From the NCBI GenBank assembly GCA_007118145.1, contig SKSD01000026.1, positions 28,989 through 92,988 of the forward strand: 64,000 nt of DNA, read 5' to 3'. Made by a program: the position numbers and the translations under genes. Shown here in pieces: positions 1-64,000 of the stretch. How positions within the stretch are numbered: the first letter of the stretch is position 1; each line of letters begins with the position of its first letter. The notes beneath the pieces were generated by a model. It searched no databases and was not told the DNA's origin. It worked only from the letters and a program-made list of their open reading frames with translations. The stretch is from Halobacteriales archaeon. GTDB taxonomy: Archaea; Halobacteriota; Halobacteria; Halobacteriales; SKSH01.

Positions 1-184
1 AGGAGATGTCGTCGGTTCATAAGTGGTGGTGAAGTAGCTGCTTTCATAAACCCTCTCTAAGGTGAAACGCGCGTTTGCTCTGTAGGGCTCTCGACGAGAT
101 ATGAACGTGTGCAGATCGACCTCACCACACCAGCAGGACGAATGGCAAGCTTTCTTTGAGCGAGGCATCAGAGAGGTCTTAACG

Positions 185-403
185 ATGGTATCGTCGTTGG
201 AGCGATGGTTGTGGTTCGTCGTGACTATCGCGATGCTCACGTTCGCCATCCCCTGGTTTTACTGGGGTGACGACACGGTCGTCGTTGGCCTTCCGATCTG
301 GCTCTGGTGGCATATCGGGTGGCTCTTATTGGCTGCCTTGTTCATGTGGGTCTTCACCAGGCGTGCCTGGGGGATCGGTATAACCGGAGGTGAGCGCGCG
401 TGA
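185..403 (+). CDS. Small membrane protein (DUF3311-like) preceding an SSS-family symporter
   Basis: Two hydrophobic helices; ATG at 185 inside ORF 101..403; stop overlaps the start of the downstream symporter (400), the usual arrangement for SSS transporter accessory subunits. Confidence 0.7.
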   Translation: MVSSLERWLWFVVTIAMLTFAIPWFYWGDDTVVVGLPIWLWWHIGWLLLAALFMWVFTRRAWGIGITGGERA

Positions 404-1935
404 GCACGGCCACGCAGATGAGCATCATCGTAGTCTATCTGCTCGTGGTGCTGGCGATCGGCCTCGTGGCATACCGTGTCAGCCAGCGTACTGCGGAGGA
501 TTATTTCCTCGCCAGCAGGACGTTCGGAACCGTTGTATTGCTGTTCACCATGTTCGCCACCCTCCTCTCGGCCTTCACATTCTTCGGTGGCCCGGATACC
601 GCATACGTCCAGGGTCCTGAATGGATTCTCGTGATGGGACTCATGGATGGACTCATCTTTGCGGTCCTCTGGTACGTGATCGGTTACAAGCAGTGGCTCC
701 TCGGCCGGCAACATGACTACGTCACGCTTGGTGAGATGCTCGGCGACCGGTTCGGATCGACCGGGGTGCGAGCGCTCGTTGCCGTGGTATCACTCTTCTG
801 GTTGTTCCCCTATGTCATGTTGCAACAGATTGGAGCAGGTGCGGCGATAAGCGCACTCACCGATGGTTCGGTCCCCTTTGCAGTCGGTGCGTCACTGATC
901 ACGGTGTTCATGATCGTATATGTCGTCCTCGCTGGGATGCGTGGGATCGCCTGGACAGATACACTCCAAGGCGTGTTCATGCTGGTCATGATCTGGGCTG
1001 CATTACTATGGGTCCTCACATCCGTCGGAGGTGTCAGCACCATCAACGAGGGGCTCACAGCAGATGCACCGCAGTACCTCAGCCTGGGGAGTGAGTTCTA
1101 CACCCCACAACGGATGCTCACGTTCGCCATCTCGATCGCCATCGGCGTGACGATGTTCCCACAGATCAACCAGCGATTCTTCACTGCCGCATCCGATCGC
1201 ATTCTCAAGCGATCGTTGATCCTGTGGCCCGTACTGGTGATCTTGCTGTTCGTACCAGCCTTCCTGCTTGGCACGTGGGCGGTCGGCCTCGGGGTCGAGG
1301 CGGATATCCAGGCTGGTGAGAGCATCCTCCCGATCGTCCTCGATGAGTTCACTCCGGTGTGGTTCGCCGCGTTGGTCATCGCAGGTGCCATCGCAGCGAT
1401 GATGTCGTCATCTGACTCGATGTTACTCTCTGGTTCATCGTACTTCACACGCGATATCTACCGCCCTCTGATCGATTCGTCGATCTCCCCGAGAGATGAG
1501 GATCTCCTCGGGCGCATCGGGGTCGTGGTATTCGCCGTCGGGGCGTTGCTCGCCACCCTCTGGTTCGAGGCCGGGGGTCTCGCGGCTGGCTCGATTGGTG
1601 CGATCCTCGTTGAGATTGGCGATCTGGCATTCGGTGGATTCGCACAGCTTGCACCGGCGGTCGTCATCGCATTATACTGGCGCGGTGTTACCAAGGCAGG
1701 GATCTTCGCCGGGATATTGATCCCCCAGGTGATCTACCTCGCGTTCAGCTTCATCCCCGAGGTGACCCTCGGGTCGATCACACTCTTTACGGATGTCTAC
1801 CTCGGCTGGGGCATATCGATCTACTGCCTTGTCATCGGTGTGTTCGTGACCATCTACATCTCCATACAGACCATGCCCTCCCCCGAGGAGAACCGATCAT
1901 TGTTCTTCGAAGATCTCGCTACCCCAGATACCTGA
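400..1935 (+). CDS. Sodium:solute symporter family (SSS) transporter
   Basis: 511 aa, ~13 hydrophobic segments, SSS-type N-terminus (AEDYFLASRTFG...) and TAASD-type motif; overlaps the upstream DUF3311-like gene. Confidence 0.9.
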   Translation: MSTATQMSIIVVYLLVVLAIGLVAYRVSQRTAEDYFLASRTFGTVVLLFTMFATLLSAFTFFGGPDTAYVQGPEWILVMGLMDGLIFAVLWYVIGYKQWLLGRQHDYVTLGEMLGDRFGSTGVRALVAVVSLFWLFPYVMLQQIGAGAAISALTDGSVPFAVGASLITVFMIVYVVLAGMRGIAWTDTLQGVFMLVMIWAALLWVLTSVGGVSTINEGLTADAPQYLSLGSEFYTPQRMLTFAISIAIGVTMFPQINQRFFTAASDRILKRSLILWPVLVILLFVPAFLLGTWAVGLGVEADIQAGESILPIVLDEFTPVWFAALVIAGAIAAMMSSSDSMLLSGSSYFTRDIYRPLIDSSISPRDEDLLGRIGVVVFAVGALLATLWFEAGGLAAGSIGAILVEIGDLAFGGFAQLAPAVVIALYWRGVTKAGIFAGILIPQVIYLAFSFIPEVTLGSITLFTDVYLGWGISIYCLVIGVFVTIYISIQTMPSPEENRSLFFEDLATPDT

Positions 1936-1955
1936 GGTCATACCTCACGCCATGA

Positions 1956-3137
1956 TTACCGTGTGCTGGTGGCATCATCGGGTAGCATGTCCACCTTGAA
2001 CAACACGCCCAACAGGAGTGCGATCGTCACCACGATGACACCCAACACGAGAAAGACGGTATCGTACGCAAAACCACCTGCGACGAGCGATCCGATACCG
2101 CCAGAACCGAGGGCCGTGATAATCATCATGGTCGATGAGTACCAGGTATAGGCGCTTCCCCGATGTCGATCGGGCAAAGACGAGAGGAGGTAGGTATCGA
2201 GCACCGGGATGAGCGAGAAGAAGAGGTAACCCGTCAACACACTCCACAGACCCACCATGATGAGTCCCTCTGCGAACGTCAGCCCAATCACGGATACAGC
2301 GAATCCGAGCAACAATGCGATCATGAGGGGGATATGACGCCACCGATCGGCCAGACGTCCCGTGATGAGCCAAGCTGGGATGCCAGCGGCGAACATCAGT
2401 GACAGCATGACGCGGCCGGTCTCAGGATCGATCGCTTTGACCACTTCGAGGTAGTCCCCATACAGATTGAACAGTCCGTTCCAAAGGAACCCGACCGCAC
2501 CCATGATCGTGACGCCAGTCAGGATGAGCGGCCATTGAGCCCGGCCACCGGTGAGGAGGCTGCGATCTTCAGCACCAGCCGTCGGTAACTCAGCTCGCCT
2601 CGCCGCAAAGACGATGAAGACGGTGACGATGGCTGCCGTAACAGAGATGGCGAAGAACGTCGTTCGCCAGTCAGCGACGAGTAGAATCCCCCCGACGACC
2701 AGCGGAGCGAGTACGGCTGCGAACTGACTCGACATACCGTGCACCCCGATGGCACGGCCGACGCGCCGTGGAAAGAGTTCACTGACCAGTGGGTTGGCCG
2801 CGATGAAGTAGATGCCACTTGAAAGTCCCATGAGGAACGCCCCGATGGCAAGGTGGGTGATCGACTGTGCCGTGCCGGTGAAGGCCGAGGTGAAGACGAG
2901 AAGCGTCCCGGTCACGATGACGACGTAATGTCTCGGTACCTTGGTCAGCACGTAGCCAGTGGGCATTCGAGGTAACGCACTCCCGAGCCAGGTCGCACTG
3001 GCGATGATACCTAATGAGGCGGCTGTGACACCGAAGTCAGCAGCCACTGGTTGTAACAATGGTGCGAACACCACACGGGCCAGATTGACGAGAAAGACCG
3101 TCGCACAGAGTGACCCGAATAGCTGCCATCTCGACAC
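1956..3137 (-). CDS. MFS transporter
   Basis: 393 aa, 12 TM pattern, MFS loop motif (TGRLADRWRHIP). Confidence 0.88.
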   Translation of the reverse strand: MSRWQLFGSLCATVFLVNLARVVFAPLLQPVAADFGVTAASLGIIASATWLGSALPRMPTGYVLTKVPRHYVVIVTGTLLVFTSAFTGTAQSITHLAIGAFLMGLSSGIYFIAANPLVSELFPRRVGRAIGVHGMSSQFAAVLAPLVVGGILLVADWRTTFFAISVTAAIVTVFIVFAARRAELPTAGAEDRSLLTGGRAQWPLILTGVTIMGAVGFLWNGLFNLYGDYLEVVKAIDPETGRVMLSLMFAAGIPAWLITGRLADRWRHIPLMIALLLGFAVSVIGLTFAEGLIMVGLWSVLTGYLFFSLIPVLDTYLLSSLPDRHRGSAYTWYSSTMMIITALGSGGIGSLVAGGFAYDTVFLVLGVIVVTIALLLGVLFKVDMLPDDATSTR

Positions 3138-3188
3138 ATGTGGACGAATGGAACTGGATGATTTGAAGTGATTGGTACAGCTCTCGTC

Positions 3189-4340
3189 TCAATCCTCATC
3201 CACAGATGGGTCGAACTCGTGACGGAACGTGTGAGTCCTGAGGGTCCGGGTCTCATCAAGGTCGGGATGAGCCCATTCCAGTCGAAGCTCAGTGCCACGT
3301 GTTGACGCATCCGGGAAGATGTGCACGACGAGTTCATCACCGACTGTGAACTCCCCTATTCCAAGGTGTTCGACATCGGCGAATGCTTCCCCTCTGACAC
3401 TGAGGGTGGATCGGTCGATCGACTCACCACCAGCGTGGGTGAACGTGACGGTGAAGCGTTCGGGATCTTCATCCACGGAGAACGCTGCTGAGGGGATATC
3501 GATGTATGAAGGTGTCGAGGGAGTCAGCTCGTCCCCGATGTCCCCTAACCCGAGCTCATCGAGTGCCTCTTCAAGCCAATCAGGTTCATCAACGGTCGTG
3601 TCGTCGATATCACTCGTCTCGTAACGGATAGTCGCATACCCGGGTTCACCATGCTCGTCTTCAAAGTCCCAGGAACCATCGATCTCGTGGATGAACCCCG
3701 TCTCGTCGATGATCACCTCGAGGGAGACTTCGCTAACGACTTCGATCGTTCCTCCGAAAGGTCCCGGTGGGTTACGATCCCCTCCGACCCAGTGATAAAA
3801 CGCGAATCGTTCACCACCCACCTCAGTCACCCGGTCGACGGTGAACGATCTACCGAGCAACACCTGACCGATAGCGGTATAGTCTGAGGCAAGCTCGAAT
3901 GAGAACGGAAAAGAGGAGTGGTCGTATGTCACCTCAGAATCAGGCCACTCTGTCCTCCTGATGCGATGTTGTTCGGTGTCGTACGATTGCCACAACATCG
4001 TCTCCTCAGCGAAAGTGGCACTCACCTCGGTCTCGGCTCGCTCTTGTGTACGACTAGCCCGGTTCACAGAGATACGCTCGAAGAGTCCTTCGGATACTTC
4101 GAACTCTTGTTCATGCGTCACGGTGAGGCTCTCGATACCGTCCAGGTACCCTCCTGGATTTCGCCAGACTTCGTCGTCGATTCCGTCCTCCTCAAACCCG
4201 TCTGGGAACGAAAATTGAGATACTGGAACCTCTTCACCGGCGTGGGGATCGGGTGGCTCGTCATCGAAGATGCTGAGACAGCCGCTGATAGCCCCTATCA
4301 GAAGCACTGATCCCGTTGTGAGTACGTCCCGACGCTTCAC
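3189..4340 (-). CDS. Putative secreted lipoprotein, hypothetical
   Basis: Probable GTG start at 4340 giving VKRRDVLTTGSVLLIGAISGC (twin-arginine plus lipobox-like AISGC), acidic body. Confidence 0.7.
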   Translation of the reverse strand: MKRRDVLTTGSVLLIGAISGCLSIFDDEPPDPHAGEEVPVSQFSFPDGFEEDGIDDEVWRNPGGYLDGIESLTVTHEQEFEVSEGLFERISVNRASRTQERAETEVSATFAEETMLWQSYDTEQHRIRRTEWPDSEVTYDHSSFPFSFELASDYTAIGQVLLGRSFTVDRVTEVGGERFAFYHWVGGDRNPPGPFGGTIEVVSEVSLEVIIDETGFIHEIDGSWDFEDEHGEPGYATIRYETSDIDDTTVDEPDWLEEALDELGLGDIGDELTPSTPSYIDIPSAAFSVDEDPERFTVTFTHAGGESIDRSTLSVRGEAFADVEHLGIGEFTVGDELVVHIFPDASTRGTELRLEWAHPDLDETRTLRTHTFRHEFDPSVDED

Positions 4341-4606
4341 TGATGGTAATATCCCATTCCACTTGAATAAACGTACTGCTCGTACGTTTAGCACCTGATG
4401 CCGTGGCTGATCGATGGCGGTAGAAACACCCCGACTTGGGGTGCCCGATCACACAGCCGTCCGGCCTGGCGAGCCGGAGGGCAAAGCATTGCCAGGAACC
4501 ATTTGGGCGAATCCCTGGCGGTTGCAACCGCGAACGGGACGGGTAAATACATTATTCAAATTCTATTGCAATTTCATTGCAATTCCACTGGAAATTCGAT
4601 TCATCA

Positions 4607-5182
4607 CTATCCTCCGACGTTCTCCTGGCTCTCGAACGAACCCGGTTCGATGTGGCGAATCGCCGCGTATTGAACGACCTTTTCCCCAAGCGTTTCGACT
4701 CGCTCACGCAATTCTGGATCAGCCAATTCACCGTTGTCGAATGCCCCTCGTACGCGAGGGACCGCACTCTGGTACGGGAGTACCCAGGCGTTGACCGACC
4801 GACACACGGTACGAAGATGCTCGAGTGCGGTGATCGGAAACCGACCCCCGGCGACACCGAGGAGACCGACGGTCTTGTTCTCGAACTCGTCGAAACCACA
4901 GTAATCGATAGCGTTCTTGATGGTCGATGAATACGACCCGTGGTAGACCGGCGTTGCGATGATGATCGCGTCTGCTTCGTTGATCGCCGCTTTCAGATAC
5001 TTGCCTTCCTCGGAGAGGTCGTCGTCGGGATTATACACAGGTAAAGAGAGGTCTCGGAGATCTACCGTCGTCACCTTTGCACCTGCGTTCTCGGCACCTT
5101 GCATCGCATAGGCGAGGGTACGTCTCGTGAAGCTCTCTTGACGAAGGCTACCGGCGATACCAACAACGGTTGGTGTTTGCAT
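4607..5182 (-). CDS. NADPH-dependent FMN reductase family protein
   Basis: GSLRQESFTRRTLAYA and ATPVYHGSYSSTIKNAIDY flavodoxin-like motifs. Confidence 0.88.
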   Translation of the reverse strand: MQTPTVVGIAGSLRQESFTRRTLAYAMQGAENAGAKVTTVDLRDLSLPVYNPDDDLSEEGKYLKAAINEADAIIIATPVYHGSYSSTIKNAIDYCGFDEFENKTVGLLGVAGGRFPITALEHLRTVCRSVNAWVLPYQSAVPRVRGAFDNGELADPELRERVETLGEKVVQYAAIRHIEPGSFESQENVGG

Positions 5183-5440
5183 ACCCCTACTCAGGATGGG
5201 TTCTCATTAGAATGGACCGATGCACGCACACAGCGTGCAGAGACTGCACGGCAGATGTGTGTCTTGATACACGCTGTATCATTGGCATAATCATATATCA
5301 GCGGATTGGTGAAGCCGGCATAAATATCAATTTATTGTTACTATCTCCGTCTGACATGCGTCTGACAACCCGCTACAGTCTATCGTTTTTTCACTTTCGA
5401 TGAGGTAGGCGACCTTATTTACAAGTTTTCCGACACTCCC

Positions 5441-5632
5441 TCAAATACGAGACACAACCGGCTGGGGTAGGCGGAGGCCCTGCTCCGGCACGGGTGTGGT
5501 GATGTACCATGAACGAGATACCCACTCTGCTCGATCTGCGTGACGATGCAGCCCCAGCCGTGACAGCTCACCAAACGCACCAACGCGGTACAGCATATCC
5601 TGATCATCGGATCGATGGGGGTCGATAGTCAT
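5441..5632 (-). CDS. Small hypothetical protein (63 aa)
   Basis: Internal ATG in ORF 5441..6109 gives MTIDPHRSDDQDMLYRVGAFGELSRLGLHRHADRAEWVSRSWYITTPVPEQGLRLPQPVVSRI; plausible composition, but its start overlaps the divergent zinc-ribbon ORF start. Confidence 0.35.
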   Translation of the reverse strand: MTIDPHRSDDQDMLYRVGAFGELSRLGLHRHADRAEWVSRSWYITTPVPEQGLRLPQPVVSRI

Positions 5633-5780
5633 GTCGACTACCTCCCGTATCGGCAGACTCTTGGGGTTCACATCACCCGATCTTTTTGTTGAATGCAGAC
5701 GGTGTGGTACGACACTGGAGCGTCGAAAGTCGACCTGTCCAGCGTGTGGCTCAGATAGTATTGCTGAGTACGAACTCTGA
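5631..5780 (+). CDS. 49-aa zinc-ribbon microprotein (not in supplied ORF track)
   Basis: Reads MSTTSRIGRLLGFTSPDLFVECRRCGTTLERRKSTCPACGSDSIAEYEL-stop; two CxxC knuckles. Confidence 0.6.
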   Translation: MSTTSRIGRLLGFTSPDLFVECRRCGTTLERRKSTCPACGSDSIAEYEL

Positions 5781-5900
5781 TACAGTCGAGATAGCCTCAC
5801 CGTACGTGACGAGATATCTAATGTCAGATTGCCACATACAGCGACGTGAGCATCGGGACTGAAAGGAGCATTTACCTGTGATGACGACGCCATAGTTACC

Positions 5901-6671
5901 GTGCGCATCGAGAACAGTTTCATCCCTGTCAAGGGGGTGGGATCGAAGACCGAACTACAATTATGGAAGTCTGGGGTCACCCACTGGGATGCGTTCCATC
6001 GAGACGCAGTCGGACGAAAAACAGGAAGCCGCATCGAGGCATTCATCGAACAAGCCAGCGACCGACTGGACGCCGGGGATGCGAGGTATTTCGGCCAGGT
6101 CTTCCCCACACAGAGTCACTGGCGACTGTATGAGAACTTCAAGGATGAGGCCTGTTACCTCGATATCGAGACAACCGGCCTGAGCCAGGACTATCATGAA
6201 GTGACGGTCGTAAGCCTTCATCAAGCTGGCCAGACAACCACACTCGTGCGTGGGATTGATCTCACAGGTGAACGGCTTAATGGGATGCTCGAAGACGCTT
6301 CGTTGCTCGTCACCTTCAATGGTAAGCAGTTCGACGTACCGTTTCTCGAGGCAGCGTATGATATCGAACTCAACCTTCCACATATTGATCTCCGGTATCC
6401 ATGTCAACGCCTCGGCCTCGTCGGCGGCCTCAAACATATCGAGGCAACGCTCGGTATCGACCGGGAAGAACCCGATGTCGATGGGTATGAGGCAGTTCGA
6501 CTCTGGCGAGCATATGAGCGTGGTGACGAGGAGGCACTCGATACCCTTGTTCGATACAATCGTGACGACACGGTCAACATGGAGGACCTGATGGAACACG
6601 TCACCAACGAACTCCATCGTGAGGTGTTCGAGCGCGCGTTATCATCGTATCAGCGCACGTTGGAGCGCTGA
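5901..6671 (+). CDS. Ribonuclease H-like / exonuclease domain protein (YprB-like)
   Basis: DEDD-type motifs: CYLDIETTGL (ExoI), LLVTFNGKQFDVPFL (ExoII), RYNRDDTVNMEDL (ExoIII). Confidence 0.8.
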   Translation: MRIENSFIPVKGVGSKTELQLWKSGVTHWDAFHRDAVGRKTGSRIEAFIEQASDRLDAGDARYFGQVFPTQSHWRLYENFKDEACYLDIETTGLSQDYHEVTVVSLHQAGQTTTLVRGIDLTGERLNGMLEDASLLVTFNGKQFDVPFLEAAYDIELNLPHIDLRYPCQRLGLVGGLKHIEATLGIDREEPDVDGYEAVRLWRAYERGDEEALDTLVRYNRDDTVNMEDLMEHVTNELHREVFERALSSYQRTLER

Positions 6672-6806
6672 GACCATCTAACGGTTGACTGCATACCTGA
6701 TCTCACACCAAACCGTCGAAAACGATGGTAAATTGGAGAAATCCGGCTGTATTCCATTGTATGATATTGATACATTATGGGAGTTCACCTCATGCGGCAG
6801 GATACG

Positions 6807-7532
6807 ATGAGCAAACAAGATATACCGATGACAGCAAGTCGACGGCGATACCTGCAGGTGACAGGTGGTCTCGCCGCAGGCACAACCATTGGATTGGCAG
6901 GCTGTGTCGAGGAGCAACTGGTCGGGACGGCGAAAGGCACATTAGTCACGCATGTGACAGACCAACCCGGCGATATCGCTGATTTCGAGTCTTGTATCGT
7001 CACGATCGACGGTATCTGGGTCAAACCGGCTGGTGGAGCAGACCCTGACACACCAGCTAACACCACTGAGAACCAGGGTTCACCGCCGGAAAACACACCG
7101 GCCAACTCACCAGAACAAGGTGTTGGCCGGCGATACATCGAGTTCGAGGAACCACAAGAGGCAGACCTCGTGCTCCTTCAAGACGGTGAAACACAGCTGA
7201 TCGATGAGAGTGAGTTGGATGTCGGCGAGTACCAGTTCCTCCAACTGGATATCTCCGAGGTCGACGGCGTACTGACCGACGGCTCTGAGGCAGTCGAGAT
7301 CGATACACCTGGGAATGCCCCACTCCAGTTTCAAGCGGCGTTCGAGATCCGTGAGAGCCAGCAGACGGTCTTCATCGCTGACTTCACACCGATACGGCGG
7401 GGGCAGACCGGCCGGTATCATCTCCATCCGGTCGCCCAAGGGACTGAGGTAATATACGAGGACGAGCACACACCGACCCCTGAGCAGACGCCGACCCTTA
7501 CCCCCGGTGAGACACCGACACCTGAGGACTGA
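6807..7532 (+). CDS. DUF4382-like Tat/lipoprotein
   Basis: SRRRYLQVTGGLAAGTTIGLAGC signal with lipobox; GTLVTHVTDQPGDIADFESCIVTIDGIWV is typical of DUF4382; Thr/Pro tail. Start could also be 6777. Confidence 0.72.
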   Translation: MSKQDIPMTASRRRYLQVTGGLAAGTTIGLAGCVEEQLVGTAKGTLVTHVTDQPGDIADFESCIVTIDGIWVKPAGGADPDTPANTTENQGSPPENTPANSPEQGVGRRYIEFEEPQEADLVLLQDGETQLIDESELDVGEYQFLQLDISEVDGVLTDGSEAVEIDTPGNAPLQFQAAFEIRESQQTVFIADFTPIRRGQTGRYHLHPVAQGTEVIYEDEHTPTPEQTPTLTPGETPTPED

Positions 7533-7632
7533 GGCGTACCAAGAAGGGTATCGCATATCAGTGCTGACTGAATGTTAACAAGATTGATATCAAATATTGA
7601 GATATTTAACGACCACACCCAAATGTCGACCT

Positions 7633-8088
7633 ATGGCCGCTAATTATTGTCCCCATTGTGGAGAGCAAGTGGAAGGATCTGCTTCGTACTGCCCCCATTG
7701 TGGCGGCGGATTAGATCCGGATATGGATGAGCATACGGTCACGACGCCTCAGGCACGCAAGGACAGTCTATCGATAGAGTCGGATGCGGATACGACGATC
7801 GCAGCGGTCACACATATCGTCGCACTCTTCACCTGGATCATCGGTCCGATCATCATCCTCGTCGCTTCAGACGATGAGTTCGTTGTCGAGAACGCTCGAA
7901 ACGCATTGAACTGGCAGATCATCCTCACGGTATATCTCCTCATCTCAGCCATCTTGATCATCGTCTTGATCGGTGCCTTCCTACTCTTCATCTTCGCCAT
8001 CCTCGATATGATCTTCTGTATCATCGCAGCGGTCAAGGCCGCCGATGGCGAGGCTTGGAAGTATCCGATCACACCAGATATCGTCTGA
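7633..8088 (+). CDS. Zinc-ribbon plus DUF4870-like membrane protein
   Basis: MAANYCPHCGEQVEGSASYCPHCGG followed by a DUF4870-like 3-TM region (FVVENARNALNWQ). Confidence 0.85.
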   Translation: MAANYCPHCGEQVEGSASYCPHCGGGLDPDMDEHTVTTPQARKDSLSIESDADTTIAAVTHIVALFTWIIGPIIILVASDDEFVVENARNALNWQIILTVYLLISAILIIVLIGAFLLFIFAILDMIFCIIAAVKAADGEAWKYPITPDIV

Positions 8089-8124
8089 CGTTCAGGTCCT
8101 GCATGCCGAGGTATCAAGGTGAAC

Positions 8125-8748
8125 ATGGTGGACAAAGACATCGTTCGAAGGGGATATGAAGCGCTTGCAGATGTGTATGCCTCAGAACGATCAGACGGGG
8201 GTGAGGAGGCACGACTGTTGGAACGATTCATCGCCGGTTTGGAGACACCTGCACGCGTGCTCGATGCAGGTTGTGGCCATGGTGCTTATGTCACCCGGCG
8301 ACTCCACAGATCGGAACAGGTGCTCGGGCTGGATATCGCCTGGAATCAACTCATCTTGGCACGAGAGAATCTACATAGCGCATCTCTAGTGCAGGCGGAT
8401 ATCGCCAACATCCCGGCCAAGGACGACACCTTCGATGGCATCGTGGCGATGCACTCGCTGATTCACTTACCAGATTCCCAACATCAGTCGGCTATCGCTG
8501 AGTTTGCCCGAGTGTTACGTCCAGGCGGGAGATTGCTCGTATCAGAGGGGTCATCAGCATGGTCTGGGAGCAATCCAACATGGCTCGATAGCGAGACCGA
8601 GATGCAATGGAACATGCTCGGCCCTGATGTCACCCGTGGTCAACTCTGTGAGGAACAGTTCTCGATCATCGGCGAGTTCGGTGTTGCTGGTTCACTCGAT
8701 GATAACGAGGAGCGATGGTGTTTCTTCCTCGCCGAGTTAACCAGCTGA
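8125..8748 (+). CDS. Class I SAM-dependent methyltransferase
   Basis: VLDAGCGHGAYV motif I; FDGIVAMHSLIHL; LRPGGRLLVSE. Confidence 0.9.
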   Translation: MVDKDIVRRGYEALADVYASERSDGGEEARLLERFIAGLETPARVLDAGCGHGAYVTRRLHRSEQVLGLDIAWNQLILARENLHSASLVQADIANIPAKDDTFDGIVAMHSLIHLPDSQHQSAIAEFARVLRPGGRLLVSEGSSAWSGSNPTWLDSETEMQWNMLGPDVTRGQLCEEQFSIIGEFGVAGSLDDNEERWCFFLAELTS

Positions 8749-8776
8749 TTGGTACCTCTATGCGACGGTCAAATAT

Positions 8777-9124
8777 TCACTCGTATGTCTGATACATCCG
8801 ATCCATGCGAGCGGCCATGACGAAATCCGTCTTATGAAGTCCATCGATCTTGTGTGTCCACATTTCGATTCCCACCTCTCTCCATGCGATGTGGATATCA
8901 GGATGGTGCCATTCCTCCTCGGCGAGCTCGCCGACCTCGTAGGCGAACTCGAGTGCGTCTCGGAAGTCTTCGAAGGAGTAGCTCCCCTTGAGGTGGTGTT
9001 CATCGATGACCTCCCAGACCGCATCATCAAGCTCGTCGAGGTATTCAGCGTACTCGTCCGCGGTCAACGGATCGTCTTCAGAGGAACATGCCACACACTC
9101 GTGGTCAGCCAGTGCCTGTGTCAT
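8777..9124 (-). CDS. Pterin-4-alpha-carbinolamine dehydratase (PCD/DCoH)
   Basis: Pattern [59 protein letters not shown] is the PCD signature. Start taken at MTQALADHE. Confidence 0.88.
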
Positions 9125-9214
9125 GGGCGTACGGTTGTAACTGGATGGATGTATGTGCATCGCTCACATGAGTGATCAACAGACACAGATCCCTCCAATC
9201 TCACGCCACAGGCC

Positions 9215-9973
9215 TTACTGATACATACTCGACAGCGGCTGATCTTGCACCTGTTGTTCCTCGAACATCTGCTGGTATTGTTCGGCAATCTGGTGCATCT
9301 GCCGTCGGATAGTCTCCGCCTGCTCGCTGAGTTCGGTGGTATCGATATCGAAATCGACCAGTGGCTCGAGAGCGTTATCGATGAGAGATTGTGCCGCATC
9401 AGGATCGGGTAGGAAGGGGTGTGCCCGGACGATCAGTAGTGCGGTGGGGATATCCTCCTGGTAGCACTCGCGAACGAGCGAGCCGGTCACACCACCGACC
9501 AGGCCGGGTTCCTCAGGAATGTCGATACCTGCATCGATTAACTCTTGCCTGATGGTCTCGTCGCTAGCGACCCCAACAATCTGTCCGATTTGATTCTCGC
9601 TCTCAGCAGGGGCGCCTGCGAGGAAGATCGCTCGCTTGAATTCGGGTGAGAGGTCCCTGATCACGCACTTACTCAACGGTTCGAACGATTGTGGCGGTAG
9701 AGCGAGATCACTCTCTAAGGTCATTAGCGGAGGGTTGTTTCCACCGTAAACCCTGACGAGATCGTGAACCAACCCGTTCTCGAAGGTGACCACAGGCGGG
9801 AACGAGTCTGAGATGATATTCCCATAGTGGGCGAGCCCGAGCTGTTCAGTTATCTGGTCAACCGCGATGGCCGCCACAAGTCCGTGACCAGGCAGGCCCT
9901 CGATAAGTGTTGGTGAATCGGTTTGAATGTCGGTTACCTTCTCAAAACGAGCACTATGAGCTTTGTCTGCCAT
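9215..9973 (-). CDS. PAC2-family (proteasome assembly chaperone-like) protein
   Basis: PTLIEGLPGHGLVAAIAVDQI and GGVTGSLVRECYQEDIPTALLIVRA are typical of the archaeal PAC2 family. Confidence 0.85.
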   Translation of the reverse strand: MADKAHSARFEKVTDIQTDSPTLIEGLPGHGLVAAIAVDQITEQLGLAHYGNIISDSFPPVVTFENGLVHDLVRVYGGNNPPLMTLESDLALPPQSFEPLSKCVIRDLSPEFKRAIFLAGAPAESENQIGQIVGVASDETIRQELIDAGIDIPEEPGLVGGVTGSLVRECYQEDIPTALLIVRAHPFLPDPDAAQSLIDNALEPLVDFDIDTTELSEQAETIRRQMHQIAEQYQQMFEEQQVQDQPLSSMYQ

Positions 9974-10110
9974 TGATTCTCCTCAGGCGAACATTCGAAA
10001 CCGAGGGACAAAAGAGCGCAGGGTGCGTCCTGGTATGGATTCGCTTTCGCGAATCCCGATATACCACACAGCCGTCAGATCACCAAACAGAATTTCACCT
10101 CAGTCTACGA

Positions 10111-10776
10111 ATGGTTCGTATGGTTGTTGCGTTCGACTCGGATCGATTCGAAGATCGGATAGATGCCGGGGAGCAACTCGCCACCTTCCTCGTCGAACGT
10201 AATGTTGAGGTCGACATCGTCCTCGCCATACCCCGAGGTGGCTTACCACTGGGGCGGATCGTTGCGGATACCCTGGGGGTGCCCCTGGACATCGTGGTCT
10301 CTTCAAAGATCGGTGCACCGAACAATCCTGAGCTGGCAATTGGTGCAGTAGCGAGTGACGGGACGGTCTGGATAGATGAGGATGCGGTGCAGTTCCTCGG
10401 TATCGCTGAATCGTATATCGAACAGGAGCGATCCAAGGAGGCGACCATCGCACGGGACAAGGCCGCTGCGTATCGGACTGATGGGACGGTACCTGAGGTT
10501 ACAGACCTCAATGTCCTTATCGTCGATGATGGTGTGGCAACAGGTTCGACCGCGATCGCGGCGATCAGGTTATTGCGAGAACGAGGGGCGAGATTGGTGA
10601 TGCTCGCGATACCTGTCGGGCCACCGGATACGATTGCCCAACTTGAACGTGAGGCTGACGACGTGTTCTGCCTTCGAATGCCACCTGCATTCGGAGCGGT
10701 AGGACAGTATTACAGTCGATTCGATCAAGTATCAGACGAGGAGGCAATCTCGATCTTGCAATGTGGGGAGACCTGA
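10111..10776 (+). CDS. Phosphoribosyltransferase family protein
   Basis: ATG at 10111; PRPP loop LNVLIVDDGVATGSTAIAAI; AIPRGGLPLGRIVADTL. Confidence 0.87.
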   Translation: MVRMVVAFDSDRFEDRIDAGEQLATFLVERNVEVDIVLAIPRGGLPLGRIVADTLGVPLDIVVSSKIGAPNNPELAIGAVASDGTVWIDEDAVQFLGIAESYIEQERSKEATIARDKAAAYRTDGTVPEVTDLNVLIVDDGVATGSTAIAAIRLLRERGARLVMLAIPVGPPDTIAQLEREADDVFCLRMPPAFGAVGQYYSRFDQVSDEEAISILQCGET

Positions 10777-10813
10777 ATCGATACTGAATGGTGACAACAG
10801 CTGCACCTACCGG

Positions 10814-11680
10814 CTACCTGATAAGTGTCACAGGTAGCGGGGAGTCACGTGCGACACGCTCTGCCACACTCCCAACGAGGACGTTCCTCAAATCTGAGCG
10901 ACCGGCACTGCCCATGACGATCTGATCGGTCTCATGCACCGTGGCGTAGGCGATGATCGATGACGATGGTTTCCCAGTCGAGAGGTCCGTCTCGGTCTGT
11001 ATGCCATGTCCCTCAAGCTTCGATGCAGCCTCCACAAGAATCTCCTCACCGGGGGCACGAAGTTCTTCAAGCAACCCCTCCACATACGTCCCTCGAGCCT
11101 CCTCAGTGTACTCAAACGGCACATCGAGCACGTGCAACACGGTCACCGAGGCTGTCGGAAACGATGCAGCGACCCATTCAATTGCATCCATCGCGTGGCG
11201 CGATCCATCAACCGGGAGCAGGATGTGTCCGGGGTAGTTTGTTTGTTCGACGGATGCGAGTGGTGCTGAAACGATCGTCACGCTCACGGGCAGTCGGCGT
11301 AAGAGTGCCTCGGAAACCCTGCCAAGGAACGGGCTCTTGATGGGTGAGCGGCCATGGCTTCCGACGATGACATGGTCTATATCGGCATCCAGAGCGTAAC
11401 GGATGAGCTGTTTGTGTGGCGTACCGAAGGCGACTTCGGTCTCGATCGATTGCTCGTTGTCATCTGCCATATCCTGAGCCCGTTCCAGGAATCTTTCGGC
11501 CTGTTCTTCTGCACGCTCCTCCCATGGCCGACTCGCACCAGGCCCCTCGTCTCGGTGGCGACGTCGGTCGATGATATGCATCGCTGTGAAGCGAGCATCC
11601 GGGAAGGAGGCCAAACCGTATGCAAGCCCGGCATAGGACTGTTCTGATCCGTCGATCGGAGTGAGGATGTGTGTTGTCAT
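10814..11680 (-). CDS. Universal stress protein, two UspA domains
   Basis: Two copies of the UspA fold (HILTPIDGSEQ; HILLPVDGSRHA) with G-x2-G-x9-G(S/T) motifs (VIVGSHGRSPIKSPFLGRVSEALL; VMGSAGRSDLRNVLVGSVAERV). Confidence 0.92.
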   Translation of the reverse strand: MTTHILTPIDGSEQSYAGLAYGLASFPDARFTAMHIIDRRRHRDEGPGASRPWEERAEEQAERFLERAQDMADDNEQSIETEVAFGTPHKQLIRYALDADIDHVIVGSHGRSPIKSPFLGRVSEALLRRLPVSVTIVSAPLASVEQTNYPGHILLPVDGSRHAMDAIEWVAASFPTASVTVLHVLDVPFEYTEEARGTYVEGLLEELRAPGEEILVEAASKLEGHGIQTETDLSTGKPSSSIIAYATVHETDQIVMGSAGRSDLRNVLVGSVAERVARDSPLPVTLIR

Positions 11681-11849
11681 GATGCTGGAACACGCGAGGG
11701 CAGTGACCCCTCGGTTTACACGTTGAGGTTCGAATATCCCGGCCATAAACGACTGACATGATTCCCATCACGTGATTGTCACAGCTCATCAGATTCACCA
11801 TCGCATACTGTGTCGAAATCGGTTTTTGCGACCCAACCGAGGTGTACGC

Positions 11850-12650
11850 ATGAGTGTCGATCTCAAGGTTGTCGTTATCGTCGCGTTTGATGAGCTTGAG
11901 ACGCTTCCAAGTGAACGTGAGCCCTGGAGACAGCGGTACTGTCTCGATACGGCCATCACATTGAAGGGATGTCCCACTCCGATACTCCATGACGGTGATG
12001 GTCTCGGGTTGCTCACTACCGGTATCGGAAAGACTGCAGCTGCCGTGTCTACCTCGACGTTACTCGCGAGTGATCGCTTCGACCTCGATGATACCGTGTT
12101 CATCTCTGTTGGTGTTGCAGGAGGACCGCCCCAGATAGTCGATATCGGGTCGGTCGTCATCTCGTCGATGATTCTCGATTGGGATTTGAAAGTCAGGTGG
12201 GATGGCCAGGAAGGGCATATCCAGATCGGGTTAAACGAGTACCTTGACGAACCATCGGTTTTCCAACTCGATGAGGCATTTGTCACTGAAGCTGTGCAGG
12301 TGGCCTCAGCGACAGATGCACGGGTCCTTCGTGGGACAAATGTCTGTGGTGATGAACTCTGGCATGGCGCTTCGCTCGCCCGACAGGTGTCATGGCTGGT
12401 CGCTACGAACGACTGCGAGCCATACCTCGTCACCGAGATGGAAGATGCAGGCACTGCACGTGCTCTCGACCGTTTCGGCATCCTCGACCGGTACCTCAGC
12501 ATTCGAGGAATCTCAAATTTTGACCGTCCTGAGGATGACACGACTGCACGTGAAAGTTTCCTTGAGGATGATTTTGAGGCAGGATTTTCGCGAGGTCTGT
12601 CTGCAGCCTTCGAGGCAGCTTCCACGATTGTCGACCATCTCCGAAGCTGA
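11850..12650 (+). CDS. Purine nucleoside phosphorylase/permease-superfamily protein
   Basis: ATG at 11850; LTTGIGKTAAAVSTSTLL, VFISVGVAGGPP, VTEMEDAGTARALDRFG, IRGISNFDRP motifs. Confidence 0.75.
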   Translation: MSVDLKVVVIVAFDELETLPSEREPWRQRYCLDTAITLKGCPTPILHDGDGLGLLTTGIGKTAAAVSTSTLLASDRFDLDDTVFISVGVAGGPPQIVDIGSVVISSMILDWDLKVRWDGQEGHIQIGLNEYLDEPSVFQLDEAFVTEAVQVASATDARVLRGTNVCGDELWHGASLARQVSWLVATNDCEPYLVTEMEDAGTARALDRFGILDRYLSIRGISNFDRPEDDTTARESFLEDDFEAGFSRGLSAAFEAASTIVDHLRS

Positions 12651-12939
12651 TTAACACGATGAGTGCCGGAACGTCTCGCTTCATGGTGTGACTGATCAAG
12701 GCCAGATCGGACGGTTGTGCCACCGGTCGAGACGGTGTTCTCATCCGTTCGAAGTGAACTAAGTACCCATAACACCCGGCGTTGACGTTGCTGGCCACAA
12801 CCGCCACGACAGTGAACGCGACGGTGACATCGGCTCCCATGACCCGCTGTATGTGTGACCGTGCTACTCACTCGAGGTGAAGCCACTCGCCCAGAGTCGA
12901 CAGGCGGATACTTACGTCGTCTCCAACCAATGCGTCTCT

Positions 12940-14109
12940 ATGGCGCACAGACGGGCTCAGACGCGTGAGGTCCATGCAGGTAGCGCAGATCGCCCATTCG
13001 GGGCGATCAACCAGCCGATATTCACATCGTGCACGTACGAGTACGAGACAGCTCACTCCATCGGTGGACGGTACCGGTACGGGCGGATGGCGTCACCCAC
13101 ACGGGACGAACTTGAGGCGATGATGACCGACCTCGAGGGTGGCACGAGCGCGTACGCATTCGCCAGCGGTATGGCTGCCATCGATGCTGTATTCTCACTG
13201 CTTGAACCGGGTGCTCACGTCGTCGCAGCTGACAACCTCTATGCTGAGACTTACGACCTACTCACGGGAATTTATCCGATGTACGGTATCGATGTCTCAT
13301 TCGTCGATATCCGACGTAATGAGGTGATCGCCGATGCAATGTGTCGGGAGACAGCTCTTGTGTACTTCGAGTCGCCGACGAACCCATTGTTGCATATCGG
13401 TGATATCGAGGCGGCCGCAGCCATCGCACACGATGGTGATGCGTTCCTCGCCATCGACAACACGTTCGCCTCGCCAGCGTTACAGCGACCCCTTGAGCTT
13501 GGTGCTGATATCGTGGTTGAATCACTGACCAAATATATTGGCGGTCACTCCGATGCGATTCTCGGGTCGGTCGTCGTCGACGATCCATCTCTCGAGGAAC
13601 AACTCTCTACCATTCAATACACGAGAGGTGCGATCCCAGGATCGCTCGAGTGTTTCCTCGCCGTCAGGGGTGGACGGACCCTTTCTCGACGCGTCGAGGT
13701 GCAATGTGCGAATGCCAGGGCCATCGCCGAATGGATGGAGGCTCACGAAATGGTCGATCACGTCTACTATCCCGGTCAACCGAACCACCCCAATCACGAT
13801 ATTGCGACGAGGCAGATGGATGATTACGGTGCGATGGTCAGTCTCGACTTGAAAGGCGGTGAGCCTGCAGCCACGGCGTTTGTCGAAGCATTGGAGATAT
13901 TCACGCTCGCTGAGAGCTTGGGGGCGGTGGAGAGCCTCGTCGAGGTACCTGCCTTGATGACGCATCAAGATATCCCGCCTGAGAAGCGAGCTGCGAGTGG
14001 CATCTCCGATGGTCTCGTGCGTCTCAGTATCGGGATCGAACACGTCGATGACCTGATCGACGATATCAGGCAGGGTCTGCAAGCTGTCGAACTCGGTGAA
14101 CATGACTGA
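12940..14109 (+). CDS. Trans-sulfuration PLP enzyme (cystathionine gamma-synthase/lyase-like)
   Basis: SLTKYIGGHSDAILG (PLP lysine), YRYGRMASPTRDELE, SLGAVESLVEVPALMTHQDIPPEKR. Confidence 0.92.
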   Translation: MAHRRAQTREVHAGSADRPFGAINQPIFTSCTYEYETAHSIGGRYRYGRMASPTRDELEAMMTDLEGGTSAYAFASGMAAIDAVFSLLEPGAHVVAADNLYAETYDLLTGIYPMYGIDVSFVDIRRNEVIADAMCRETALVYFESPTNPLLHIGDIEAAAAIAHDGDAFLAIDNTFASPALQRPLELGADIVVESLTKYIGGHSDAILGSVVVDDPSLEEQLSTIQYTRGAIPGSLECFLAVRGGRTLSRRVEVQCANARAIAEWMEAHEMVDHVYYPGQPNHPNHDIATRQMDDYGAMVSLDLKGGEPAATAFVEALEIFTLAESLGAVESLVEVPALMTHQDIPPEKRAASGISDGLVRLSIGIEHVDDLIDDIRQGLQAVELGEHD

Positions 14110-15253
14110 AGATGTGATCGCACTCACAAGGGAGCTCCTGCGTATCCCATCTGAGAATCCACCGGGCGAGGAAGGTGCATGTGCCCGATACATTTACGAA
14201 TGGTTCGATGAGCGTGGTATCGATGCCACACTCATCTCTCAACCTGACCCAGATCGTCCCAGCGTGGCCGCTCGTATCGGCTCAGGTTACCCGACGGTCG
14301 TCCTCAACGGCCACACAGATGTCGTACCAGCCGGCGATCTCGATACATGGCGATATCCGCCCTATGAGGCGGTCATCGATGACGGTCGAATCTACGGACG
14401 TGGTGCTACTGACATGAAGGCAGGGCTGGCGGTCGCTATGACCGTCGCGATGCGCCTGCGAAAAGCGATCGAAGCAGACGAGCTGGCTGGTTCGATCATC
14501 GTCCATGCGGCTGCCGGTGAGGAGACCGGTTATCCGGGTACAGCGTCTCTCATCGATGCAGGCTTTGGTGGCGATCTCGCTATCGTCCTCGAACCCACCG
14601 AGCTCCGGGTTGCGACCAGTGCCAAGGGCGTCGCGACCTTTCGGTTTGGTGTGGAGGGGATCGCCTCACATGCCAGTCGACCAGACGATGGTGAGAACGC
14701 TATTGATGGGCTACGTCGACTGCTTGATCTGCTGGCAGAGTATGATGACGATATCAGAGCGTTTCGTGATCCACTCGTTGGGCATGCATACGCCACCGTC
14801 ACCGAGGTACAATCCGGGATCGATTCGAACATGGCCGTCGTCCCCGACAGGGCTGAGTTACTCCTTGACAGACGACTGTTGCCTGGTGAGACGATCGACT
14901 CGGTACAAGGTGAGCTCGACGAGCTGCAAGCTCGGCATCGTTCCAACACCATCGACCGATCACTCGTTCAGTTTTACGAGCCTGCGGCGATTGACCCGGG
15001 GCATTTTCTCGCAGAGGTGCTCAGAAAACATACCGGGAATCGAACTGGCGTCTCGAGTGAGCCCTATGGATTGGAAGCGGCCACTGACGCCAGGTCGTTC
15101 ATCGCAGAGGGTATTGACGCTGTCATCTGGGGGCCGGGGCACTTAGCACAGGCACATACGGTCGATGAATGGGTCTCGACCGATGAAATGAGACTCGCAG
15201 AGGAGATTCTCGTGGATGCACTTCGAGAACTGCTCACCGATTCGCGATTATGA
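14102..15253 (+). CDS. M20 family metallopeptidase (ArgE/DapE-like)
   Basis: VVLNGHTDVVPAGD, GRGATDMKAGLA, AAAGEETGYPGT metal/catalytic motifs; overlaps the upstream CDS by 8 nt. Confidence 0.9.
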   Translation: MTEDVIALTRELLRIPSENPPGEEGACARYIYEWFDERGIDATLISQPDPDRPSVAARIGSGYPTVVLNGHTDVVPAGDLDTWRYPPYEAVIDDGRIYGRGATDMKAGLAVAMTVAMRLRKAIEADELAGSIIVHAAAGEETGYPGTASLIDAGFGGDLAIVLEPTELRVATSAKGVATFRFGVEGIASHASRPDDGENAIDGLRRLLDLLAEYDDDIRAFRDPLVGHAYATVTEVQSGIDSNMAVVPDRAELLLDRRLLPGETIDSVQGELDELQARHRSNTIDRSLVQFYEPAAIDPGHFLAEVLRKHTGNRTGVSSEPYGLEAATDARSFIAEGIDAVIWGPGHLAQAHTVDEWVSTDEMRLAEEILVDALRELLTDSRL

Positions 15254-15763
15254 GGTGACCGATCCTCGAAGTGAGAGCAACGAACCCAACATCCCTGCCA
15301 CACCACCGAAAATAGCTGTGAGGACGCTCATCACGGAGAGGATACCAATCATCGCCATATTGAACTCGAAGGCATCGGCGATATCGAGCCCCTCAGTCCC
15401 CGCACCCATCTGCACACCGATGGTGACGGCGATAATCGCGAGGAGAAGCATCAGGTAGAACCCGATGAATGAGCCCGCGAGACAGATCTTAATTACGTCG
15501 TATGGTGAGTGCTCGAACTCGCCGAGGATTGTCCCGACCAGCAAGGTGAGAAGTGGGTTGACAAACAGGATGAACAACCCCATCATGAACAAGAGTACAC
15601 CCATGACCACGAGACCGATCAGTCCCTCGAAGACATCGTCCGCCTCGATCACGAGATCGGCCGGCACCCACGAGATTGCCACGAGGGTGAAGATACCTAT
15701 ACCAAGGCCGAACAGGGCGAACAATCCTGCGATGACACCGACGGATGTGACTTTATCGTTCAT
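15248..15763 (-). CDS. Hypothetical 4-TM membrane protein
   Basis: Hydrophobic segments; convergent with the M20 peptidase. Confidence 0.65.
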   Translation of the reverse strand: MNDKVTSVGVIAGLFALFGLGIGIFTLVAISWVPADLVIEADDVFEGLIGLVVMGVLLFMMGLFILFVNPLLTLLVGTILGEFEHSPYDVIKICLAGSFIGFYLMLLLAIIAVTIGVQMGAGTEGLDIADAFEFNMAMIGILSVMSVLTAIFGGVAGMLGSLLSLRGSVTS

Positions 15764-16039
15764 AGCCGACCATCAATCTCCTATGTATTAAAGCCGAACT
15801 GATGTTACCACTAATGATAATAAGTTAATAATATCTGTCTGATGTTTCACAAATCCGACGGTGTATTCGAGGCCTGATATTCTTGTATCATCGACGTACC
15901 TGTCGACCATGCCTCTTGGTTCAGACGCTGCTACAGTTGACCACATATATGAAGAATTCCTGCCATTTGACTGATGAAACATGAATGATGCCGGCTGGAA
16001 TGTGGATTGTCTGTACGAGTCCCGCAGTGTAGTATGTGC

Positions 16040-16175
16040 GGAGATACATCCCCACATCCTCCCCTCCTGAAACGGCAGGTGGCTTATCCCCTGCCTCAGT
16101 TCCAAGCCACCTTATTCCAACTGACACTCTTCGAGCGAAAGCCCACGGTTTGAGCCGTGGGAGGATGACAAACAA
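16040..16175. mobile_element. Degenerate IS200/IS605-type end(s)
   Basis: Perfect hairpin CCCACGG-TTTGAG-CCGTGGG (16142-16161) in the context cgaaagcccacgg...gtgggaggatgacaaa; minus-strand ctgccgtttcaggaggggaggatgt resembles the right ends at 25353 and 29511. Confidence 0.55.
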
Positions 16176-16250
16176 CGTGCTTCGGTCGCTACTTGATTGG
16201 GTATGTCGGTTGGGCAAGTACCATAGTACTGACCTCCGAAGTGACGCATC

Positions 16251-17240
16251 ATGGCCGAACATCGCCCATCTGAATCACCAGCCGATGCTGCTGGAGGTGA
16301 GATTGGTACTCGGGTTGCTAAGACATTCGATGTCCTCGGCAACAAAACTCGTTTGGCGATACTGCTGGCGCTATGGGATGCGTACGATCCGCATGGAACC
16401 GATGACGCTGTTAGATTCACAGAGCTCCGTGACCAGATCGGCATCCGACAAGGAGCTCAGTTCAACTACCATCTCACGAAGCTGATGGATCACTTCGTCA
16501 CGAAAGACGACAGTGGCTACCGTCTCACACCGATCGGTCGGAAGTTCGTCCAGACTATCATCGCCGACACGATGGACGAGTCGAATCTCGAACCGACCGA
16601 GATAGCTGTCCCCTGTCATATCTGTGATGGAACGACGGCAATCGCCTACCAGGGGGGATACCTCTACCATCTGTGCCTGCAGTGTGATGGTCGACTCGGA
16701 CCAGGTTCGGTGTTCGATGAGGGACGACTCTTCATCGAACCGTTCCCCTCCTCAGCTCTTTCGACACGTCCCCCCAGAGAGCTCTTCACCGACGGTGTGA
16801 TCACCCTATTATTGATCAAAGTGATGAAGTTGGTGGGACTTTGCCCCCGTTGCTCAGGCGAGATTGAGGCATCGGTACACCTGTGTAGGGACCATCATCC
16901 GGGAGAAATGTCGGTCTGTCAAGCTTGTGGCGTCAGGGAGGAGGTTCGTGTCCGATGGGGTTGTTCGGTGTGTAAGTATCGTGGGGGTACCTCACCTGCA
17001 GAGGCTATCATCACGCACCCGACTGTCGTCTCATTCTATCATGACCATGGGATAGACATCAACTACAAGTTCAGAGACTTTGAGACTGCGAGACGACTTC
17101 GCGAGTTGATGATGTCACATGAGCAGGTGATCGTGCAGGATGATCCGTTACAGGTGGAGGTGACCGTGAAGATTGCAGATGAGGTGATGACGCTCATGGT
17201 CGACGAAGAGTTGACTGTGCGCGAGGTAACTCGAGGGTGA
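16251..17240 (+). CDS. ArsR-like winged-HTH plus multi-zinc-ribbon protein (paralog 1)
   Basis: VAKTFDVLGNKTRLAILLALWD...FTELRDQIGI...FNYHLTKL wHTH followed by CHIC/CLQC/CPRC/CQAC/CSVC knuckles; paralogous to 22170-23132 and 28058-29071. Confidence 0.85.
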   Translation: MAEHRPSESPADAAGGEIGTRVAKTFDVLGNKTRLAILLALWDAYDPHGTDDAVRFTELRDQIGIRQGAQFNYHLTKLMDHFVTKDDSGYRLTPIGRKFVQTIIADTMDESNLEPTEIAVPCHICDGTTAIAYQGGYLYHLCLQCDGRLGPGSVFDEGRLFIEPFPSSALSTRPPRELFTDGVITLLLIKVMKLVGLCPRCSGEIEASVHLCRDHHPGEMSVCQACGVREEVRVRWGCSVCKYRGGTSPAEAIITHPTVVSFYHDHGIDINYKFRDFETARRLRELMMSHEQVIVQDDPLQVEVTVKIADEVMTLMVDEELTVREVTRG

Positions 17241-17437
17241 CAACCATGCTGTCGATGTTCGGCGTGGTCTCTCCAATTCACTCCCCAACTCCGATAATTA
17301 TCTCGAACATACCTGAGTGAATCTCGCTCGATTCGAGAAGATCGATGATCTGAACACCCGCTACATGCAACTGCAACCAGTCTGAGTCGATCGGGCCGGT
17401 TGCATCGATGACAACGGTGATGACGGTGATGAAGAGA

Positions 17438-18451
17438 TTATTCGTGACCCTTGACGAACTCCAGAATTAGCTCGCCACAACGCGTTGGGTCATCCAGCCA
17501 TGGACAGTGACCCACGCCAACCTCATGAAACTCGACATCATGGAACCATTTCGTCCCTCTCTCACCCTTCTTGATATCGCCAAACGTGTCATTAGACCCC
17601 CAAAGTAGCAAGACCGGCACCGTTATCTGCTGTAAGTCTTCAGGCGTAAGTGCCACAGAGGGCCGAGCCCCTCGGATTCGAACAACTGTTTGGAGGAGAC
17701 TTACCCATGCCAACTTTGTATGGGGAAGATTTTGCATCCGGTACCATGCTTCGGCAAACTCTTCGGGGAATCCCTCAATCACTTCGTCAGACTGGCCCAA
17801 AAACTCCCAGTTAGCTCGGGCACCAGACGAGTCATCTGCCTGAATGAATCGTTCGAAAAGTATACCTCCGATGATCGGTACCGATCCGAGTCGCAGGGGG
17901 AACGGTGCGCTCGTTCCGGGATAGAAGGCCGGACAGCCAAGAAGTGCTATCGACGATACTCGTTCGGGATGTTCCCGAGCGAAGGTAAGGATCCAGTGAC
18001 CGCCGATCGAATTCCCGATGAGATGAGCCGTATCAAGTTCGAAGTAATCCAGCAACGCTCTCGTTGAGTTGATCGCTTGGAACTGAAATGGCATAGAGCG
18101 GTGATCGATGCCATCGCTCAACCCGCCTCCTGGTCTATCCATGATATACAGGGTATGTCCAGGTAGCTCGGGAAGCAACGGTGCCCATTCGAGGCCAACT
18201 CCATTGCCGCCGGTGATCAACACAATCGGTGGTCCAGTGCCGACCTCGACCACCCGCATTCTGCTGCCAAGGACATCCACATCTACAAAATGTTCAGTAT
18301 ACTCACAGCCGAAATAGTCATACATTCGCTTTTCTGCTTGCCGTGCGGCTTGTACCGAGGGATCAGAGAAATCGAGTGAACCAGTACCGCTCACTTGTTT
18401 ATGCTGTACGGTGGATGCTAACCCAACCATGAGTATGGTAGGCATTGACAA
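17438..18451 (-). CDS. Alpha/beta hydrolase
   Basis: PIVLITGGNGVGLEWAPLL; nucleophile elbow LIGNSIGGHW; VPVLLLWGSNDTFGD; VGHCPWLDDP. Confidence 0.88.
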   Translation of the reverse strand: MSMPTILMVGLASTVQHKQVSGTGSLDFSDPSVQAARQAEKRMYDYFGCEYTEHFVDVDVLGSRMRVVEVGTGPPIVLITGGNGVGLEWAPLLPELPGHTLYIMDRPGGGLSDGIDHRSMPFQFQAINSTRALLDYFELDTAHLIGNSIGGHWILTFAREHPERVSSIALLGCPAFYPGTSAPFPLRLGSVPIIGGILFERFIQADDSSGARANWEFLGQSDEVIEGFPEEFAEAWYRMQNLPHTKLAWVSLLQTVVRIRGARPSVALTPEDLQQITVPVLLLWGSNDTFGDIKKGERGTKWFHDVEFHEVGVGHCPWLDDPTRCGELILEFVKGHE

Positions 18452-18915
18452 GGTTAAGGATTGCTGTTACAGCACTGTTACCGCACAGTCTCAGCACGCA
18501 TCGTCGGTCCATTTAATTTTATGTACATCACGAAAGAGGCGAATGACAACAGATGGTAGAATAGACTTGTCTAACTGACAGCCGGAATTTAGTATGCATC
18601 CCAAACCTTTCCCGAATCATATCTCATCGATCCGGGTTTTCTAATAGGTTGTATCGTATCAACTCTAGATATCTCGCCGTACTGATCGTTTCATTGGTTC
18701 AAGGCGTTATCAGCCTGCATCTAGCTTCTATCGTTCGGACAAAACATCCGCTGAGACAATCTCTTCAGTGTCACCACGATGACATCCGGTACAATCTGCG
18801 ATCGTTTCCGGGTAGATCAGGTACGCATGGAATATATCAAATTGTATATGTAAATCGGATTTTTATAATTGTCTATAGCTCATGATTAATAGCCATCCTA
18901 ACACAGATTGCCCGT

Positions 18916-19983
18916 ATGAATCGGCCAGTTACTCGTTCTCGGCGTCGATTCCTTGCAGCAATAGGGGCGAGTTGTCTGATTGCCGGATGTACCGGCGACG
19001 GTGATGAGGCCTCCCCCACCCCCTCACCGACTCAGACACCAACCCCAACTCCTACACCTGACCCGACGCCATCCCCGACGCCAGAAGGGTCAGACCACCA
19101 GCCAACCGGGTTCACTCCGCTCACGGATGGCAACGGGGAGATGTACCAAGGATATCCTGTTTCATTGTATGCCGATGGTGGCAATCACCCCCCTGACAGC
19201 CATCGCAAGATCGTCGAACGTCGTCTTGAGGAGGTTCTCCCGCGAGATGAATCGGGTTCCCCTGCCGAAAACGGTCAAACCGGCATGATCTCCATCGGGA
19301 TGTCCAACACGTCCCAAGCATTCGGAGAATTTATGCGGAGCATCTCTGATGAACCTCAGATGGCCGATCACGTCACACTTGTCAATGGCGCGCAAGGTGG
19401 TCAGGCTGCGCATGCTTGGGCAAACGCTTCCTCACCCTGGAGTGAAGCAAAAAGCAGGGCCGATCATAGATCGTTGACCCCAGCACAGATTCAAGTGGCC
19501 TGGATGAAACTTTGCCTTATCCGTCCCTGGAGGATCGGGGAATTCCCCATCACTGCCCACCAGTTGAGAGATCATATCATCACCATCGTCAAAGAAGCCA
19601 ATCGACACTTTCCGAATCTCTCGGTGATTTATCTGTCAAGTCGTACGTATGGAGGATACGATTCCATCCGGCTCAACCCGGAGCCATATGCTTATGAGGG
19701 TGGCTTTAGCGTGCAATCGGTGATTCAACACCAGATCGATGGTCACGCAGGGTTGAATGCAGATTCCGAACAGGGTGAAATCGAGGCACCTGCCTTGCTG
19801 TGGGGGCCATATTTATGGGCGGACGGTCCCGACGGTCGTGAGTTCGACGACCTCGTTTGGGAACGTGACGATTTCATCCACGATGGGATCCATCCCAGCG
19901 GGTCTGGTATGCAAAAGGTGGCTGACCTGTTATTGGAATACTTCACGACACATTCACTCGCGACCCCGTGGTTTGTTGAATAA
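18916..19983 (+). CDS. Tat/lipoprotein with SGNH-hydrolase-like fold
   Basis: SRRRFLAAIGASCLIAGC signal and lipobox, Thr-Pro linker, MISIGMSNTSQ (block I-like) and HDGIHPSGSGMQKVADLLL (block V-like D-x2-H). Confidence 0.6.
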   Translation: MNRPVTRSRRRFLAAIGASCLIAGCTGDGDEASPTPSPTQTPTPTPTPDPTPSPTPEGSDHQPTGFTPLTDGNGEMYQGYPVSLYADGGNHPPDSHRKIVERRLEEVLPRDESGSPAENGQTGMISIGMSNTSQAFGEFMRSISDEPQMADHVTLVNGAQGGQAAHAWANASSPWSEAKSRADHRSLTPAQIQVAWMKLCLIRPWRIGEFPITAHQLRDHIITIVKEANRHFPNLSVIYLSSRTYGGYDSIRLNPEPYAYEGGFSVQSVIQHQIDGHAGLNADSEQGEIEAPALLWGPYLWADGPDGREFDDLVWERDDFIHDGIHPSGSGMQKVADLLLEYFTTHSLATPWFVE

Positions 19984-20122
19984 GAAATGGACACTTGAGG
20001 CGGTAAACTGACCGGCCAGTACAGGGTCTGACTCACGCAGGCAATCCACATTATTCTTTGAGATTGTCATGTAGATAGTGGCAAAGCCAAGGCGATAATC
20101 GGCTAACAAACTCTGTGGAGTG

Positions 20123-20677
20123 TTAGGCTATGTACCGCGCAGGAACGGCGAGGCCGAATTCCTCAGCCGTGTCTGCCACGACTCCCTTAGCTGTGTAGAT
20201 ATCGGGCTTGTAGTACAGTTGATGGGTTACGCCGTGTGCGTCGCGGAGATGTTCTCTGACCCGGAAAACGTCGTGTCGCTCGAAATAGTTTGGCGTGTAG
20301 ACTGTGAACAGATAGTCGTCGTACATTGACAGATTATTGTAACCGTACGTTGTCATCGCCTTCACTGCCCAGATAACCCCGGATGCTGCATCAGCTACGA
20401 ATTCTGGCCACATCTTCTCTATCTGCTCTGCTGATCCCGTAACTTGCCATTTACCGATCAATTTCTGCTCTTCAAGCGCGTCGTGGTCGATTTTCCGAAC
20501 GGCGTCGTTTGCAGCAGGTGGCAAATCTTCGGACTGTACGTGCTTCGGCCTTGTAACGCCGTGCTCTGAAAAGTAACCGTTACCCCCAATCTTCGAAGAA
20601 TCACTTACGTGTCTGCTACTGAGCCAATACTGCTCGGTCTCGATGATGTCGAGCGGTGATTGCATCGTCGGTGCCAA
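20123..20677 (-). CDS. DUF1917/BLES03-like (putative phosphothreonine lyase-like) protein
   Basis: LIGKWQVTGSAEQIEKMWPEFVADAASGVIWAVKAMTT...LFTVYTPNYFERHDVFRVREHLRDAHGV...YKPDIYTAKGV pattern. Confidence 0.6.
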   Translation of the reverse strand: MAPTMQSPLDIIETEQYWLSSRHVSDSSKIGGNGYFSEHGVTRPKHVQSEDLPPAANDAVRKIDHDALEEQKLIGKWQVTGSAEQIEKMWPEFVADAASGVIWAVKAMTTYGYNNLSMYDDYLFTVYTPNYFERHDVFRVREHLRDAHGVTHQLYYKPDIYTAKGVVADTAEEFGLAVPARYIA

Positions 20678-20989
20678 ATCGATGGTACGTTGGAATAAAT
20701 ACCAATACTCGCCATACGGAGAAAAAAGTGAAAGTAGATACAGGGCATGGTCAGAATGCCTCCGCTTAGAGATCGATACATTTGTCGAACAGGCGTCGAG
20801 CCTACCTGATGAGGTGAGACATCACAACATGTCATGTCTCCCGTGAGCCACCTAGGGCGCTAATGAAGCAACGGCTATCTCCGACCCGTTTACCTCGTGA
20901 ATCGTCCATCCCTCAGAGTCTCCATCAGCAACTCGGTACCCTCAGCTATTGACCTCGTCCGTGGTGTTCACCGGAAACGGTCTGGAATG

Positions 20990-21859
20990 TTACTCTCCTG
21001 GTAGCTCGATGGCACCGAGTTGCATCAGGAGACCCATCACGTCGTTTTGAGCCCACGATTCGACGAACTGACCGTTCTCAATCAGGTGAATGTGGTGACC
21101 CTCTACCACTGCCTCCCCCGTCGCTTTGACACCCATGAACCCACCTTCGTGGGTCCCGGTGGCCCGGTCTCGCCTGACCACCATGTCGCCCTCGGCGATT
21201 AGGTCCTCGACCACGCAGTTGATATCTGGGACCGCGGATCGAAGGGCCATGACGTACTCCTTGACCTCCTCTGGACCCTGAATTGGCTCGGGAAGCGCAG
21301 AATTATACTCGATATAGTCCTCAGCGAAGAGTTCATCGATGAGGCTCAGCTTGCCCTCGCTGATTACCTCTTGGGCGTATGTACGGGCGATCTCCTTGTT
21401 CTTGGCTTCGGTCGTCGACTGGCTCCCAGGCGGTTCGATAGCGTTGATCTGCACGAAAGCACCGAATAGATCCGGAAGACCGGTCACTTCGACCAGTTCT
21501 CCGTCGTCAAACCGGTAGCTACCGAGCCACCTAACCTCGACTGAATTCCGGGTTGGTTCGACACCCATCAGTTCGCCGTCATGGGTACCACCAAACGTGC
21601 AATTTGCCATCACCGTATCTCCCTCGGCGACGACATCATGAGCTTCGAAGGACAAGTCAGGAAACCCTGCCCGGATCATCCGGAGATTGTCCTTGTATGC
21701 CTCCCGCCCCTGAACGGTCCCGATCGGTTCAGGACCGTGGAGTACAACGTCTTCAGCGATCACTTCATCGAGCTCGTCGATATTCCCGCCATCCCAGACG
21801 TCGTAGATCTGGTGTGCAGCTTGTTTATTGACTTCTTGCCTGTCTTGTGTCTGTGACAT
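20990..21859 (-). CDS. Tandem SnoaL-like (ester cyclase) two-domain protein
   Basis: Two repeats of a SnoaL-like pattern (VVAEGDTVMANCTFGGTHDGELMGVEPTRN and LIAEGDMVVRRDRATGTHEGGFMGVKATGE); ATG at 21859. Confidence 0.85.
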   Translation of the reverse strand: MSQTQDRQEVNKQAAHQIYDVWDGGNIDELDEVIAEDVVLHGPEPIGTVQGREAYKDNLRMIRAGFPDLSFEAHDVVAEGDTVMANCTFGGTHDGELMGVEPTRNSVEVRWLGSYRFDDGELVEVTGLPDLFGAFVQINAIEPPGSQSTTEAKNKEIARTYAQEVISEGKLSLIDELFAEDYIEYNSALPEPIQGPEEVKEYVMALRSAVPDINCVVEDLIAEGDMVVRRDRATGTHEGGFMGVKATGEAVVEGHHIHLIENGQFVESWAQNDVMGLLMQLGAIELPGE

Positions 21860-22169
21860 GTGTAGGTTCTTTGAAGGTTTCAGGATCGACCGGATAACCA
21901 AGCGTTCGCTCGTCTATCGCGGACTTGATCGGGGTCAGTTGGTACCTTGCCCCTCATTGTCAATCCTCAACCACTGTTCGACGGATCACGGGATAAGTGT
22001 TATTTGAATGATATTTCAATCAACATTCCAATAGAACGAATGTTCAATAAGAATTGCTAGATGTTTCGTGCTTACGGATGACCGCATATCGTTTAAATGG
22101 AGCCCAATGGGGTACTTGATCGTATTGTCGGGTGGTGGGGTTTTTGAACTATGCTACGGAATAACATGT

Positions 22170-23132
22170 ATGGACGAATCGCTTCAGAAAGACACAAGCA
22201 AACCGGATACGGCAGCCACGAACGAGGCCTTCAAACTATTATCCGACGAAACCCGCCTCGAATTATTGGAGGCACTCTGGAAAGGTGACGATCCGATGGA
22301 CTCGTCTCCGATGCGGTTCGTCGATCTTCGAGAGCAGGTGACCGCCAACGACCCCGGTCAAATCCACTACCACCTCGATAAACTCACGGCACACTTCGTC
22401 CGGCACTCCGAGGAGGGCTATTCCCTCAGGGAATCGGGCAAACGGATCGTCCGTATGCTCCTCTCCGGTATCGCCCTTGAGCACCCAGAGATCGAACCGG
22501 TCGAGATAGATGTCACATGTCCTTATTGTGGCAGCCAGACGCTGTTCAGCTATCGGGATGGATGGCGCTACCTCGAATGTACCGACTGCGAGGTGCGGTG
22601 TGTCCCGAGTTTTCCCCCTGGCGTCATCAGCATGAGCGAGTTCCCTCCGTCTGGACTTCGTGACCGGACCCCGAATGAGATTGGCCACGCTGACTGGATC
22701 TGGGCTGCTCACCGCCGTGCATCGGTTATCGATGGAGTCTGTCCGGAGTGTGCGGGTGACATGCCAATCACCTCGACCTATATTTGTGATGATCACCAGC
22801 CCGATTGGGAAGCGTACCAGTTCTGTGCACATTGCGAGTCAATTTTCTGGATACTCGTGACTCACGTCTGTGAGCAATGTGAGTACAGATGGTCGATGCC
22901 CGTGTCGAATTATCTTACGAGGGAACCTGCGGTAGCTGCATTTTATTACGATCATGGGATTGAGTTCGACTTTTCGACACCGGAACAGTTCGGTCTCCTC
23001 CTTGATGTCAAAAAAGAGCTCCTCTCGGAGGATCCTCTTCGTATCCGAATGACGGTCCACCAAGACGATGAGGAACTCAAGCTCACGTATGATGACCAGC
23101 TGAATGTCGTTTCCACTGAGCGAATCGGGTGA
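22170..23132 (+). CDS. ArsR-like winged-HTH plus multi-zinc-ribbon protein (paralog 2)
   Basis: ATG at 22170; AFKLLSDETRLELLEALWKG...FVDLREQV...IHYHLDKL; CPYC/CTDC/CPEC/CAHC/CEQC. Confidence 0.85.
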   Translation: MDESLQKDTSKPDTAATNEAFKLLSDETRLELLEALWKGDDPMDSSPMRFVDLREQVTANDPGQIHYHLDKLTAHFVRHSEEGYSLRESGKRIVRMLLSGIALEHPEIEPVEIDVTCPYCGSQTLFSYRDGWRYLECTDCEVRCVPSFPPGVISMSEFPPSGLRDRTPNEIGHADWIWAAHRRASVIDGVCPECAGDMPITSTYICDDHQPDWEAYQFCAHCESIFWILVTHVCEQCEYRWSMPVSNYLTREPAVAAFYYDHGIEFDFSTPEQFGLLLDVKKELLSEDPLRIRMTVHQDDEELKLTYDDQLNVVSTERIG

Positions 23133-23344
23133 GGATTATCTTGACCCCAGACACCGTATCTGTATAGCCCGAACCGGACAGCCAGTAAGTAAGTCGTCAT
23201 AATAACGGAACAGCCCAGGTGAGAGCCTCGTCTTGCAAGCCAGCCACGGTGTTAGTCGATTGCAGGTTCGGTGCAACTGACAGGGGAGAACAGCTCAAGA
23301 TTGCTGATGTTGTATCGTCGACGTTGTGTTTGTGGCGACGCGAT

Positions 23345-23887
23345 TCAGTCTCGCCAGATCGTGTGCATGGCCACGGCATGAACGAGGATATCCTCCGGAT
23401 CAGGGATGTCGTCCTCGTCGATCATACCCTCGGTGTCCAGTTCATACTCGACACGACCGACAGCGTTCGCATCTCGGAAGATCACGTGGATTTCGGTACC
23501 ACCTGCTACGATGGCCGCCTCGACTCCAATCTTCGGCTCCTTATCCTGAACTCCTGATCGCACCGCAGTACGGCTCTCTCGGATGCGTGATTCGAACGTC
23601 TCCTTTGCTTCGTCGATACCAGTCAGCACCCAAGCGCACGCCACCAGGGATACTTGCCCTGTATCATCTGATTTAAAAAATCCCTGACACAGGTCCCGAT
23701 CGATCTCGCGCTCTTGCCATTCCCCGCCAAGATGTTCAGCACTTGGTAAGAGATCTACGGGCGATTTCTCAATGGGTTGATCATCGTCTCCCACGCTCTT
23801 CAACGGCTGGCGATCCTCGCGATCGTCACCCAGACATCCTGCGACCCCTACTCCAGCGATGGTCGTCAGGAGGCTACGACGATTCAT
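23345..23887 (-). CDS. Hypothetical lipoprotein
   Basis: ATG at 23887: MNRRSLLTTIAGVGVAGCLGD (RR signal plus lipobox). Confidence 0.65.
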   Translation of the reverse strand: MNRRSLLTTIAGVGVAGCLGDDREDRQPLKSVGDDDQPIEKSPVDLLPSAEHLGGEWQEREIDRDLCQGFFKSDDTGQVSLVACAWVLTGIDEAKETFESRIRESRTAVRSGVQDKEPKIGVEAAIVAGGTEIHVIFRDANAVGRVEYELDTEGMIDEDDIPDPEDILVHAVAMHTIWRD

Positions 23888-24390
23888 GTCAGATGATTTT
23901 ATTCGATGCGGTAAGAAATTTGGGTCACCCTCACTCCAAGGGAGCACAACCGAATCATCATCTCTCACGTGCAACTGGAGGTATTGCCGCCCGTATCGTT
24001 TCCCGCCAGCACACGACTAGTGTGATCTGACGCTGCTTGGCTAGAAGGCATACATTCCATGACTAACAACAATTGTGACAGATTGGAAGTCACCGAGGTC
24101 ATGCTCGCGTTCCCTGTGGGAATGCGTGTTGTTTGGGTGGCGTACTTGTCAGTTACAGGCTAACTACATGTGAACTCTTTCCGGTTCGAAACCAATGACT
24201 ATCCGGTGTAGAGTTCCTCGTTCGAATTGATGAGTCGACAATCTTCGTCTCAGATATTGGTCTGAGGGGACGTGAAAGATGTAGGTCGCGCTAGTTGTAG
24301 AGATTCCTCGTCGCTACCTTGTTATTTATCTCAGAGCATTCTGTGAGAAAGCCATAAACAATTGTGCCGTCCTTGCGCTATCCATGGCAA

Positions 24391-24876
24391 TCAAGGGTCG
24401 ATGATATCGAGGATATACCCTGTCAATCCCCCCGCTAAGCCACTGCTAAGAGCGACTGCGACTAAGCCGACGAACTCAGCCACGACATTCACTTCCCACA
24501 TTGGCCCACTTACATCGACAGGATCCGGTTCGAGAAGCATCATCAATACAAGGAGAACGAATAGCAACACAAAACTCCCTGCCAAAGCCGAAAGACTTCC
24601 AAATACAGCTGGTCTTTCGGCATCAGCAAAATGGAACGTCGCCCCCAAACCAACAGCGACAACCGGGGCCAGTATTGCCACCCTTTGTGTCGTTTGTCTC
24701 AGCGCTGAGAAAATATCCCTTGCTGCTGCATCAGTGATGTGTATAAACGCGGACTCAACGGCAAAATAGGTGAACAATAACGCCATTGAAAATAACCCAA
24801 TACCTACGATGCCGAATACAGTAACCCCTAAGATTGCAGCGTTCAGTGGAGTTCGACCGGTATCTGGAGCATCCAT
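24391..24876 (-). CDS. Hypothetical membrane protein
   Basis: 161 aa with ~4 hydrophobic helices. Confidence 0.6.
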   Translation of the reverse strand: MDAPDTGRTPLNAAILGVTVFGIVGIGLFSMALLFTYFAVESAFIHITDAAARDIFSALRQTTQRVAILAPVVAVGLGATFHFADAERPAVFGSLSALAGSFVLLFVLLVLMMLLEPDPVDVSGPMWEVNVVAEFVGLVAVALSSGLAGGLTGYILDIIDP

Positions 24877-24965
24877 ACGCGTAATGATTGGTACGATTAA
24901 TTATAACTGATGGCTGACGCAGGCAATATGCACGGTGCTAATGGAAGATTTACTCGATCTTTCAC

Positions 24966-25353
24966 GAAAATTCGAGGCGAAAGTCTTGCGCTTCAGCGTG
25001 GGGATAATGCCGATGACCTCAGCACGCTCCAGGGTTTTATGGAGGAGGCCGACACAACCAGACGGTAGCCACATTCTGATGAACACTGGAGTTGACTTGG
25101 GATCTTCATCGACAAAAGGCAACCCTGCGTCGGATGGCTACTCGTTCATCGTCGTCGAGTTAGGTCGATGACACGGCCTCGTGAGGTGTAAGTGGATAAC
25201 CAACCACCCCAAGCCTCAAACGAGGCCCGACGCACGACTCACGAACCACAGCCGAACCCCGACGCGGTTTCGGTCAGGGTGTCTCCGAGGAGGCACGAGC
25301 GACGTGCTGTCGAACGGAGGAATCCTCGCCGTTTACAGCGGGGAGGATGTCAA
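24966..25353 (+). mobile_element. Non-autonomous IS200/IS605-derived element, copy 1 (388 bp), TnpA/TnpB-less, omegaRNA-like right end
   Basis: Preceded by TCAC; left end gaaaattcgaggcgaaagtc... matches the left end upstream of TnpA at 63680; right end cctcgccgtttacagcggggaggatgTCAA; clearly similar over full length to 29127-29511. Confidence 0.75.
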
Positions 25354-25599
25354 ACCTGTTACATGGTTTGCATTCCACTGCTCTAACTGGTGACTCCTAA
25401 CGGAGTATCATCGTGCCGGAGGTACCATCGGGGTGAGATATCGAATAGGGTGACCTCGTCAGTATTGGCTGTAGTCGTTTGATCAAGATATTCTACCTCC
25501 GTGGAATCTGATAGCTCAAGTCATACGGAGAGGCGTTGTGCGGTTGATGAGATGATTAAGTAACCTATTCCTTTGGCGATAGCTTTAGAAAATGGGCCC

Positions 25600-26403
25600 A
25601 TGACGACGTTCGAGACCACGCCCCCAGCCGACCCGGCACGCTCGGAGTACCGACGTCTTCGGAGCTGGAACCTCATCATGGCGGGATTGCATGCCATCCA
25701 GGGGGTCTTGATGCTCGTCCTGGCTGATGCCATTCCCTGGCCGATCAGGCTGACACGCTATGACTTCGACCCAGTGGCTGAGGTAATCGAGCCAATCACT
25801 GTGGATTGGATCGAGGTCGAGTTGGCATTGCTGGTCGCATCGTTCCTGTTTCTTTCTGCCATCGCCCACCTGCTCGTCGGCACACTGCTTTACCGACGGT
25901 ACGTGTTTCATCTGTCGCGGGAAATCAACCCGTACCGATGGTACGAATACGCGCTCAGCGCTTCGGTGATGATCGTCGTCATCGCGATGCTTGCCGGTAT
26001 TTGGGATCTTGGGACATTAGTTGCGCTGTTTACCCTCGTGGCTGTCATGAACCTCATGGGACTGGTGATGGAACGGCAGAATCAGACAACGGCATCGATT
26101 GACTGGACCGCATACAACATCGGTGTCATCGCCGGTGCGGTCCCGTGGGTCGTCATAGGCATTTCGTTGGTCGGGTCGGTCACTGCAAGCGGTGGTGATG
26201 TCCCAGACTTTGTCATCTACATATTCGTCTCGATATTCATCTTCTTCAACCTCTTTGCCGTGAACATGATCTTGCAGTACCGCGAGACGTGGCGGTGGGA
26301 ATCGTACTTATTCGGCGAGCGGATGTACATCCTGCTCAGTCTCGTCGCCAAGTCAGCACTCGCCTGGCAGGTCTATTTCGGGACATTGACCTCTCCAATT
26401 TGA
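25600..26403 (+). CDS. Heliorhodopsin
   Basis: Heliorhodopsin hallmarks: RRLRSWNLIMAGLHAIQGVLMLVLA, RWYEYALSASVMIVVIAMLAGIWDL (counterion Glu116, codon 25945-25947), GVIAGAVPWVVIGI, FFNLFAVNMILQYRE, GERMYILLSLVAKSALAWQVYFGTL (retinal Schiff-base Lys251, codon 26350-26352). ATG at 25600 preferred over TTG at 25573. Confidence 0.95.
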   Translation: MTTFETTPPADPARSEYRRLRSWNLIMAGLHAIQGVLMLVLADAIPWPIRLTRYDFDPVAEVIEPITVDWIEVELALLVASFLFLSAIAHLLVGTLLYRRYVFHLSREINPYRWYEYALSASVMIVVIAMLAGIWDLGTLVALFTLVAVMNLMGLVMERQNQTTASIDWTAYNIGVIAGAVPWVVIGISLVGSVTASGGDVPDFVIYIFVSIFIFFNLFAVNMILQYRETWRWESYLFGERMYILLSLVAKSALAWQVYFGTLTSPI

Positions 26404-26775
26404 GGCGATCGGTCGCGTTCTCCTACCGATTTTCGCAGCGAATCTTGATGGACATATTGTAAGAGGGATGTTTATCTGACCTTACTCACGACTACCAGCT
26501 GGTCACGATGTAAGGCGTTTACTTCCGATCAGTTTTCACTTGACAACTACCCATTATGTTCCCATTTCCGGGAACAGGATGGTCATACTCTCATCCAATC
26601 TTCCTCCGCCACCTCCACCGCAATTTTATTTCATCGCATAAACGGTGGCCTTCACTGGTCGTTATAACGGAGAAGGTAGGGGTCACCTTGCGATTCGATC
26701 CCGCCTCAATATGGTGCCCCGCTCGGTTGAGCAAGGGGATGATTGGAACGGTGAACCCATGAGGGTGGCTGAAAG

Positions 26776-27360
26776 TTAGTCAATCGTCGGGTTGGTCGGG
26801 TGGAAGACCCCCTTGGGATTGTTGCGGTGTACCCAGACGTGGATTGCTGTCACTCCTGCCGGAGGGACGAATTCCCACCCCTCCTCCTCTGTGGTTCGCA
26901 GCTTCCGGCTTGACGACTCATCGGCGAAATAGTCATCTGGTCCATCATCGCCCACATAGGCGAATTCAACGCCCCCGATGCGCATCTCTCCCATGCGGTC
27001 CTCATCTAACGGGTCTCCAGGTGAAGGATTGTAATCACCCGTGGTGAAGTACACGAGAATCGGTGGGTTCTCGAGTCCGTCCACCGGTCCACTCCCTCGT
27101 TCGGGTGCGATAAGGTCGCCACGAACGAGGTGAAACCCCATTCCCGAGACGTACCCCAGGACCGGCGCGTAGCCATCGTCTAATGCGACAGTGACGTCTC
27201 GATAGCGTTGGGTACCGGTACGGATCGTGTTGAGCTGCCGGACGAACCCGTCTGAACCCGGTTGAGCGAGTGCTACGTTCGAACCTGCACCAACCGCGAG
27301 TCCACCTGCCAGTAGCCTGAGGGCGGTTCGCCTGCCCACTGGGTTGGACTCAGAGTGCAT
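26776..27360 (-). CDS. Tat-secreted hypothetical protein
   Basis: MHSESNPVGRRTALRLLAGGLAVGAGSNVALAQ Tat-type signal with ALAQ cleavage; start ATG at 27360 overlaps the upstream DUF4242 gene. Confidence 0.72.
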   Translation of the reverse strand: MHSESNPVGRRTALRLLAGGLAVGAGSNVALAQPGSDGFVRQLNTIRTGTQRYRDVTVALDDGYAPVLGYVSGMGFHLVRGDLIAPERGSGPVDGLENPPILVYFTTGDYNPSPGDPLDEDRMGEMRIGGVEFAYVGDDGPDDYFADESSSRKLRTTEEEGWEFVPPAGVTAIHVWVHRNNPKGVFHPTNPTID

Positions 27361-27604
27361 CGCCATCCACCACCCGGTAGATCTCGTCAGTGGTAAGCCC
27401 GTGTGCCTCGTCGTGGACGCTCGTACCTGCCTCCTTGCTCGGCGCCTCAAAGAGGCAAAAGATCGTCCCGGTTTCGTCGTCGACCCAGTACTTCTTGTAG
27501 TCGACATCATAGCGAGCCTGGACCTCCAGGTCCCGTTCGTGTGCCTCGCGAACCTCGTCCAAGGTTGCGTCCACGTGTCTGTGAACGTCCATGTACAATG
27601 GCAT
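27350..27604 (-). CDS. DUF4242 (nickel-binding-like) domain protein
   Basis: MPLYMDVHRHVDATLDEVREAHERDLEVQARYDVDYKKYWVDDETGTIFCLFEAPSKEAGTSVHDEAHGL is characteristic of DUF4242. Confidence 0.82.
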   Translation of the reverse strand: MPLYMDVHRHVDATLDEVREAHERDLEVQARYDVDYKKYWVDDETGTIFCLFEAPSKEAGTSVHDEAHGLTTDEIYRVVDGDAL

Positions 27605-28057
27605 GGTTATCGACCACCCCTTTGGATCGACTGCTGGGAGACGACCCGTAGATCGGTCGGACTAATTCGACGAGTTACCCCTTCGATAGTGTTCACGTGC
27701 GGTGCGTCAGTTCTGGCCTGTAGTATGGTGATGCTTTGGAACATCATTCCGATAGTACGCGACCGTGGATGGATATATGTTAGTAGCATGATATTACTAT
27801 TAACAACGATACAGCATCTTAGTACTCTAAATTCACCAACAGCACCCAAGTGCAGTAATTTATCTGATATACTGATTAACAGGCAAATCCGTGTATGATT
27901 TGATCACCTGAGATCTCCGCAAATTGCTGTGTTCCAAAATTCATCCTATTGGCCTTCACGCAGCGGTCGAGCCACCACGGTGATGTCATCCTTAAAGGAC
28001 AATCTCACCGATAGATGTTACCTATACGTTTATACTAAATCCTTGTTAATTGATAGC

Positions 28058-29071
28058 ATGGCCGGAGCGCGTCAAAACGGATCCCCGATAAGTCACGTTG
28101 CGGAGGGGATCGACGAGGGAATTACAGAGTTGTTCCTGCAACTCGGCAACGAGACGCGACTGGCGATCTTGCTGGCATTGGCAAACGAAAGCGCACCGAT
28201 CACACGAGAGACCTACGATCCCTCCGGACTGAGTGCCGTACCCTTCTCCGAACTTCGTGAACTGGTGGGGATACGTGATCCGGGGAATTTCAACTACCAT
28301 CTCAGGGAACTGGAGGGAACGTTCATCCGGAAAGGTGAGGATGGATACGAACTGTTACCTGCCGGGAACCGGATCGTCGCGACCGTCGTCTCGATCGCCG
28401 GCACCGAGGAGGTGACACTCGAACCGACGGAAATCGACCTCGCCTGTCCGCAGTGTGGCGCACCAACGCTCGTCACCTACCAGCGCGGACGGATGTATCA
28501 TCTTTGTACCGAGTGTGATGGGAACATCGTCGTGGGGGACCGCCACCCGCCCCGAATCCTTTCCGGGATCGTCCTTGACAGATCCGTCCTCCGCGATCGT
28601 TCGCCTGAGGATCTCTTGTTGGTACAATATGGCTGGAAATTCTACTCGTTCGCCCTCGCGATGCAGGGTATTTGCATCATGTGTTCCGGGCAGATGGAGG
28701 GCACGATCAATGTGTGTGACGACCACGAACCATCACCAAGAGGACCATGTGGGTCGTGTGGTTTTACTTACGAGGCGGCAGGGCACTTCTCATGCTCGGT
28801 ATGCAATCACTCGATGCTATGGGGGGTGATCCCGTTGAGTTCGATCCATCCCGCTGGGATCGGTTTCTGCTGGGAAGCCGATATCGAACTGGACTTTGGA
28901 AGCGGCTCACTTGACACACTAAGGCGGTTATACGATCTCTATAACGACTCGACTGTCTCGATTCAATCATACGATCCACCGAGCGTGAGCGTAACCCTTC
29001 GAAATAACGATGACGAACTGACAATATCATTCGATGAGGACCTGACCGCCGTTCATGTTACGACAACGTAG
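28058..29071 (+). CDS. ArsR-like winged-HTH plus multi-zinc-ribbon protein (paralog 3)
   Basis: ATG at 28058; LFLQLGNETRLAILLALANE...FSELRELVGI...FNYHLREL; CPQC/CTEC/CIMC/CGSC/CSVC. Confidence 0.85.
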   Translation: MAGARQNGSPISHVAEGIDEGITELFLQLGNETRLAILLALANESAPITRETYDPSGLSAVPFSELRELVGIRDPGNFNYHLRELEGTFIRKGEDGYELLPAGNRIVATVVSIAGTEEVTLEPTEIDLACPQCGAPTLVTYQRGRMYHLCTECDGNIVVGDRHPPRILSGIVLDRSVLRDRSPEDLLLVQYGWKFYSFALAMQGICIMCSGQMEGTINVCDDHEPSPRGPCGSCGFTYEAAGHFSCSVCNHSMLWGVIPLSSIHPAGIGFCWEADIELDFGSGSLDTLRRLYDLYNDSTVSIQSYDPPSVSVTLRNNDDELTISFDEDLTAVHVTTT

Positions 29072-29126
29072 CTATGTTTCAAGCTCGCTGTGTTATCTTC
29101 AAGAGTTCACGGGAATTTTAGGTTAC

Positions 29127-29511
29127 GAAACTTAAAGGTGAAAGCCTCCAGCTTTGGCACGGGGATGAAGTCGACTACCTCAGCACGCTCTAGGGCTTTT
29201 AGGAGGAGGCCGACACAACCTGACGGTAGCCACAGTTCGACGAATAGTGGAGTTGGCTTGGGGTCTTCATCGACAAAAGGCAACCGTGTCGGATGGCTAC
29301 TCGTCCATCGCCGTCGAGTAAGGTCGATGGCACGGCCCGTGGGGTGCAAGCTAATAGCCAAACACACCATGCCACTTCGGTGGCACGAAGTTCCGCCCAC
29401 GAACCACAGCCGAACCCCGCCGCGGTTTCGGTCAGGGTGCCTCTAGGGAGGCACGAGTGGCGTGCTGTCCCGCGGAGGGATCCTCGCAGTTTACGGCGGG
29501 AAGGGCACCAA
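29127..29511 (+). mobile_element. Non-autonomous IS200/IS605-derived element, copy 2 (385 bp)
   Basis: Preceded by TTAC (29123-29126); shares long blocks with copy 1 (cctcagcacgctc, gaggaggccgacacaacc, gacggtagccaca, tcttcatcgacaaaaggcaacc, ctcacgaaccacagccgaacccc-like, cgcggtttcggtcagggtg); right end tcctcgcagtttacggcgggaagggcaCCAA. Confidence 0.75.
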
Positions 29512-29647
29512 AGTGATATGTAGGGTTCATTGGGATTCCTGACAGCCGAGGCGCCGTTGGCGAAAATCGTCAATCGATTCCATGATACATCAGACTGATA
29601 GGCAGCCATCCTGGTGGCTCAACATAAAACATCAATAAAATGTCACG

Positions 29648-29721
29648 AGCCTAGGCCGGGATTCGAACCCGGGCTCTCGTCCTTACCAAGGACGCGCTTT
29701 ACCAGGCTAAGCCACCTAGGC
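29648..29721 (-). tRNA. tRNA-Thr(GGT)
   Basis: Reverse complement GCCTAGGTGGCTTAGCCTGGTAAAGCGCGTCCTTGGTAAGGACGAGAGCCCGGGTTCGAATCCCGGCCTAGGCT folds as a cloverleaf; anticodon loop TTGGTAA. Confidence 0.95.
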
Positions 29722-29789
29722 GCAGTGAGAACCTTGCTTGCTGTTGGGTTTAGCGATTTCGATGCTCGCTCGCCTCAGTCAGCAGGCGG

Positions 29790-30461
29790 TCAGTCGGTAT
29801 CACCCGCACCGGAGCGAAGCCCGTCTTTAGCCGCCTGTGCCCGAGGTGAGACCTCGATTGACGGTTCAAGCGGTGTGCTCTCGAGTAAGATGGTGACCGT
29901 GGGTAGTGGTGCGACCTGTGTAGGAGAAAGTGATCGTACCCATGTGAGGATAGACTCGCTCGTAACTGTGTCAACAGCGGCACTACCTGCCAGGACAGCG
30001 AGTTCAAGGATGGTCTCCTCGAGACACCGTGCATCGGTTGTTTGCGTGGTTGCAATCTGCTCAGCCTCGAACTGGCCGAATTCTCTGACCACCTCGACCG
30101 CAGCCATTGCAGCATCGGTCGCGGCGAGGCGTGCCATACCTCGAGCTACGAGGACATCAGCCGCGATGATTTCCATATCTGCATCATGTGGATGTTCATC
30201 GACACCGTCCCAGGGTTGCAGCTCGATGAGTTCACGAGTGATATCGAGGCCAACGTAGATTTGTTGCACAGCAGCTGCACTCTCGAAGGCTCGAGCATCG
30301 GTTTCGTCGCGGTCGTGATGGCGAGCGCTGGCGACCGTCACCAGCGCTGGTGTGAGAGGCGCCTCTTCAATCCGATTCTCGATACGCCCTCGAAGCGGCT
30401 CGGGAGTTACGTCCCGAACCGACCGAATCGCGTTCGACCGCACACGAGCGGCGTCGTCCAT
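29790..30461 (-). CDS. Haloarchaeal conserved hypothetical (helical, possibly prenyl-synthase-related)
   Basis: 223 aa acidic all-helical pattern; divergent from the enoyl-CoA hydratase. Confidence 0.65.
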   Translation of the reverse strand: MDDAARVRSNAIRSVRDVTPEPLRGRIENRIEEAPLTPALVTVASARHHDRDETDARAFESAAAVQQIYVGLDITRELIELQPWDGVDEHPHDADMEIIAADVLVARGMARLAATDAAMAAVEVVREFGQFEAEQIATTQTTDARCLEETILELAVLAGSAAVDTVTSESILTWVRSLSPTQVAPLPTVTILLESTPLEPSIEVSPRAQAAKDGLRSGAGDTD

Positions 30462-30483
30462 CTACCCTGAAAAAGGAGGGGCA

Positions 30484-31212
30484 ATGGCAAAGGCCTTTGG
30501 AACCGGATTCGAGGCGAGTGATATGATTTCAGTTGAGCGTGAGGGGTCGGTGACCACGATCACGCTCGATCGGCCCGAGACGAAACACGCCCTCAGGAGT
30601 ACAGACCTCAAGGAACTCCACGCTCACCTGTCAGCTATCGAAACCCCTGTAGTCTTCCTGACAGGAGCGAACGGTGCCTTTTGCTCGGGAGCGGACTTTT
30701 CGGAGATCGCTGCGATGGAGGACGAGCGAGCTGCACGAGAGTTTGCGAGACTCGGACAATCGGTCGCGACGAGCCTCGAGTCGATCGATGCAATCGTCAT
30801 CGCAGGCATAGATGGGCCAGCCAGAGGTGGTGGGGTCGAACTGGCCCTGGCATGTGATATCCGTGTGGCGACGCAACGGGCGACCTTCGCCGAGACCGGT
30901 GTCAGGATGGGTCTATTCGGGGCTTGGGGCGGTACGCATCGGCTACCGGCTCTTATCGGCCTCGGTCGAGCACTCGATATCGCCCTCTCAGGCCGCGTTA
31001 TCGATGCGGATGAGGCGTATCAGATCGGACTCGTCACGCGCATCCATGAGACACCACTTGAGATCGCCCACTTCATAGCCGAACATGACGCTGCCGCGTT
31101 GGCGACACTCAAACGACGCCTACGTGATGACGGTTCGAAACACGCAAAGGAAGAACGTGAGGCGATCGCCTTCGGTGCATTAGTCAATCGGGGCCCATCA
31201 CTCCCGGATTAG
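30484..31212 (+). CDS. Enoyl-CoA hydratase/isomerase family protein
   Basis: VTTITLDRPETKHAL, FLTGANGAFCSGADFSEI oxyanion-hole motif, GPARGGGVELALACDIRVA. Confidence 0.93.
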   Translation: MAKAFGTGFEASDMISVEREGSVTTITLDRPETKHALRSTDLKELHAHLSAIETPVVFLTGANGAFCSGADFSEIAAMEDERAAREFARLGQSVATSLESIDAIVIAGIDGPARGGGVELALACDIRVATQRATFAETGVRMGLFGAWGGTHRLPALIGLGRALDIALSGRVIDADEAYQIGLVTRIHETPLEIAHFIAEHDAAALATLKRRLRDDGSKHAKEEREAIAFGALVNRGPSLPD

Positions 31213-31991
31213 TCAGGCGTGGGCGGGAGTCGTCTTTTGTGGGCTGACTCCTCGATGAGTGCTTCGACCCGGTCGAGCAGGAACTCGTCGATACCGAGTT
31301 GTTCGATCGTCTCATGCCGGGATTGTCCACCATCGACATACATGGCGATGATCGCATCGAGTGTGTCGTAATCGATGCCGAGCTCAGCTTCATCGGTCTG
31401 ATCCTCCCATAACTCCGCCGTCGGTGTTCGCTTGACAACCGTCTCTGGGACTCCGATGTGTGCGGCGATCTGTCGAACCTGTCCCTTGTATAGGTTGCCA
31501 AGTGGGAGGCAATCCACGGCGATGTCACCATGTTTGGTAAAGTACCCGGTGAGCCATTCCGTCCTGTTACCCCCACCCAGGACAAGTCGGCTCTCCTCGT
31601 TCGCGATAAGGTACCAGTAGACGGCCCGTACTCTGGCTCGGACGTTACCGAGTGAGGTCTTGCCAGGTTCGCCAGGATAGATGTCGGCAACCGAATTGAC
31701 GATTGGTTCCATATCGACCTGCTCAGCCTGAAGTTCGAACGATTGAGCAACATCCCACGCAAGGTCGACCGACCGGTCAGTCGTTGGTGCAGCCGGAAGG
31801 ATGAGTGCCTTGACATTCGACGGACCGATGGCCATCGAGGCGAGCCCGGCAGTGGTCGAACTGTCGATACCACCTGAGACCCCGAGCACGACACCATCAA
31901 CACCAGCCTCGACACACTGCGACTCGATGAATGACGTGATGTGCTTGATCCGGTGATCGAGTTCGTCATCGGTCAGGGTGATGTCCATCAT
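31209..31991 (-). CDS. nadE: NAD+ synthase
   Basis: VLGVSGGIDSSTTAGLA P-loop (SGGxDS), GNVRARVRAVYWYLIANE, GNRTEWLTGYFTKHGD. Confidence 0.95.
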   Translation of the reverse strand: MMDITLTDDELDHRIKHITSFIESQCVEAGVDGVVLGVSGGIDSSTTAGLASMAIGPSNVKALILPAAPTTDRSVDLAWDVAQSFELQAEQVDMEPIVNSVADIYPGEPGKTSLGNVRARVRAVYWYLIANEESRLVLGGGNRTEWLTGYFTKHGDIAVDCLPLGNLYKGQVRQIAAHIGVPETVVKRTPTAELWEDQTDEAELGIDYDTLDAIIAMYVDGGQSRHETIEQLGIDEFLLDRVEALIEESAHKRRLPPTPD

Positions 31992-32083
31992 GCTTCGGGT
32001 GCGTCGTCGGTCTCAATAAAGCCACGGAGAATCCCACAAAGCGCTACGTTGAAGTGTATCTCTGAGGTAGCCTTTCACCGCGG

Positions 32084-32154
32084 GCGCCGATGGTCCAGTG
32101 GTAGGACACGAGCTTCCCAAGCTCGTAGCCCGGGTTCAATTCCCGGTCGGCGCA
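32084..32154 (+). tRNA. tRNA-Gly(CCC)
   Basis: GCGCCGATGGTCCAGTGGTAGGACACGAGCTTCCCAAGCTCGTAGCCCGGGTTCAATTCCCGGTCGGCGCA; anticodon loop TTCCCAA. Confidence 0.95.
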
Positions 32155-32288
32155 GCTCGGTCGATGCGGTTCGGTTCTCATGTTGCTACAGCATCATATG
32201 TGGTGGCGAATGGTACATCGCCGGATACACCACTATGTATCAATTATGATACAGGAATCTATATGCTAGCTGGGGACCATCCGGCCTC

Positions 32289-32930
32289 ATGTCTCCAGCA
32301 GATCCATCGGGGATAGCCGACGGGTTAGACACGGTCACTCGACGAGATGCCATGAAGACGGGCGTCACCCTCGCAGGTGTCCTCTCGCTCGGAGCGACTA
32401 CGAGTGGCTTGACGGTAGCAGACTTTCAGGAGGTCATCGCATCGCCTGGATCGTTCGATATGTTCCTCAAGATCGACGGTATCGATGGCGACTCGACCGA
32501 TCATAGGCATGAGGGGGCGATCGATGTCCTTGCATGGAGCTGGGGTGGGGCGAATTCCGCCTCCATGCACCTTGCAAGGGGTGGCGGTGCCGGAAAGGCA
32601 ACGTTTCAAGATCTCTCGGTGTTCAAACACGTGGATAGTGCAACACCGGCGTTGTGGCTTGCAACAGCGACCGGGAAGCATTTCAAGGATGCCAGGTTGA
32701 CCCTCCAAAAACCCGGCGGTGATACACATGTTGACATGCTTGTGATCGATCTTGAAGATCTCATCGTCACCAGTATTGAGGATGCAGGCACGACCACACG
32801 CAGTCAGCTCGAGTCGATCACGCTGAACTTCGCGAGGTTCAAGATCACCTATACTCCCCAGGCACCGGATGGCACTCCACTTACCCCGATCACGGCCGGG
32901 TTTGATATTCAAAAACACGAGGCGTATTAG
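32289..32930 (+). CDS. Hcp-family (type VI secretion tube protein-like, DUF796) protein with N-terminal Tat-like signal
   Basis: VTRRDAMKTGVTLAGVLSLGATTSG signal, then FDMFLKIDGIDGDSTDHRHEGAIDVLAWSWG...KATFQDLSVFKHVDSATPALWLATATGKHFKDARLTLQKPG...LESITLNFARFKITYTPQ...TAGFDIQKHE, a close Hcp1-family pattern. Confidence 0.85.
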   Translation: MSPADPSGIADGLDTVTRRDAMKTGVTLAGVLSLGATTSGLTVADFQEVIASPGSFDMFLKIDGIDGDSTDHRHEGAIDVLAWSWGGANSASMHLARGGGAGKATFQDLSVFKHVDSATPALWLATATGKHFKDARLTLQKPGGDTHVDMLVIDLEDLIVTSIEDAGTTTRSQLESITLNFARFKITYTPQAPDGTPLTPITAGFDIQKHEAY

Positions 32931-32995
32931 CTCACTGCGGCAATACTGCGGACGATACCGGCCATTCGGTGGGTGTCGACCTGCTCACCAGATAG

Positions 32996-33361
32996 TCACA
33001 TCTCGTTTTTCAGGTAGACCCCGAGATAGCCACCGAGGACACTCAAGCCGAGGGTGTATGCCATGATGAAGACCACGAAGAACAGCCCGATGAGGGCGAA
33101 TGCCACCCCCTCTGCCGCGATACCGATGAGCACGACGGTGAAGAACATAGCGAAGAGCAACAATGGGATGAGCATGATGAAACCGGCGAGAGCACCGACT
33201 TTGAGCCCCTGTTCACCTGAGCCACCCTCGAGATAGCCAGCGACAGCTCCACCGATGATCGGTGAGAGGGGAATGAACGATAACACGACGCCGACGATGG
33301 CACCAACGACGGCGTTCAGCAGTGTGGCCGTGTCTCCGTCGGCATCATCTGATTCGCTCAT
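32996..33361 (-). CDS. DUF5518-like membrane protein
   Basis: ATG at 33361; NAVVGAIVGVVLSFIPLSPIIGGAVAGYLEGG...GLKVGALAGFI. Confidence 0.75.
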   Translation of the reverse strand: MSESDDADGDTATLLNAVVGAIVGVVLSFIPLSPIIGGAVAGYLEGGSGEQGLKVGALAGFIMLIPLLLFAMFFTVVLIGIAAEGVAFALIGLFFVVFIMAYTLGLSVLGGYLGVYLKNEM

Positions 33362-33462
33362 GGTAGATACCCATGGGCGAGTGCTATGAATAGGTTTTCC
33401 CCAACGTAGTAGGACACACAAAGCGCGGGATTCATCCATGGAGACCGAGTCATCGTCGGTGC

Positions 33463-34926
33463 GTGGCACAGACTGAGCGAAAGCGCATCGACATGACGAG
33501 TGGGCCGATTATACCCAAGCTGGCCCAGCTAGCGTGGCCGCTCATCATCGGGAACTTGCTTCAAACGGTCTACAACGTCGTCGATATGTTCTGGGTCGGA
33601 CGCGTCAGCCCGGAGGCGCTCGCTGCAGTTGCCCTCATGTTCCCCCTCTCATGGATGTTCGTCTCAACGGCTATGGGAATCACCGCGGCAACGATCGCTC
33701 TGGTCTCACAGTATATGGGTGCCAAGGAGGATCGCCAGGCCGATGCAGTGGTCGCACAGACAGTACTACTGACACTAATTGTATCATCGACACTCGCAGC
33801 CATAGGCTGGTTGACCAGACACGAACTGTTGCGTCTCATCGGCGCAGAGGGACAGGTGTTCATCGAGGCTCTCGATTATATCGAGATCATCTTCCTGGCG
33901 TTACCGTTCACCTTCCTCTTCTTCGCCTTCCGTGCCTCCTTACAGGGTGCAGGCGACACGAAGACCGCGATGTGGTTGATGATCATCTCTGCGGGTATCA
34001 ACGTGATCCTCGATCCATTCCTCATCCTCGGCTGGGGGCCGTTCCCGGCGATGGGGACTCGCGGAGCTGCCTGGGCGACGTTCATTGCCCGAGGGTTTGC
34101 CACCGCGGCAGGTATCTACATCTTGCTTCGTGGAGGCTTCGGGGTCAAGCTCTACGTGAGTGACCTCACACCTGATGTGTCGATTCTCAAAAAGCTCATT
34201 AGGATTGGATACCCTGCCACGTTCGATGGCTGGGCGAGAAGCTTCGCAGCTGTCGTGATGGCGGCGTTCGTCGCACCGTTCGGTACGGCCGCCATTGCGG
34301 CATACGGTATCGGGGTCAGATTGATGTCGATCTCGTGGTCGGTCGCCGGGGCGGTGGGACAGGCAACGGCGACCGGCGTGGGTCAGAACCTCGGGTCACA
34401 GACACCTGGTCGTGCAAGGCGCCTCACCTGGGTGGCTACTGGTGGGACGATGGGTATCTTGTTCACTGCCGCGGCGATCTGCGTGATCTTCCCGGAGTTG
34501 ATGATGGGTATCTTCACCGACGATCCTGAGGTCATCGATGAGGGGGTCATCTTCCTTTACATCATCGCACCGTTCTGGGCGTTCTTCGGCGGGACGATGG
34601 TGCTACAGGGGGCATTCAGAGGTGCTGGACAGACAAAGGTGGCCATGGCGCTTTCGTTCCTCTCACGATGGATATTCCGCGTGCCGGTGGCGTTGATACT
34701 AGCCTTCTCGCTCACCATCTGGATACCATATACGGATATTGTCTTAGATGACCTCGGCTTCGGGATCGGTGTGATTGGCATTTGGATTGCCCTCTCAGTC
34801 GGTGCGTTCGCCTCGTTCCTCATCGCGGCGTACTGGTTCCGACTCGGCAGGTGGACCGAAGGTGTCATCGAGGAGAGTTATCACGAGTCACACCCAGAGG
34901 AGAGCGAGTTACCCCTCGAAGACTGA
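33463..34926 (+). CDS. MATE family efflux transporter
   Basis: 12 TM; PLIIGNLLQTVYNVVDMFWVGRVSPEALAAVAL; FRASLQGAGDTKTAM; GTG start. Confidence 0.93.
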   Translation: MAQTERKRIDMTSGPIIPKLAQLAWPLIIGNLLQTVYNVVDMFWVGRVSPEALAAVALMFPLSWMFVSTAMGITAATIALVSQYMGAKEDRQADAVVAQTVLLTLIVSSTLAAIGWLTRHELLRLIGAEGQVFIEALDYIEIIFLALPFTFLFFAFRASLQGAGDTKTAMWLMIISAGINVILDPFLILGWGPFPAMGTRGAAWATFIARGFATAAGIYILLRGGFGVKLYVSDLTPDVSILKKLIRIGYPATFDGWARSFAAVVMAAFVAPFGTAAIAAYGIGVRLMSISWSVAGAVGQATATGVGQNLGSQTPGRARRLTWVATGGTMGILFTAAAICVIFPELMMGIFTDDPEVIDEGVIFLYIIAPFWAFFGGTMVLQGAFRGAGQTKVAMALSFLSRWIFRVPVALILAFSLTIWIPYTDIVLDDLGFGIGVIGIWIALSVGAFASFLIAAYWFRLGRWTEGVIEESYHESHPEESELPLED

Positions 34927-34961
34927 TAGGTACCGGAGCTGTCTCACTGCTTGTGTTTTCC

Positions 34962-37919
34962 TCACCCGTCGATGATTTCGACACCGACGATCTCGAACCT
35001 TGCACCACCGGTGTCGCTCTCGGTGATCGAGATATCCCAACCGTGTGCCTCGACGATCTCCTTGACAATCGCGAGACCAAAACCGGTACTCTCTGAGCTC
35101 GTGGTGTACCCAGGTTCGAAGACTGCATCGCGTTCACCCGTTGCGATACCCGGGCCATCATCGGCGATATATATGCCATCATCGCCCATCCCACCCACCT
35201 CGACGTGGACCTGTTCACCCCCGTATTTCACCGCGTTACGGAACAGGTTCTCGAGCACCTGTCTGATTCGGTCGGTATCGCACCTGATGGTGATCGACTC
35301 AACCACATCGAGGTGTCCACCACCCGTTGAAACGGTCCCCCAGCAGAGCCTGCAGATTTGTTGGAGATCGACCTCCTCAAACTCACCGATTGTCTGACCG
35401 TGGCGGGCGAGGGTGAGCGTATCGTTGATGATGGTCTCCATCCGGTCGAGTGACTCATCGATCGTCTCGAGTGCTTCGCTCTCACAATCCTGTCGGGCGA
35501 TCTCGAGATAGCCATCAGCCACGGTGAGTGGGTTTCGCAGGTCATGGGAGATGACACTCGATACCTTATCGAGACGCTCATTCTGTCGCTGGAGCTCTTG
35601 CTCACGGCGCTTTCGTTCGGTGATATCTCGACTGTTCACAACGAACGCTTCGATTGCCTGATTGCTCAGTTGGTTGTTCCCGAGTGATTCGAGCCACCGC
35701 CAACTGCCATCTTTGTGTTTGAATCGGTACTCGACCGTCGGCAGACTCGATGGGTCGTCGACACCCTCGTAGAAGACCCGCATGACGCGATCTCGATCCT
35801 CGGGATGGACGTAATCGAAGGCATTCTGACCGATCATCTCGTCGGTCTCATAGCCGAGATGTCGCTCGACGGAGGGGCTCTGGTAGAGGAAGTCACCGTT
35901 GGCATCGAGCAGGGTCACGAGATCGGTCGAATGTTCGATGAGTGTCTGGTAGCGCTCCTCCTGACGTTTTCGCTCGGAGATATCGAGGTAGATGGCGAAG
36001 GCACGCGGTTCACCATCGATGGTGAACGGAGCGGTTCGTAGCAGGAATGAACGCCGACCCTTAGGCGTCGATCGCACGAGTTCACGGTGGACGACCTCAC
36101 CCTGAACGATTTTGTGGTTGATCTCCTGGGCGGTGTCTCGATCGTCTTCTGGGACGATGATGTCGTCGAGTGGTTCACCTGCCACCTCGTCATTCTCTAC
36201 TTCGAACACCTCCTCGAACGCGGAGTTGATGGCGTGGATGATCGGTTCGTTCTCATCATCGAACGTCACCTCGACGATACACTCGGTGGTGTTCTCAAAC
36301 AGCCGTCGAAGTCGATCATGTTCTCGTTGTCTGTCTCGCTCAGAGTCGATTCGGTCGAGAACTGCTTTCGCATACGAGGCGAGGATACCAGTCAGGTCGA
36401 GGTCTTGTTGCGTGAAGTGATCTGTTTCGGTCGAGATGGCCTGGAACACACCGTACTCACCGATTGGGACGGTGACTCCTGCCCGGTAGTCATCTCTGGC
36501 TGGTCGTGACTCCGTATCCTTCAAGACGTTGTTGTTGAGCTTTGGTTCACCCGTCTGGAACACCTGTCCAGCATCACCCGCATCATTCGCCATCGCCCGC
36601 ACCCCGTCCGGTGGGGCACCAGATGAGATCGCCTTGGGGACGAGCATACCGTCCTCGTTCGCGAGCACGCAACACACGTGAAAGTCGAGGATTGATTCAG
36701 CTGCCGAAACCATGCGCTGGTAGACCTCAATCTCCGTCGTCGATGCCATCAACTCCGTGGATGCATCGTGCAAACCCTCGAGTGCCTGTTCGTACTCGGT
36801 TTGCTGAGTCACATCACGGACCACGTAGCTCATACGGCCATCGTCGAGTTCCGTGATGGCAATCTCCTGCTCGAACGTACGTCCATCCTCCCGCGTCCCC
36901 GTCAGTGTACCGTGCCATTGACCCTCCCTCGTTAACGCCGGGATTATCTCCTGATCGATCCGTTGTCGCATCTCCTCGTCGTATAATTTACGCCACGATT
37001 CACCCAAGAGCTCCTCAGGTGCGTCAAGCCCGTGCAGGCGTGCATGTGCCTCATTGGCGTATTGGAAATGACCCTTCTCATCGAGGATGGCGACGCCATC
37101 GGTCGACGCCTCAAGCCCGGCCAGCTGTGCCTCGAGGTCTGCACGATACTCCCACCGTTGAGAGACATCCCTCGCGTTGAAGAGGACACCATCGATGTCA
37201 GGGTGATGTTTTCCACGAACCTCCAGCCATCGCCAGTCCCCATCGCGGTGTTTGATTCGAAACTCCACGGTGATATCGAGTGAGGGCTCTGTGATGGCCT
37301 CTCGCACCGCTTGGATGGCGATATCCCTGTCATCAGGATGGATGAGGTCTTTAACGTCCCAGCCGAGAAGCTCCGATGGCGTATAGCCAAGTACGCGCTC
37401 GATCGCCGGGGTCACGAAGGTAAGTTCCCCTCGGCGATTGATCACGACGACAAAGTCACGAGAATGCTTGAGAATGGTGTCGTAAAGCTGTTTTGTCTCC
37501 TGTATGTCCCGTTCGATCTGATGTGCCGTCGCCTGACGCACGATCTGAAGGGCTACCGCACTTGGACAGCGCTCAACCTCATCTGGGGTGAAACTCGCGG
37601 TGATACCTGAATCCGCCATCTCTTGCAGTAGGGTACCTGTGTCGTCATCCTCGATGAGGACGAGCGGCGGTGAGGAATCCACCAGACGTGCCTGCTCGAA
37701 CACCTCATTGGACCGTGGTTGTGACGTGTCGAGGATGATACAATCAGTGTGGGGGTGTGGATTTTCTACATCGTCTTCCAGTGCGCGGATGTCGATATCG
37801 ATGTCTTCTTCGAGTTCAAGCAATCGCTCATGGACATCATTGAGGAGTGGAGAGACTCCTCCGAGGAATTGCACCTGGATCGGGGTCTTGGGAACCGTTG
37901 CGGTGATCTGATTATCCAT
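34962..37919 (-). CDS. Multi-PAS/GAF sensor histidine kinase
   Basis: Several PAS/PAC repeats, GAF region, VSSVISHDLRNPLTVADGYLE (H box), NLFRNAVKYGG (N box), DDGPGI / GFGLAIVKEIVEAHGW (G boxes). Confidence 0.93.
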   Translation of the reverse strand: MDNQITATVPKTPIQVQFLGGVSPLLNDVHERLLELEEDIDIDIRALEDDVENPHPHTDCIILDTSQPRSNEVFEQARLVDSSPPLVLIEDDDTGTLLQEMADSGITASFTPDEVERCPSAVALQIVRQATAHQIERDIQETKQLYDTILKHSRDFVVVINRRGELTFVTPAIERVLGYTPSELLGWDVKDLIHPDDRDIAIQAVREAITEPSLDITVEFRIKHRDGDWRWLEVRGKHHPDIDGVLFNARDVSQRWEYRADLEAQLAGLEASTDGVAILDEKGHFQYANEAHARLHGLDAPEELLGESWRKLYDEEMRQRIDQEIIPALTREGQWHGTLTGTREDGRTFEQEIAITELDDGRMSYVVRDVTQQTEYEQALEGLHDASTELMASTTEIEVYQRMVSAAESILDFHVCCVLANEDGMLVPKAISSGAPPDGVRAMANDAGDAGQVFQTGEPKLNNNVLKDTESRPARDDYRAGVTVPIGEYGVFQAISTETDHFTQQDLDLTGILASYAKAVLDRIDSERDRQREHDRLRRLFENTTECIVEVTFDDENEPIIHAINSAFEEVFEVENDEVAGEPLDDIIVPEDDRDTAQEINHKIVQGEVVHRELVRSTPKGRRSFLLRTAPFTIDGEPRAFAIYLDISERKRQEERYQTLIEHSTDLVTLLDANGDFLYQSPSVERHLGYETDEMIGQNAFDYVHPEDRDRVMRVFYEGVDDPSSLPTVEYRFKHKDGSWRWLESLGNNQLSNQAIEAFVVNSRDITERKRREQELQRQNERLDKVSSVISHDLRNPLTVADGYLEIARQDCESEALETIDESLDRMETIINDTLTLARHGQTIGEFEEVDLQQICRLCWGTVSTGGGHLDVVESITIRCDTDRIRQVLENLFRNAVKYGGEQVHVEVGGMGDDGIYIADDGPGIATGERDAVFEPGYTTSSESTGFGLAIVKEIVEAHGWDISITESDTGGARFEIVGVEIIDG

Positions 37920-38094
37920 CGACACAGCTCTATGCTTGAAGATGAGCGAAATAGCAGCAGAAAAAGGTTCTGTGGTGATGATAGGATTTGATAATAGCAA
38001 ATTCTAAGCGCAATCATTCAACCTTGTTGCATCGGTTCAATCGGATATCCGTAACTCGGTAATTACTGATGGCATCTATACATAAACGAGGCAA

Positions 38095-40158
38095 TCAATC
38101 GATCCTGAGGAACTTTGCAGCGTACCCAGGGTCACCTTGACGCGGTGTGATGATGATGAACGCATCTGGTGGTAGATCGCTGAGCTCATGAGGGAACCGT
38201 CTGAGGCTCGTTCGCCACCCGGGACTGTCCTCACGCGGTTTCAACGCAACGAGGAGGTCGTCATCATCAGCATCGGAAAGCGTTGTGATGAGTTCAGAGA
38301 CCGAGGTGACCGAGGACATCTTGAGCTCCATCTCTGGTTCGACAAGGTCGACCAGACGTTCGTATTGCGTGGTCTTGTCACCGACGACGATAGCCTCCAA
38401 CTCGATCCCGGTGTTCTCTGCCAGTCGTTTGGTGAGAAAGACCGCCTCGTAGAACCCCTCGTGGTGATCGATCCCAGCGGGCAAGACCATGATGATTCTT
38501 GATGCGGTGTTGATGGGAAAGCCGAGGCGAGAGACGAGTACCGGATCGGTCGTTCTGCGCCGAACCTGATCAATGATCGTTCCGAACACCCGACCACCGA
38601 GTGATCGACGCGCATCCCAGCCCATGAGGATGAGGTCGGTACGAGTCTCCGTGCCAGCTCGGACGATTCCGGAGGCTATGTTGTGATTGACGCGTGTTTC
38701 CACCTCCACAGGCACCTCAGCTGCACCTCCGAACTCGGCAGTATCACGCAAACCCTCCTCAGCCTGAGCGATCTCCTCATCGGTCGATTGAGGCGAGAGG
38801 ACACGAAGGAGGTGTACTGGTTTTTCGGCAGGGTCGTCTTTGAGTGCGAACGCGAGCTCGATAAGCCTACGCTGATACTCTGACGTATGCGAAAGTGGGA
38901 GCAAGATCCGTGGGTCAAAGGGTTCACCGCTGACGCCCTCGATATCTACTGCCTGAGCGAGACGCGTCCCAAAGCGTTTGGTCAGCCACGGGCTGAGTAT
39001 GGCTGACACCAGAACCATCAACACGACGGCATTGAGGACGGTTGAATCGAACAACCCTGCTTCGAAGCCGATGAGTGTGATCGCCAGGGCGGCAGCCGCC
39101 TGACCGACAGAGAGTCCGACGAGGACACCGAATTCCTCACGGGAGTAACGCTGGATCGCGGTTACCCCACCGGCTGCTGCCACCTTCGTCACAACCATCA
39201 CACCCACGATTACCGTGGCCAACCAGATGGTATCGAAACCGTCGAGGATGACCCCAGGGTCGACCAGCATCCCGACGTGGAGCAGGAAGAACGGGATGAA
39301 GAATGCGTTACCGAAAAACTCGATTCGATTCATGAGCGTCCCCCCTCTGGTAATCTGACGATTGAGAGCGAGACCAACCACGAACGCACCAAGGATGGCG
39401 GCGAGTTCGAGCGCCTCAGCGAGGCTCCCGCCGAGGAAGATGAGCGTGGCGACGAAGAGAAATTCGAAGTAACTCTCCTGGCTGAGATTGCGGAAGAACC
39501 ACCGGGCGAGTGGTGGTACGACCAACCAGATACCACCGAAGAGGACGAGCAACGAGAGCGCAACCTCGCCGAGGACCGTTGCTGACAGCCCACCGTCGAC
39601 GCCGGCTAAGACCAGTGCTAGCACCACCAATGCGAGGGTATCTGTAAAGAGGATACCACCGAAGGCTGCTGTGACCGCACTGTTTTTCGTGATATCGAGT
39701 TGATTGATAATTGGATACGCCAGGAGGGTATGAGAGGCGAATACCGAAGCGAGAAGCATCGATGCCCAGATACCGATATTAAGCAGATAGAAACACGCAG
39801 CTGTTCCGATGATGAAAGGGAGGGAGAAGCTTAACAATCCAAACAACGCGGCATCCTCCGGTCCCTGGCGAAACCGTCTGAGGTCGAGTTCAAGCCCGAC
39901 GATGAACAGTAGGTACACTAGCCCGACGTTACCCAACAGGAAGATCGCATCCACGTGATCGATGATACCGAGACCATTTGGGCCGATGACCGTCCCAGCG
40001 AGGACGATACCCACGATCCCGGGGAGGCCGACTCGCTCGATGAGAATGGGCGCGATGAGGAACGCAGCGAGTGCGAGAGCGAAGACCGCCACCGGCTCAT
40101 CGATGGGCAAAAACGCGACAAATGCTCCCTGGGAGACTACGATGAGATTGACTGACAT
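38095..40158 (-). CDS. CPA2/KefB-type cation:proton antiporter with C-terminal UspA-like domains
   Basis: N-terminal Na/H exchanger TM domain plus cytosolic Usp-like C-terminus (RDTAEFGGAAEVPVEVETRVNHNIASGIVRAG...LILMGWDARRSLGGRVFGTIIDQVRR). Confidence 0.88.
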   Translation of the reverse strand: MSVNLIVVSQGAFVAFLPIDEPVAVFALALAAFLIAPILIERVGLPGIVGIVLAGTVIGPNGLGIIDHVDAIFLLGNVGLVYLLFIVGLELDLRRFRQGPEDAALFGLLSFSLPFIIGTAACFYLLNIGIWASMLLASVFASHTLLAYPIINQLDITKNSAVTAAFGGILFTDTLALVVLALVLAGVDGGLSATVLGEVALSLLVLFGGIWLVVPPLARWFFRNLSQESYFEFLFVATLIFLGGSLAEALELAAILGAFVVGLALNRQITRGGTLMNRIEFFGNAFFIPFFLLHVGMLVDPGVILDGFDTIWLATVIVGVMVVTKVAAAGGVTAIQRYSREEFGVLVGLSVGQAAAALAITLIGFEAGLFDSTVLNAVVLMVLVSAILSPWLTKRFGTRLAQAVDIEGVSGEPFDPRILLPLSHTSEYQRRLIELAFALKDDPAEKPVHLLRVLSPQSTDEEIAQAEEGLRDTAEFGGAAEVPVEVETRVNHNIASGIVRAGTETRTDLILMGWDARRSLGGRVFGTIIDQVRRRTTDPVLVSRLGFPINTASRIIMVLPAGIDHHEGFYEAVFLTKRLAENTGIELEAIVVGDKTTQYERLVDLVEPEMELKMSSVTSVSELITTLSDADDDDLLVALKPREDSPGWRTSLRRFPHELSDLPPDAFIIITPRQGDPGYAAKFLRID

Positions 40159-40357
40159 AGGTGATTGGTCTCGTGCGGGGGCTGACAGCAGTTACTCGGT
40201 GTGAGACAGCCATCGTATTTAAGCCAATCTGACATAGCAACCGGAGTCGGCCGATATCGTACCCCCCAGGTGCTCAAGTGGGTCAGGTGGTGTGATATCC
40301 AGCCAGACTGATGTCGTCAAGACAATATCCTCCTCATGGGAAGTTAGGTTGTGCACG

Positions 40358-41053
40358 ATGTCTGGGATCTACCTCCTCGTTGTTGCCTTCCTTGGCGTGG
40401 TGATCGGCGTCTTTGCCTATATCGGGATACGTCAGCAGAACCTCGTCCTCACGGTGAATGCGGTGGTATCCCTCGGTGTGGCTGTGTCTCCTGTGCTGAT
40501 CGAATGGCTGACCGACTGGATATTCGACGAGCACATCGGGTTTGTCCCTGAGTTGTATCTCTGGTTGTCGGTGGCAGCGGTGATCCATACCATCGGCATG
40601 TACGGCCTGTATGAATCCACCCGATGGTGGGATCACCTCGCACATCTCATCTCAGCAGGCTTCATAGCAGCAGGTGTCTACGCCAGTCTCATCGCCTTCG
40701 ACCAGCACTCATGGCAGTCCATCGCCATCTTGACGATTGTATTCACGTTCCTCCTCGGTGTCTTCTGGGAGCTCCTCGAGGTATTCACCAGAGATGTGAG
40801 CAAGGCACTGGGAAAGGAACCGTTGCTCGTGCCGTACGGTCGATGGGACACCACTCTTGATCTTGTGTTCGATATCGTAGCAGCACTGTTGGTGATCGGG
40901 TTGGATATCCGGGTGTTCGTCAATCTGGCGACCGCCTATCCCGAAGTGAACGAGCTTGTGGTATACGTGATTGTGTTCCTGTCAACGGTCGGTTGCCTCA
41001 TTCTGAGCGTCATCATCCTCCTCCATCGCCATCTCGAGCCGGTATCGACGTGA
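40358..41053 (+). CDS. Polytopic membrane protein (YjdF/DUF2238-like)
   Basis: ~6 TM; WWDHLAHLISAGFIAAG...FLLGVFWELLE. Confidence 0.65.
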   Translation: MSGIYLLVVAFLGVVIGVFAYIGIRQQNLVLTVNAVVSLGVAVSPVLIEWLTDWIFDEHIGFVPELYLWLSVAAVIHTIGMYGLYESTRWWDHLAHLISAGFIAAGVYASLIAFDQHSWQSIAILTIVFTFLLGVFWELLEVFTRDVSKALGKEPLLVPYGRWDTTLDLVFDIVAALLVIGLDIRVFVNLATAYPEVNELVVYVIVFLSTVGCLILSVIILLHRHLEPVST

Positions 41054-41091
41054 TACCACTCTTAGTGTCCTCGACTCGGCTCAAACCGAGC

Positions 41092-41886
41092 TCAGGTGGA
41101 GAACTCGGTCATCGGCGAGGGGAGACGAAGGTCCTCAAAGGCATCCAGTCGCTGCACGTTCTTGATGAGTTTGACCGTGTCGGTGACCGGGACACCAACA
41201 CAGGTGAGTCGGGCGTTCACCACGCGCACCTGATGATCGGTGAGTACCGTCTGTCCCGGCATGGCGATATCACCCTCGAGGACGATCACGGCGCAGTTCG
41301 CACATGCGCCCCCTCGACATGCATATGGCCAGGTCATCCCCCGTTGTTCAACCGCCTCGAGGATGGTCTGTCCGGCTTCGACGAGGACGCGACCATAATC
41401 TTCCGGTGAGAGGGCGGCGTCCGAAGCCTTCTCAAAGAGGTCATCATCGTCGATGGCCCACCCCTGGTCGCGGATGGCCTGATAGTCGAGATAATGCACG
41501 CGAGATTCTCTCGTTGATAAGAGTGGACGTGCCTGTCTTGCGCTGTACCGTGCGATGATGTCAGCTGCCTCCTCGATCGGTTCTCCCTCGAGGCCTGCGA
41601 ACCAGTCAGCGATCGTCTGCCTGGTCAATCCAGATGCCGTGGCCAGCTCGGCGAAATCGACACCCTCGTATCGAGCGATCACGACGGGGAGTGAGTACTG
41701 TTCGAGATCATCGAACCATAGCTCGAGTTCGTCATCGGACACATCGTACCATGCCTTGAGATTGGCTGTATCGATACCCTCCAGGTGTGCGATCGTCAGC
41801 ATGAGCATCCTCACGGTTCGAGGACGCTGTACGTGGGCTAGCCACGCTTTGAGTACTGACGGTTCGAGTACATTCTCGTCGTCCAT
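41092..41886 (-). CDS. [2Fe-2S] ferredoxin fused to two N-terminal HTH-like repeats
   Basis: MTWPYACRGGACANCAVIVLEGDIAMPG...NARLTCVGVP cluster-binding Cys pattern; repeats IAHLEGIDTANLKAWYDVSDDELELWFDDLE and IARYEGVDFAELATASGLTRQTIADWFAGLE. Confidence 0.85.
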   Translation of the reverse strand: MDDENVLEPSVLKAWLAHVQRPRTVRMLMLTIAHLEGIDTANLKAWYDVSDDELELWFDDLEQYSLPVVIARYEGVDFAELATASGLTRQTIADWFAGLEGEPIEEAADIIARYSARQARPLLSTRESRVHYLDYQAIRDQGWAIDDDDLFEKASDAALSPEDYGRVLVEAGQTILEAVEQRGMTWPYACRGGACANCAVIVLEGDIAMPGQTVLTDHQVRVVNARLTCVGVPVTDTVKLIKNVQRLDAFEDLRLPSPMTEFST

Positions 41887-42055
41887 ACGTGATAGATTGA
41901 TGCCGATTTCGAATAATCCCGAGGCGTGTTCCCACGTATCGGGAACCGCGTACGGTAGCGGTGCGTGGCGTATCGACGGGCCAGAAGGTGGAGATTCACC
42001 GACCGACACAGTCAACCTTTAAATCATCAGGTGCGTCTAGTGCTAGAACCACAGA

Positions 42056-42349
42056 ATGGCAGAGGTCTGTACGACGTGTGGCCTACCCGAAGACTTGTGC
42101 GTCTGCGAGGAGGTCGCCAAGGAGGAACAATCGATTCGGATCAGGGTCGATGAGCGGAGGTATGGAAAACAGATGACGATCGTCGAGGGTTTCGACACGT
42201 CGAGAGTTGATATCGACGAACTGGCATCTGAGTTGAAGTCTGCGCTTGCCTGCGGCGGTACGGTCGATGATGACAGCATCGAGTTGCAAGGCGAGCACTC
42301 AGAACGTGTCAGGAAGGAACTTGAAAAGCGTGGCTTCTCGATCGACTGA
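42056..42349 (+). CDS. Translation initiation factor SUI1/aIF1
   Basis: [47 protein letters not shown]...[36 protein letters not shown]. Confidence 0.95.
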
Positions 42350-42380
42350 AGGAGTACACCTCGAGGGTGCTGTCAACCGT

Positions 42381-43229
42381 CTAAAACCACCTGTGAAGCA
42401 GCGACAGTCGTTTGTGCGCTGGAAGTTGGCGTTTCGCGAGTAACACACCGCTCATCGCATCGCGACCGACATGTTCGGGGATGGCACCGAACAGTGCCTG
42501 TGAGAGTAACCCCTCCTCAGCCGCGCCCATGACCGTGAGGTCGTGGTTGGCGCTGTGGTCGACGATCGCGCTGGTCACGTCCTCGTGTTCGACCAGCGAA
42601 CCGATCACCTCGACATCATAAGAGATCGCATCCATGGCGAGCTGGATGTACGTCTCACCGCCCTCACTGTGAGAGCCGTCCGGTCTGATGACGTGTATGA
42701 CCTCAACGGAGGCGTCGTTGATGTGAGCGATACCTCCAGCCACTCGGGCGGCGAGTTCGGTATGTGGTCCACCGGCTACTGGGAGGCAGATGGATGATAT
42801 CGAGCGCTCTCCTTCATCCACACGTTCGATGAGCACGTCCGACTGGGCACGGTTGACGACGTTATCGAGGTAGCTGCCGAGGATGATGTCTCGACGTTGT
42901 GGTCGACCACGCCATCCGAGGAGCGCGGTCGATACGCTGGGATCTTCGGTTGCCGTGATGATACCCTTTGAGATGGAGCGGGCGTACCTGATGCGCGCCG
43001 TGGCCGTGAGCCCAGAGTCGTTGATGGCATCGACCATCTCGAACACGAACGAGGTGTCAACATCCAACACGTTTGGTGCATCACTCATCGAGAGCTGTGG
43101 AGGAACCCTGACCACGTGCAAGACATCGATGACCATATCGAAGGCACGAGCGAGATCAGTTGCGGTGGCAAGGAGGCGGTCTGCAGAGGCAGGATTCGCG
43201 ATTGGAACCAGCAACACGTCGTTTGTCAT
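42381..43229 (-). CDS. Universal stress protein family, two-domain
   Basis: VLLVPIANPASADRLLATATDLARAFDMVIDVLHVV; DLTVMGAAEEGLLSQALFGAIPEHV. Confidence 0.85.
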   Translation of the reverse strand: MTNDVLLVPIANPASADRLLATATDLARAFDMVIDVLHVVRVPPQLSMSDAPNVLDVDTSFVFEMVDAINDSGLTATARIRYARSISKGIITATEDPSVSTALLGWRGRPQRRDIILGSYLDNVVNRAQSDVLIERVDEGERSISSICLPVAGGPHTELAARVAGGIAHINDASVEVIHVIRPDGSHSEGGETYIQLAMDAISYDVEVIGSLVEHEDVTSAIVDHSANHDLTVMGAAEEGLLSQALFGAIPEHVGRDAMSGVLLAKRQLPAHKRLSLLHRWF

Positions 43230-43327
43230 GCGTTCGAGGTATGTTAGCGTCTGACCGGAGGGTCTTTACCTTTGTGCGGATCCGGCTATCGGCACGCTTT
43301 AATTACATGCTGGGTGAACTCCTCGGT

Positions 43328-43480
43328 ATGCCGACGATTGAACTTGAAGAGCAGACACTAGCCCGACTCGATCGACTTCGCATCGAGGATGAGAGCTACG
43401 ACGAGATCATCAACGAGCTCATCGGCATCTACCAGGCAAGCGAGATGACGCTGGCTTTCGGTGGCGAGGAGAACTACTGA
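43328..43480 (+). CDS. Small VapB/antitoxin-like protein (50 aa)
   Basis: MPTIELEEQTLARLDRLRIEDESYDEIINELIGIYQASEMTLAFGGEENY; ATG at 43328. Confidence 0.6.
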   Translation: MPTIELEEQTLARLDRLRIEDESYDEIINELIGIYQASEMTLAFGGEENY

Positions 43481-43590
43481 CTCCCGTTCGCTTCACCGGA
43501 GGTACTTCGTCGTAACATCGTCCTCCCAGATCATATGAGGCAGGCTATTGACGTGCCTATCTACTTCCTTATTCAAATGGTTGACTGCAC

Positions 43591-43767
43591 TCAGAAGATC
43601 GATCGATTCTCGTCCATCTCGATCTCTTCGTTCATCAGTGCGATCAGGTTCTCATACGGGATGAACGCCTTGAGCTCGTCGTGCTCGGTGTAGATTTCAA
43701 CCCCATGATCGCCTCGTTCGTAGTACGCACAGTAGAGATTACCCTCAGGGAGGATCGCCCGGTACAT
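43591..43767 (-). CDS. Small conserved-type hypothetical (58 aa)
   Basis: ATG at 43767: MYRAILPEGNLYCAYYERGDHGVEIYTEHDELKAFIPYENLIALMNEEIEMDENRSIF; 23-nt overlap with the upstream CDS. Confidence 0.55.
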   Translation of the reverse strand: MYRAILPEGNLYCAYYERGDHGVEIYTEHDELKAFIPYENLIALMNEEIEMDENRSIF

Positions 43768-44515
43768 GTGTACCTGTTCGTTCGAGAGACTCAAGAGTAT
43801 TTTCGACATCGTCGATAGCATCCTCCTCGAGCTGTTGCCAACGATCGATGAGTGCACGGAGCACCGACGTACCTGAAGGGTCGAACCTGAGGGGGCGTCG
43901 CCACCATGGCCCTCGACCTGAGTCTGCAGAGAGGTACGTGACGCACCGGTTAGGTATCACGCCACCGACTGTTGAACTGAGTGGTACGGCTCGATCCAGC
44001 AAGCGTGATTCGTCAGGATCTCCGAGGAGGAGCACCCTGGCATCTGGCTCAGCCCTGGCAAAGTGTGCATTGGTCACACAACGTCGGCGAAGCGATGGAG
44101 CAAGTGCATCCAGCTCTGGCGATACCAGCGGGTCGACCTCAAGGCGGAACTCACCGATGATAAACGCCCCCCAGTTTGCCGGTGACCATGGTATCGAACC
44201 GCTCACCGGTGAGAGTGACGCATAGAACCAGACCATATCGCCAGCGTCGAGTGCTCCCAGGGGTGCCGCCTTGACACCGTGTTCGTCACCGTAGGTGTAC
44301 TCGGTTGCACCGGGTACCTCGGGGAAAGACGGGTCAAGATGTACCTCGGTATCGAGCAGTTCCTCGGGGACGGCTACTTCGAGATCGCCGTATGTGGGCA
44401 CCGACCGTGCCGTCTGTGATCGTTCTGGAATGGGGATGTACTCGAACCGACCATCGGTGAATAGTCGACCACGTATGCCTGGAAGGGTTGAGTTGGCACC
44501 GACGTTGATCGCCAC
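43745..44515 (-). CDS. Putative Nmad3-family nucleotide-modification-associated protein
   Basis: GTG at 44515: VAINVGANSTLPGIRGRLFTDGRFEYIPIPE...VHLDPSFPEVPGATEYTYGDEHGVKAAPL...AHFAR...VLLLGDPDESRLLDRAVPLS...GRGPWWRRPLRFD; pattern recalled as Nmad3-like. Confidence 0.55.
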   Translation of the reverse strand: MAINVGANSTLPGIRGRLFTDGRFEYIPIPERSQTARSVPTYGDLEVAVPEELLDTEVHLDPSFPEVPGATEYTYGDEHGVKAAPLGALDAGDMVWFYASLSPVSGSIPWSPANWGAFIIGEFRLEVDPLVSPELDALAPSLRRRCVTNAHFARAEPDARVLLLGDPDESRLLDRAVPLSSTVGGVIPNRCVTYLSADSGRGPWWRRPLRFDPSGTSVLRALIDRWQQLEEDAIDDVENTLESLERTGTHVPGDPP

Positions 44516-44537
44516 CCCACGACGGGGTGGTGTGTCC

Positions 44538-44828
44538 TCATCCCACCTTCGTTGCACAGTTGCCACAGTAGGTGTAGACCGACTCCCAGTTGTTATCGAA
44601 TCCGCATGCCTGACACGTGAGGATTTGACCCTCACCGGTTGTGGACGTGTGCGACGAGGATTTCGCCTGTTGGTTACTCGACTTGAACGTCGTATCATCG
44701 CCTGTCTCACTCGCGGCGCTTGGATACATGGTATCACCACGCTGTCCAGCGCGGATGAAGTACAAGAAAAAGGCAAGCTGCAAGAGTGCAGCGAACCCGA
44801 TGATGGCGAGGATGAATCCCCACTCCAT
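44538..44828 (-). CDS. Membrane-anchored zinc-ribbon protein
   Basis: N-terminal TM (GFILAIIGFAALLQLAFFLYF) and C-terminal LTCQACGFDN...YCGNCATKV. Confidence 0.75.
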   Translation of the reverse strand: MEWGFILAIIGFAALLQLAFFLYFIRAGQRGDTMYPSAASETGDDTTFKSSNQQAKSSSHTSTTGEGQILTCQACGFDNNWESVYTYCGNCATKVG

Positions 44829-44870
44829 GGTCACTACGGAATACGTGGTCAACCCACTTGGATGTTCGTA

Positions 44871-45779
44871 TCACCCCTCAGGCGGGTCCAGTTGTCTCCC
44901 GAACTCATCGAACAGTTCGATGTCATCGGGAATGACGCTCTCGATGATCCGATCGCGACGATTCGAGGGGAGCTCATCATCCGGGTCACGGGCGACCGAT
45001 TCCCACCCTGGTTTGACCCGGACACTCCTCGCCGGTGCGCCGACGGCGACGTGGTGTGCCGGGATATCATGTTGAACCACCGCCTTCCCACCGATGACGG
45101 CGTTCTCACCGATGCGGACGCCACCGCGAACCATGGCGTCATAGGTGATACGGACGTCATCCTCGATGATGGTGTGATAGTTCGTCACCGCAGTCTGGTC
45201 GACGATATCGTGGTCGTGTGAGTAGATGTGTGCACCCTCACTGATACTCACACGGTCACCGATAGTGAGACGACCACGATCATCGAGATGCACACTATCG
45301 TGGATGACGGTGTTATCGCCCACCCTGAGGTTGTGGCCATAACTCATCGTCACATCACGAAAGATCCTGAGGTTATCACCCGCCTCCTCGAAGAGCTGCT
45401 TCGCGAGCATCTGCCTGAAATCCAGAGCGAACCCGACGTTACTCGCCAGTGGGGTCCGGTCGAACTGGCGCCAGAGCCACTGGAGTGTCTTCGAGCGAGC
45501 GAACTTTCCCTCGTCTTTCTCGGCATACCACTCGCTCTCTAACGCGGCGTTATCGGGGTGGTAGTTACGCAATCGGATGTGATCGGCATCCGTCACCTCT
45601 TCACCTGCTCGCCATCGGTCGAAGAGGTCGCGCTCGCCATTGAGATCGACGAGCACCTCCTGGACGGTATCCCCCAGGGCGTCGCTCGATACGATCGCCT
45701 GTCTGACGGAGTCTACATACGCAGAATACTCGCTCGCAGCCTCCGAGGGGAGCGCAACTCGCCGTTTGGTCATACTCAC
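44871..45779 (-). CDS. Hexapeptide-repeat acyltransferase (maltose acetyltransferase-like)
   Basis: Left-handed beta-helix hexapeptides (IGDRVSISEGAHIYSHDHD...IIEDDVRITYDAMVRGGVRIGENAVIGGKAVVQHDIPAHHVAVGAPARSV). Confidence 0.9.
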   Translation of the reverse strand: MSMTKRRVALPSEAASEYSAYVDSVRQAIVSSDALGDTVQEVLVDLNGERDLFDRWRAGEEVTDADHIRLRNYHPDNAALESEWYAEKDEGKFARSKTLQWLWRQFDRTPLASNVGFALDFRQMLAKQLFEEAGDNLRIFRDVTMSYGHNLRVGDNTVIHDSVHLDDRGRLTIGDRVSISEGAHIYSHDHDIVDQTAVTNYHTIIEDDVRITYDAMVRGGVRIGENAVIGGKAVVQHDIPAHHVAVGAPARSVRVKPGWESVARDPDDELPSNRRDRIIESVIPDDIELFDEFGRQLDPPEG

Positions 45780-45879
45780 CGATATGGCGCTCCCAACACA
45801 AAAGCCGTTTTGTCAGGGCGGATTCCGCCGCTAGTGTCTGGACTATACGAACCTAGGTGTGGACTGGCGGGTGATCCTG

Positions 45880-47280
45880 TCAGGCCAGGAAGACGTGTCT
45901 AGGACGGCGTTGGAGTACATCGCGACCCCATTGGACTGTCTCACGGAATGCTTCCGAACCGAAAAAGCCCATCGCGTCCGCTTTCGCATCCCAGCGACTC
46001 GCGATGAACATATCACAGTCATCATCAACCCTGGTGAACAGGTGTGTTTCACGGTGGCCTTCCATGTCATCAAGCATCGCCCCGACCTGGTCGAAGGTGT
46101 CGACGAAGTCCCCACGATGTTCTGGTTTGACAGTGTAGAACATGCCCATCGTTTCCCAGCCGTCACCGTCATCTCGTTCTTGTACACTTGGAAGGTCGGT
46201 GAGGAATCCAGCAGCTGTCTCAGCCGCACTCGCCGTCTTCCAGAGGCTGACGATGGCGTGTCGACCCTCCGTCTCGTACACTCCCGTATCGACGTGTGTA
46301 TCGTAGTGATCGAAGTTCCCGACGAGTCGGTTGACACCCTCGACGAGCTCGTCCTGATCGGCGGTTGAGTAAAGCACGAGAGCGTTGATATCTTCACCAT
46401 GAGGTTGGCCTGCATAGACCCCGAGGTCGGCGAGTTCTTCCCTGATGGAGGTCGCGTCGGGTTCATCTGTCGATGTCGATTGGCCTGTCTCCTGGGATGT
46501 TCCGACCGGCTCACCGGCCAGTAGCGCATCGAGTTGTGTCGGAGCCATCCGTCTCCCCACGCGGAACGGTCCGAACTCACCAAAACGAGACGTGGATGGG
46601 TCGAATCGCATCTCATACAGTAGCGATTTGATGACCGTTGGGTCGTCAGCGAACAGCGTGACACCCCACTCCCAGTCTTCAAACCCGATGCTCCCCGTGA
46701 TGATTTGGCGTACCTTGCCAGCATACTGTTTGCCGATCTCACCGTGGGCAGCCATGTGCTCAGCACGATCCTCGAATGAGAGATCGTACCAGTTATCCCG
46801 ATCACCACGACGCTTTGACATCGGATAGAACGAGACCACCTCGGCATCGGGGATGGATGGATAGAGCCGTGTCTGGATGTATCGCTCGATGCCCGGGTCG
46901 ACCGAAGCATCATCCTCAAAGTACTCCTCGGTGAGGTAACCCGATACCTCCGTCACTGAGATATACGAATCGGATCGGGTGGTGATCTCACATAGTGGAC
47001 TCGCGTCGATGCGCCGTTCGATCGCATCGAGGTCACCGAGTGTCTCACGGAAATGTATCCCTATCAAGTCTGCGTGATGGCCGAGGCCGACGAAGAACGC
47101 TGAATCACCTGCTCCTTCTGCTCCCTCCGCCTCGATCGATGCGAGAAGTTCACGGCCAGCCTCGAGGATTCGTTCACGCTCAGGCTGACTCATCGACCGC
47201 CAGGCACCCCAATCGACCTGACGGAAGTCGTGAAAGGCGTACCATCCCTCCTCAGTCGGTGGTGGTCGTCGTCTGCTCAT
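45880..47280 (-). CDS. HemQ/chlorite-dismutase-like protein fused to C-terminal ABM domain (haloarchaeal PitA-type)
   Basis: EEGWYAFHDFRQVDWGAWRSM...YPMSKRRGDRDNWYDLSFEDRAEHMAAHGEIGKQYAGKVRQIITGSIGFEDWEWGVTLFADDP...; C-terminal antibiotic-monooxygenase-like repeat. Confidence 0.9.
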   Translation of the reverse strand: MSRRRPPPTEEGWYAFHDFRQVDWGAWRSMSQPERERILEAGRELLASIEAEGAEGAGDSAFFVGLGHHADLIGIHFRETLGDLDAIERRIDASPLCEITTRSDSYISVTEVSGYLTEEYFEDDASVDPGIERYIQTRLYPSIPDAEVVSFYPMSKRRGDRDNWYDLSFEDRAEHMAAHGEIGKQYAGKVRQIITGSIGFEDWEWGVTLFADDPTVIKSLLYEMRFDPSTSRFGEFGPFRVGRRMAPTQLDALLAGEPVGTSQETGQSTSTDEPDATSIREELADLGVYAGQPHGEDINALVLYSTADQDELVEGVNRLVGNFDHYDTHVDTGVYETEGRHAIVSLWKTASAAETAAGFLTDLPSVQERDDGDGWETMGMFYTVKPEHRGDFVDTFDQVGAMLDDMEGHRETHLFTRVDDDCDMFIASRWDAKADAMGFFGSEAFRETVQWGRDVLQRRPRHVFLA

Positions 47281-47402
47281 GGGCTGTGGGTAGGTCTCGG
47301 GTGATTGAAGGACGTTTTCGTTTCGGGGTGACTCATACTGCACCGGTCCACTATGCCTGAACCGTAAACCTTTGGCCACTCACCTGTGAACTATCATGAA
47401 AG

Positions 47403-47921
47403 ATGCGCAAATCCGGCCCGCCTAAAGGGCTCATCGCATATCTCGTTCTGGAACTTCTCGAAGAGAAGCCGCGATATGGGTATGAGATTCTCAAGGAGAT
47501 TCGGTCGATCAGCGGCGGCCACTGGGAGCCATCCTATGGATCGGTATATCCGATCTTGTACAAGTTCGAGGAGAAGGGCTGGACGGACCGCCTCGAACGT
47601 GAGGAAGAACCCGATCGTAAGTACTTCGAGCTGACCGACGAAGGCCGTCAGAAACTTGAGGAGAAACGCTCCTCCGGAGATATTGACGCCAAGGACTTCA
47701 TCGATGTCATCCTCGGTTTCTACCATGTGTTCGTCACCTTCGCCACGGATGACCGCCTCCAGGTAGAGGTGCCTGATGGTGAGTGGCGCTTCGATGAGGA
47801 CTTCTCCTCGTGGATCATCGAACAGCTCATCCGCCATCACGAGCGTGACTTTGGTACCTTCACGCGTATCGCTGACTCACCAGAGGTGTTTTACGAACGG
47901 ATGGGTGTCGAGCCGTACTAA
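47403..47921 (+). CDS. PadR family transcriptional regulator
   Basis: KGLIAYLVLELLEEKPRYGYEILKEI...WEPSYGSVYPILYKFEEKGW...RKYFELTDEGRQKLEE. Confidence 0.9.
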   Translation: MRKSGPPKGLIAYLVLELLEEKPRYGYEILKEIRSISGGHWEPSYGSVYPILYKFEEKGWTDRLEREEEPDRKYFELTDEGRQKLEEKRSSGDIDAKDFIDVILGFYHVFVTFATDDRLQVEVPDGEWRFDEDFSSWIIEQLIRHHERDFGTFTRIADSPEVFYERMGVEPY

Positions 47922-49723
47922 GGCGCGAGCAGTCCGGCACCAAAGATGAGTATCAGGAAGCTGGCCAGCATCACGAGTGCAACGGCCGTCACAATGACTG
48001 CCACGACGCGATTGCTCGCCCCGATGGGCGAACGGGAGAGGATCGACTCGGTTGCCGAGCGAAGGATGTGGCCACCATCGAGCGGGATGGCAGGGATACA
48101 GTTGAAAAATCCGAGATTGAGGTTGATCCAGCCCGTCCAGAACAGGATATTGGCGAGAAGGAAGGTTCCGCTTCCCAACATGGCGAGTGGTCCCTCGATG
48201 ACGAAGAAGTTCATCGTATCACCGGTAAACCCTGGGAAGTTGAACGGAAGGACACTCCCGAGGACGATGCTCGCCAGTGGCAAGAACACGGCGATGACCA
48301 TCTTTCCGAGGAAGGAATCCGCCACACCGATGGGATCATCATCAGGGTCTCCACCCCCGATGAGGGCCAGGTAGCGATCGGCTGGGAAGGCACGGATACC
48401 GAAGTCGCTGATGATCATGCCGGTGACCCCTTGTGTGGTCCTGACCCCGAGAAACCCACCGCCGTCAGCGCCCTCGCCGAGGGTAACATCGACGGTATGT
48501 GTCTCGTTATTGACGATATACGATACCGGCACGGTCGATCCCGGGGTCTGATCGGCCAGGACGTCTTGCAAATCTGCCGTTGATTTGATCGGTTCACTCG
48601 CGATTGACGTGATGACCACCTCGCTGAGCTCCTCAACACCTGCATCAGCGAGTGGTCCCTCGGTGACGATGGCGTACGAGCCGATCGGGATAGTCGTCGA
48701 GCGGGACTCACCATCGGGTGTTCTGTAGGTCAGTGTCGCCATATCACGCTCGGCCAGCAGATCCTCGAACGCAGGCATCGTGTGTACCTCTTCGCCGTTG
48801 ATGCTCAGTATCGTCGACCCCTCAGGGATATCCGAGGGTCCTGGGGAGATAGCCGTCACGAGCAAGGACCGCTCGACCGATTTCGTCTCGTCATCGTTCA
48901 CCTCGACGGTCACGGTACGTTCACCGATGTCATCCAGTTTGGCGCTGAGTTCGTCGAAGTCCTCGATTGCCTGCCCCTCGATGGCGGTGATACGATCACC
49001 CGAATCGATCCCAGCCTGATCGGCCGCCGATCCAGGAAGCACACCACCGACAGCCGCACCCGGGGCGACTGCGATGGCTCCGGCGACCGGTCCGAACAAC
49101 AGCGCAAAGACGATGATCGTGACGACGAAGTTACCGGTGACCCCGGCAGCGAACATGCGCGTCCGGGCACCTCGTGAGACCTCGCTCGCACTCTCCTCAT
49201 CGGGTTCAACGAACGCCCCGAGTGGGATGAACGCGATCAGCGCCACACCCATCGATTTGATATCGATGTGTTCGACGCGACAGAGGAGCCCATGGGCACC
49301 CTCATGGACGACCAGACCGATCACGAGCCCGACGATGATCTCCGGTGCCACCTCGAGCGGGAGGAACTCGTTCACCCCCGGGATCACCAGGACATTCTGT
49401 GGCTGTTGGATCTGGTCAGGAGTCGGACTCAATGCGGACAAGATCGCCGAGACGAGCAGCATCACAAATGACCCGATCATAACGACGATGGCGATACCGA
49501 CCCCGATATTCGCCCAGGCACGCCACCACCGGCGTCGTTGCGCCAATCTGTCGAGAAACTCGCGCCCACGTTTCGTCCTGATGGTCGTGATAGGTCCGGT
49601 GGTGTTGACCGACTCCGGGAGGACTCCCATCCGCCCGAGGATGACCACTGCTACCCAGTAGACAAAGATTCCAACCAGAATCCACATCCACAGGTCCATC
49701 GAGAATGTGTCCGGTTCGAACAC
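47918..49723 (-). CDS. Site-2 protease (M50) with PDZ domains
   Basis: HEGAH (VVHEGAHGLLC), PDZ segments (VGGVLPGSAADQAGIDSGDRITAIEG), IPLDGGHILRSATE. Confidence 0.93.
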   Translation of the reverse strand: MFEPDTFSMDLWMWILVGIFVYWVAVVILGRMGVLPESVNTTGPITTIRTKRGREFLDRLAQRRRWWRAWANIGVGIAIVVMIGSFVMLLVSAILSALSPTPDQIQQPQNVLVIPGVNEFLPLEVAPEIIVGLVIGLVVHEGAHGLLCRVEHIDIKSMGVALIAFIPLGAFVEPDEESASEVSRGARTRMFAAGVTGNFVVTIIVFALLFGPVAGAIAVAPGAAVGGVLPGSAADQAGIDSGDRITAIEGQAIEDFDELSAKLDDIGERTVTVEVNDDETKSVERSLLVTAISPGPSDIPEGSTILSINGEEVHTMPAFEDLLAERDMATLTYRTPDGESRSTTIPIGSYAIVTEGPLADAGVEELSEVVITSIASEPIKSTADLQDVLADQTPGSTVPVSYIVNNETHTVDVTLGEGADGGGFLGVRTTQGVTGMIISDFGIRAFPADRYLALIGGGDPDDDPIGVADSFLGKMVIAVFLPLASIVLGSVLPFNFPGFTGDTMNFFVIEGPLAMLGSGTFLLANILFWTGWINLNLGFFNCIPAIPLDGGHILRSATESILSRSPIGASNRVVAVIVTAVALVMLASFLILIFGAGLLAP

Positions 49724-49751
49724 CCTAATGGGTTGTGTTTCGTCGAATCAG

Positions 49752-51371
49752 TCACGCCTCACGCCGGAGTCTTGCCACGACGAACTCCCGATCCAACTCA
49801 GCGAGAAACGGCCCCAACTTCGGCCCAGTGTCCTCATCGAAGAACAGTCGATACCCCGCGGCGAACACCGCTCGAGGCTCAAGGCCGTACTCCTCTGCGG
49901 CGATGAAGATGGCACTCTGGATATCCTCACCGGCTGCACCACCATCCACCACGGCTGCGATATCATCGAGGGCGGATTCGACTGCAGGGTCGAGGTCGAC
50001 CGAAGGGATGGTATCTCGCTTGAGCTCGTAGTTGAACCGGTTATCCGTCAACGCAGCCCACCGTCCAGCCCGTTCGACCCGTTCGAGTGCCGTGGCCACA
50101 GCAGAGTCCGAAGTATCGACATCGAGGTGTCCCTCCTTGATGGCGATCTGTCGATGCAACTCCGGGTCATCCGTCATGGCGAGGACAGCTGCGAAAGTAT
50201 ACGGGAGCCTTGCGGGTCGTTCGCTGACATCGTCCACGAGGAAGGGATAGATACGACTGGCTCGTCGGACGAGGTGCTCTGGTTCTACGCGTTCGCCGAA
50301 GTACGCCTCCTCAAACGCATCGAACTCATCGACGAGAAGGTCGATGCGCTCGATCGAGAAATCCCGGCCACGGGATGGATCTTTCGAGAAGAAGTACTTG
50401 AGCACCGCTGCCTCGATCAGTGCGAGTACGTCCGAGACCATGACGACGTGCCCGGTCGATGACGAGAACGCCTCTCCCTCGTAGGTGAACCACTCATAGA
50501 CCATCGGTTCAGGAGGTTCGATATCCATGATCTCCTCGGCGATGGCAACGCCGCTTGGCCACGATCCTTCGGCGTGATCCTTCCCGAACGGTTCGAAATC
50601 CACGCCCAGGTTTGCCCACTGGGCGACCCATTCAAAACGCCAAGGTAGTTTCCCGTCTCGGAGTGTGGCCGTCCCTTCATGTCCACACCCTTCGATCGAG
50701 CGCTCGCCTATCTCAAGGTCGGTACAGCGATACGAGATGGTACCTGCCTCGGTATCGACACCGGTGACGGTCTCGGTAATCTTCCCGCATGCCTCGCAGA
50801 TGGGATTGAACGGGACGTAATCGTCGTCCACCTTCGCCTGAAACTCGGCGAGCACCTCCCTCGCCGCATCGCGTCGTTCGAGCACCTGTCGGGTGACCGG
50901 TTCGAGCGCACCGGATTCGTACAGGTCGGTCGAGGAGACGAGGTCGATCGGGATCTCCAGGTCATCGGCAATCGCCTGGATAAGTGAGGAAAAGTGCTCA
51001 CCATAGGATGCACAGCAACCGAACGGGTCTGGGATATCTGTATAGGGTTTGCCGAGGTTACGACCCAGAGCACCAGCGTCAACATCGCCCAGGTCGACGA
51101 TGTTCCCCTCGAGATCAGCAAGCTTACGCGGAAGCTTGCGTAACGGATCGCGATCGTCTGCCGTGAACACCTGACGAACCTCGTGTCCACGTTCGCGAAG
51201 TACCTCGGCGACGAAGTATCCGAGGATGATCTCATTGGCGTTACCGAGATGCGGGATACCTGAGGGGGAGATCCCGCCCTTGATGACGATGGGCTCACCG
51301 GGCTCACGTGCCTCGATCGCATCGGCCACCTCGTCTGCCCAGAAGACCGGACCGTGTGTCTCTTCAGCCAT
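49752..51371 (-). CDS. lysS: Lysyl-tRNA synthetase, class I
   Basis: IVIKGGISPSGIPHLGNANEIILGYFV (HIGH-like HLGN) and EAFSSSTGHVV (KMSKS-equivalent) with insertion zinc knuckle CEACGK; ATG at 51371. Confidence 0.95.
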   Translation of the reverse strand: MAEETHGPVFWADEVADAIEAREPGEPIVIKGGISPSGIPHLGNANEIILGYFVAEVLRERGHEVRQVFTADDRDPLRKLPRKLADLEGNIVDLGDVDAGALGRNLGKPYTDIPDPFGCCASYGEHFSSLIQAIADDLEIPIDLVSSTDLYESGALEPVTRQVLERRDAAREVLAEFQAKVDDDYVPFNPICEACGKITETVTGVDTEAGTISYRCTDLEIGERSIEGCGHEGTATLRDGKLPWRFEWVAQWANLGVDFEPFGKDHAEGSWPSGVAIAEEIMDIEPPEPMVYEWFTYEGEAFSSSTGHVVMVSDVLALIEAAVLKYFFSKDPSRGRDFSIERIDLLVDEFDAFEEAYFGERVEPEHLVRRASRIYPFLVDDVSERPARLPYTFAAVLAMTDDPELHRQIAIKEGHLDVDTSDSAVATALERVERAGRWAALTDNRFNYELKRDTIPSVDLDPAVESALDDIAAVVDGGAAGEDIQSAIFIAAEEYGLEPRAVFAAGYRLFFDEDTGPKLGPFLAELDREFVVARLRREA

Positions 51372-52083
51372 CGGTATCCCATGCGGGCGGTCGCGGTGCG
51401 CCCTCGATACGTACCGTGGTCCCATCGTGGGCACCGGACCGTACTGCCTGCTCAATCGCGACTGGGTCGCTACCGTCCATGACGATCGTCGGGAGCTTCG
51501 CCCGCTGAATGATCTTCGCGGCGAGCAGGTCGACCGGCGATTTACTCCCCGCACTCATGTGGATAGAGGCGATCACCTCGAGCAGCTCGTCGATGTCGAT
51601 CTCCTCAAAGCGCGTCGCTGTCGCGTCCTCATGTGGGTCACCGCTGTAGACACCATCAACGCTCGTCGCATACACCAACAGGTCTGCCCGGACGTATTCG
51701 GCGGTTGCCGCGCTGACCGCGTCGGTCGTCTGTGCAGGTGCGACCCCGCCGAGGACGGGTAAATCGCCATGCCGGAGTGCCTGACCTGCCTCGGCGTAGG
51801 TAGTAGCCGGCCAGGGATGGGCGAGCTCGCCGATGGCCTCGATCATGAGGCGTGCGTTGACCCGCGTGATGTCAATACCGATCTCGTCGAGGCGGACCTC
51901 ATCGGCACCGAGATCCCGTCCGACTTCGATGAACTCACGGGCGATCGACCCGCCACCGACGACGACTGCCACCTCGTGGCCAGAGTCGACCAGACGTTCG
52001 ACCGCTGATGCGTGCCCTTCAATGGTCTCGGCGGAGCGCTCACCGAACAGCACGCTCCCACCCAGCGAGATGACGGTTCTCAT
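51364..52083 (-). CDS. pyrH: UMP kinase
   Basis: MRTVISLGGSVLFGE; VVVGGGSIAREFIEVGRDLGADE; SVDGVYSGDPHEDATATRFEEI; overlaps lysS start by 8 nt. Confidence 0.95.
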   Translation of the reverse strand: MRTVISLGGSVLFGERSAETIEGHASAVERLVDSGHEVAVVVGGGSIAREFIEVGRDLGADEVRLDEIGIDITRVNARLMIEAIGELAHPWPATTYAEAGQALRHGDLPVLGGVAPAQTTDAVSAATAEYVRADLLVYATSVDGVYSGDPHEDATATRFEEIDIDELLEVIASIHMSAGSKSPVDLLAAKIIQRAKLPTIVMDGSDPVAIEQAVRSGAHDGTTVRIEGAPRPPAWDTDG

Positions 52084-52131
52084 TGCACCGAGATACCGAA
52101 GAGGCGTCCTTAAGGGTTGCCAAGCGTGGAT

Positions 52132-53736
52132 TCAACGCTCCTCAGTGACCTTCCCTTCGAGACGGTCGCGTTCAAGAGCCACCTCTGACCGGTCAGATAC
52201 AGGCCCGTATCCACCGCCGCCTGGTGTCCGGATCGTGATGACGTCCCCAGCAGCCGCCTCGACGGTCACTTTCGAGCCAACTGGTGTGTCATCGATGAGG
52301 TTCTCGCCGGCCGACCCCGCCTCACCACCGCTCGCCCCAGGCGGGCCGAATACTCGACGATCGGAGAGGATTGAGACGGTGGCATCGGTCTCGAGACGGA
52401 TCACCCGTTCGATACCGAGGCCGCCACGGTATCGGCCAGCACCACCACTCCCAGGACGGAGCGAGTAGCACTCGACAGTGAACGGGAACGTCTGTTCGAG
52501 TGCCTCGACCGGTGTGTTGAGGGTGTTGGTCATGCCGACATGGACGCCATCCATCCCATCCTTGGTCGAGCGTGCACCCGAACCCCCACCGATTGTCTCG
52601 TAGTATGTTGCTACCTCGTTGCTATGTGGGCCGATCACGAGGTTGTTCATCGTCCCCTGTCCGTGTGCAGGGAGAGTGGGATCTGCCTCGCTGAGTGCCT
52701 CGAGGACCACATCTGCGACACGCTGACTGGTCTCGACGTTCCCGCCGCTGACTGCAGCAGGTGGCCGTGGGTGCAACACTGAACCGCGTGGGATATCGAT
52801 ATCGATGGGGTCGAAGCACCCGTGATTCGATGGGATATCTGGATCGGTCACACACCTCGTGACGAAGTAGACCGCACTCTTTGTCACCGCAGGTGGTGCG
52901 TTGACGTTGCCGTCGACCTGCTCAGCGGTACCGTTAAAATCGACCGTCAACGAACGATCTGCGACCCGTACGGTTGTCTCGATTTCGATGGAATCTTCGG
53001 TGATACCATCACCTTCCAGCTGATCGCGAGCATGGTAGCTCCCCTCAGGGAGTGCTGCCAAGGCTTGGTGGGTCCGACGCCTTGAGTACTCGATGATGGC
53101 ATCGAACGCATCGAGCAGCCATGCCTGACCATGCTCCTCGACGAGCTCGCCAAGCCGTCGTTCGCCGAGGTGTGCCGCACCGAGTTGTGCCTGGAGGTCG
53201 GCACGACGACTCGCTGGGTGACGCACATTGGCCAGCCAGAGCTCGAACAGGTCCCTATCGAGTGAACCGTCTCGGACGATGCGTACTGGTGGGATACGCA
53301 ACCCCTCAGCGTATACCTCGCGTGAGCCTCCGGGGAGACTGCCAGGTGTGGCACCACCGACATCATCGTGATGCGCACGGATGGCCGCATACCCGAGACA
53401 CTCGCCCACAGGAGCGAGTGGCTTGATGATGGTGATATCCGGTAGATGGGTCCCACCCAGGTAGGGGTCGTTGAGCAGGTAGGTATCACCCGGTTGTGGG
53501 TCATGTTCGATGACGGCACCGACCGCATCAGGCATGGCTCCGAGGTGCACCGGGATGTGCTCAGCCTGTGCGACCATCCGTCCTGCTGGGCAAAACAGTG
53601 CCGTTGAACAGTCCTGTCGCTCCTTGATGTTCGGAGAGAAGGCACCTCGGATGAGCGTTCGGCCCATCTCAGTCGCGATCCCTTCAAGCTGATTGCGGAT
53701 GACCGCAAGGTCGACGGCATCGAGTGACGGGCTCAT
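52132..53736 (-). CDS. Hydantoinase B/oxoprolinase family protein
   Basis: IRNQLEGIATEMGRTLIRGAFSPNIKERQDCSTALF...LLNDPYLGGTHLPDITI...PGGGGYGP. Confidence 0.95.
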   Translation of the reverse strand: MSPSLDAVDLAVIRNQLEGIATEMGRTLIRGAFSPNIKERQDCSTALFCPAGRMVAQAEHIPVHLGAMPDAVGAVIEHDPQPGDTYLLNDPYLGGTHLPDITIIKPLAPVGECLGYAAIRAHHDDVGGATPGSLPGGSREVYAEGLRIPPVRIVRDGSLDRDLFELWLANVRHPASRRADLQAQLGAAHLGERRLGELVEEHGQAWLLDAFDAIIEYSRRRTHQALAALPEGSYHARDQLEGDGITEDSIEIETTVRVADRSLTVDFNGTAEQVDGNVNAPPAVTKSAVYFVTRCVTDPDIPSNHGCFDPIDIDIPRGSVLHPRPPAAVSGGNVETSQRVADVVLEALSEADPTLPAHGQGTMNNLVIGPHSNEVATYYETIGGGSGARSTKDGMDGVHVGMTNTLNTPVEALEQTFPFTVECYSLRPGSGGAGRYRGGLGIERVIRLETDATVSILSDRRVFGPPGASGGEAGSAGENLIDDTPVGSKVTVEAAAGDVITIRTPGGGGYGPVSDRSEVALERDRLEGKVTEER

Positions 53737-55796
53737 GGGGACCCACCTCGTCGGAGCGAAAGCATACCGTCGACAACGGACGTGGCATGCCAGCCTGTTG
53801 GGATCACCACCGTACTCTCCGGCCGCTCGAGGATACACGGTGCTTCCAACTGCGTTGGCTTGCCCGGGAGCCCTCGGTAGATGGTGTACGGTGTCTCTTC
53901 CATCCCCTCGTGAAGGACTACCGACCTGACTCCAACTTGTTCAATCTGTGATGGGTGTTCCTCGGTGTGCATCGGGTCGTTTCTGACGATCGCACGTACC
54001 CGACACGAAACAATCTCGATGGCTCCATCCAATCGATATCCCCGCTCTTGCTCGTGGGATTGATGGAACGTGGCTTCGAGTCCGTCTCGATCGATAGGTC
54101 GTTCCACCGGCACGGTGAGTTCGAAACTCTGACCCTTGTACCTGAGGTCGAGTTCGAACCCGGTCTCGGTGCGAGTAGGATCGGAACAGCGCTCGATCAC
54201 CTCGGCTTCTATCGCATCGAGTATCGGAGCGAGCTCCTGATGCACATCGCCTTCGAGCGGTGTTGGTGCGGTGCGTACCACGTCGTGGATCTCATCAGCA
54301 TGAAGGAGTCCATGGGCAGAGAGCACACCACCATCGAGGGGGATTGTGATGTGTCCGATACCGAGTTGTTCGGCCAAGGCTGTTGCATGCATGCCGCCTG
54401 CACCGCCGAACGCGACCAGTCTCATATCACGCGGGTCACGACCCCGTTCGATCGTCACTGAACGGATGGCACGGGTCATGGTTGCGTTCGCGACTCGATA
54501 GATACCCTGTGCTGCCTCGGTCGCACCGGCGAGGTCAGCATCGGTCGCGATTGATTCGAGTACCTCGACAGCAGCCTGTCGATGGATCTCGATACGCCCG
54601 CCGAGTCTGGTCCCCGCACCGATGAGTCCGAGACCAACGGCAGCATCCGTCACGGTCGCCTCCGTACCACCTCGGTGATAGCAGGCCGGACCAGGGTCAG
54701 CACCGGCCGAGTCTGGGCCGACGCGTAGAGCACCACCGTCATCAACCCAGGCGATCGAACCACCACCAGCTCCGACAGTGGTGACATCGACCGTTGGAAC
54801 CCGGACTGGTACCCCACCGATAGTGGTTTCAGTGGTTCGTTCCGGTCGACCCTCCTCGATCAGACTCACATCCGCCGAGGTTCCCCCCATATCGATCGTG
54901 ATCAGCCCAGCTGTGCCACCAGCACCACCCCCAGCGAGACTCGATGCACCGACCACCCCAGCCGCCGGTCCGGAGAGCACCGTTGTCACGGCACGAGCAC
55001 GTGCCTGTCTTGGTGTCGTGATGCCACCGTTCGACTGCATCAACTGTGGGATGGCGATTCCCTGCTCAGCACACCGTGTCTCGAGTCTGTCGAGATAGTC
55101 GTCGATGACGGGGGTGAGATAGGCACTCGCGACGGTCGTCGCCGTCCGTTCGTACTCCCTGAACTCTGGGAGGATATCATGTGAAGCGATGACAGGTATC
55201 CCCACCCGCTGGCGGAGTGCCTCTGCCACGGTCTCCTCGTGGTGTGCATCAGCATATGCATGGAGGAAGCTGATCGCCACACTCTTGACATCGGCAGTTG
55301 AGAGGGTGTGACCGAGCTGTTCGACATCCTCTGGGTCGGGGGTGATTCGTCGACCCTTCGCAACGGCACCAGCAGGTGGTGGGGTACGCTCGACGAGTTC
55401 GAACCGGTGCCGTCTGGGTACCAGTGGCACAGGTCTATCTGCCTCGAGATCGTACAGTGCTGGGCGATTTTGCCGACCGATCTCGAGGACATCTCGAAAC
55501 CCTTCGGTCGTGACCAACGCTGTCTTCGCTCCGTCTCTTGTCAATAACGCGTTCGTGGCGACGGTAGTGCCGTGTCGGAAGGTGGTGATCGACGCAGGTT
55601 CGATACCAGCTGTGGCACACACCTGTTCAATGCCTTCGATCACGCCCACATCGGGTGGGTTGGTCGTCGGTACCTTCGCCGTGTGTCGGTGGCTATCCGT
55701 ATCGATTAGGACCACATCAGTGAACGTCCCGCCGACATCGACACCGACACTTGGAGGTCGAACATCGCCTGGCATGCCTGTGACTGGATTGGTCAC
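53733..55796 (-). CDS. Hydantoinase/oxoprolinase A family protein
   Basis: GVDVGGTFTDVVLID, RHGTTVATNALLTRDGAKTALVTTEGF, TIDMGGTSADVSLI; 4-nt overlap with the hydantoinase B gene. Confidence 0.95.
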   Translation of the reverse strand: MTNPVTGMPGDVRPPSVGVDVGGTFTDVVLIDTDSHRHTAKVPTTNPPDVGVIEGIEQVCATAGIEPASITTFRHGTTVATNALLTRDGAKTALVTTEGFRDVLEIGRQNRPALYDLEADRPVPLVPRRHRFELVERTPPPAGAVAKGRRITPDPEDVEQLGHTLSTADVKSVAISFLHAYADAHHEETVAEALRQRVGIPVIASHDILPEFREYERTATTVASAYLTPVIDDYLDRLETRCAEQGIAIPQLMQSNGGITTPRQARARAVTTVLSGPAAGVVGASSLAGGGAGGTAGLITIDMGGTSADVSLIEEGRPERTTETTIGGVPVRVPTVDVTTVGAGGGSIAWVDDGGALRVGPDSAGADPGPACYHRGGTEATVTDAAVGLGLIGAGTRLGGRIEIHRQAAVEVLESIATDADLAGATEAAQGIYRVANATMTRAIRSVTIERGRDPRDMRLVAFGGAGGMHATALAEQLGIGHITIPLDGGVLSAHGLLHADEIHDVVRTAPTPLEGDVHQELAPILDAIEAEVIERCSDPTRTETGFELDLRYKGQSFELTVPVERPIDRDGLEATFHQSHEQERGYRLDGAIEIVSCRVRAIVRNDPMHTEEHPSQIEQVGVRSVVLHEGMEETPYTIYRGLPGKPTQLEAPCILERPESTVVIPTGWHATSVVDGMLSLRRGGSP

Positions 55797-56214
55797 AGCA
55801 GGGAGTGCTCTTTAGGTTTGTTAATGGGCTGGTTCGACCGAGGGCACCAGGAGGGTTCTGATCCGATTTGTCCATAACCGTAGACAATATCTATCGACTA
55901 TAATTCCATAAATCCGGTGGCAGATGTAGTTCGATACCGACGCGCGGAACCATAGCGGGGATGTCTTCATCCGATATCCGAGCATATTATGTCATAATTT
56001 AGCACGGATTGACGGAAAATCTCGTAGAGATATATTACACATCTAGAACCGCTTATAGTTGCTATAAGCTGATTTAAGAGCGTTATAAAATGGCGTGAAA
56101 TGCACTGAAACGTCAGATGTCCCGGGCAGTTCTCATAAAATACGTTGAATCTGCGTCAACGGTCTATCCGATATATACCAGTGTAGGTGATGGCATCGAT
56201 ACAAGGTGTCCCGC

Positions 56215-56457
56215 ATGAGCGTAACCGAACAACAGCCAACCGAGTCGAAGCAGGAACGCCTCGAGCGCTACATCCGTAGCCAGCTCGATGGTGGTGAACT
56301 TTACTTCAAGAGTAAGTTCATCGCAGATGATGTTGGGCTTTCCCCGAAGGAGATCGGAGCCCTGATGGTGAAGTTGAAGGACTCCGCGACAGACTTCAAC
56401 GTGGAGAAGTGGTCGTACACGAGCGCAACCACCTGGCGCATCACGCCCAACAACTGA
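56215..56457 (+). CDS. DUF7123-type small haloarchaeal protein
   Basis: KQERLERYIRSQLDGGELYFKSKFIADDVGLSPKEIGALMVKLKDSATDFNVEKWSYTSATTWRI. Confidence 0.8.
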   Translation: MSVTEQQPTESKQERLERYIRSQLDGGELYFKSKFIADDVGLSPKEIGALMVKLKDSATDFNVEKWSYTSATTWRITPNN

Positions 56458-56515
56458 ACCGCCCTCCGATACCGTCCCATAAGAGGTTTTTCCGCACGGT
56501 GCATTTCATCACTCG

Positions 56516-57655
56516 ATGGACCAGGGGCTGAACCCACCCGTCGATCCCTCCACTGAGGTTCTCGCTGAGCGGTTTCACGTCTACGGTGTGAGACGTGATG
56601 GTGAGCGGTTGTTATACTTCGGTGAACCCCTTGTCGAGACCGAAGAGGTGGAGGCTGGCGTCTGGCAGGCGTTCAGAGACGCTGGATATGAGGTACAACT
56701 GCGACGCCAGGCAGGAGGTCGAGATGAGGTTGGACACGTCCTGATAGCTGAACCCGTCAGTATCGGTGTGGATGGCATACCGTGGACCAACCTCGTGTTG
56801 TTTGTTGCGACACTCCTTTCGACACTCTACGTCGGGTCGGTATGGTACTACATCGATCTCTCGGGCAACCTGTGGGCGATGTTCGAGGCATGGCCGTTCG
56901 CCCTCGGTGTGATGGCCGTCCTCGGTATCCACGAATTGGGTCACTACGTGATGTCACGGTACCATGGTGTCCGAGCGAGTCTGCCGTACTTCCTGCCGGT
57001 CCCAACTATCTTCGGGACGATGGGTGCTGTGATCAAAATAAGTGGTCGTATACCGAGTCGTCGTGCACTTTTCGATATCGGTGTGGCCGGTCCAATCGCT
57101 GGGATCTTCGCGACGATCGTCATCACCGTGATCGGGCTGCATCTCCCACCGGTGACCGCACCCTCGTCGGTGGTAGAGAGTGAGGCGGCCATTCAGTTAT
57201 CGATGGGATACCCACCGCTGCTTGAGGCGTTGGCACTCGCCTTCGATCAGCCACTGCGATTCGATGATCCTGCGACCTCGGTCAACCCACTCGTCATCGC
57301 TGGTTGGCTCGGGATGTTCATCACCTTCTTGAATCTCATACCAGTCGGACAACTCGATGGGGGACACATCACGAGGGCGATGTTCGGCGATATTCAAAAG
57401 CGAGTCGGGTACATCATCCCGGTGTTGCTGTTCGGCCTCGCCGCTCTCCTTTACCTCGGCTTATCCGTCCCGCTACACGCCATCGTGGTCTGGCTCTTCT
57501 GGGGAATGTTCGCGATGATTCTAGCGTTCGTCGGACCTGCGACACCAGTCGATGACGAACGTCTCGACACGAGACGCAAGACGATCGGAATCATGACCTT
57601 CGCTATCGGCATCCTCTGTTTCGTCCCTGTCCCGATCGAGATCATCGCTACCTAG
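56516..57655 (+). CDS. Site-2 protease (M50) family membrane metalloprotease
   Basis: VLGIHELGHYVMSRYHGVRASLPYFLPVP; GQLDGGHITRAMFG. Confidence 0.95.
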   Translation: MDQGLNPPVDPSTEVLAERFHVYGVRRDGERLLYFGEPLVETEEVEAGVWQAFRDAGYEVQLRRQAGGRDEVGHVLIAEPVSIGVDGIPWTNLVLFVATLLSTLYVGSVWYYIDLSGNLWAMFEAWPFALGVMAVLGIHELGHYVMSRYHGVRASLPYFLPVPTIFGTMGAVIKISGRIPSRRALFDIGVAGPIAGIFATIVITVIGLHLPPVTAPSSVVESEAAIQLSMGYPPLLEALALAFDQPLRFDDPATSVNPLVIAGWLGMFITFLNLIPVGQLDGGHITRAMFGDIQKRVGYIIPVLLFGLAALLYLGLSVPLHAIVVWLFWGMFAMILAFVGPATPVDDERLDTRRKTIGIMTFAIGILCFVPVPIEIIAT

Positions 57656-57666
57656 CCAACGATGTG

Positions 57667-58539
57667 TCAACCGTGCGTGTATCCCCGGTCTGGTAGTGCC
57701 TCGCCGTCGATGCTGACACCCTCGGGAACGACCTCACCAATCTCGGTGAGGTCGGTTGGTGCGCCATCGATCACAGCCCCAGCTAGCTCTGCAGGAAGCG
57801 TCGCCACCAGCTCGAAGTCCTCACCCCAATAGAGTCCCAACTCCTCGACCGACCATTCCCCGTCAGCGATATCGGTCAGGCGCTCATCGATGGGGAGTGG
57901 CTGGCGTTCGATCGCCATCCCAACACCGCTCGCCTCTGCGAGCTGGTGTAACGACCTAGCTAGGCCGTCGCTAGAGTCGATCATCGAGGTGGCGTGTGTG
58001 GCGAGATACACCCCGGTCTCGACACGAGGTGTAAACCGAAAGGATTTGTTCCCTCGCTCTACGTCGCCACCCTCGAGGTACTTCAAGCCCAGTGCACCCC
58101 GGCCGAGGGTACCGGAGACCACAATCGTGTCACCGACTCGAGCGCCGTGGCGGGTTACCGGTTGCGTGGTTCGTCCCAGTGCGATCCCAACCGTGGTCAA
58201 CTCGGAGGTGGTGTCGAGGTCGCCTCCTACATAACGTGCCCCGACAAGTGCGGATACCTCACTAGCACCCTCGACGAACGCTCTGAGTTCAATCTCCTCG
58301 AACTGGACTGGAGCATACACGGCGAGTGTCGCCATCGGGATCGCCCCGACAGCTGCCAGGTCCGAGAGCGAAACCGCGATGGTTCGCCATCCGACGGTAT
58401 ACGAGGTCACACCCGACGGATAGTCCGTCTCAGCATGGAGCATATCCGTGGCAATCGCCAGGCCATCGATGAATGCCGCATCGTCCCCAGCCTCAGCGAC
58501 GAGTTCGTCGATGACTCGCAAGGCAGCCCGCTCATCCAT
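57667..58539 (-). CDS. thiL: Thiamine-phosphate kinase
   Basis: SLSDLAAVGAIPMATLAVYAP, VGGDLDTTSELTTVGIALG, DTIVVSGTLGRGALGLKYLE, MIDSSDGLARSLHQLAE. Confidence 0.94.
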   Translation of the reverse strand: MDERAALRVIDELVAEAGDDAAFIDGLAIATDMLHAETDYPSGVTSYTVGWRTIAVSLSDLAAVGAIPMATLAVYAPVQFEEIELRAFVEGASEVSALVGARYVGGDLDTTSELTTVGIALGRTTQPVTRHGARVGDTIVVSGTLGRGALGLKYLEGGDVERGNKSFRFTPRVETGVYLATHATSMIDSSDGLARSLHQLAEASGVGMAIERQPLPIDERLTDIADGEWSVEELGLYWGEDFELVATLPAELAGAVIDGAPTDLTEIGEVVPEGVSIDGEALPDRGYTHG

Positions 58540-58628
58540 GGGTGCGGATGGGTTCTACGGTCCGATAAACCCACAGGCTCGGCCAGACGATGGGGTTAAA
58601 TGCGAACGACCGGAACTCACAGGGTACC

Positions 58629-59084
58629 ATGGTTACATTCTACGATGTCCCCCCGGACGCGCTCATCGAGGCGCTCAGTGAGCGTCTGGAGGACCATCTA
58701 GACCGTCCCGACTGGGTCGCGTACGCCAAGACTAGTACTGCCAACGAGTTCCCCCCCGAGCAGGAGAATTTCTGGTTCATCCGCGGTGCGAGCATCCTGC
58801 GTAAGGTCGCCATAGAGGGTCCGATCGGCGTCTCCCGCCTGGCGACTGAGTACGGTTCCCGGGCAGAGGGTTCCGCACGCTTTGAGACGCGGCCAGGACG
58901 CCGTGTGGATGCGAGCAGGAAGATCATCCGAACCCTGTTGCAACAACTCGAGGATGCAGACTTGATCCTCCTCGAGGAAGGTGCTGGCCGGCGAACCACC
59001 CCTGAGGGTCAACGTCTCCTCAATGAGGTGGCTGCCGAGGTACACGAACAGCTCGAACGTCCGGAACTCGAGCGATACCAGTAG
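58629..59084 (+). CDS. rps19e: 30S ribosomal protein S19e
   Basis: VTFYDVPPDALIEALSERL...WFIRGASILRKVAIEGPIGVSRLATEYGSR...GAGRRTTPEGQRLL. Confidence 0.96.
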   Translation: MVTFYDVPPDALIEALSERLEDHLDRPDWVAYAKTSTANEFPPEQENFWFIRGASILRKVAIEGPIGVSRLATEYGSRAEGSARFETRPGRRVDASRKIIRTLLQQLEDADLILLEEGAGRRTTPEGQRLLNEVAAEVHEQLERPELERYQ

Positions 59085-59132
59085 GGCCGTCCGAAATCAT
59101 TTTCCGCGGTGATTCCATAGTTCCAACCACCA

Positions 59133-59474
59133 ATGAGCGGATCGTCCGGCGACGACGAACTTGAACGGTTACGTGAAGAGCGGATGGAACAACTCCAAAA
59201 TCAGCAGGCACAGGATGAGATGGCAGAGGCCCAGCGCGAGGCCGTTGAGAACCAAAAGCGTGCACTGTTACAACAGTATCTGACCGATGGTGCCAGAAAA
59301 CGGCTCAACACGGTGAAGATGGGTCGACCTGACCATGGTGAGCAGGTCGAACAGCAACTGCTCGCATTGATACAATCAGGTCGCGTCCAGTCGAAGATTG
59401 ACGAGGACACGATGGTGGAGTTACTTCGCGAGTTACAACCCGACCGCAAGAAGTTCGATATCAGGCGCCGCTAA
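59133..59474 (+). CDS. PDCD5-related DNA-binding protein
   Basis: [18 protein letters not shown]...[55 protein letters not shown]. Confidence 0.95.
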
Positions 59475-59520
59475 CCGTCGACCGACCGGAAGTTTCTATG
59501 GCAGTCATCACACACTGTCC

Positions 59521-60798
59521 ATGAGCATGTATGAGCCGCTGAAGGGTTTTCGAGACTTCTATCCAGACGAGATGGAGGCACGCCGGGAGGTGATCGATAC
59601 CATCGAGTCTGTCGTCCGCCGATACGGGTTCCGCGAGATAGGTACACCCGCTCTGGAGCCTGCCGCGTTGTTCATCGACAAGAGCGGGCCAGAGATCGTC
59701 GAAGAGCTGTATAGTTTCACTGATAAAGGTGGCCGCGATGTCGTGTTGACGCCTGAGTTGACCCCGACCGTCGCGCGGATGGTCGCCGCCAATCACCAGG
59801 CAATGTCCAAGCCGATCAAGTGGTACTCCACACGGGCATTCTGGCGCTATGAGGAACCCCAGCAAGCACGTTTTCGTGAGTTCTATCAGACGAATATCGA
59901 TATCTTCGGCTCGTCCGAACCCGAGGCGACAGCTGAGATCCTTGCCTGTTGTGGAGACCTGCTCACCGCTCTCGGGTTGGCGGACGATGACTTCGAGTTT
60001 CGTGTCTCACATCGCGATATCCTGAGCGAGCTCGTCGAGTGGATCGATGCCGATGCAGATACCGGTGAGGCGATCCGAGCTATCGATCGGACCGACAGGG
60101 CAACGCACGCAGAGACGGTGACCGAGCTCGTCGATGCGGGGCTCGATGAAGCCGATGCTGACCGGATCGTCACACTCCTTGAGGATGCCTCTTCAGATCT
60201 CGATATCCTCATCGATGAGACCGATCACCCTTCACTTCATGATGCTATCGAGCAACTCATCGCTGTCCTCGATGCCACCAGGGATTACGGGGTTCGTGAG
60301 CACTGTTCGATATCGCTGACGACAGCTCGTGGGTTGGACTACTACACCGGTGTCGTCTTCGAGTGCTTTGATACGCAGGGTGAGGTCGGCCGATCGATCT
60401 TCGGAGGTGGCAGATATGACGATCTCATCGAGGGACTGGGCGGACCATCCATGCCCGCGGTCGGTGTTGCCCCAGGATTGGCACCGATCACCCAGTTGCT
60501 CAAGCGCGCCGATGTCTGGCCAGTCGAGGCACAGGAGACGGATTATTACATCCTGGTCGTCGGTGACACCAGAGCGGTTGCTGCACAGATCGCACGCCAA
60601 CTCAGGGGAGAGGGATACGTCGTCGAGAACGATGTAATGGACCGATCCTTTGGCTCGCAACTTGAGTACGCCGACTCGATCAATGCGAAGACGACGATCA
60701 TCGTCGGTGAACGTGATCTGGCAGAGGGGATGATCACGGTGAAGGATATGGAGACCGGGGAACAAACCCAGGAACCGGTTGATGCATTTCTCAAGTGA
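59521..60798 (+). CDS. hisS: Histidyl-tRNA synthetase
   Basis: LKGFRDFYPDEMEARREV, VVLTPELTPTVARMV, RYDDLIEGLGGPSMPAVGVAPGLAPI; ATG at 59521. Confidence 0.96.
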   Translation: MSMYEPLKGFRDFYPDEMEARREVIDTIESVVRRYGFREIGTPALEPAALFIDKSGPEIVEELYSFTDKGGRDVVLTPELTPTVARMVAANHQAMSKPIKWYSTRAFWRYEEPQQARFREFYQTNIDIFGSSEPEATAEILACCGDLLTALGLADDDFEFRVSHRDILSELVEWIDADADTGEAIRAIDRTDRATHAETVTELVDAGLDEADADRIVTLLEDASSDLDILIDETDHPSLHDAIEQLIAVLDATRDYGVREHCSISLTTARGLDYYTGVVFECFDTQGEVGRSIFGGGRYDDLIEGLGGPSMPAVGVAPGLAPITQLLKRADVWPVEAQETDYYILVVGDTRAVAAQIARQLRGEGYVVENDVMDRSFGSQLEYADSINAKTTIIVGERDLAEGMITVKDMETGEQTQEPVDAFLK

Positions 60799-60842
60799 GA
60801 CGTCTGGCGCAGCTCACTGGCTGAAGTCGGTGAGGTGATAAC

Positions 60843-61652
60843 ATGTATGCATACCGCATGGCCTATGACGGCAGACCGTTTCATGGCTTCCAGCGACAAC
60901 CAGATGTTTCGACCGTTGAGGATGCGCTACTCGACGGCCTTGCACACCTCGGTGTTGTGAGCCGAGAAGATGACGTCCCAACCGGGTATTCAGCGGCTGG
61001 ACGGACGGATGCCGGTGTGTCGGCCATCGGCCAGACGATCGCATTCTCCGGACCAGACTGGTTGACACCACAGGTACTCAACGGTGCACTCCCTGACTCG
61101 GTTCATGCGTGGGCACGCGCTGAAGTGCCTGAGAGCTTCCATGCCAGATATGATGCCATCTTGCGAGTCTACACCTATCGCCTGCTCGCAGACAGGCTGG
61201 ATGAGGGACTGACCCGTCAGGCGCTATCAACCCTGTCGGGTGTACATGATTTCCGACATTTAACGAGCGATACTGCACGAACCCGCCGTGTCGTCCACAT
61301 CGACGTCACCCGAAACGATCGATGGCTCTGTATCGAGGTAGCCGCACCAGGTTTCGCCAGACAACAGGTTCGTCGCATCGTTGGTGTCGCATCAGCGATC
61401 GGGGCTGGGGAGGTACCATTGGACCGAATCGGGCGATTGCTCTCGGCCGAGCCACTCCCCGGTCACCTCAATGTCGCCCCAGCACCACCTGAACCACTGT
61501 GCTTGCGTCACGTTAGATACGGTGATGTCGATTTCGCGGTGGACTCGGATGCGATGCAACGTATGCAAGCGTATCTGAAGACAGAGGCAGGTGCCGCAGC
61601 GACACGTTCGAGATCATTCGAACAGGCATATGATTGGCTCAACCACGGCTGA
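60843..61652 (+). CDS. truA: tRNA pseudouridine synthase A
   Basis: YRMAYDGRPFHGFQRQPDVSTVEDALLDGL; SAAGRTDAGVSAIGQ catalytic Asp motif; FARQQVRRIVGV. Confidence 0.95.
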   Translation: MYAYRMAYDGRPFHGFQRQPDVSTVEDALLDGLAHLGVVSREDDVPTGYSAAGRTDAGVSAIGQTIAFSGPDWLTPQVLNGALPDSVHAWARAEVPESFHARYDAILRVYTYRLLADRLDEGLTRQALSTLSGVHDFRHLTSDTARTRRVVHIDVTRNDRWLCIEVAAPGFARQQVRRIVGVASAIGAGEVPLDRIGRLLSAEPLPGHLNVAPAPPEPLCLRHVRYGDVDFAVDSDAMQRMQAYLKTEAGAAATRSRSFEQAYDWLNHG

Positions 61653-61927
61653 TAGGTGGGTTCAGCCGTCGCATGATGCTCGATTGTGTTGCACAAAGCA
61701 GGCTATTATTGTAAGAGCATTACAATACGAACCGACTCTCACTCCTGGTCGAACTGGGCAAGTGAGTGCAATCTATCACTGAGTAACCCAAGAGAGTCCC
61801 AGCTTTTCACGGTCTCTGAACTTCACGATGAGTGCATCTAATCCAGCCGATATCAGCATTCAACAGGCTAAGATTGCAAGATTACTGCAAACTCATATTA
61901 CTCTCGAATACCTATCTTACGATAACG

Positions 61928-62332
61928 ATGGCCAACTCAATCGCCGAGCAACTGACCCAGGAGATCGCCTGTGAGGGTTTGCTAGAGTGCATCCATGGGC
62001 TCAAACAACTCGACAAGGACTGTTACCGTGTGCTGGTAGAGAGCGAGCGACCACTCTCCATCGATGAGATCAGCGAACAGGTCGACCGGGAACGGTCGAC
62101 CGCCTACCGGTCGATTCAACGTCTCCATACAGCTGGGTTCGTCCAGAAAGATCAGGTCAACTATGATGATGGTGGATACTATCACGTATTTTCCCCGACA
62201 GATCCGTCCCGTGTGGCGAGTGATATGCAACGTATGCTCAATGACTGGTATGCAAAGATGGGTCAGCTCATCCATGAGTTCGAGCAAAAGTATGCTGATG
62301 TGTCCGAGTCGACACCGCCTATCGAGGGATAG
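61928..62332 (+). CDS. TrmB/ArsR-like winged-HTH transcriptional regulator
   Basis: LTQEIACEGLLECIHGLKQLDKDCYRVLVESERPLSIDEISEQVDRERSTAYRSIQRLHTAGFVQKDQV. Confidence 0.88.
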   Translation: MANSIAEQLTQEIACEGLLECIHGLKQLDKDCYRVLVESERPLSIDEISEQVDRERSTAYRSIQRLHTAGFVQKDQVNYDDGGYYHVFSPTDPSRVASDMQRMLNDWYAKMGQLIHEFEQKYADVSESTPPIEG

Positions 62333-62464
62333 GTTAAAGCACCCTATTCGATATTCTCGGCCGTATGTGGCCGATCGAGCTCCCATCTTCCTGATGCTCG
62401 ACGGTGATTACAAGCGGGATACAATATTTCCTGAGTAGTTAGGGGATTGGTCGATGCTCGCCGA

Positions 62465-63103
62465 CTAGGCACCTGGGACAGGAATCGGTGCGACCGTCGC
62501 CAGGTGGATCATCCCGACGAGCGTGATTCCGACGACGAGCAGGGCAACGGGCCACACGAATGCTTCACGGTCCAACGCTTCGAACCCGAGTTGGCGAAGC
62601 GGTGGTGCGTCACTGGTTAGGTACACCCCGATCCCGATAAAGAAGAGGATCGTCGTCGTCCCGGCTGATATCATACAAAACGGACAGATGGCCTCGATCA
62701 CGAACAACTGGAGGTAGACGAACATGGCCGATGCGATGATTCCGACTGTTGTCACCGGGAGCAATAGCCGCTCAATATGAGGGAGTCGATCGGTCAACCA
62801 GAGAAGACTGAGGGTGAGGACGACCAAATAGTAGATGCCGCCATAGACGGCCGTTGGTACGCCCATCAGGTACGACCATTCGCTGGTCAAAACAGCCCAC
62901 CCGGTACCCTCAACCGGTGCCCCATCAGGGAGTGGGAGGATGCCGTAATGGATCCCCGCTAGGAAGGAGGTATCCAGCCAACCGACGAACGCGACGAGCA
63001 GGCCGATACCCATGAGGCGGACCATCAACGTCGACGTGGTGGCCGGATGTTCGAACTCGGTGTTGCTCACGTCACTTTCGAATGTTGTCGATGTCTCGGT
63101 CAT
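62465..63103 (-). CDS. Vitamin K epoxide reductase (VKOR) family protein
   Basis: 4-5 TM; LFVIEAICPFCMISAG CxxC redox motif; GVPTAVYGGIYYLVVLTLSL. Confidence 0.88.
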   Translation of the reverse strand: MTETSTTFESDVSNTEFEHPATTSTLMVRLMGIGLLVAFVGWLDTSFLAGIHYGILPLPDGAPVEGTGWAVLTSEWSYLMGVPTAVYGGIYYLVVLTLSLLWLTDRLPHIERLLLPVTTVGIIASAMFVYLQLFVIEAICPFCMISAGTTTILFFIGIGVYLTSDAPPLRQLGFEALDREAFVWPVALLVVGITLVGMIHLATVAPIPVPGA

Positions 63104-63293
63104 CGATGGATCACGTTCGAAGGTTGGCGTGATTTGGATTTAAATATTGTGTGTTATACCCAATACTATACAAGTTATATTGCGGTGAGTTCCAGGTAAC
63201 CTCCATATTTTGGCTGTTTCAGCCAGTTTCAGGAAATATATATTGAACAGTTTATACAAAACTATTAAAACCCTCAACCCATTATATCTTCAT

Positions 63294-63638
63294 ATGAACG
63301 ATGTCAAAGCTGACTACGATACCGACGCACCGGTGTTCATTGAGGACGAAACGGAGTACGAGTCGATCACGAGCGAGGGGGTCGTGCTGGTCGATTTCTA
63401 TGCAGACTGGTGTGGTCCCTGTAAGATGCTAGAACCGATCGTTGAACGTCTCGCGGCTGAGACCGACGCTACGATCGCGAAGGTCGATGTCGACAGTCAT
63501 CAAGAGCTAGCAATCGAATACCGCATCCAGGGTGTCCCCACGATGTTCCTGTATGTCGATGGTGAACCGGTCAAACGGATCGTCGGTCTGCGTGGGGAAC
63601 ACGAACTCCGCGAACTGATCGAACAGTACACCGGTTGA
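63294..63638 (+). CDS. trxA: Thioredoxin
   Basis: VVLVDFYADWCGPCKMLEPIVERL; IQGVPTMFLYVDGEPVKRIVG; ATG at 63294. Confidence 0.95.
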   Translation: MNDVKADYDTDAPVFIEDETEYESITSEGVVLVDFYADWCGPCKMLEPIVERLAAETDATIAKVDVDSHQELAIEYRIQGVPTMFLYVDGEPVKRIVGLRGEHELRELIEQYTG

Positions 63639-63679
63639 TGCGGTCGGGATGACGTCTCGGAGCGGGGAATCAGATTTAC

Positions 63680-63736
<57 letters not shown>

Positions 63737-63809
63737 ATGCAACCGCCGACGATGGCATGAATGGGGTTCGACTACGGTTTTAAATCACATTGGGCGGCCA
63801 AACACGGTG

Positions 63810-64000
63810 ATGGTGAAGAGTACCCGTCACGTGACATACGAACGCTACTACCACATAGTGTTCGTGCCGAACTATCGGGGTTCGCACCTGACGGGAAAGA
63901 CGAAGGAACGTCTCGAAGCCATCTTCGCGGAAATCTGTGAGGACATAGACCCCGAACTGGCCGAGTCCGAGGTCATGCCCGACCACGTACACCTGTTCAT
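63810..64000 (+). CDS. tnpA: IS200/IS605 family Y1/HUH transposase TnpA (truncated by window end; absent from ORF track)
   Basis: Reads [68 protein letters not shown] is the HUH motif of TnpA. Confidence 0.93.

Follow-up and report, generated by a model that had tools for sequence, protein, structure and literature searches.

An intact heliorhodopsin gene in a haloarchaeal metagenome-assembled genome and its probable role as a non-pumping light sensor

The window, the whole stretch of 64,000 nucleotides of haloarchaeal DNA analysed here, carries a gene that is almost certainly a canonical heliorhodopsin (HeR), judging from its sequence and predicted fold, and we consider it probable that its product acts as a non-pumping light sensor. 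The gene is real, intact and ordinary and adds one member to a family already known; the point of interest is that some haloarchaeal carriers have no recognised retinal-making gene. The function of HeRs is an open question in the microbial rhodopsin field, and haloarchaea are promising for addressing it: named isolates are among the carriers (Halovivax asiaticus and Halostella pelagica), several carriers are free of a competing type-1 opsin, and naturally broken copies occur in a few relatives. The host genome (G000) is a metagenome-assembled genome of 1.72 Mb in 88 contigs, 79% complete, in which one HeR copy was found. Its relatives place it in the haloarchaeal order, in agreement with an earlier note on this DNA. 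The features around the gene are collected in Table 1.

Table 1. Features of the window near the heliorhodopsin gene
Feature	Position	Strand	Remarks
Third DUF7347-DUF7351 paralogue	16251..17240	+	31-35% identity to the other two
DUF7347 (winged HTH)-DUF7351 regulator, upstream flank of HeR	22068..23132	+	Pfam
Putative lipoprotein, 209 aa	23345..23974	-	N-terminal AGC motif, judged by eye; no family assigned
Divergent upstream neighbour, 161-aa hydrophobic protein	24391..24876	-	no Pfam or NCBIfam family
Dispersed non-coding repeat upstream of HeR	24964..25357	+	~390 bp, ends in GGAATCCTCGCCGTTTACAGCGGGGAGGATGTCAA
Heliorhodopsin gene (HeR)	25600..26403	+	267 aa, ATG start, stop-free translation
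Convergent downstream neighbour, secreted-type	26776..27510	-	no family; by eye, a twin-arginine-like start within the ORF
SCO4226-like family protein	27350..27604	-	E=5e-20; upstream of and overlapping the 26776..27510 ORF
DUF7347-DUF7351 regulator, downstream flank of HeR	27929..29071	+	Pfam
Second window copy of the ~390-bp repeat	29125..29504	+	81% identity; adjoins tRNA-Thr

The protein matches the Pfam heliorhodopsin family PF18761 at E=1e-94 (316.9 bits against a cut-off of 26.7) over 242 of 242 profile positions, and scores 340 bits against the NCBIfam HeR equivalog NF038020, for which the cut-off is 100. Among PDB sequences, its match to TaHeR (6is6) has E=3.5e-82, and that to 48C12 about E=7e-48. 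The sequence match to the HeR family is not due to chance. In an AlphaFold model (pLDDT 92, pTM 0.87), seven long TM helices are present and the A-B loop forms a beta hairpin, with strands at residues 46-57 and 62-74. The best ten PDB structure matches of the model are all HeRs, and type-1 rhodopsins and channelrhodopsins match its fold only at E of about 1e-3 and above. The seven-helix heliorhodopsin that the earlier note had read from the letters, and for which it had proposed a search against the Pfam family, is borne out by these matches and by the model. A type-1 microbial rhodopsin (bacteriorhodopsin, halorhodopsin or sensory rhodopsin) was rejected: there is no match to PF01036 at E<=0.001, helix G carries SxxxK and not DxxxK, and the model reaches a TM-score of only about 0.6 to bacteriorhodopsin and halorhodopsin.

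Pairwise alignment with 48C12 pairs its E107 with E116 and its K241 with K251, exactly as claimed before, so that E116 in helix C is the candidate Schiff-base counterion and K251 in TM7 the candidate retinal lysine. The TM7 lysine is thus kept, within an SxxxK motif (S247xxxK251) whose serine and lysine are invariant among 107 aligned HeRs. In the helix-C ESL motif, E116 and S120 are retained and the third position is V127 instead of L. When 106 distinct HeRs were aligned with TaHeR and 48C12, all pocket residues checked proved to be conserved (H31, Q34, S86, H90, R113, E116, Y117, S120, M124, E158, W183, Y236, E240, S247 and K251), indicating that the window HeR is not a decayed copy. In the same alignment, the only deviations from columns conserved at 85% or more are V93, E108 and one N-terminal column, and the protein keeps 41 of 41 invariant columns of a 37-row HeR alignment. 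Counts of K+R and D+E are 4 and 3 in the N-terminal segment, 4 and 2 in the TM2-TM3 loop, and 2 and 8 in the TM1-TM2 loop; by charge counting alone, this bias fits an N-terminus in the cytoplasm, i.e., the inverted topology.

By analogy with the family, K251 would carry all-trans retinal, E116 would serve as counterion, and absorption of green light would isomerise the retinal. A slow photocycle would then shift the Schiff-base cavity and the A-B loop network, as described for HeRs (PMC9385722), and HeR may alter how it contacts a partner in the membrane or cytosol, serving as a sensor or modulator with no ion pumping. The gene is probably monocistronic, because its upstream neighbour is divergent, with the ORF start about 720 bp away, and its downstream neighbour is convergent. 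Since HeR is thus probably its own transcription unit, the partner would be encoded elsewhere or be one of the two flanking DUF7347-DUF7351 regulators. HeRs have been presented as regulators of glutamine synthetase and of photolyase (available text of PMC9529153 and PMC9769723, respectively) and of an ABC transporter (PMC11109279), and a two-component link has been proposed (available text of PMC8612252). The published partners thus differ by host, and the haloarchaeal loci are consistent with the lack of a fixed partner. In favour of a sensor we count the family, residues, fold and charge bias, the published regulator HeRs and the proximity of opsin genes; against it we count the lack of a conserved partner gene, histidine kinases that are not significantly enriched, the viral HeR V2HeR3, and the failure to detect a retinal-forming enzyme or another opsin in G000.

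The supply of retinal bears on the alternative that best survives, namely that the host makes no retinal and that the opsin is therefore usually chromophore-free, working only on retinal supplied by neighbours, or else as a membrane protein that needs no retinal. No type-1 opsin, Brp/Blh or RPE65-type enzyme was detected in G000, which at its completeness is weak evidence of absence. The sole relative of the same family has neither HeR nor Brp/Blh, again weak evidence of absence in a partial genome (76% complete). Brp/Blh (PF15461) is absent from 11 of 38 high-quality haloarchaeal HeR genomes, and an RPE65-type oxygenase is present in two of those 11, which leaves nine near-complete genomes with neither (G004, G026, G034, G037, G086, G134, G169, G313 and G381, the last with RPE65 only as sub-threshold fragments). 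Four of the nine have no type-1 opsin either: G034 (Halostella pelagica), G037, G134 (Halovivax asiaticus) and G313. The genus group with the nearest HeRs lacks both enzymes in 4/4 genomes. A tracking of Brp/Blh by HeR is unsupported, Brp/Blh being not significantly commoner in high-quality genomes with HeR (27/38) than in others (178/309; Fisher p=0.12). We nevertheless regard this alternative as unlikely. The assembly is incomplete and may lack genes that the host has; the fully preserved retinal lysine and pocket suggest selection for retinal binding; and the bacterium Aurantimicrobium minutum makes retinal without known genes (PMC7734400), which leaves room for an unknown enzyme, so that missing enzymes do not show that HeR is idle. 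The Brp/Blh-less HeR carriers also offer a test of another archaeal route to retinal.

Ion transport has a precedent in V2HeR3, which transports protons (available text of PMC9448325), so that transport by the window HeR is not settled by sequence alone. We hold it to be very unlikely, since TaHeR and 48C12 are its nearest relatives of solved structure, pumping is not reported for prokaryotic HeRs in the available text of PMC8612252, and neither a viral contig nor a phage match was found for the window HeR protein. Viral or phage carriage of the gene was rejected on the same absence of a match. Separately, a 10.5-kb plasmid of Lactococcus petauri carries an annotated heliorhodopsin (NZ_CP141705.1:4155-4904).

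For the partner of a light-sensing HeR, the gene neighbourhood is a weak guide. At more than 40 haloarchaeal loci, every ORF up to about 9 kb from HeR was clustered, and 142 flanking proteins were scanned against Pfam. Across these loci, no gene family near HeR was common to more than one genus group. The neighbours vary by lineage: the Halovivax genus group has an Asp/Glu racemase, genus group g36 a downstream glycosyltransferase 2, and other haloarchaea MatE, amidohydrolase, MoaE, GDPD and HpcH-type genes; a conserved neighbour as a route to HeR function was therefore rejected. The expectation in the earlier note that native context may point to function thus largely fails, and context informs on function weakly. 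Histidine kinases, for which a linkage was proposed in other phyla (PMC8612252), show no significant enrichment near haloarchaeal HeRs (13 in 735 kb versus 13 in 1.2 Mb of control DNA, p=0.14). NAD synthase and alpha/beta hydrolase genes occur among HeR operon neighbours elsewhere (PMC11109279); their window counterparts (at 31209 and 17438, respectively) lie kilobases away, share no operon with HeR, and were set aside as coincidence. The window also encodes a type VI secretion Hcp family protein (32289-32930; PF05638, E=1e-33), here in a haloarchaeon. Of 25 genomes, 5 have a type-1 opsin gene no more than 10 kb from HeR, against 0.47 expected (p=2.5e-4), and with one Halovivax-like genome retained the count is 4 of 23 (p=7e-4); this result is exploratory, because the proximity was noticed before it was tested. 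By their helix-C motifs, the opsins at these loci (L123, L125, L130, L143 and L139) include halorhodopsin-like ones in G169, G086 and G026 and a sensory-like one in G071.

The DUF7347-DUF7351 regulators are denser in the window than in the sampled rest of the host genome (p=0.01, post hoc); outside the window, one such protein was found in the sampled 398 kb of G000 and one in 1.2 Mb of control DNA. Near HeR, relatives are also present in G209, G252 and G058. In G252 (L152:7940-9744), the regulator shares the strand of HeR and stops 51 bp before it, an arrangement like that of an operon. Enrichment of DUF7351 at other HeR loci is not significant (3 in 735 kb versus 1 in 1.2 Mb, p=0.16), and neither is enrichment over controls by locus (4/41 HeR loci versus 2/80 control stretches, p=0.18). 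We treat the adjacent regulator as HeR's partner as a lead only, and an improbable one. Less probable again is the joint proposal that haloarchaeal HeR and a DUF7347-DUF7351 regulator form a light-input module in hosts without a recognised retinal-forming enzyme; if true, such a module would imply scavenged retinal or an unknown archaeal retinal synthase.

The earlier note placed the gene among regulators and mobile-element remnants. The three regulators and the multi-copy repeat agree with this description, but no transposase was found among the genes scanned beside the window HeR. The repeat lies 240 bp upstream of HeR in the intergenic region, has several full or partial copies elsewhere in G000, some at contig ends, and finishes in a conserved hairpin. 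It matches no known RNA family in Rfam, whose only matches across the window are two tRNAs. Its end, GGAATCC...GGGGAGGATGTCAA, resembles what we take to be haloarchaeal IS1341-type right ends, and the element may represent a remnant of a non-autonomous IS200/IS605 (IS1341-type) sequence. A TnpB source was rejected, because the single TnpB detected in G000 has a different end.

HeR is carried by about one in ten genomes of the haloarchaeal order (40/394, in 21 of 95 genera). In a maximum-likelihood tree, most haloarchaeal HeRs fall into two supported clades, and host families f4, f5, f8 and f13 occur in both, which within haloarchaea calls either for transfer or for old paralogy combined with much loss. 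Because occurrence is patchy and families are intermixed, transfer or loss of HeR within haloarchaea is common. The horizontal acquisition suggested by the earlier note is plausible on these grounds, but the phylogeny that it called for gives the window HeR a long branch (0.63), placed without firm resolution at the second clade's base, with the Halovivax genus group nearest and no donor indicated. A further HeR, from a haloarchaeal metagenome-assembled genome (L039), has an extreme branch (2.38) and is perhaps a contaminant or a divergent subgroup. Natural disruptions occur: a DDE transposase ORF splits the HeR of G058 (L154), and an in-frame stop divides that of Halorubrum kocurii (L019) into two adjoining ORFs; G269 has a second, partial copy. 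A selfish or recently acquired gene with no settled role, moved by local recombination between repeats, would suit these disruptions, the patchy and mixed distribution, the adjoining repeat and the GC3 of 0.72, which no other gene among the 18 compared in the window reaches, but is rendered highly improbable by the fully conserved invariant residues, a nearly equal GC3 (0.71) in the MatE membrane protein gene, and the absence of a mobile-element gene common to haloarchaeal HeR loci.

Among known heliorhodopsins, TaHeR of Thermoplasmatales archaeon SG8-52-1 (PDB 6is6, 7u55 and 7clj) is 55% identical to the window HeR in structural alignment, and its crystal structures resemble the window model in fold (TM-score 0.87/0.92, rmsd 1.4-2.0). 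The counterion and retinal lysine are identical in the two proteins. The window HeR differs in its halophilic host, in a TM5-TM6 loop longer by five residues, and in the third position of the ESL motif, where TaHeR has I. Actinobacterial 48C12 (PDB 6su3, 6su4 and 6uh3) is about 40% identical and has Schiff-base cavity residues in common with the window HeR. The nearest haloarchaeal HeRs are those of the Halovivax genus group (74% identity in G169 and 70% in Halovivax asiaticus), which form one clade with the window HeR (96/90 support, 25 rows). Unlike the window gene, Halovivax HeRs have an Asp/Glu racemase gene upstream, and that of H. asiaticus is followed 17 bp downstream by a PNPOx-like gene.
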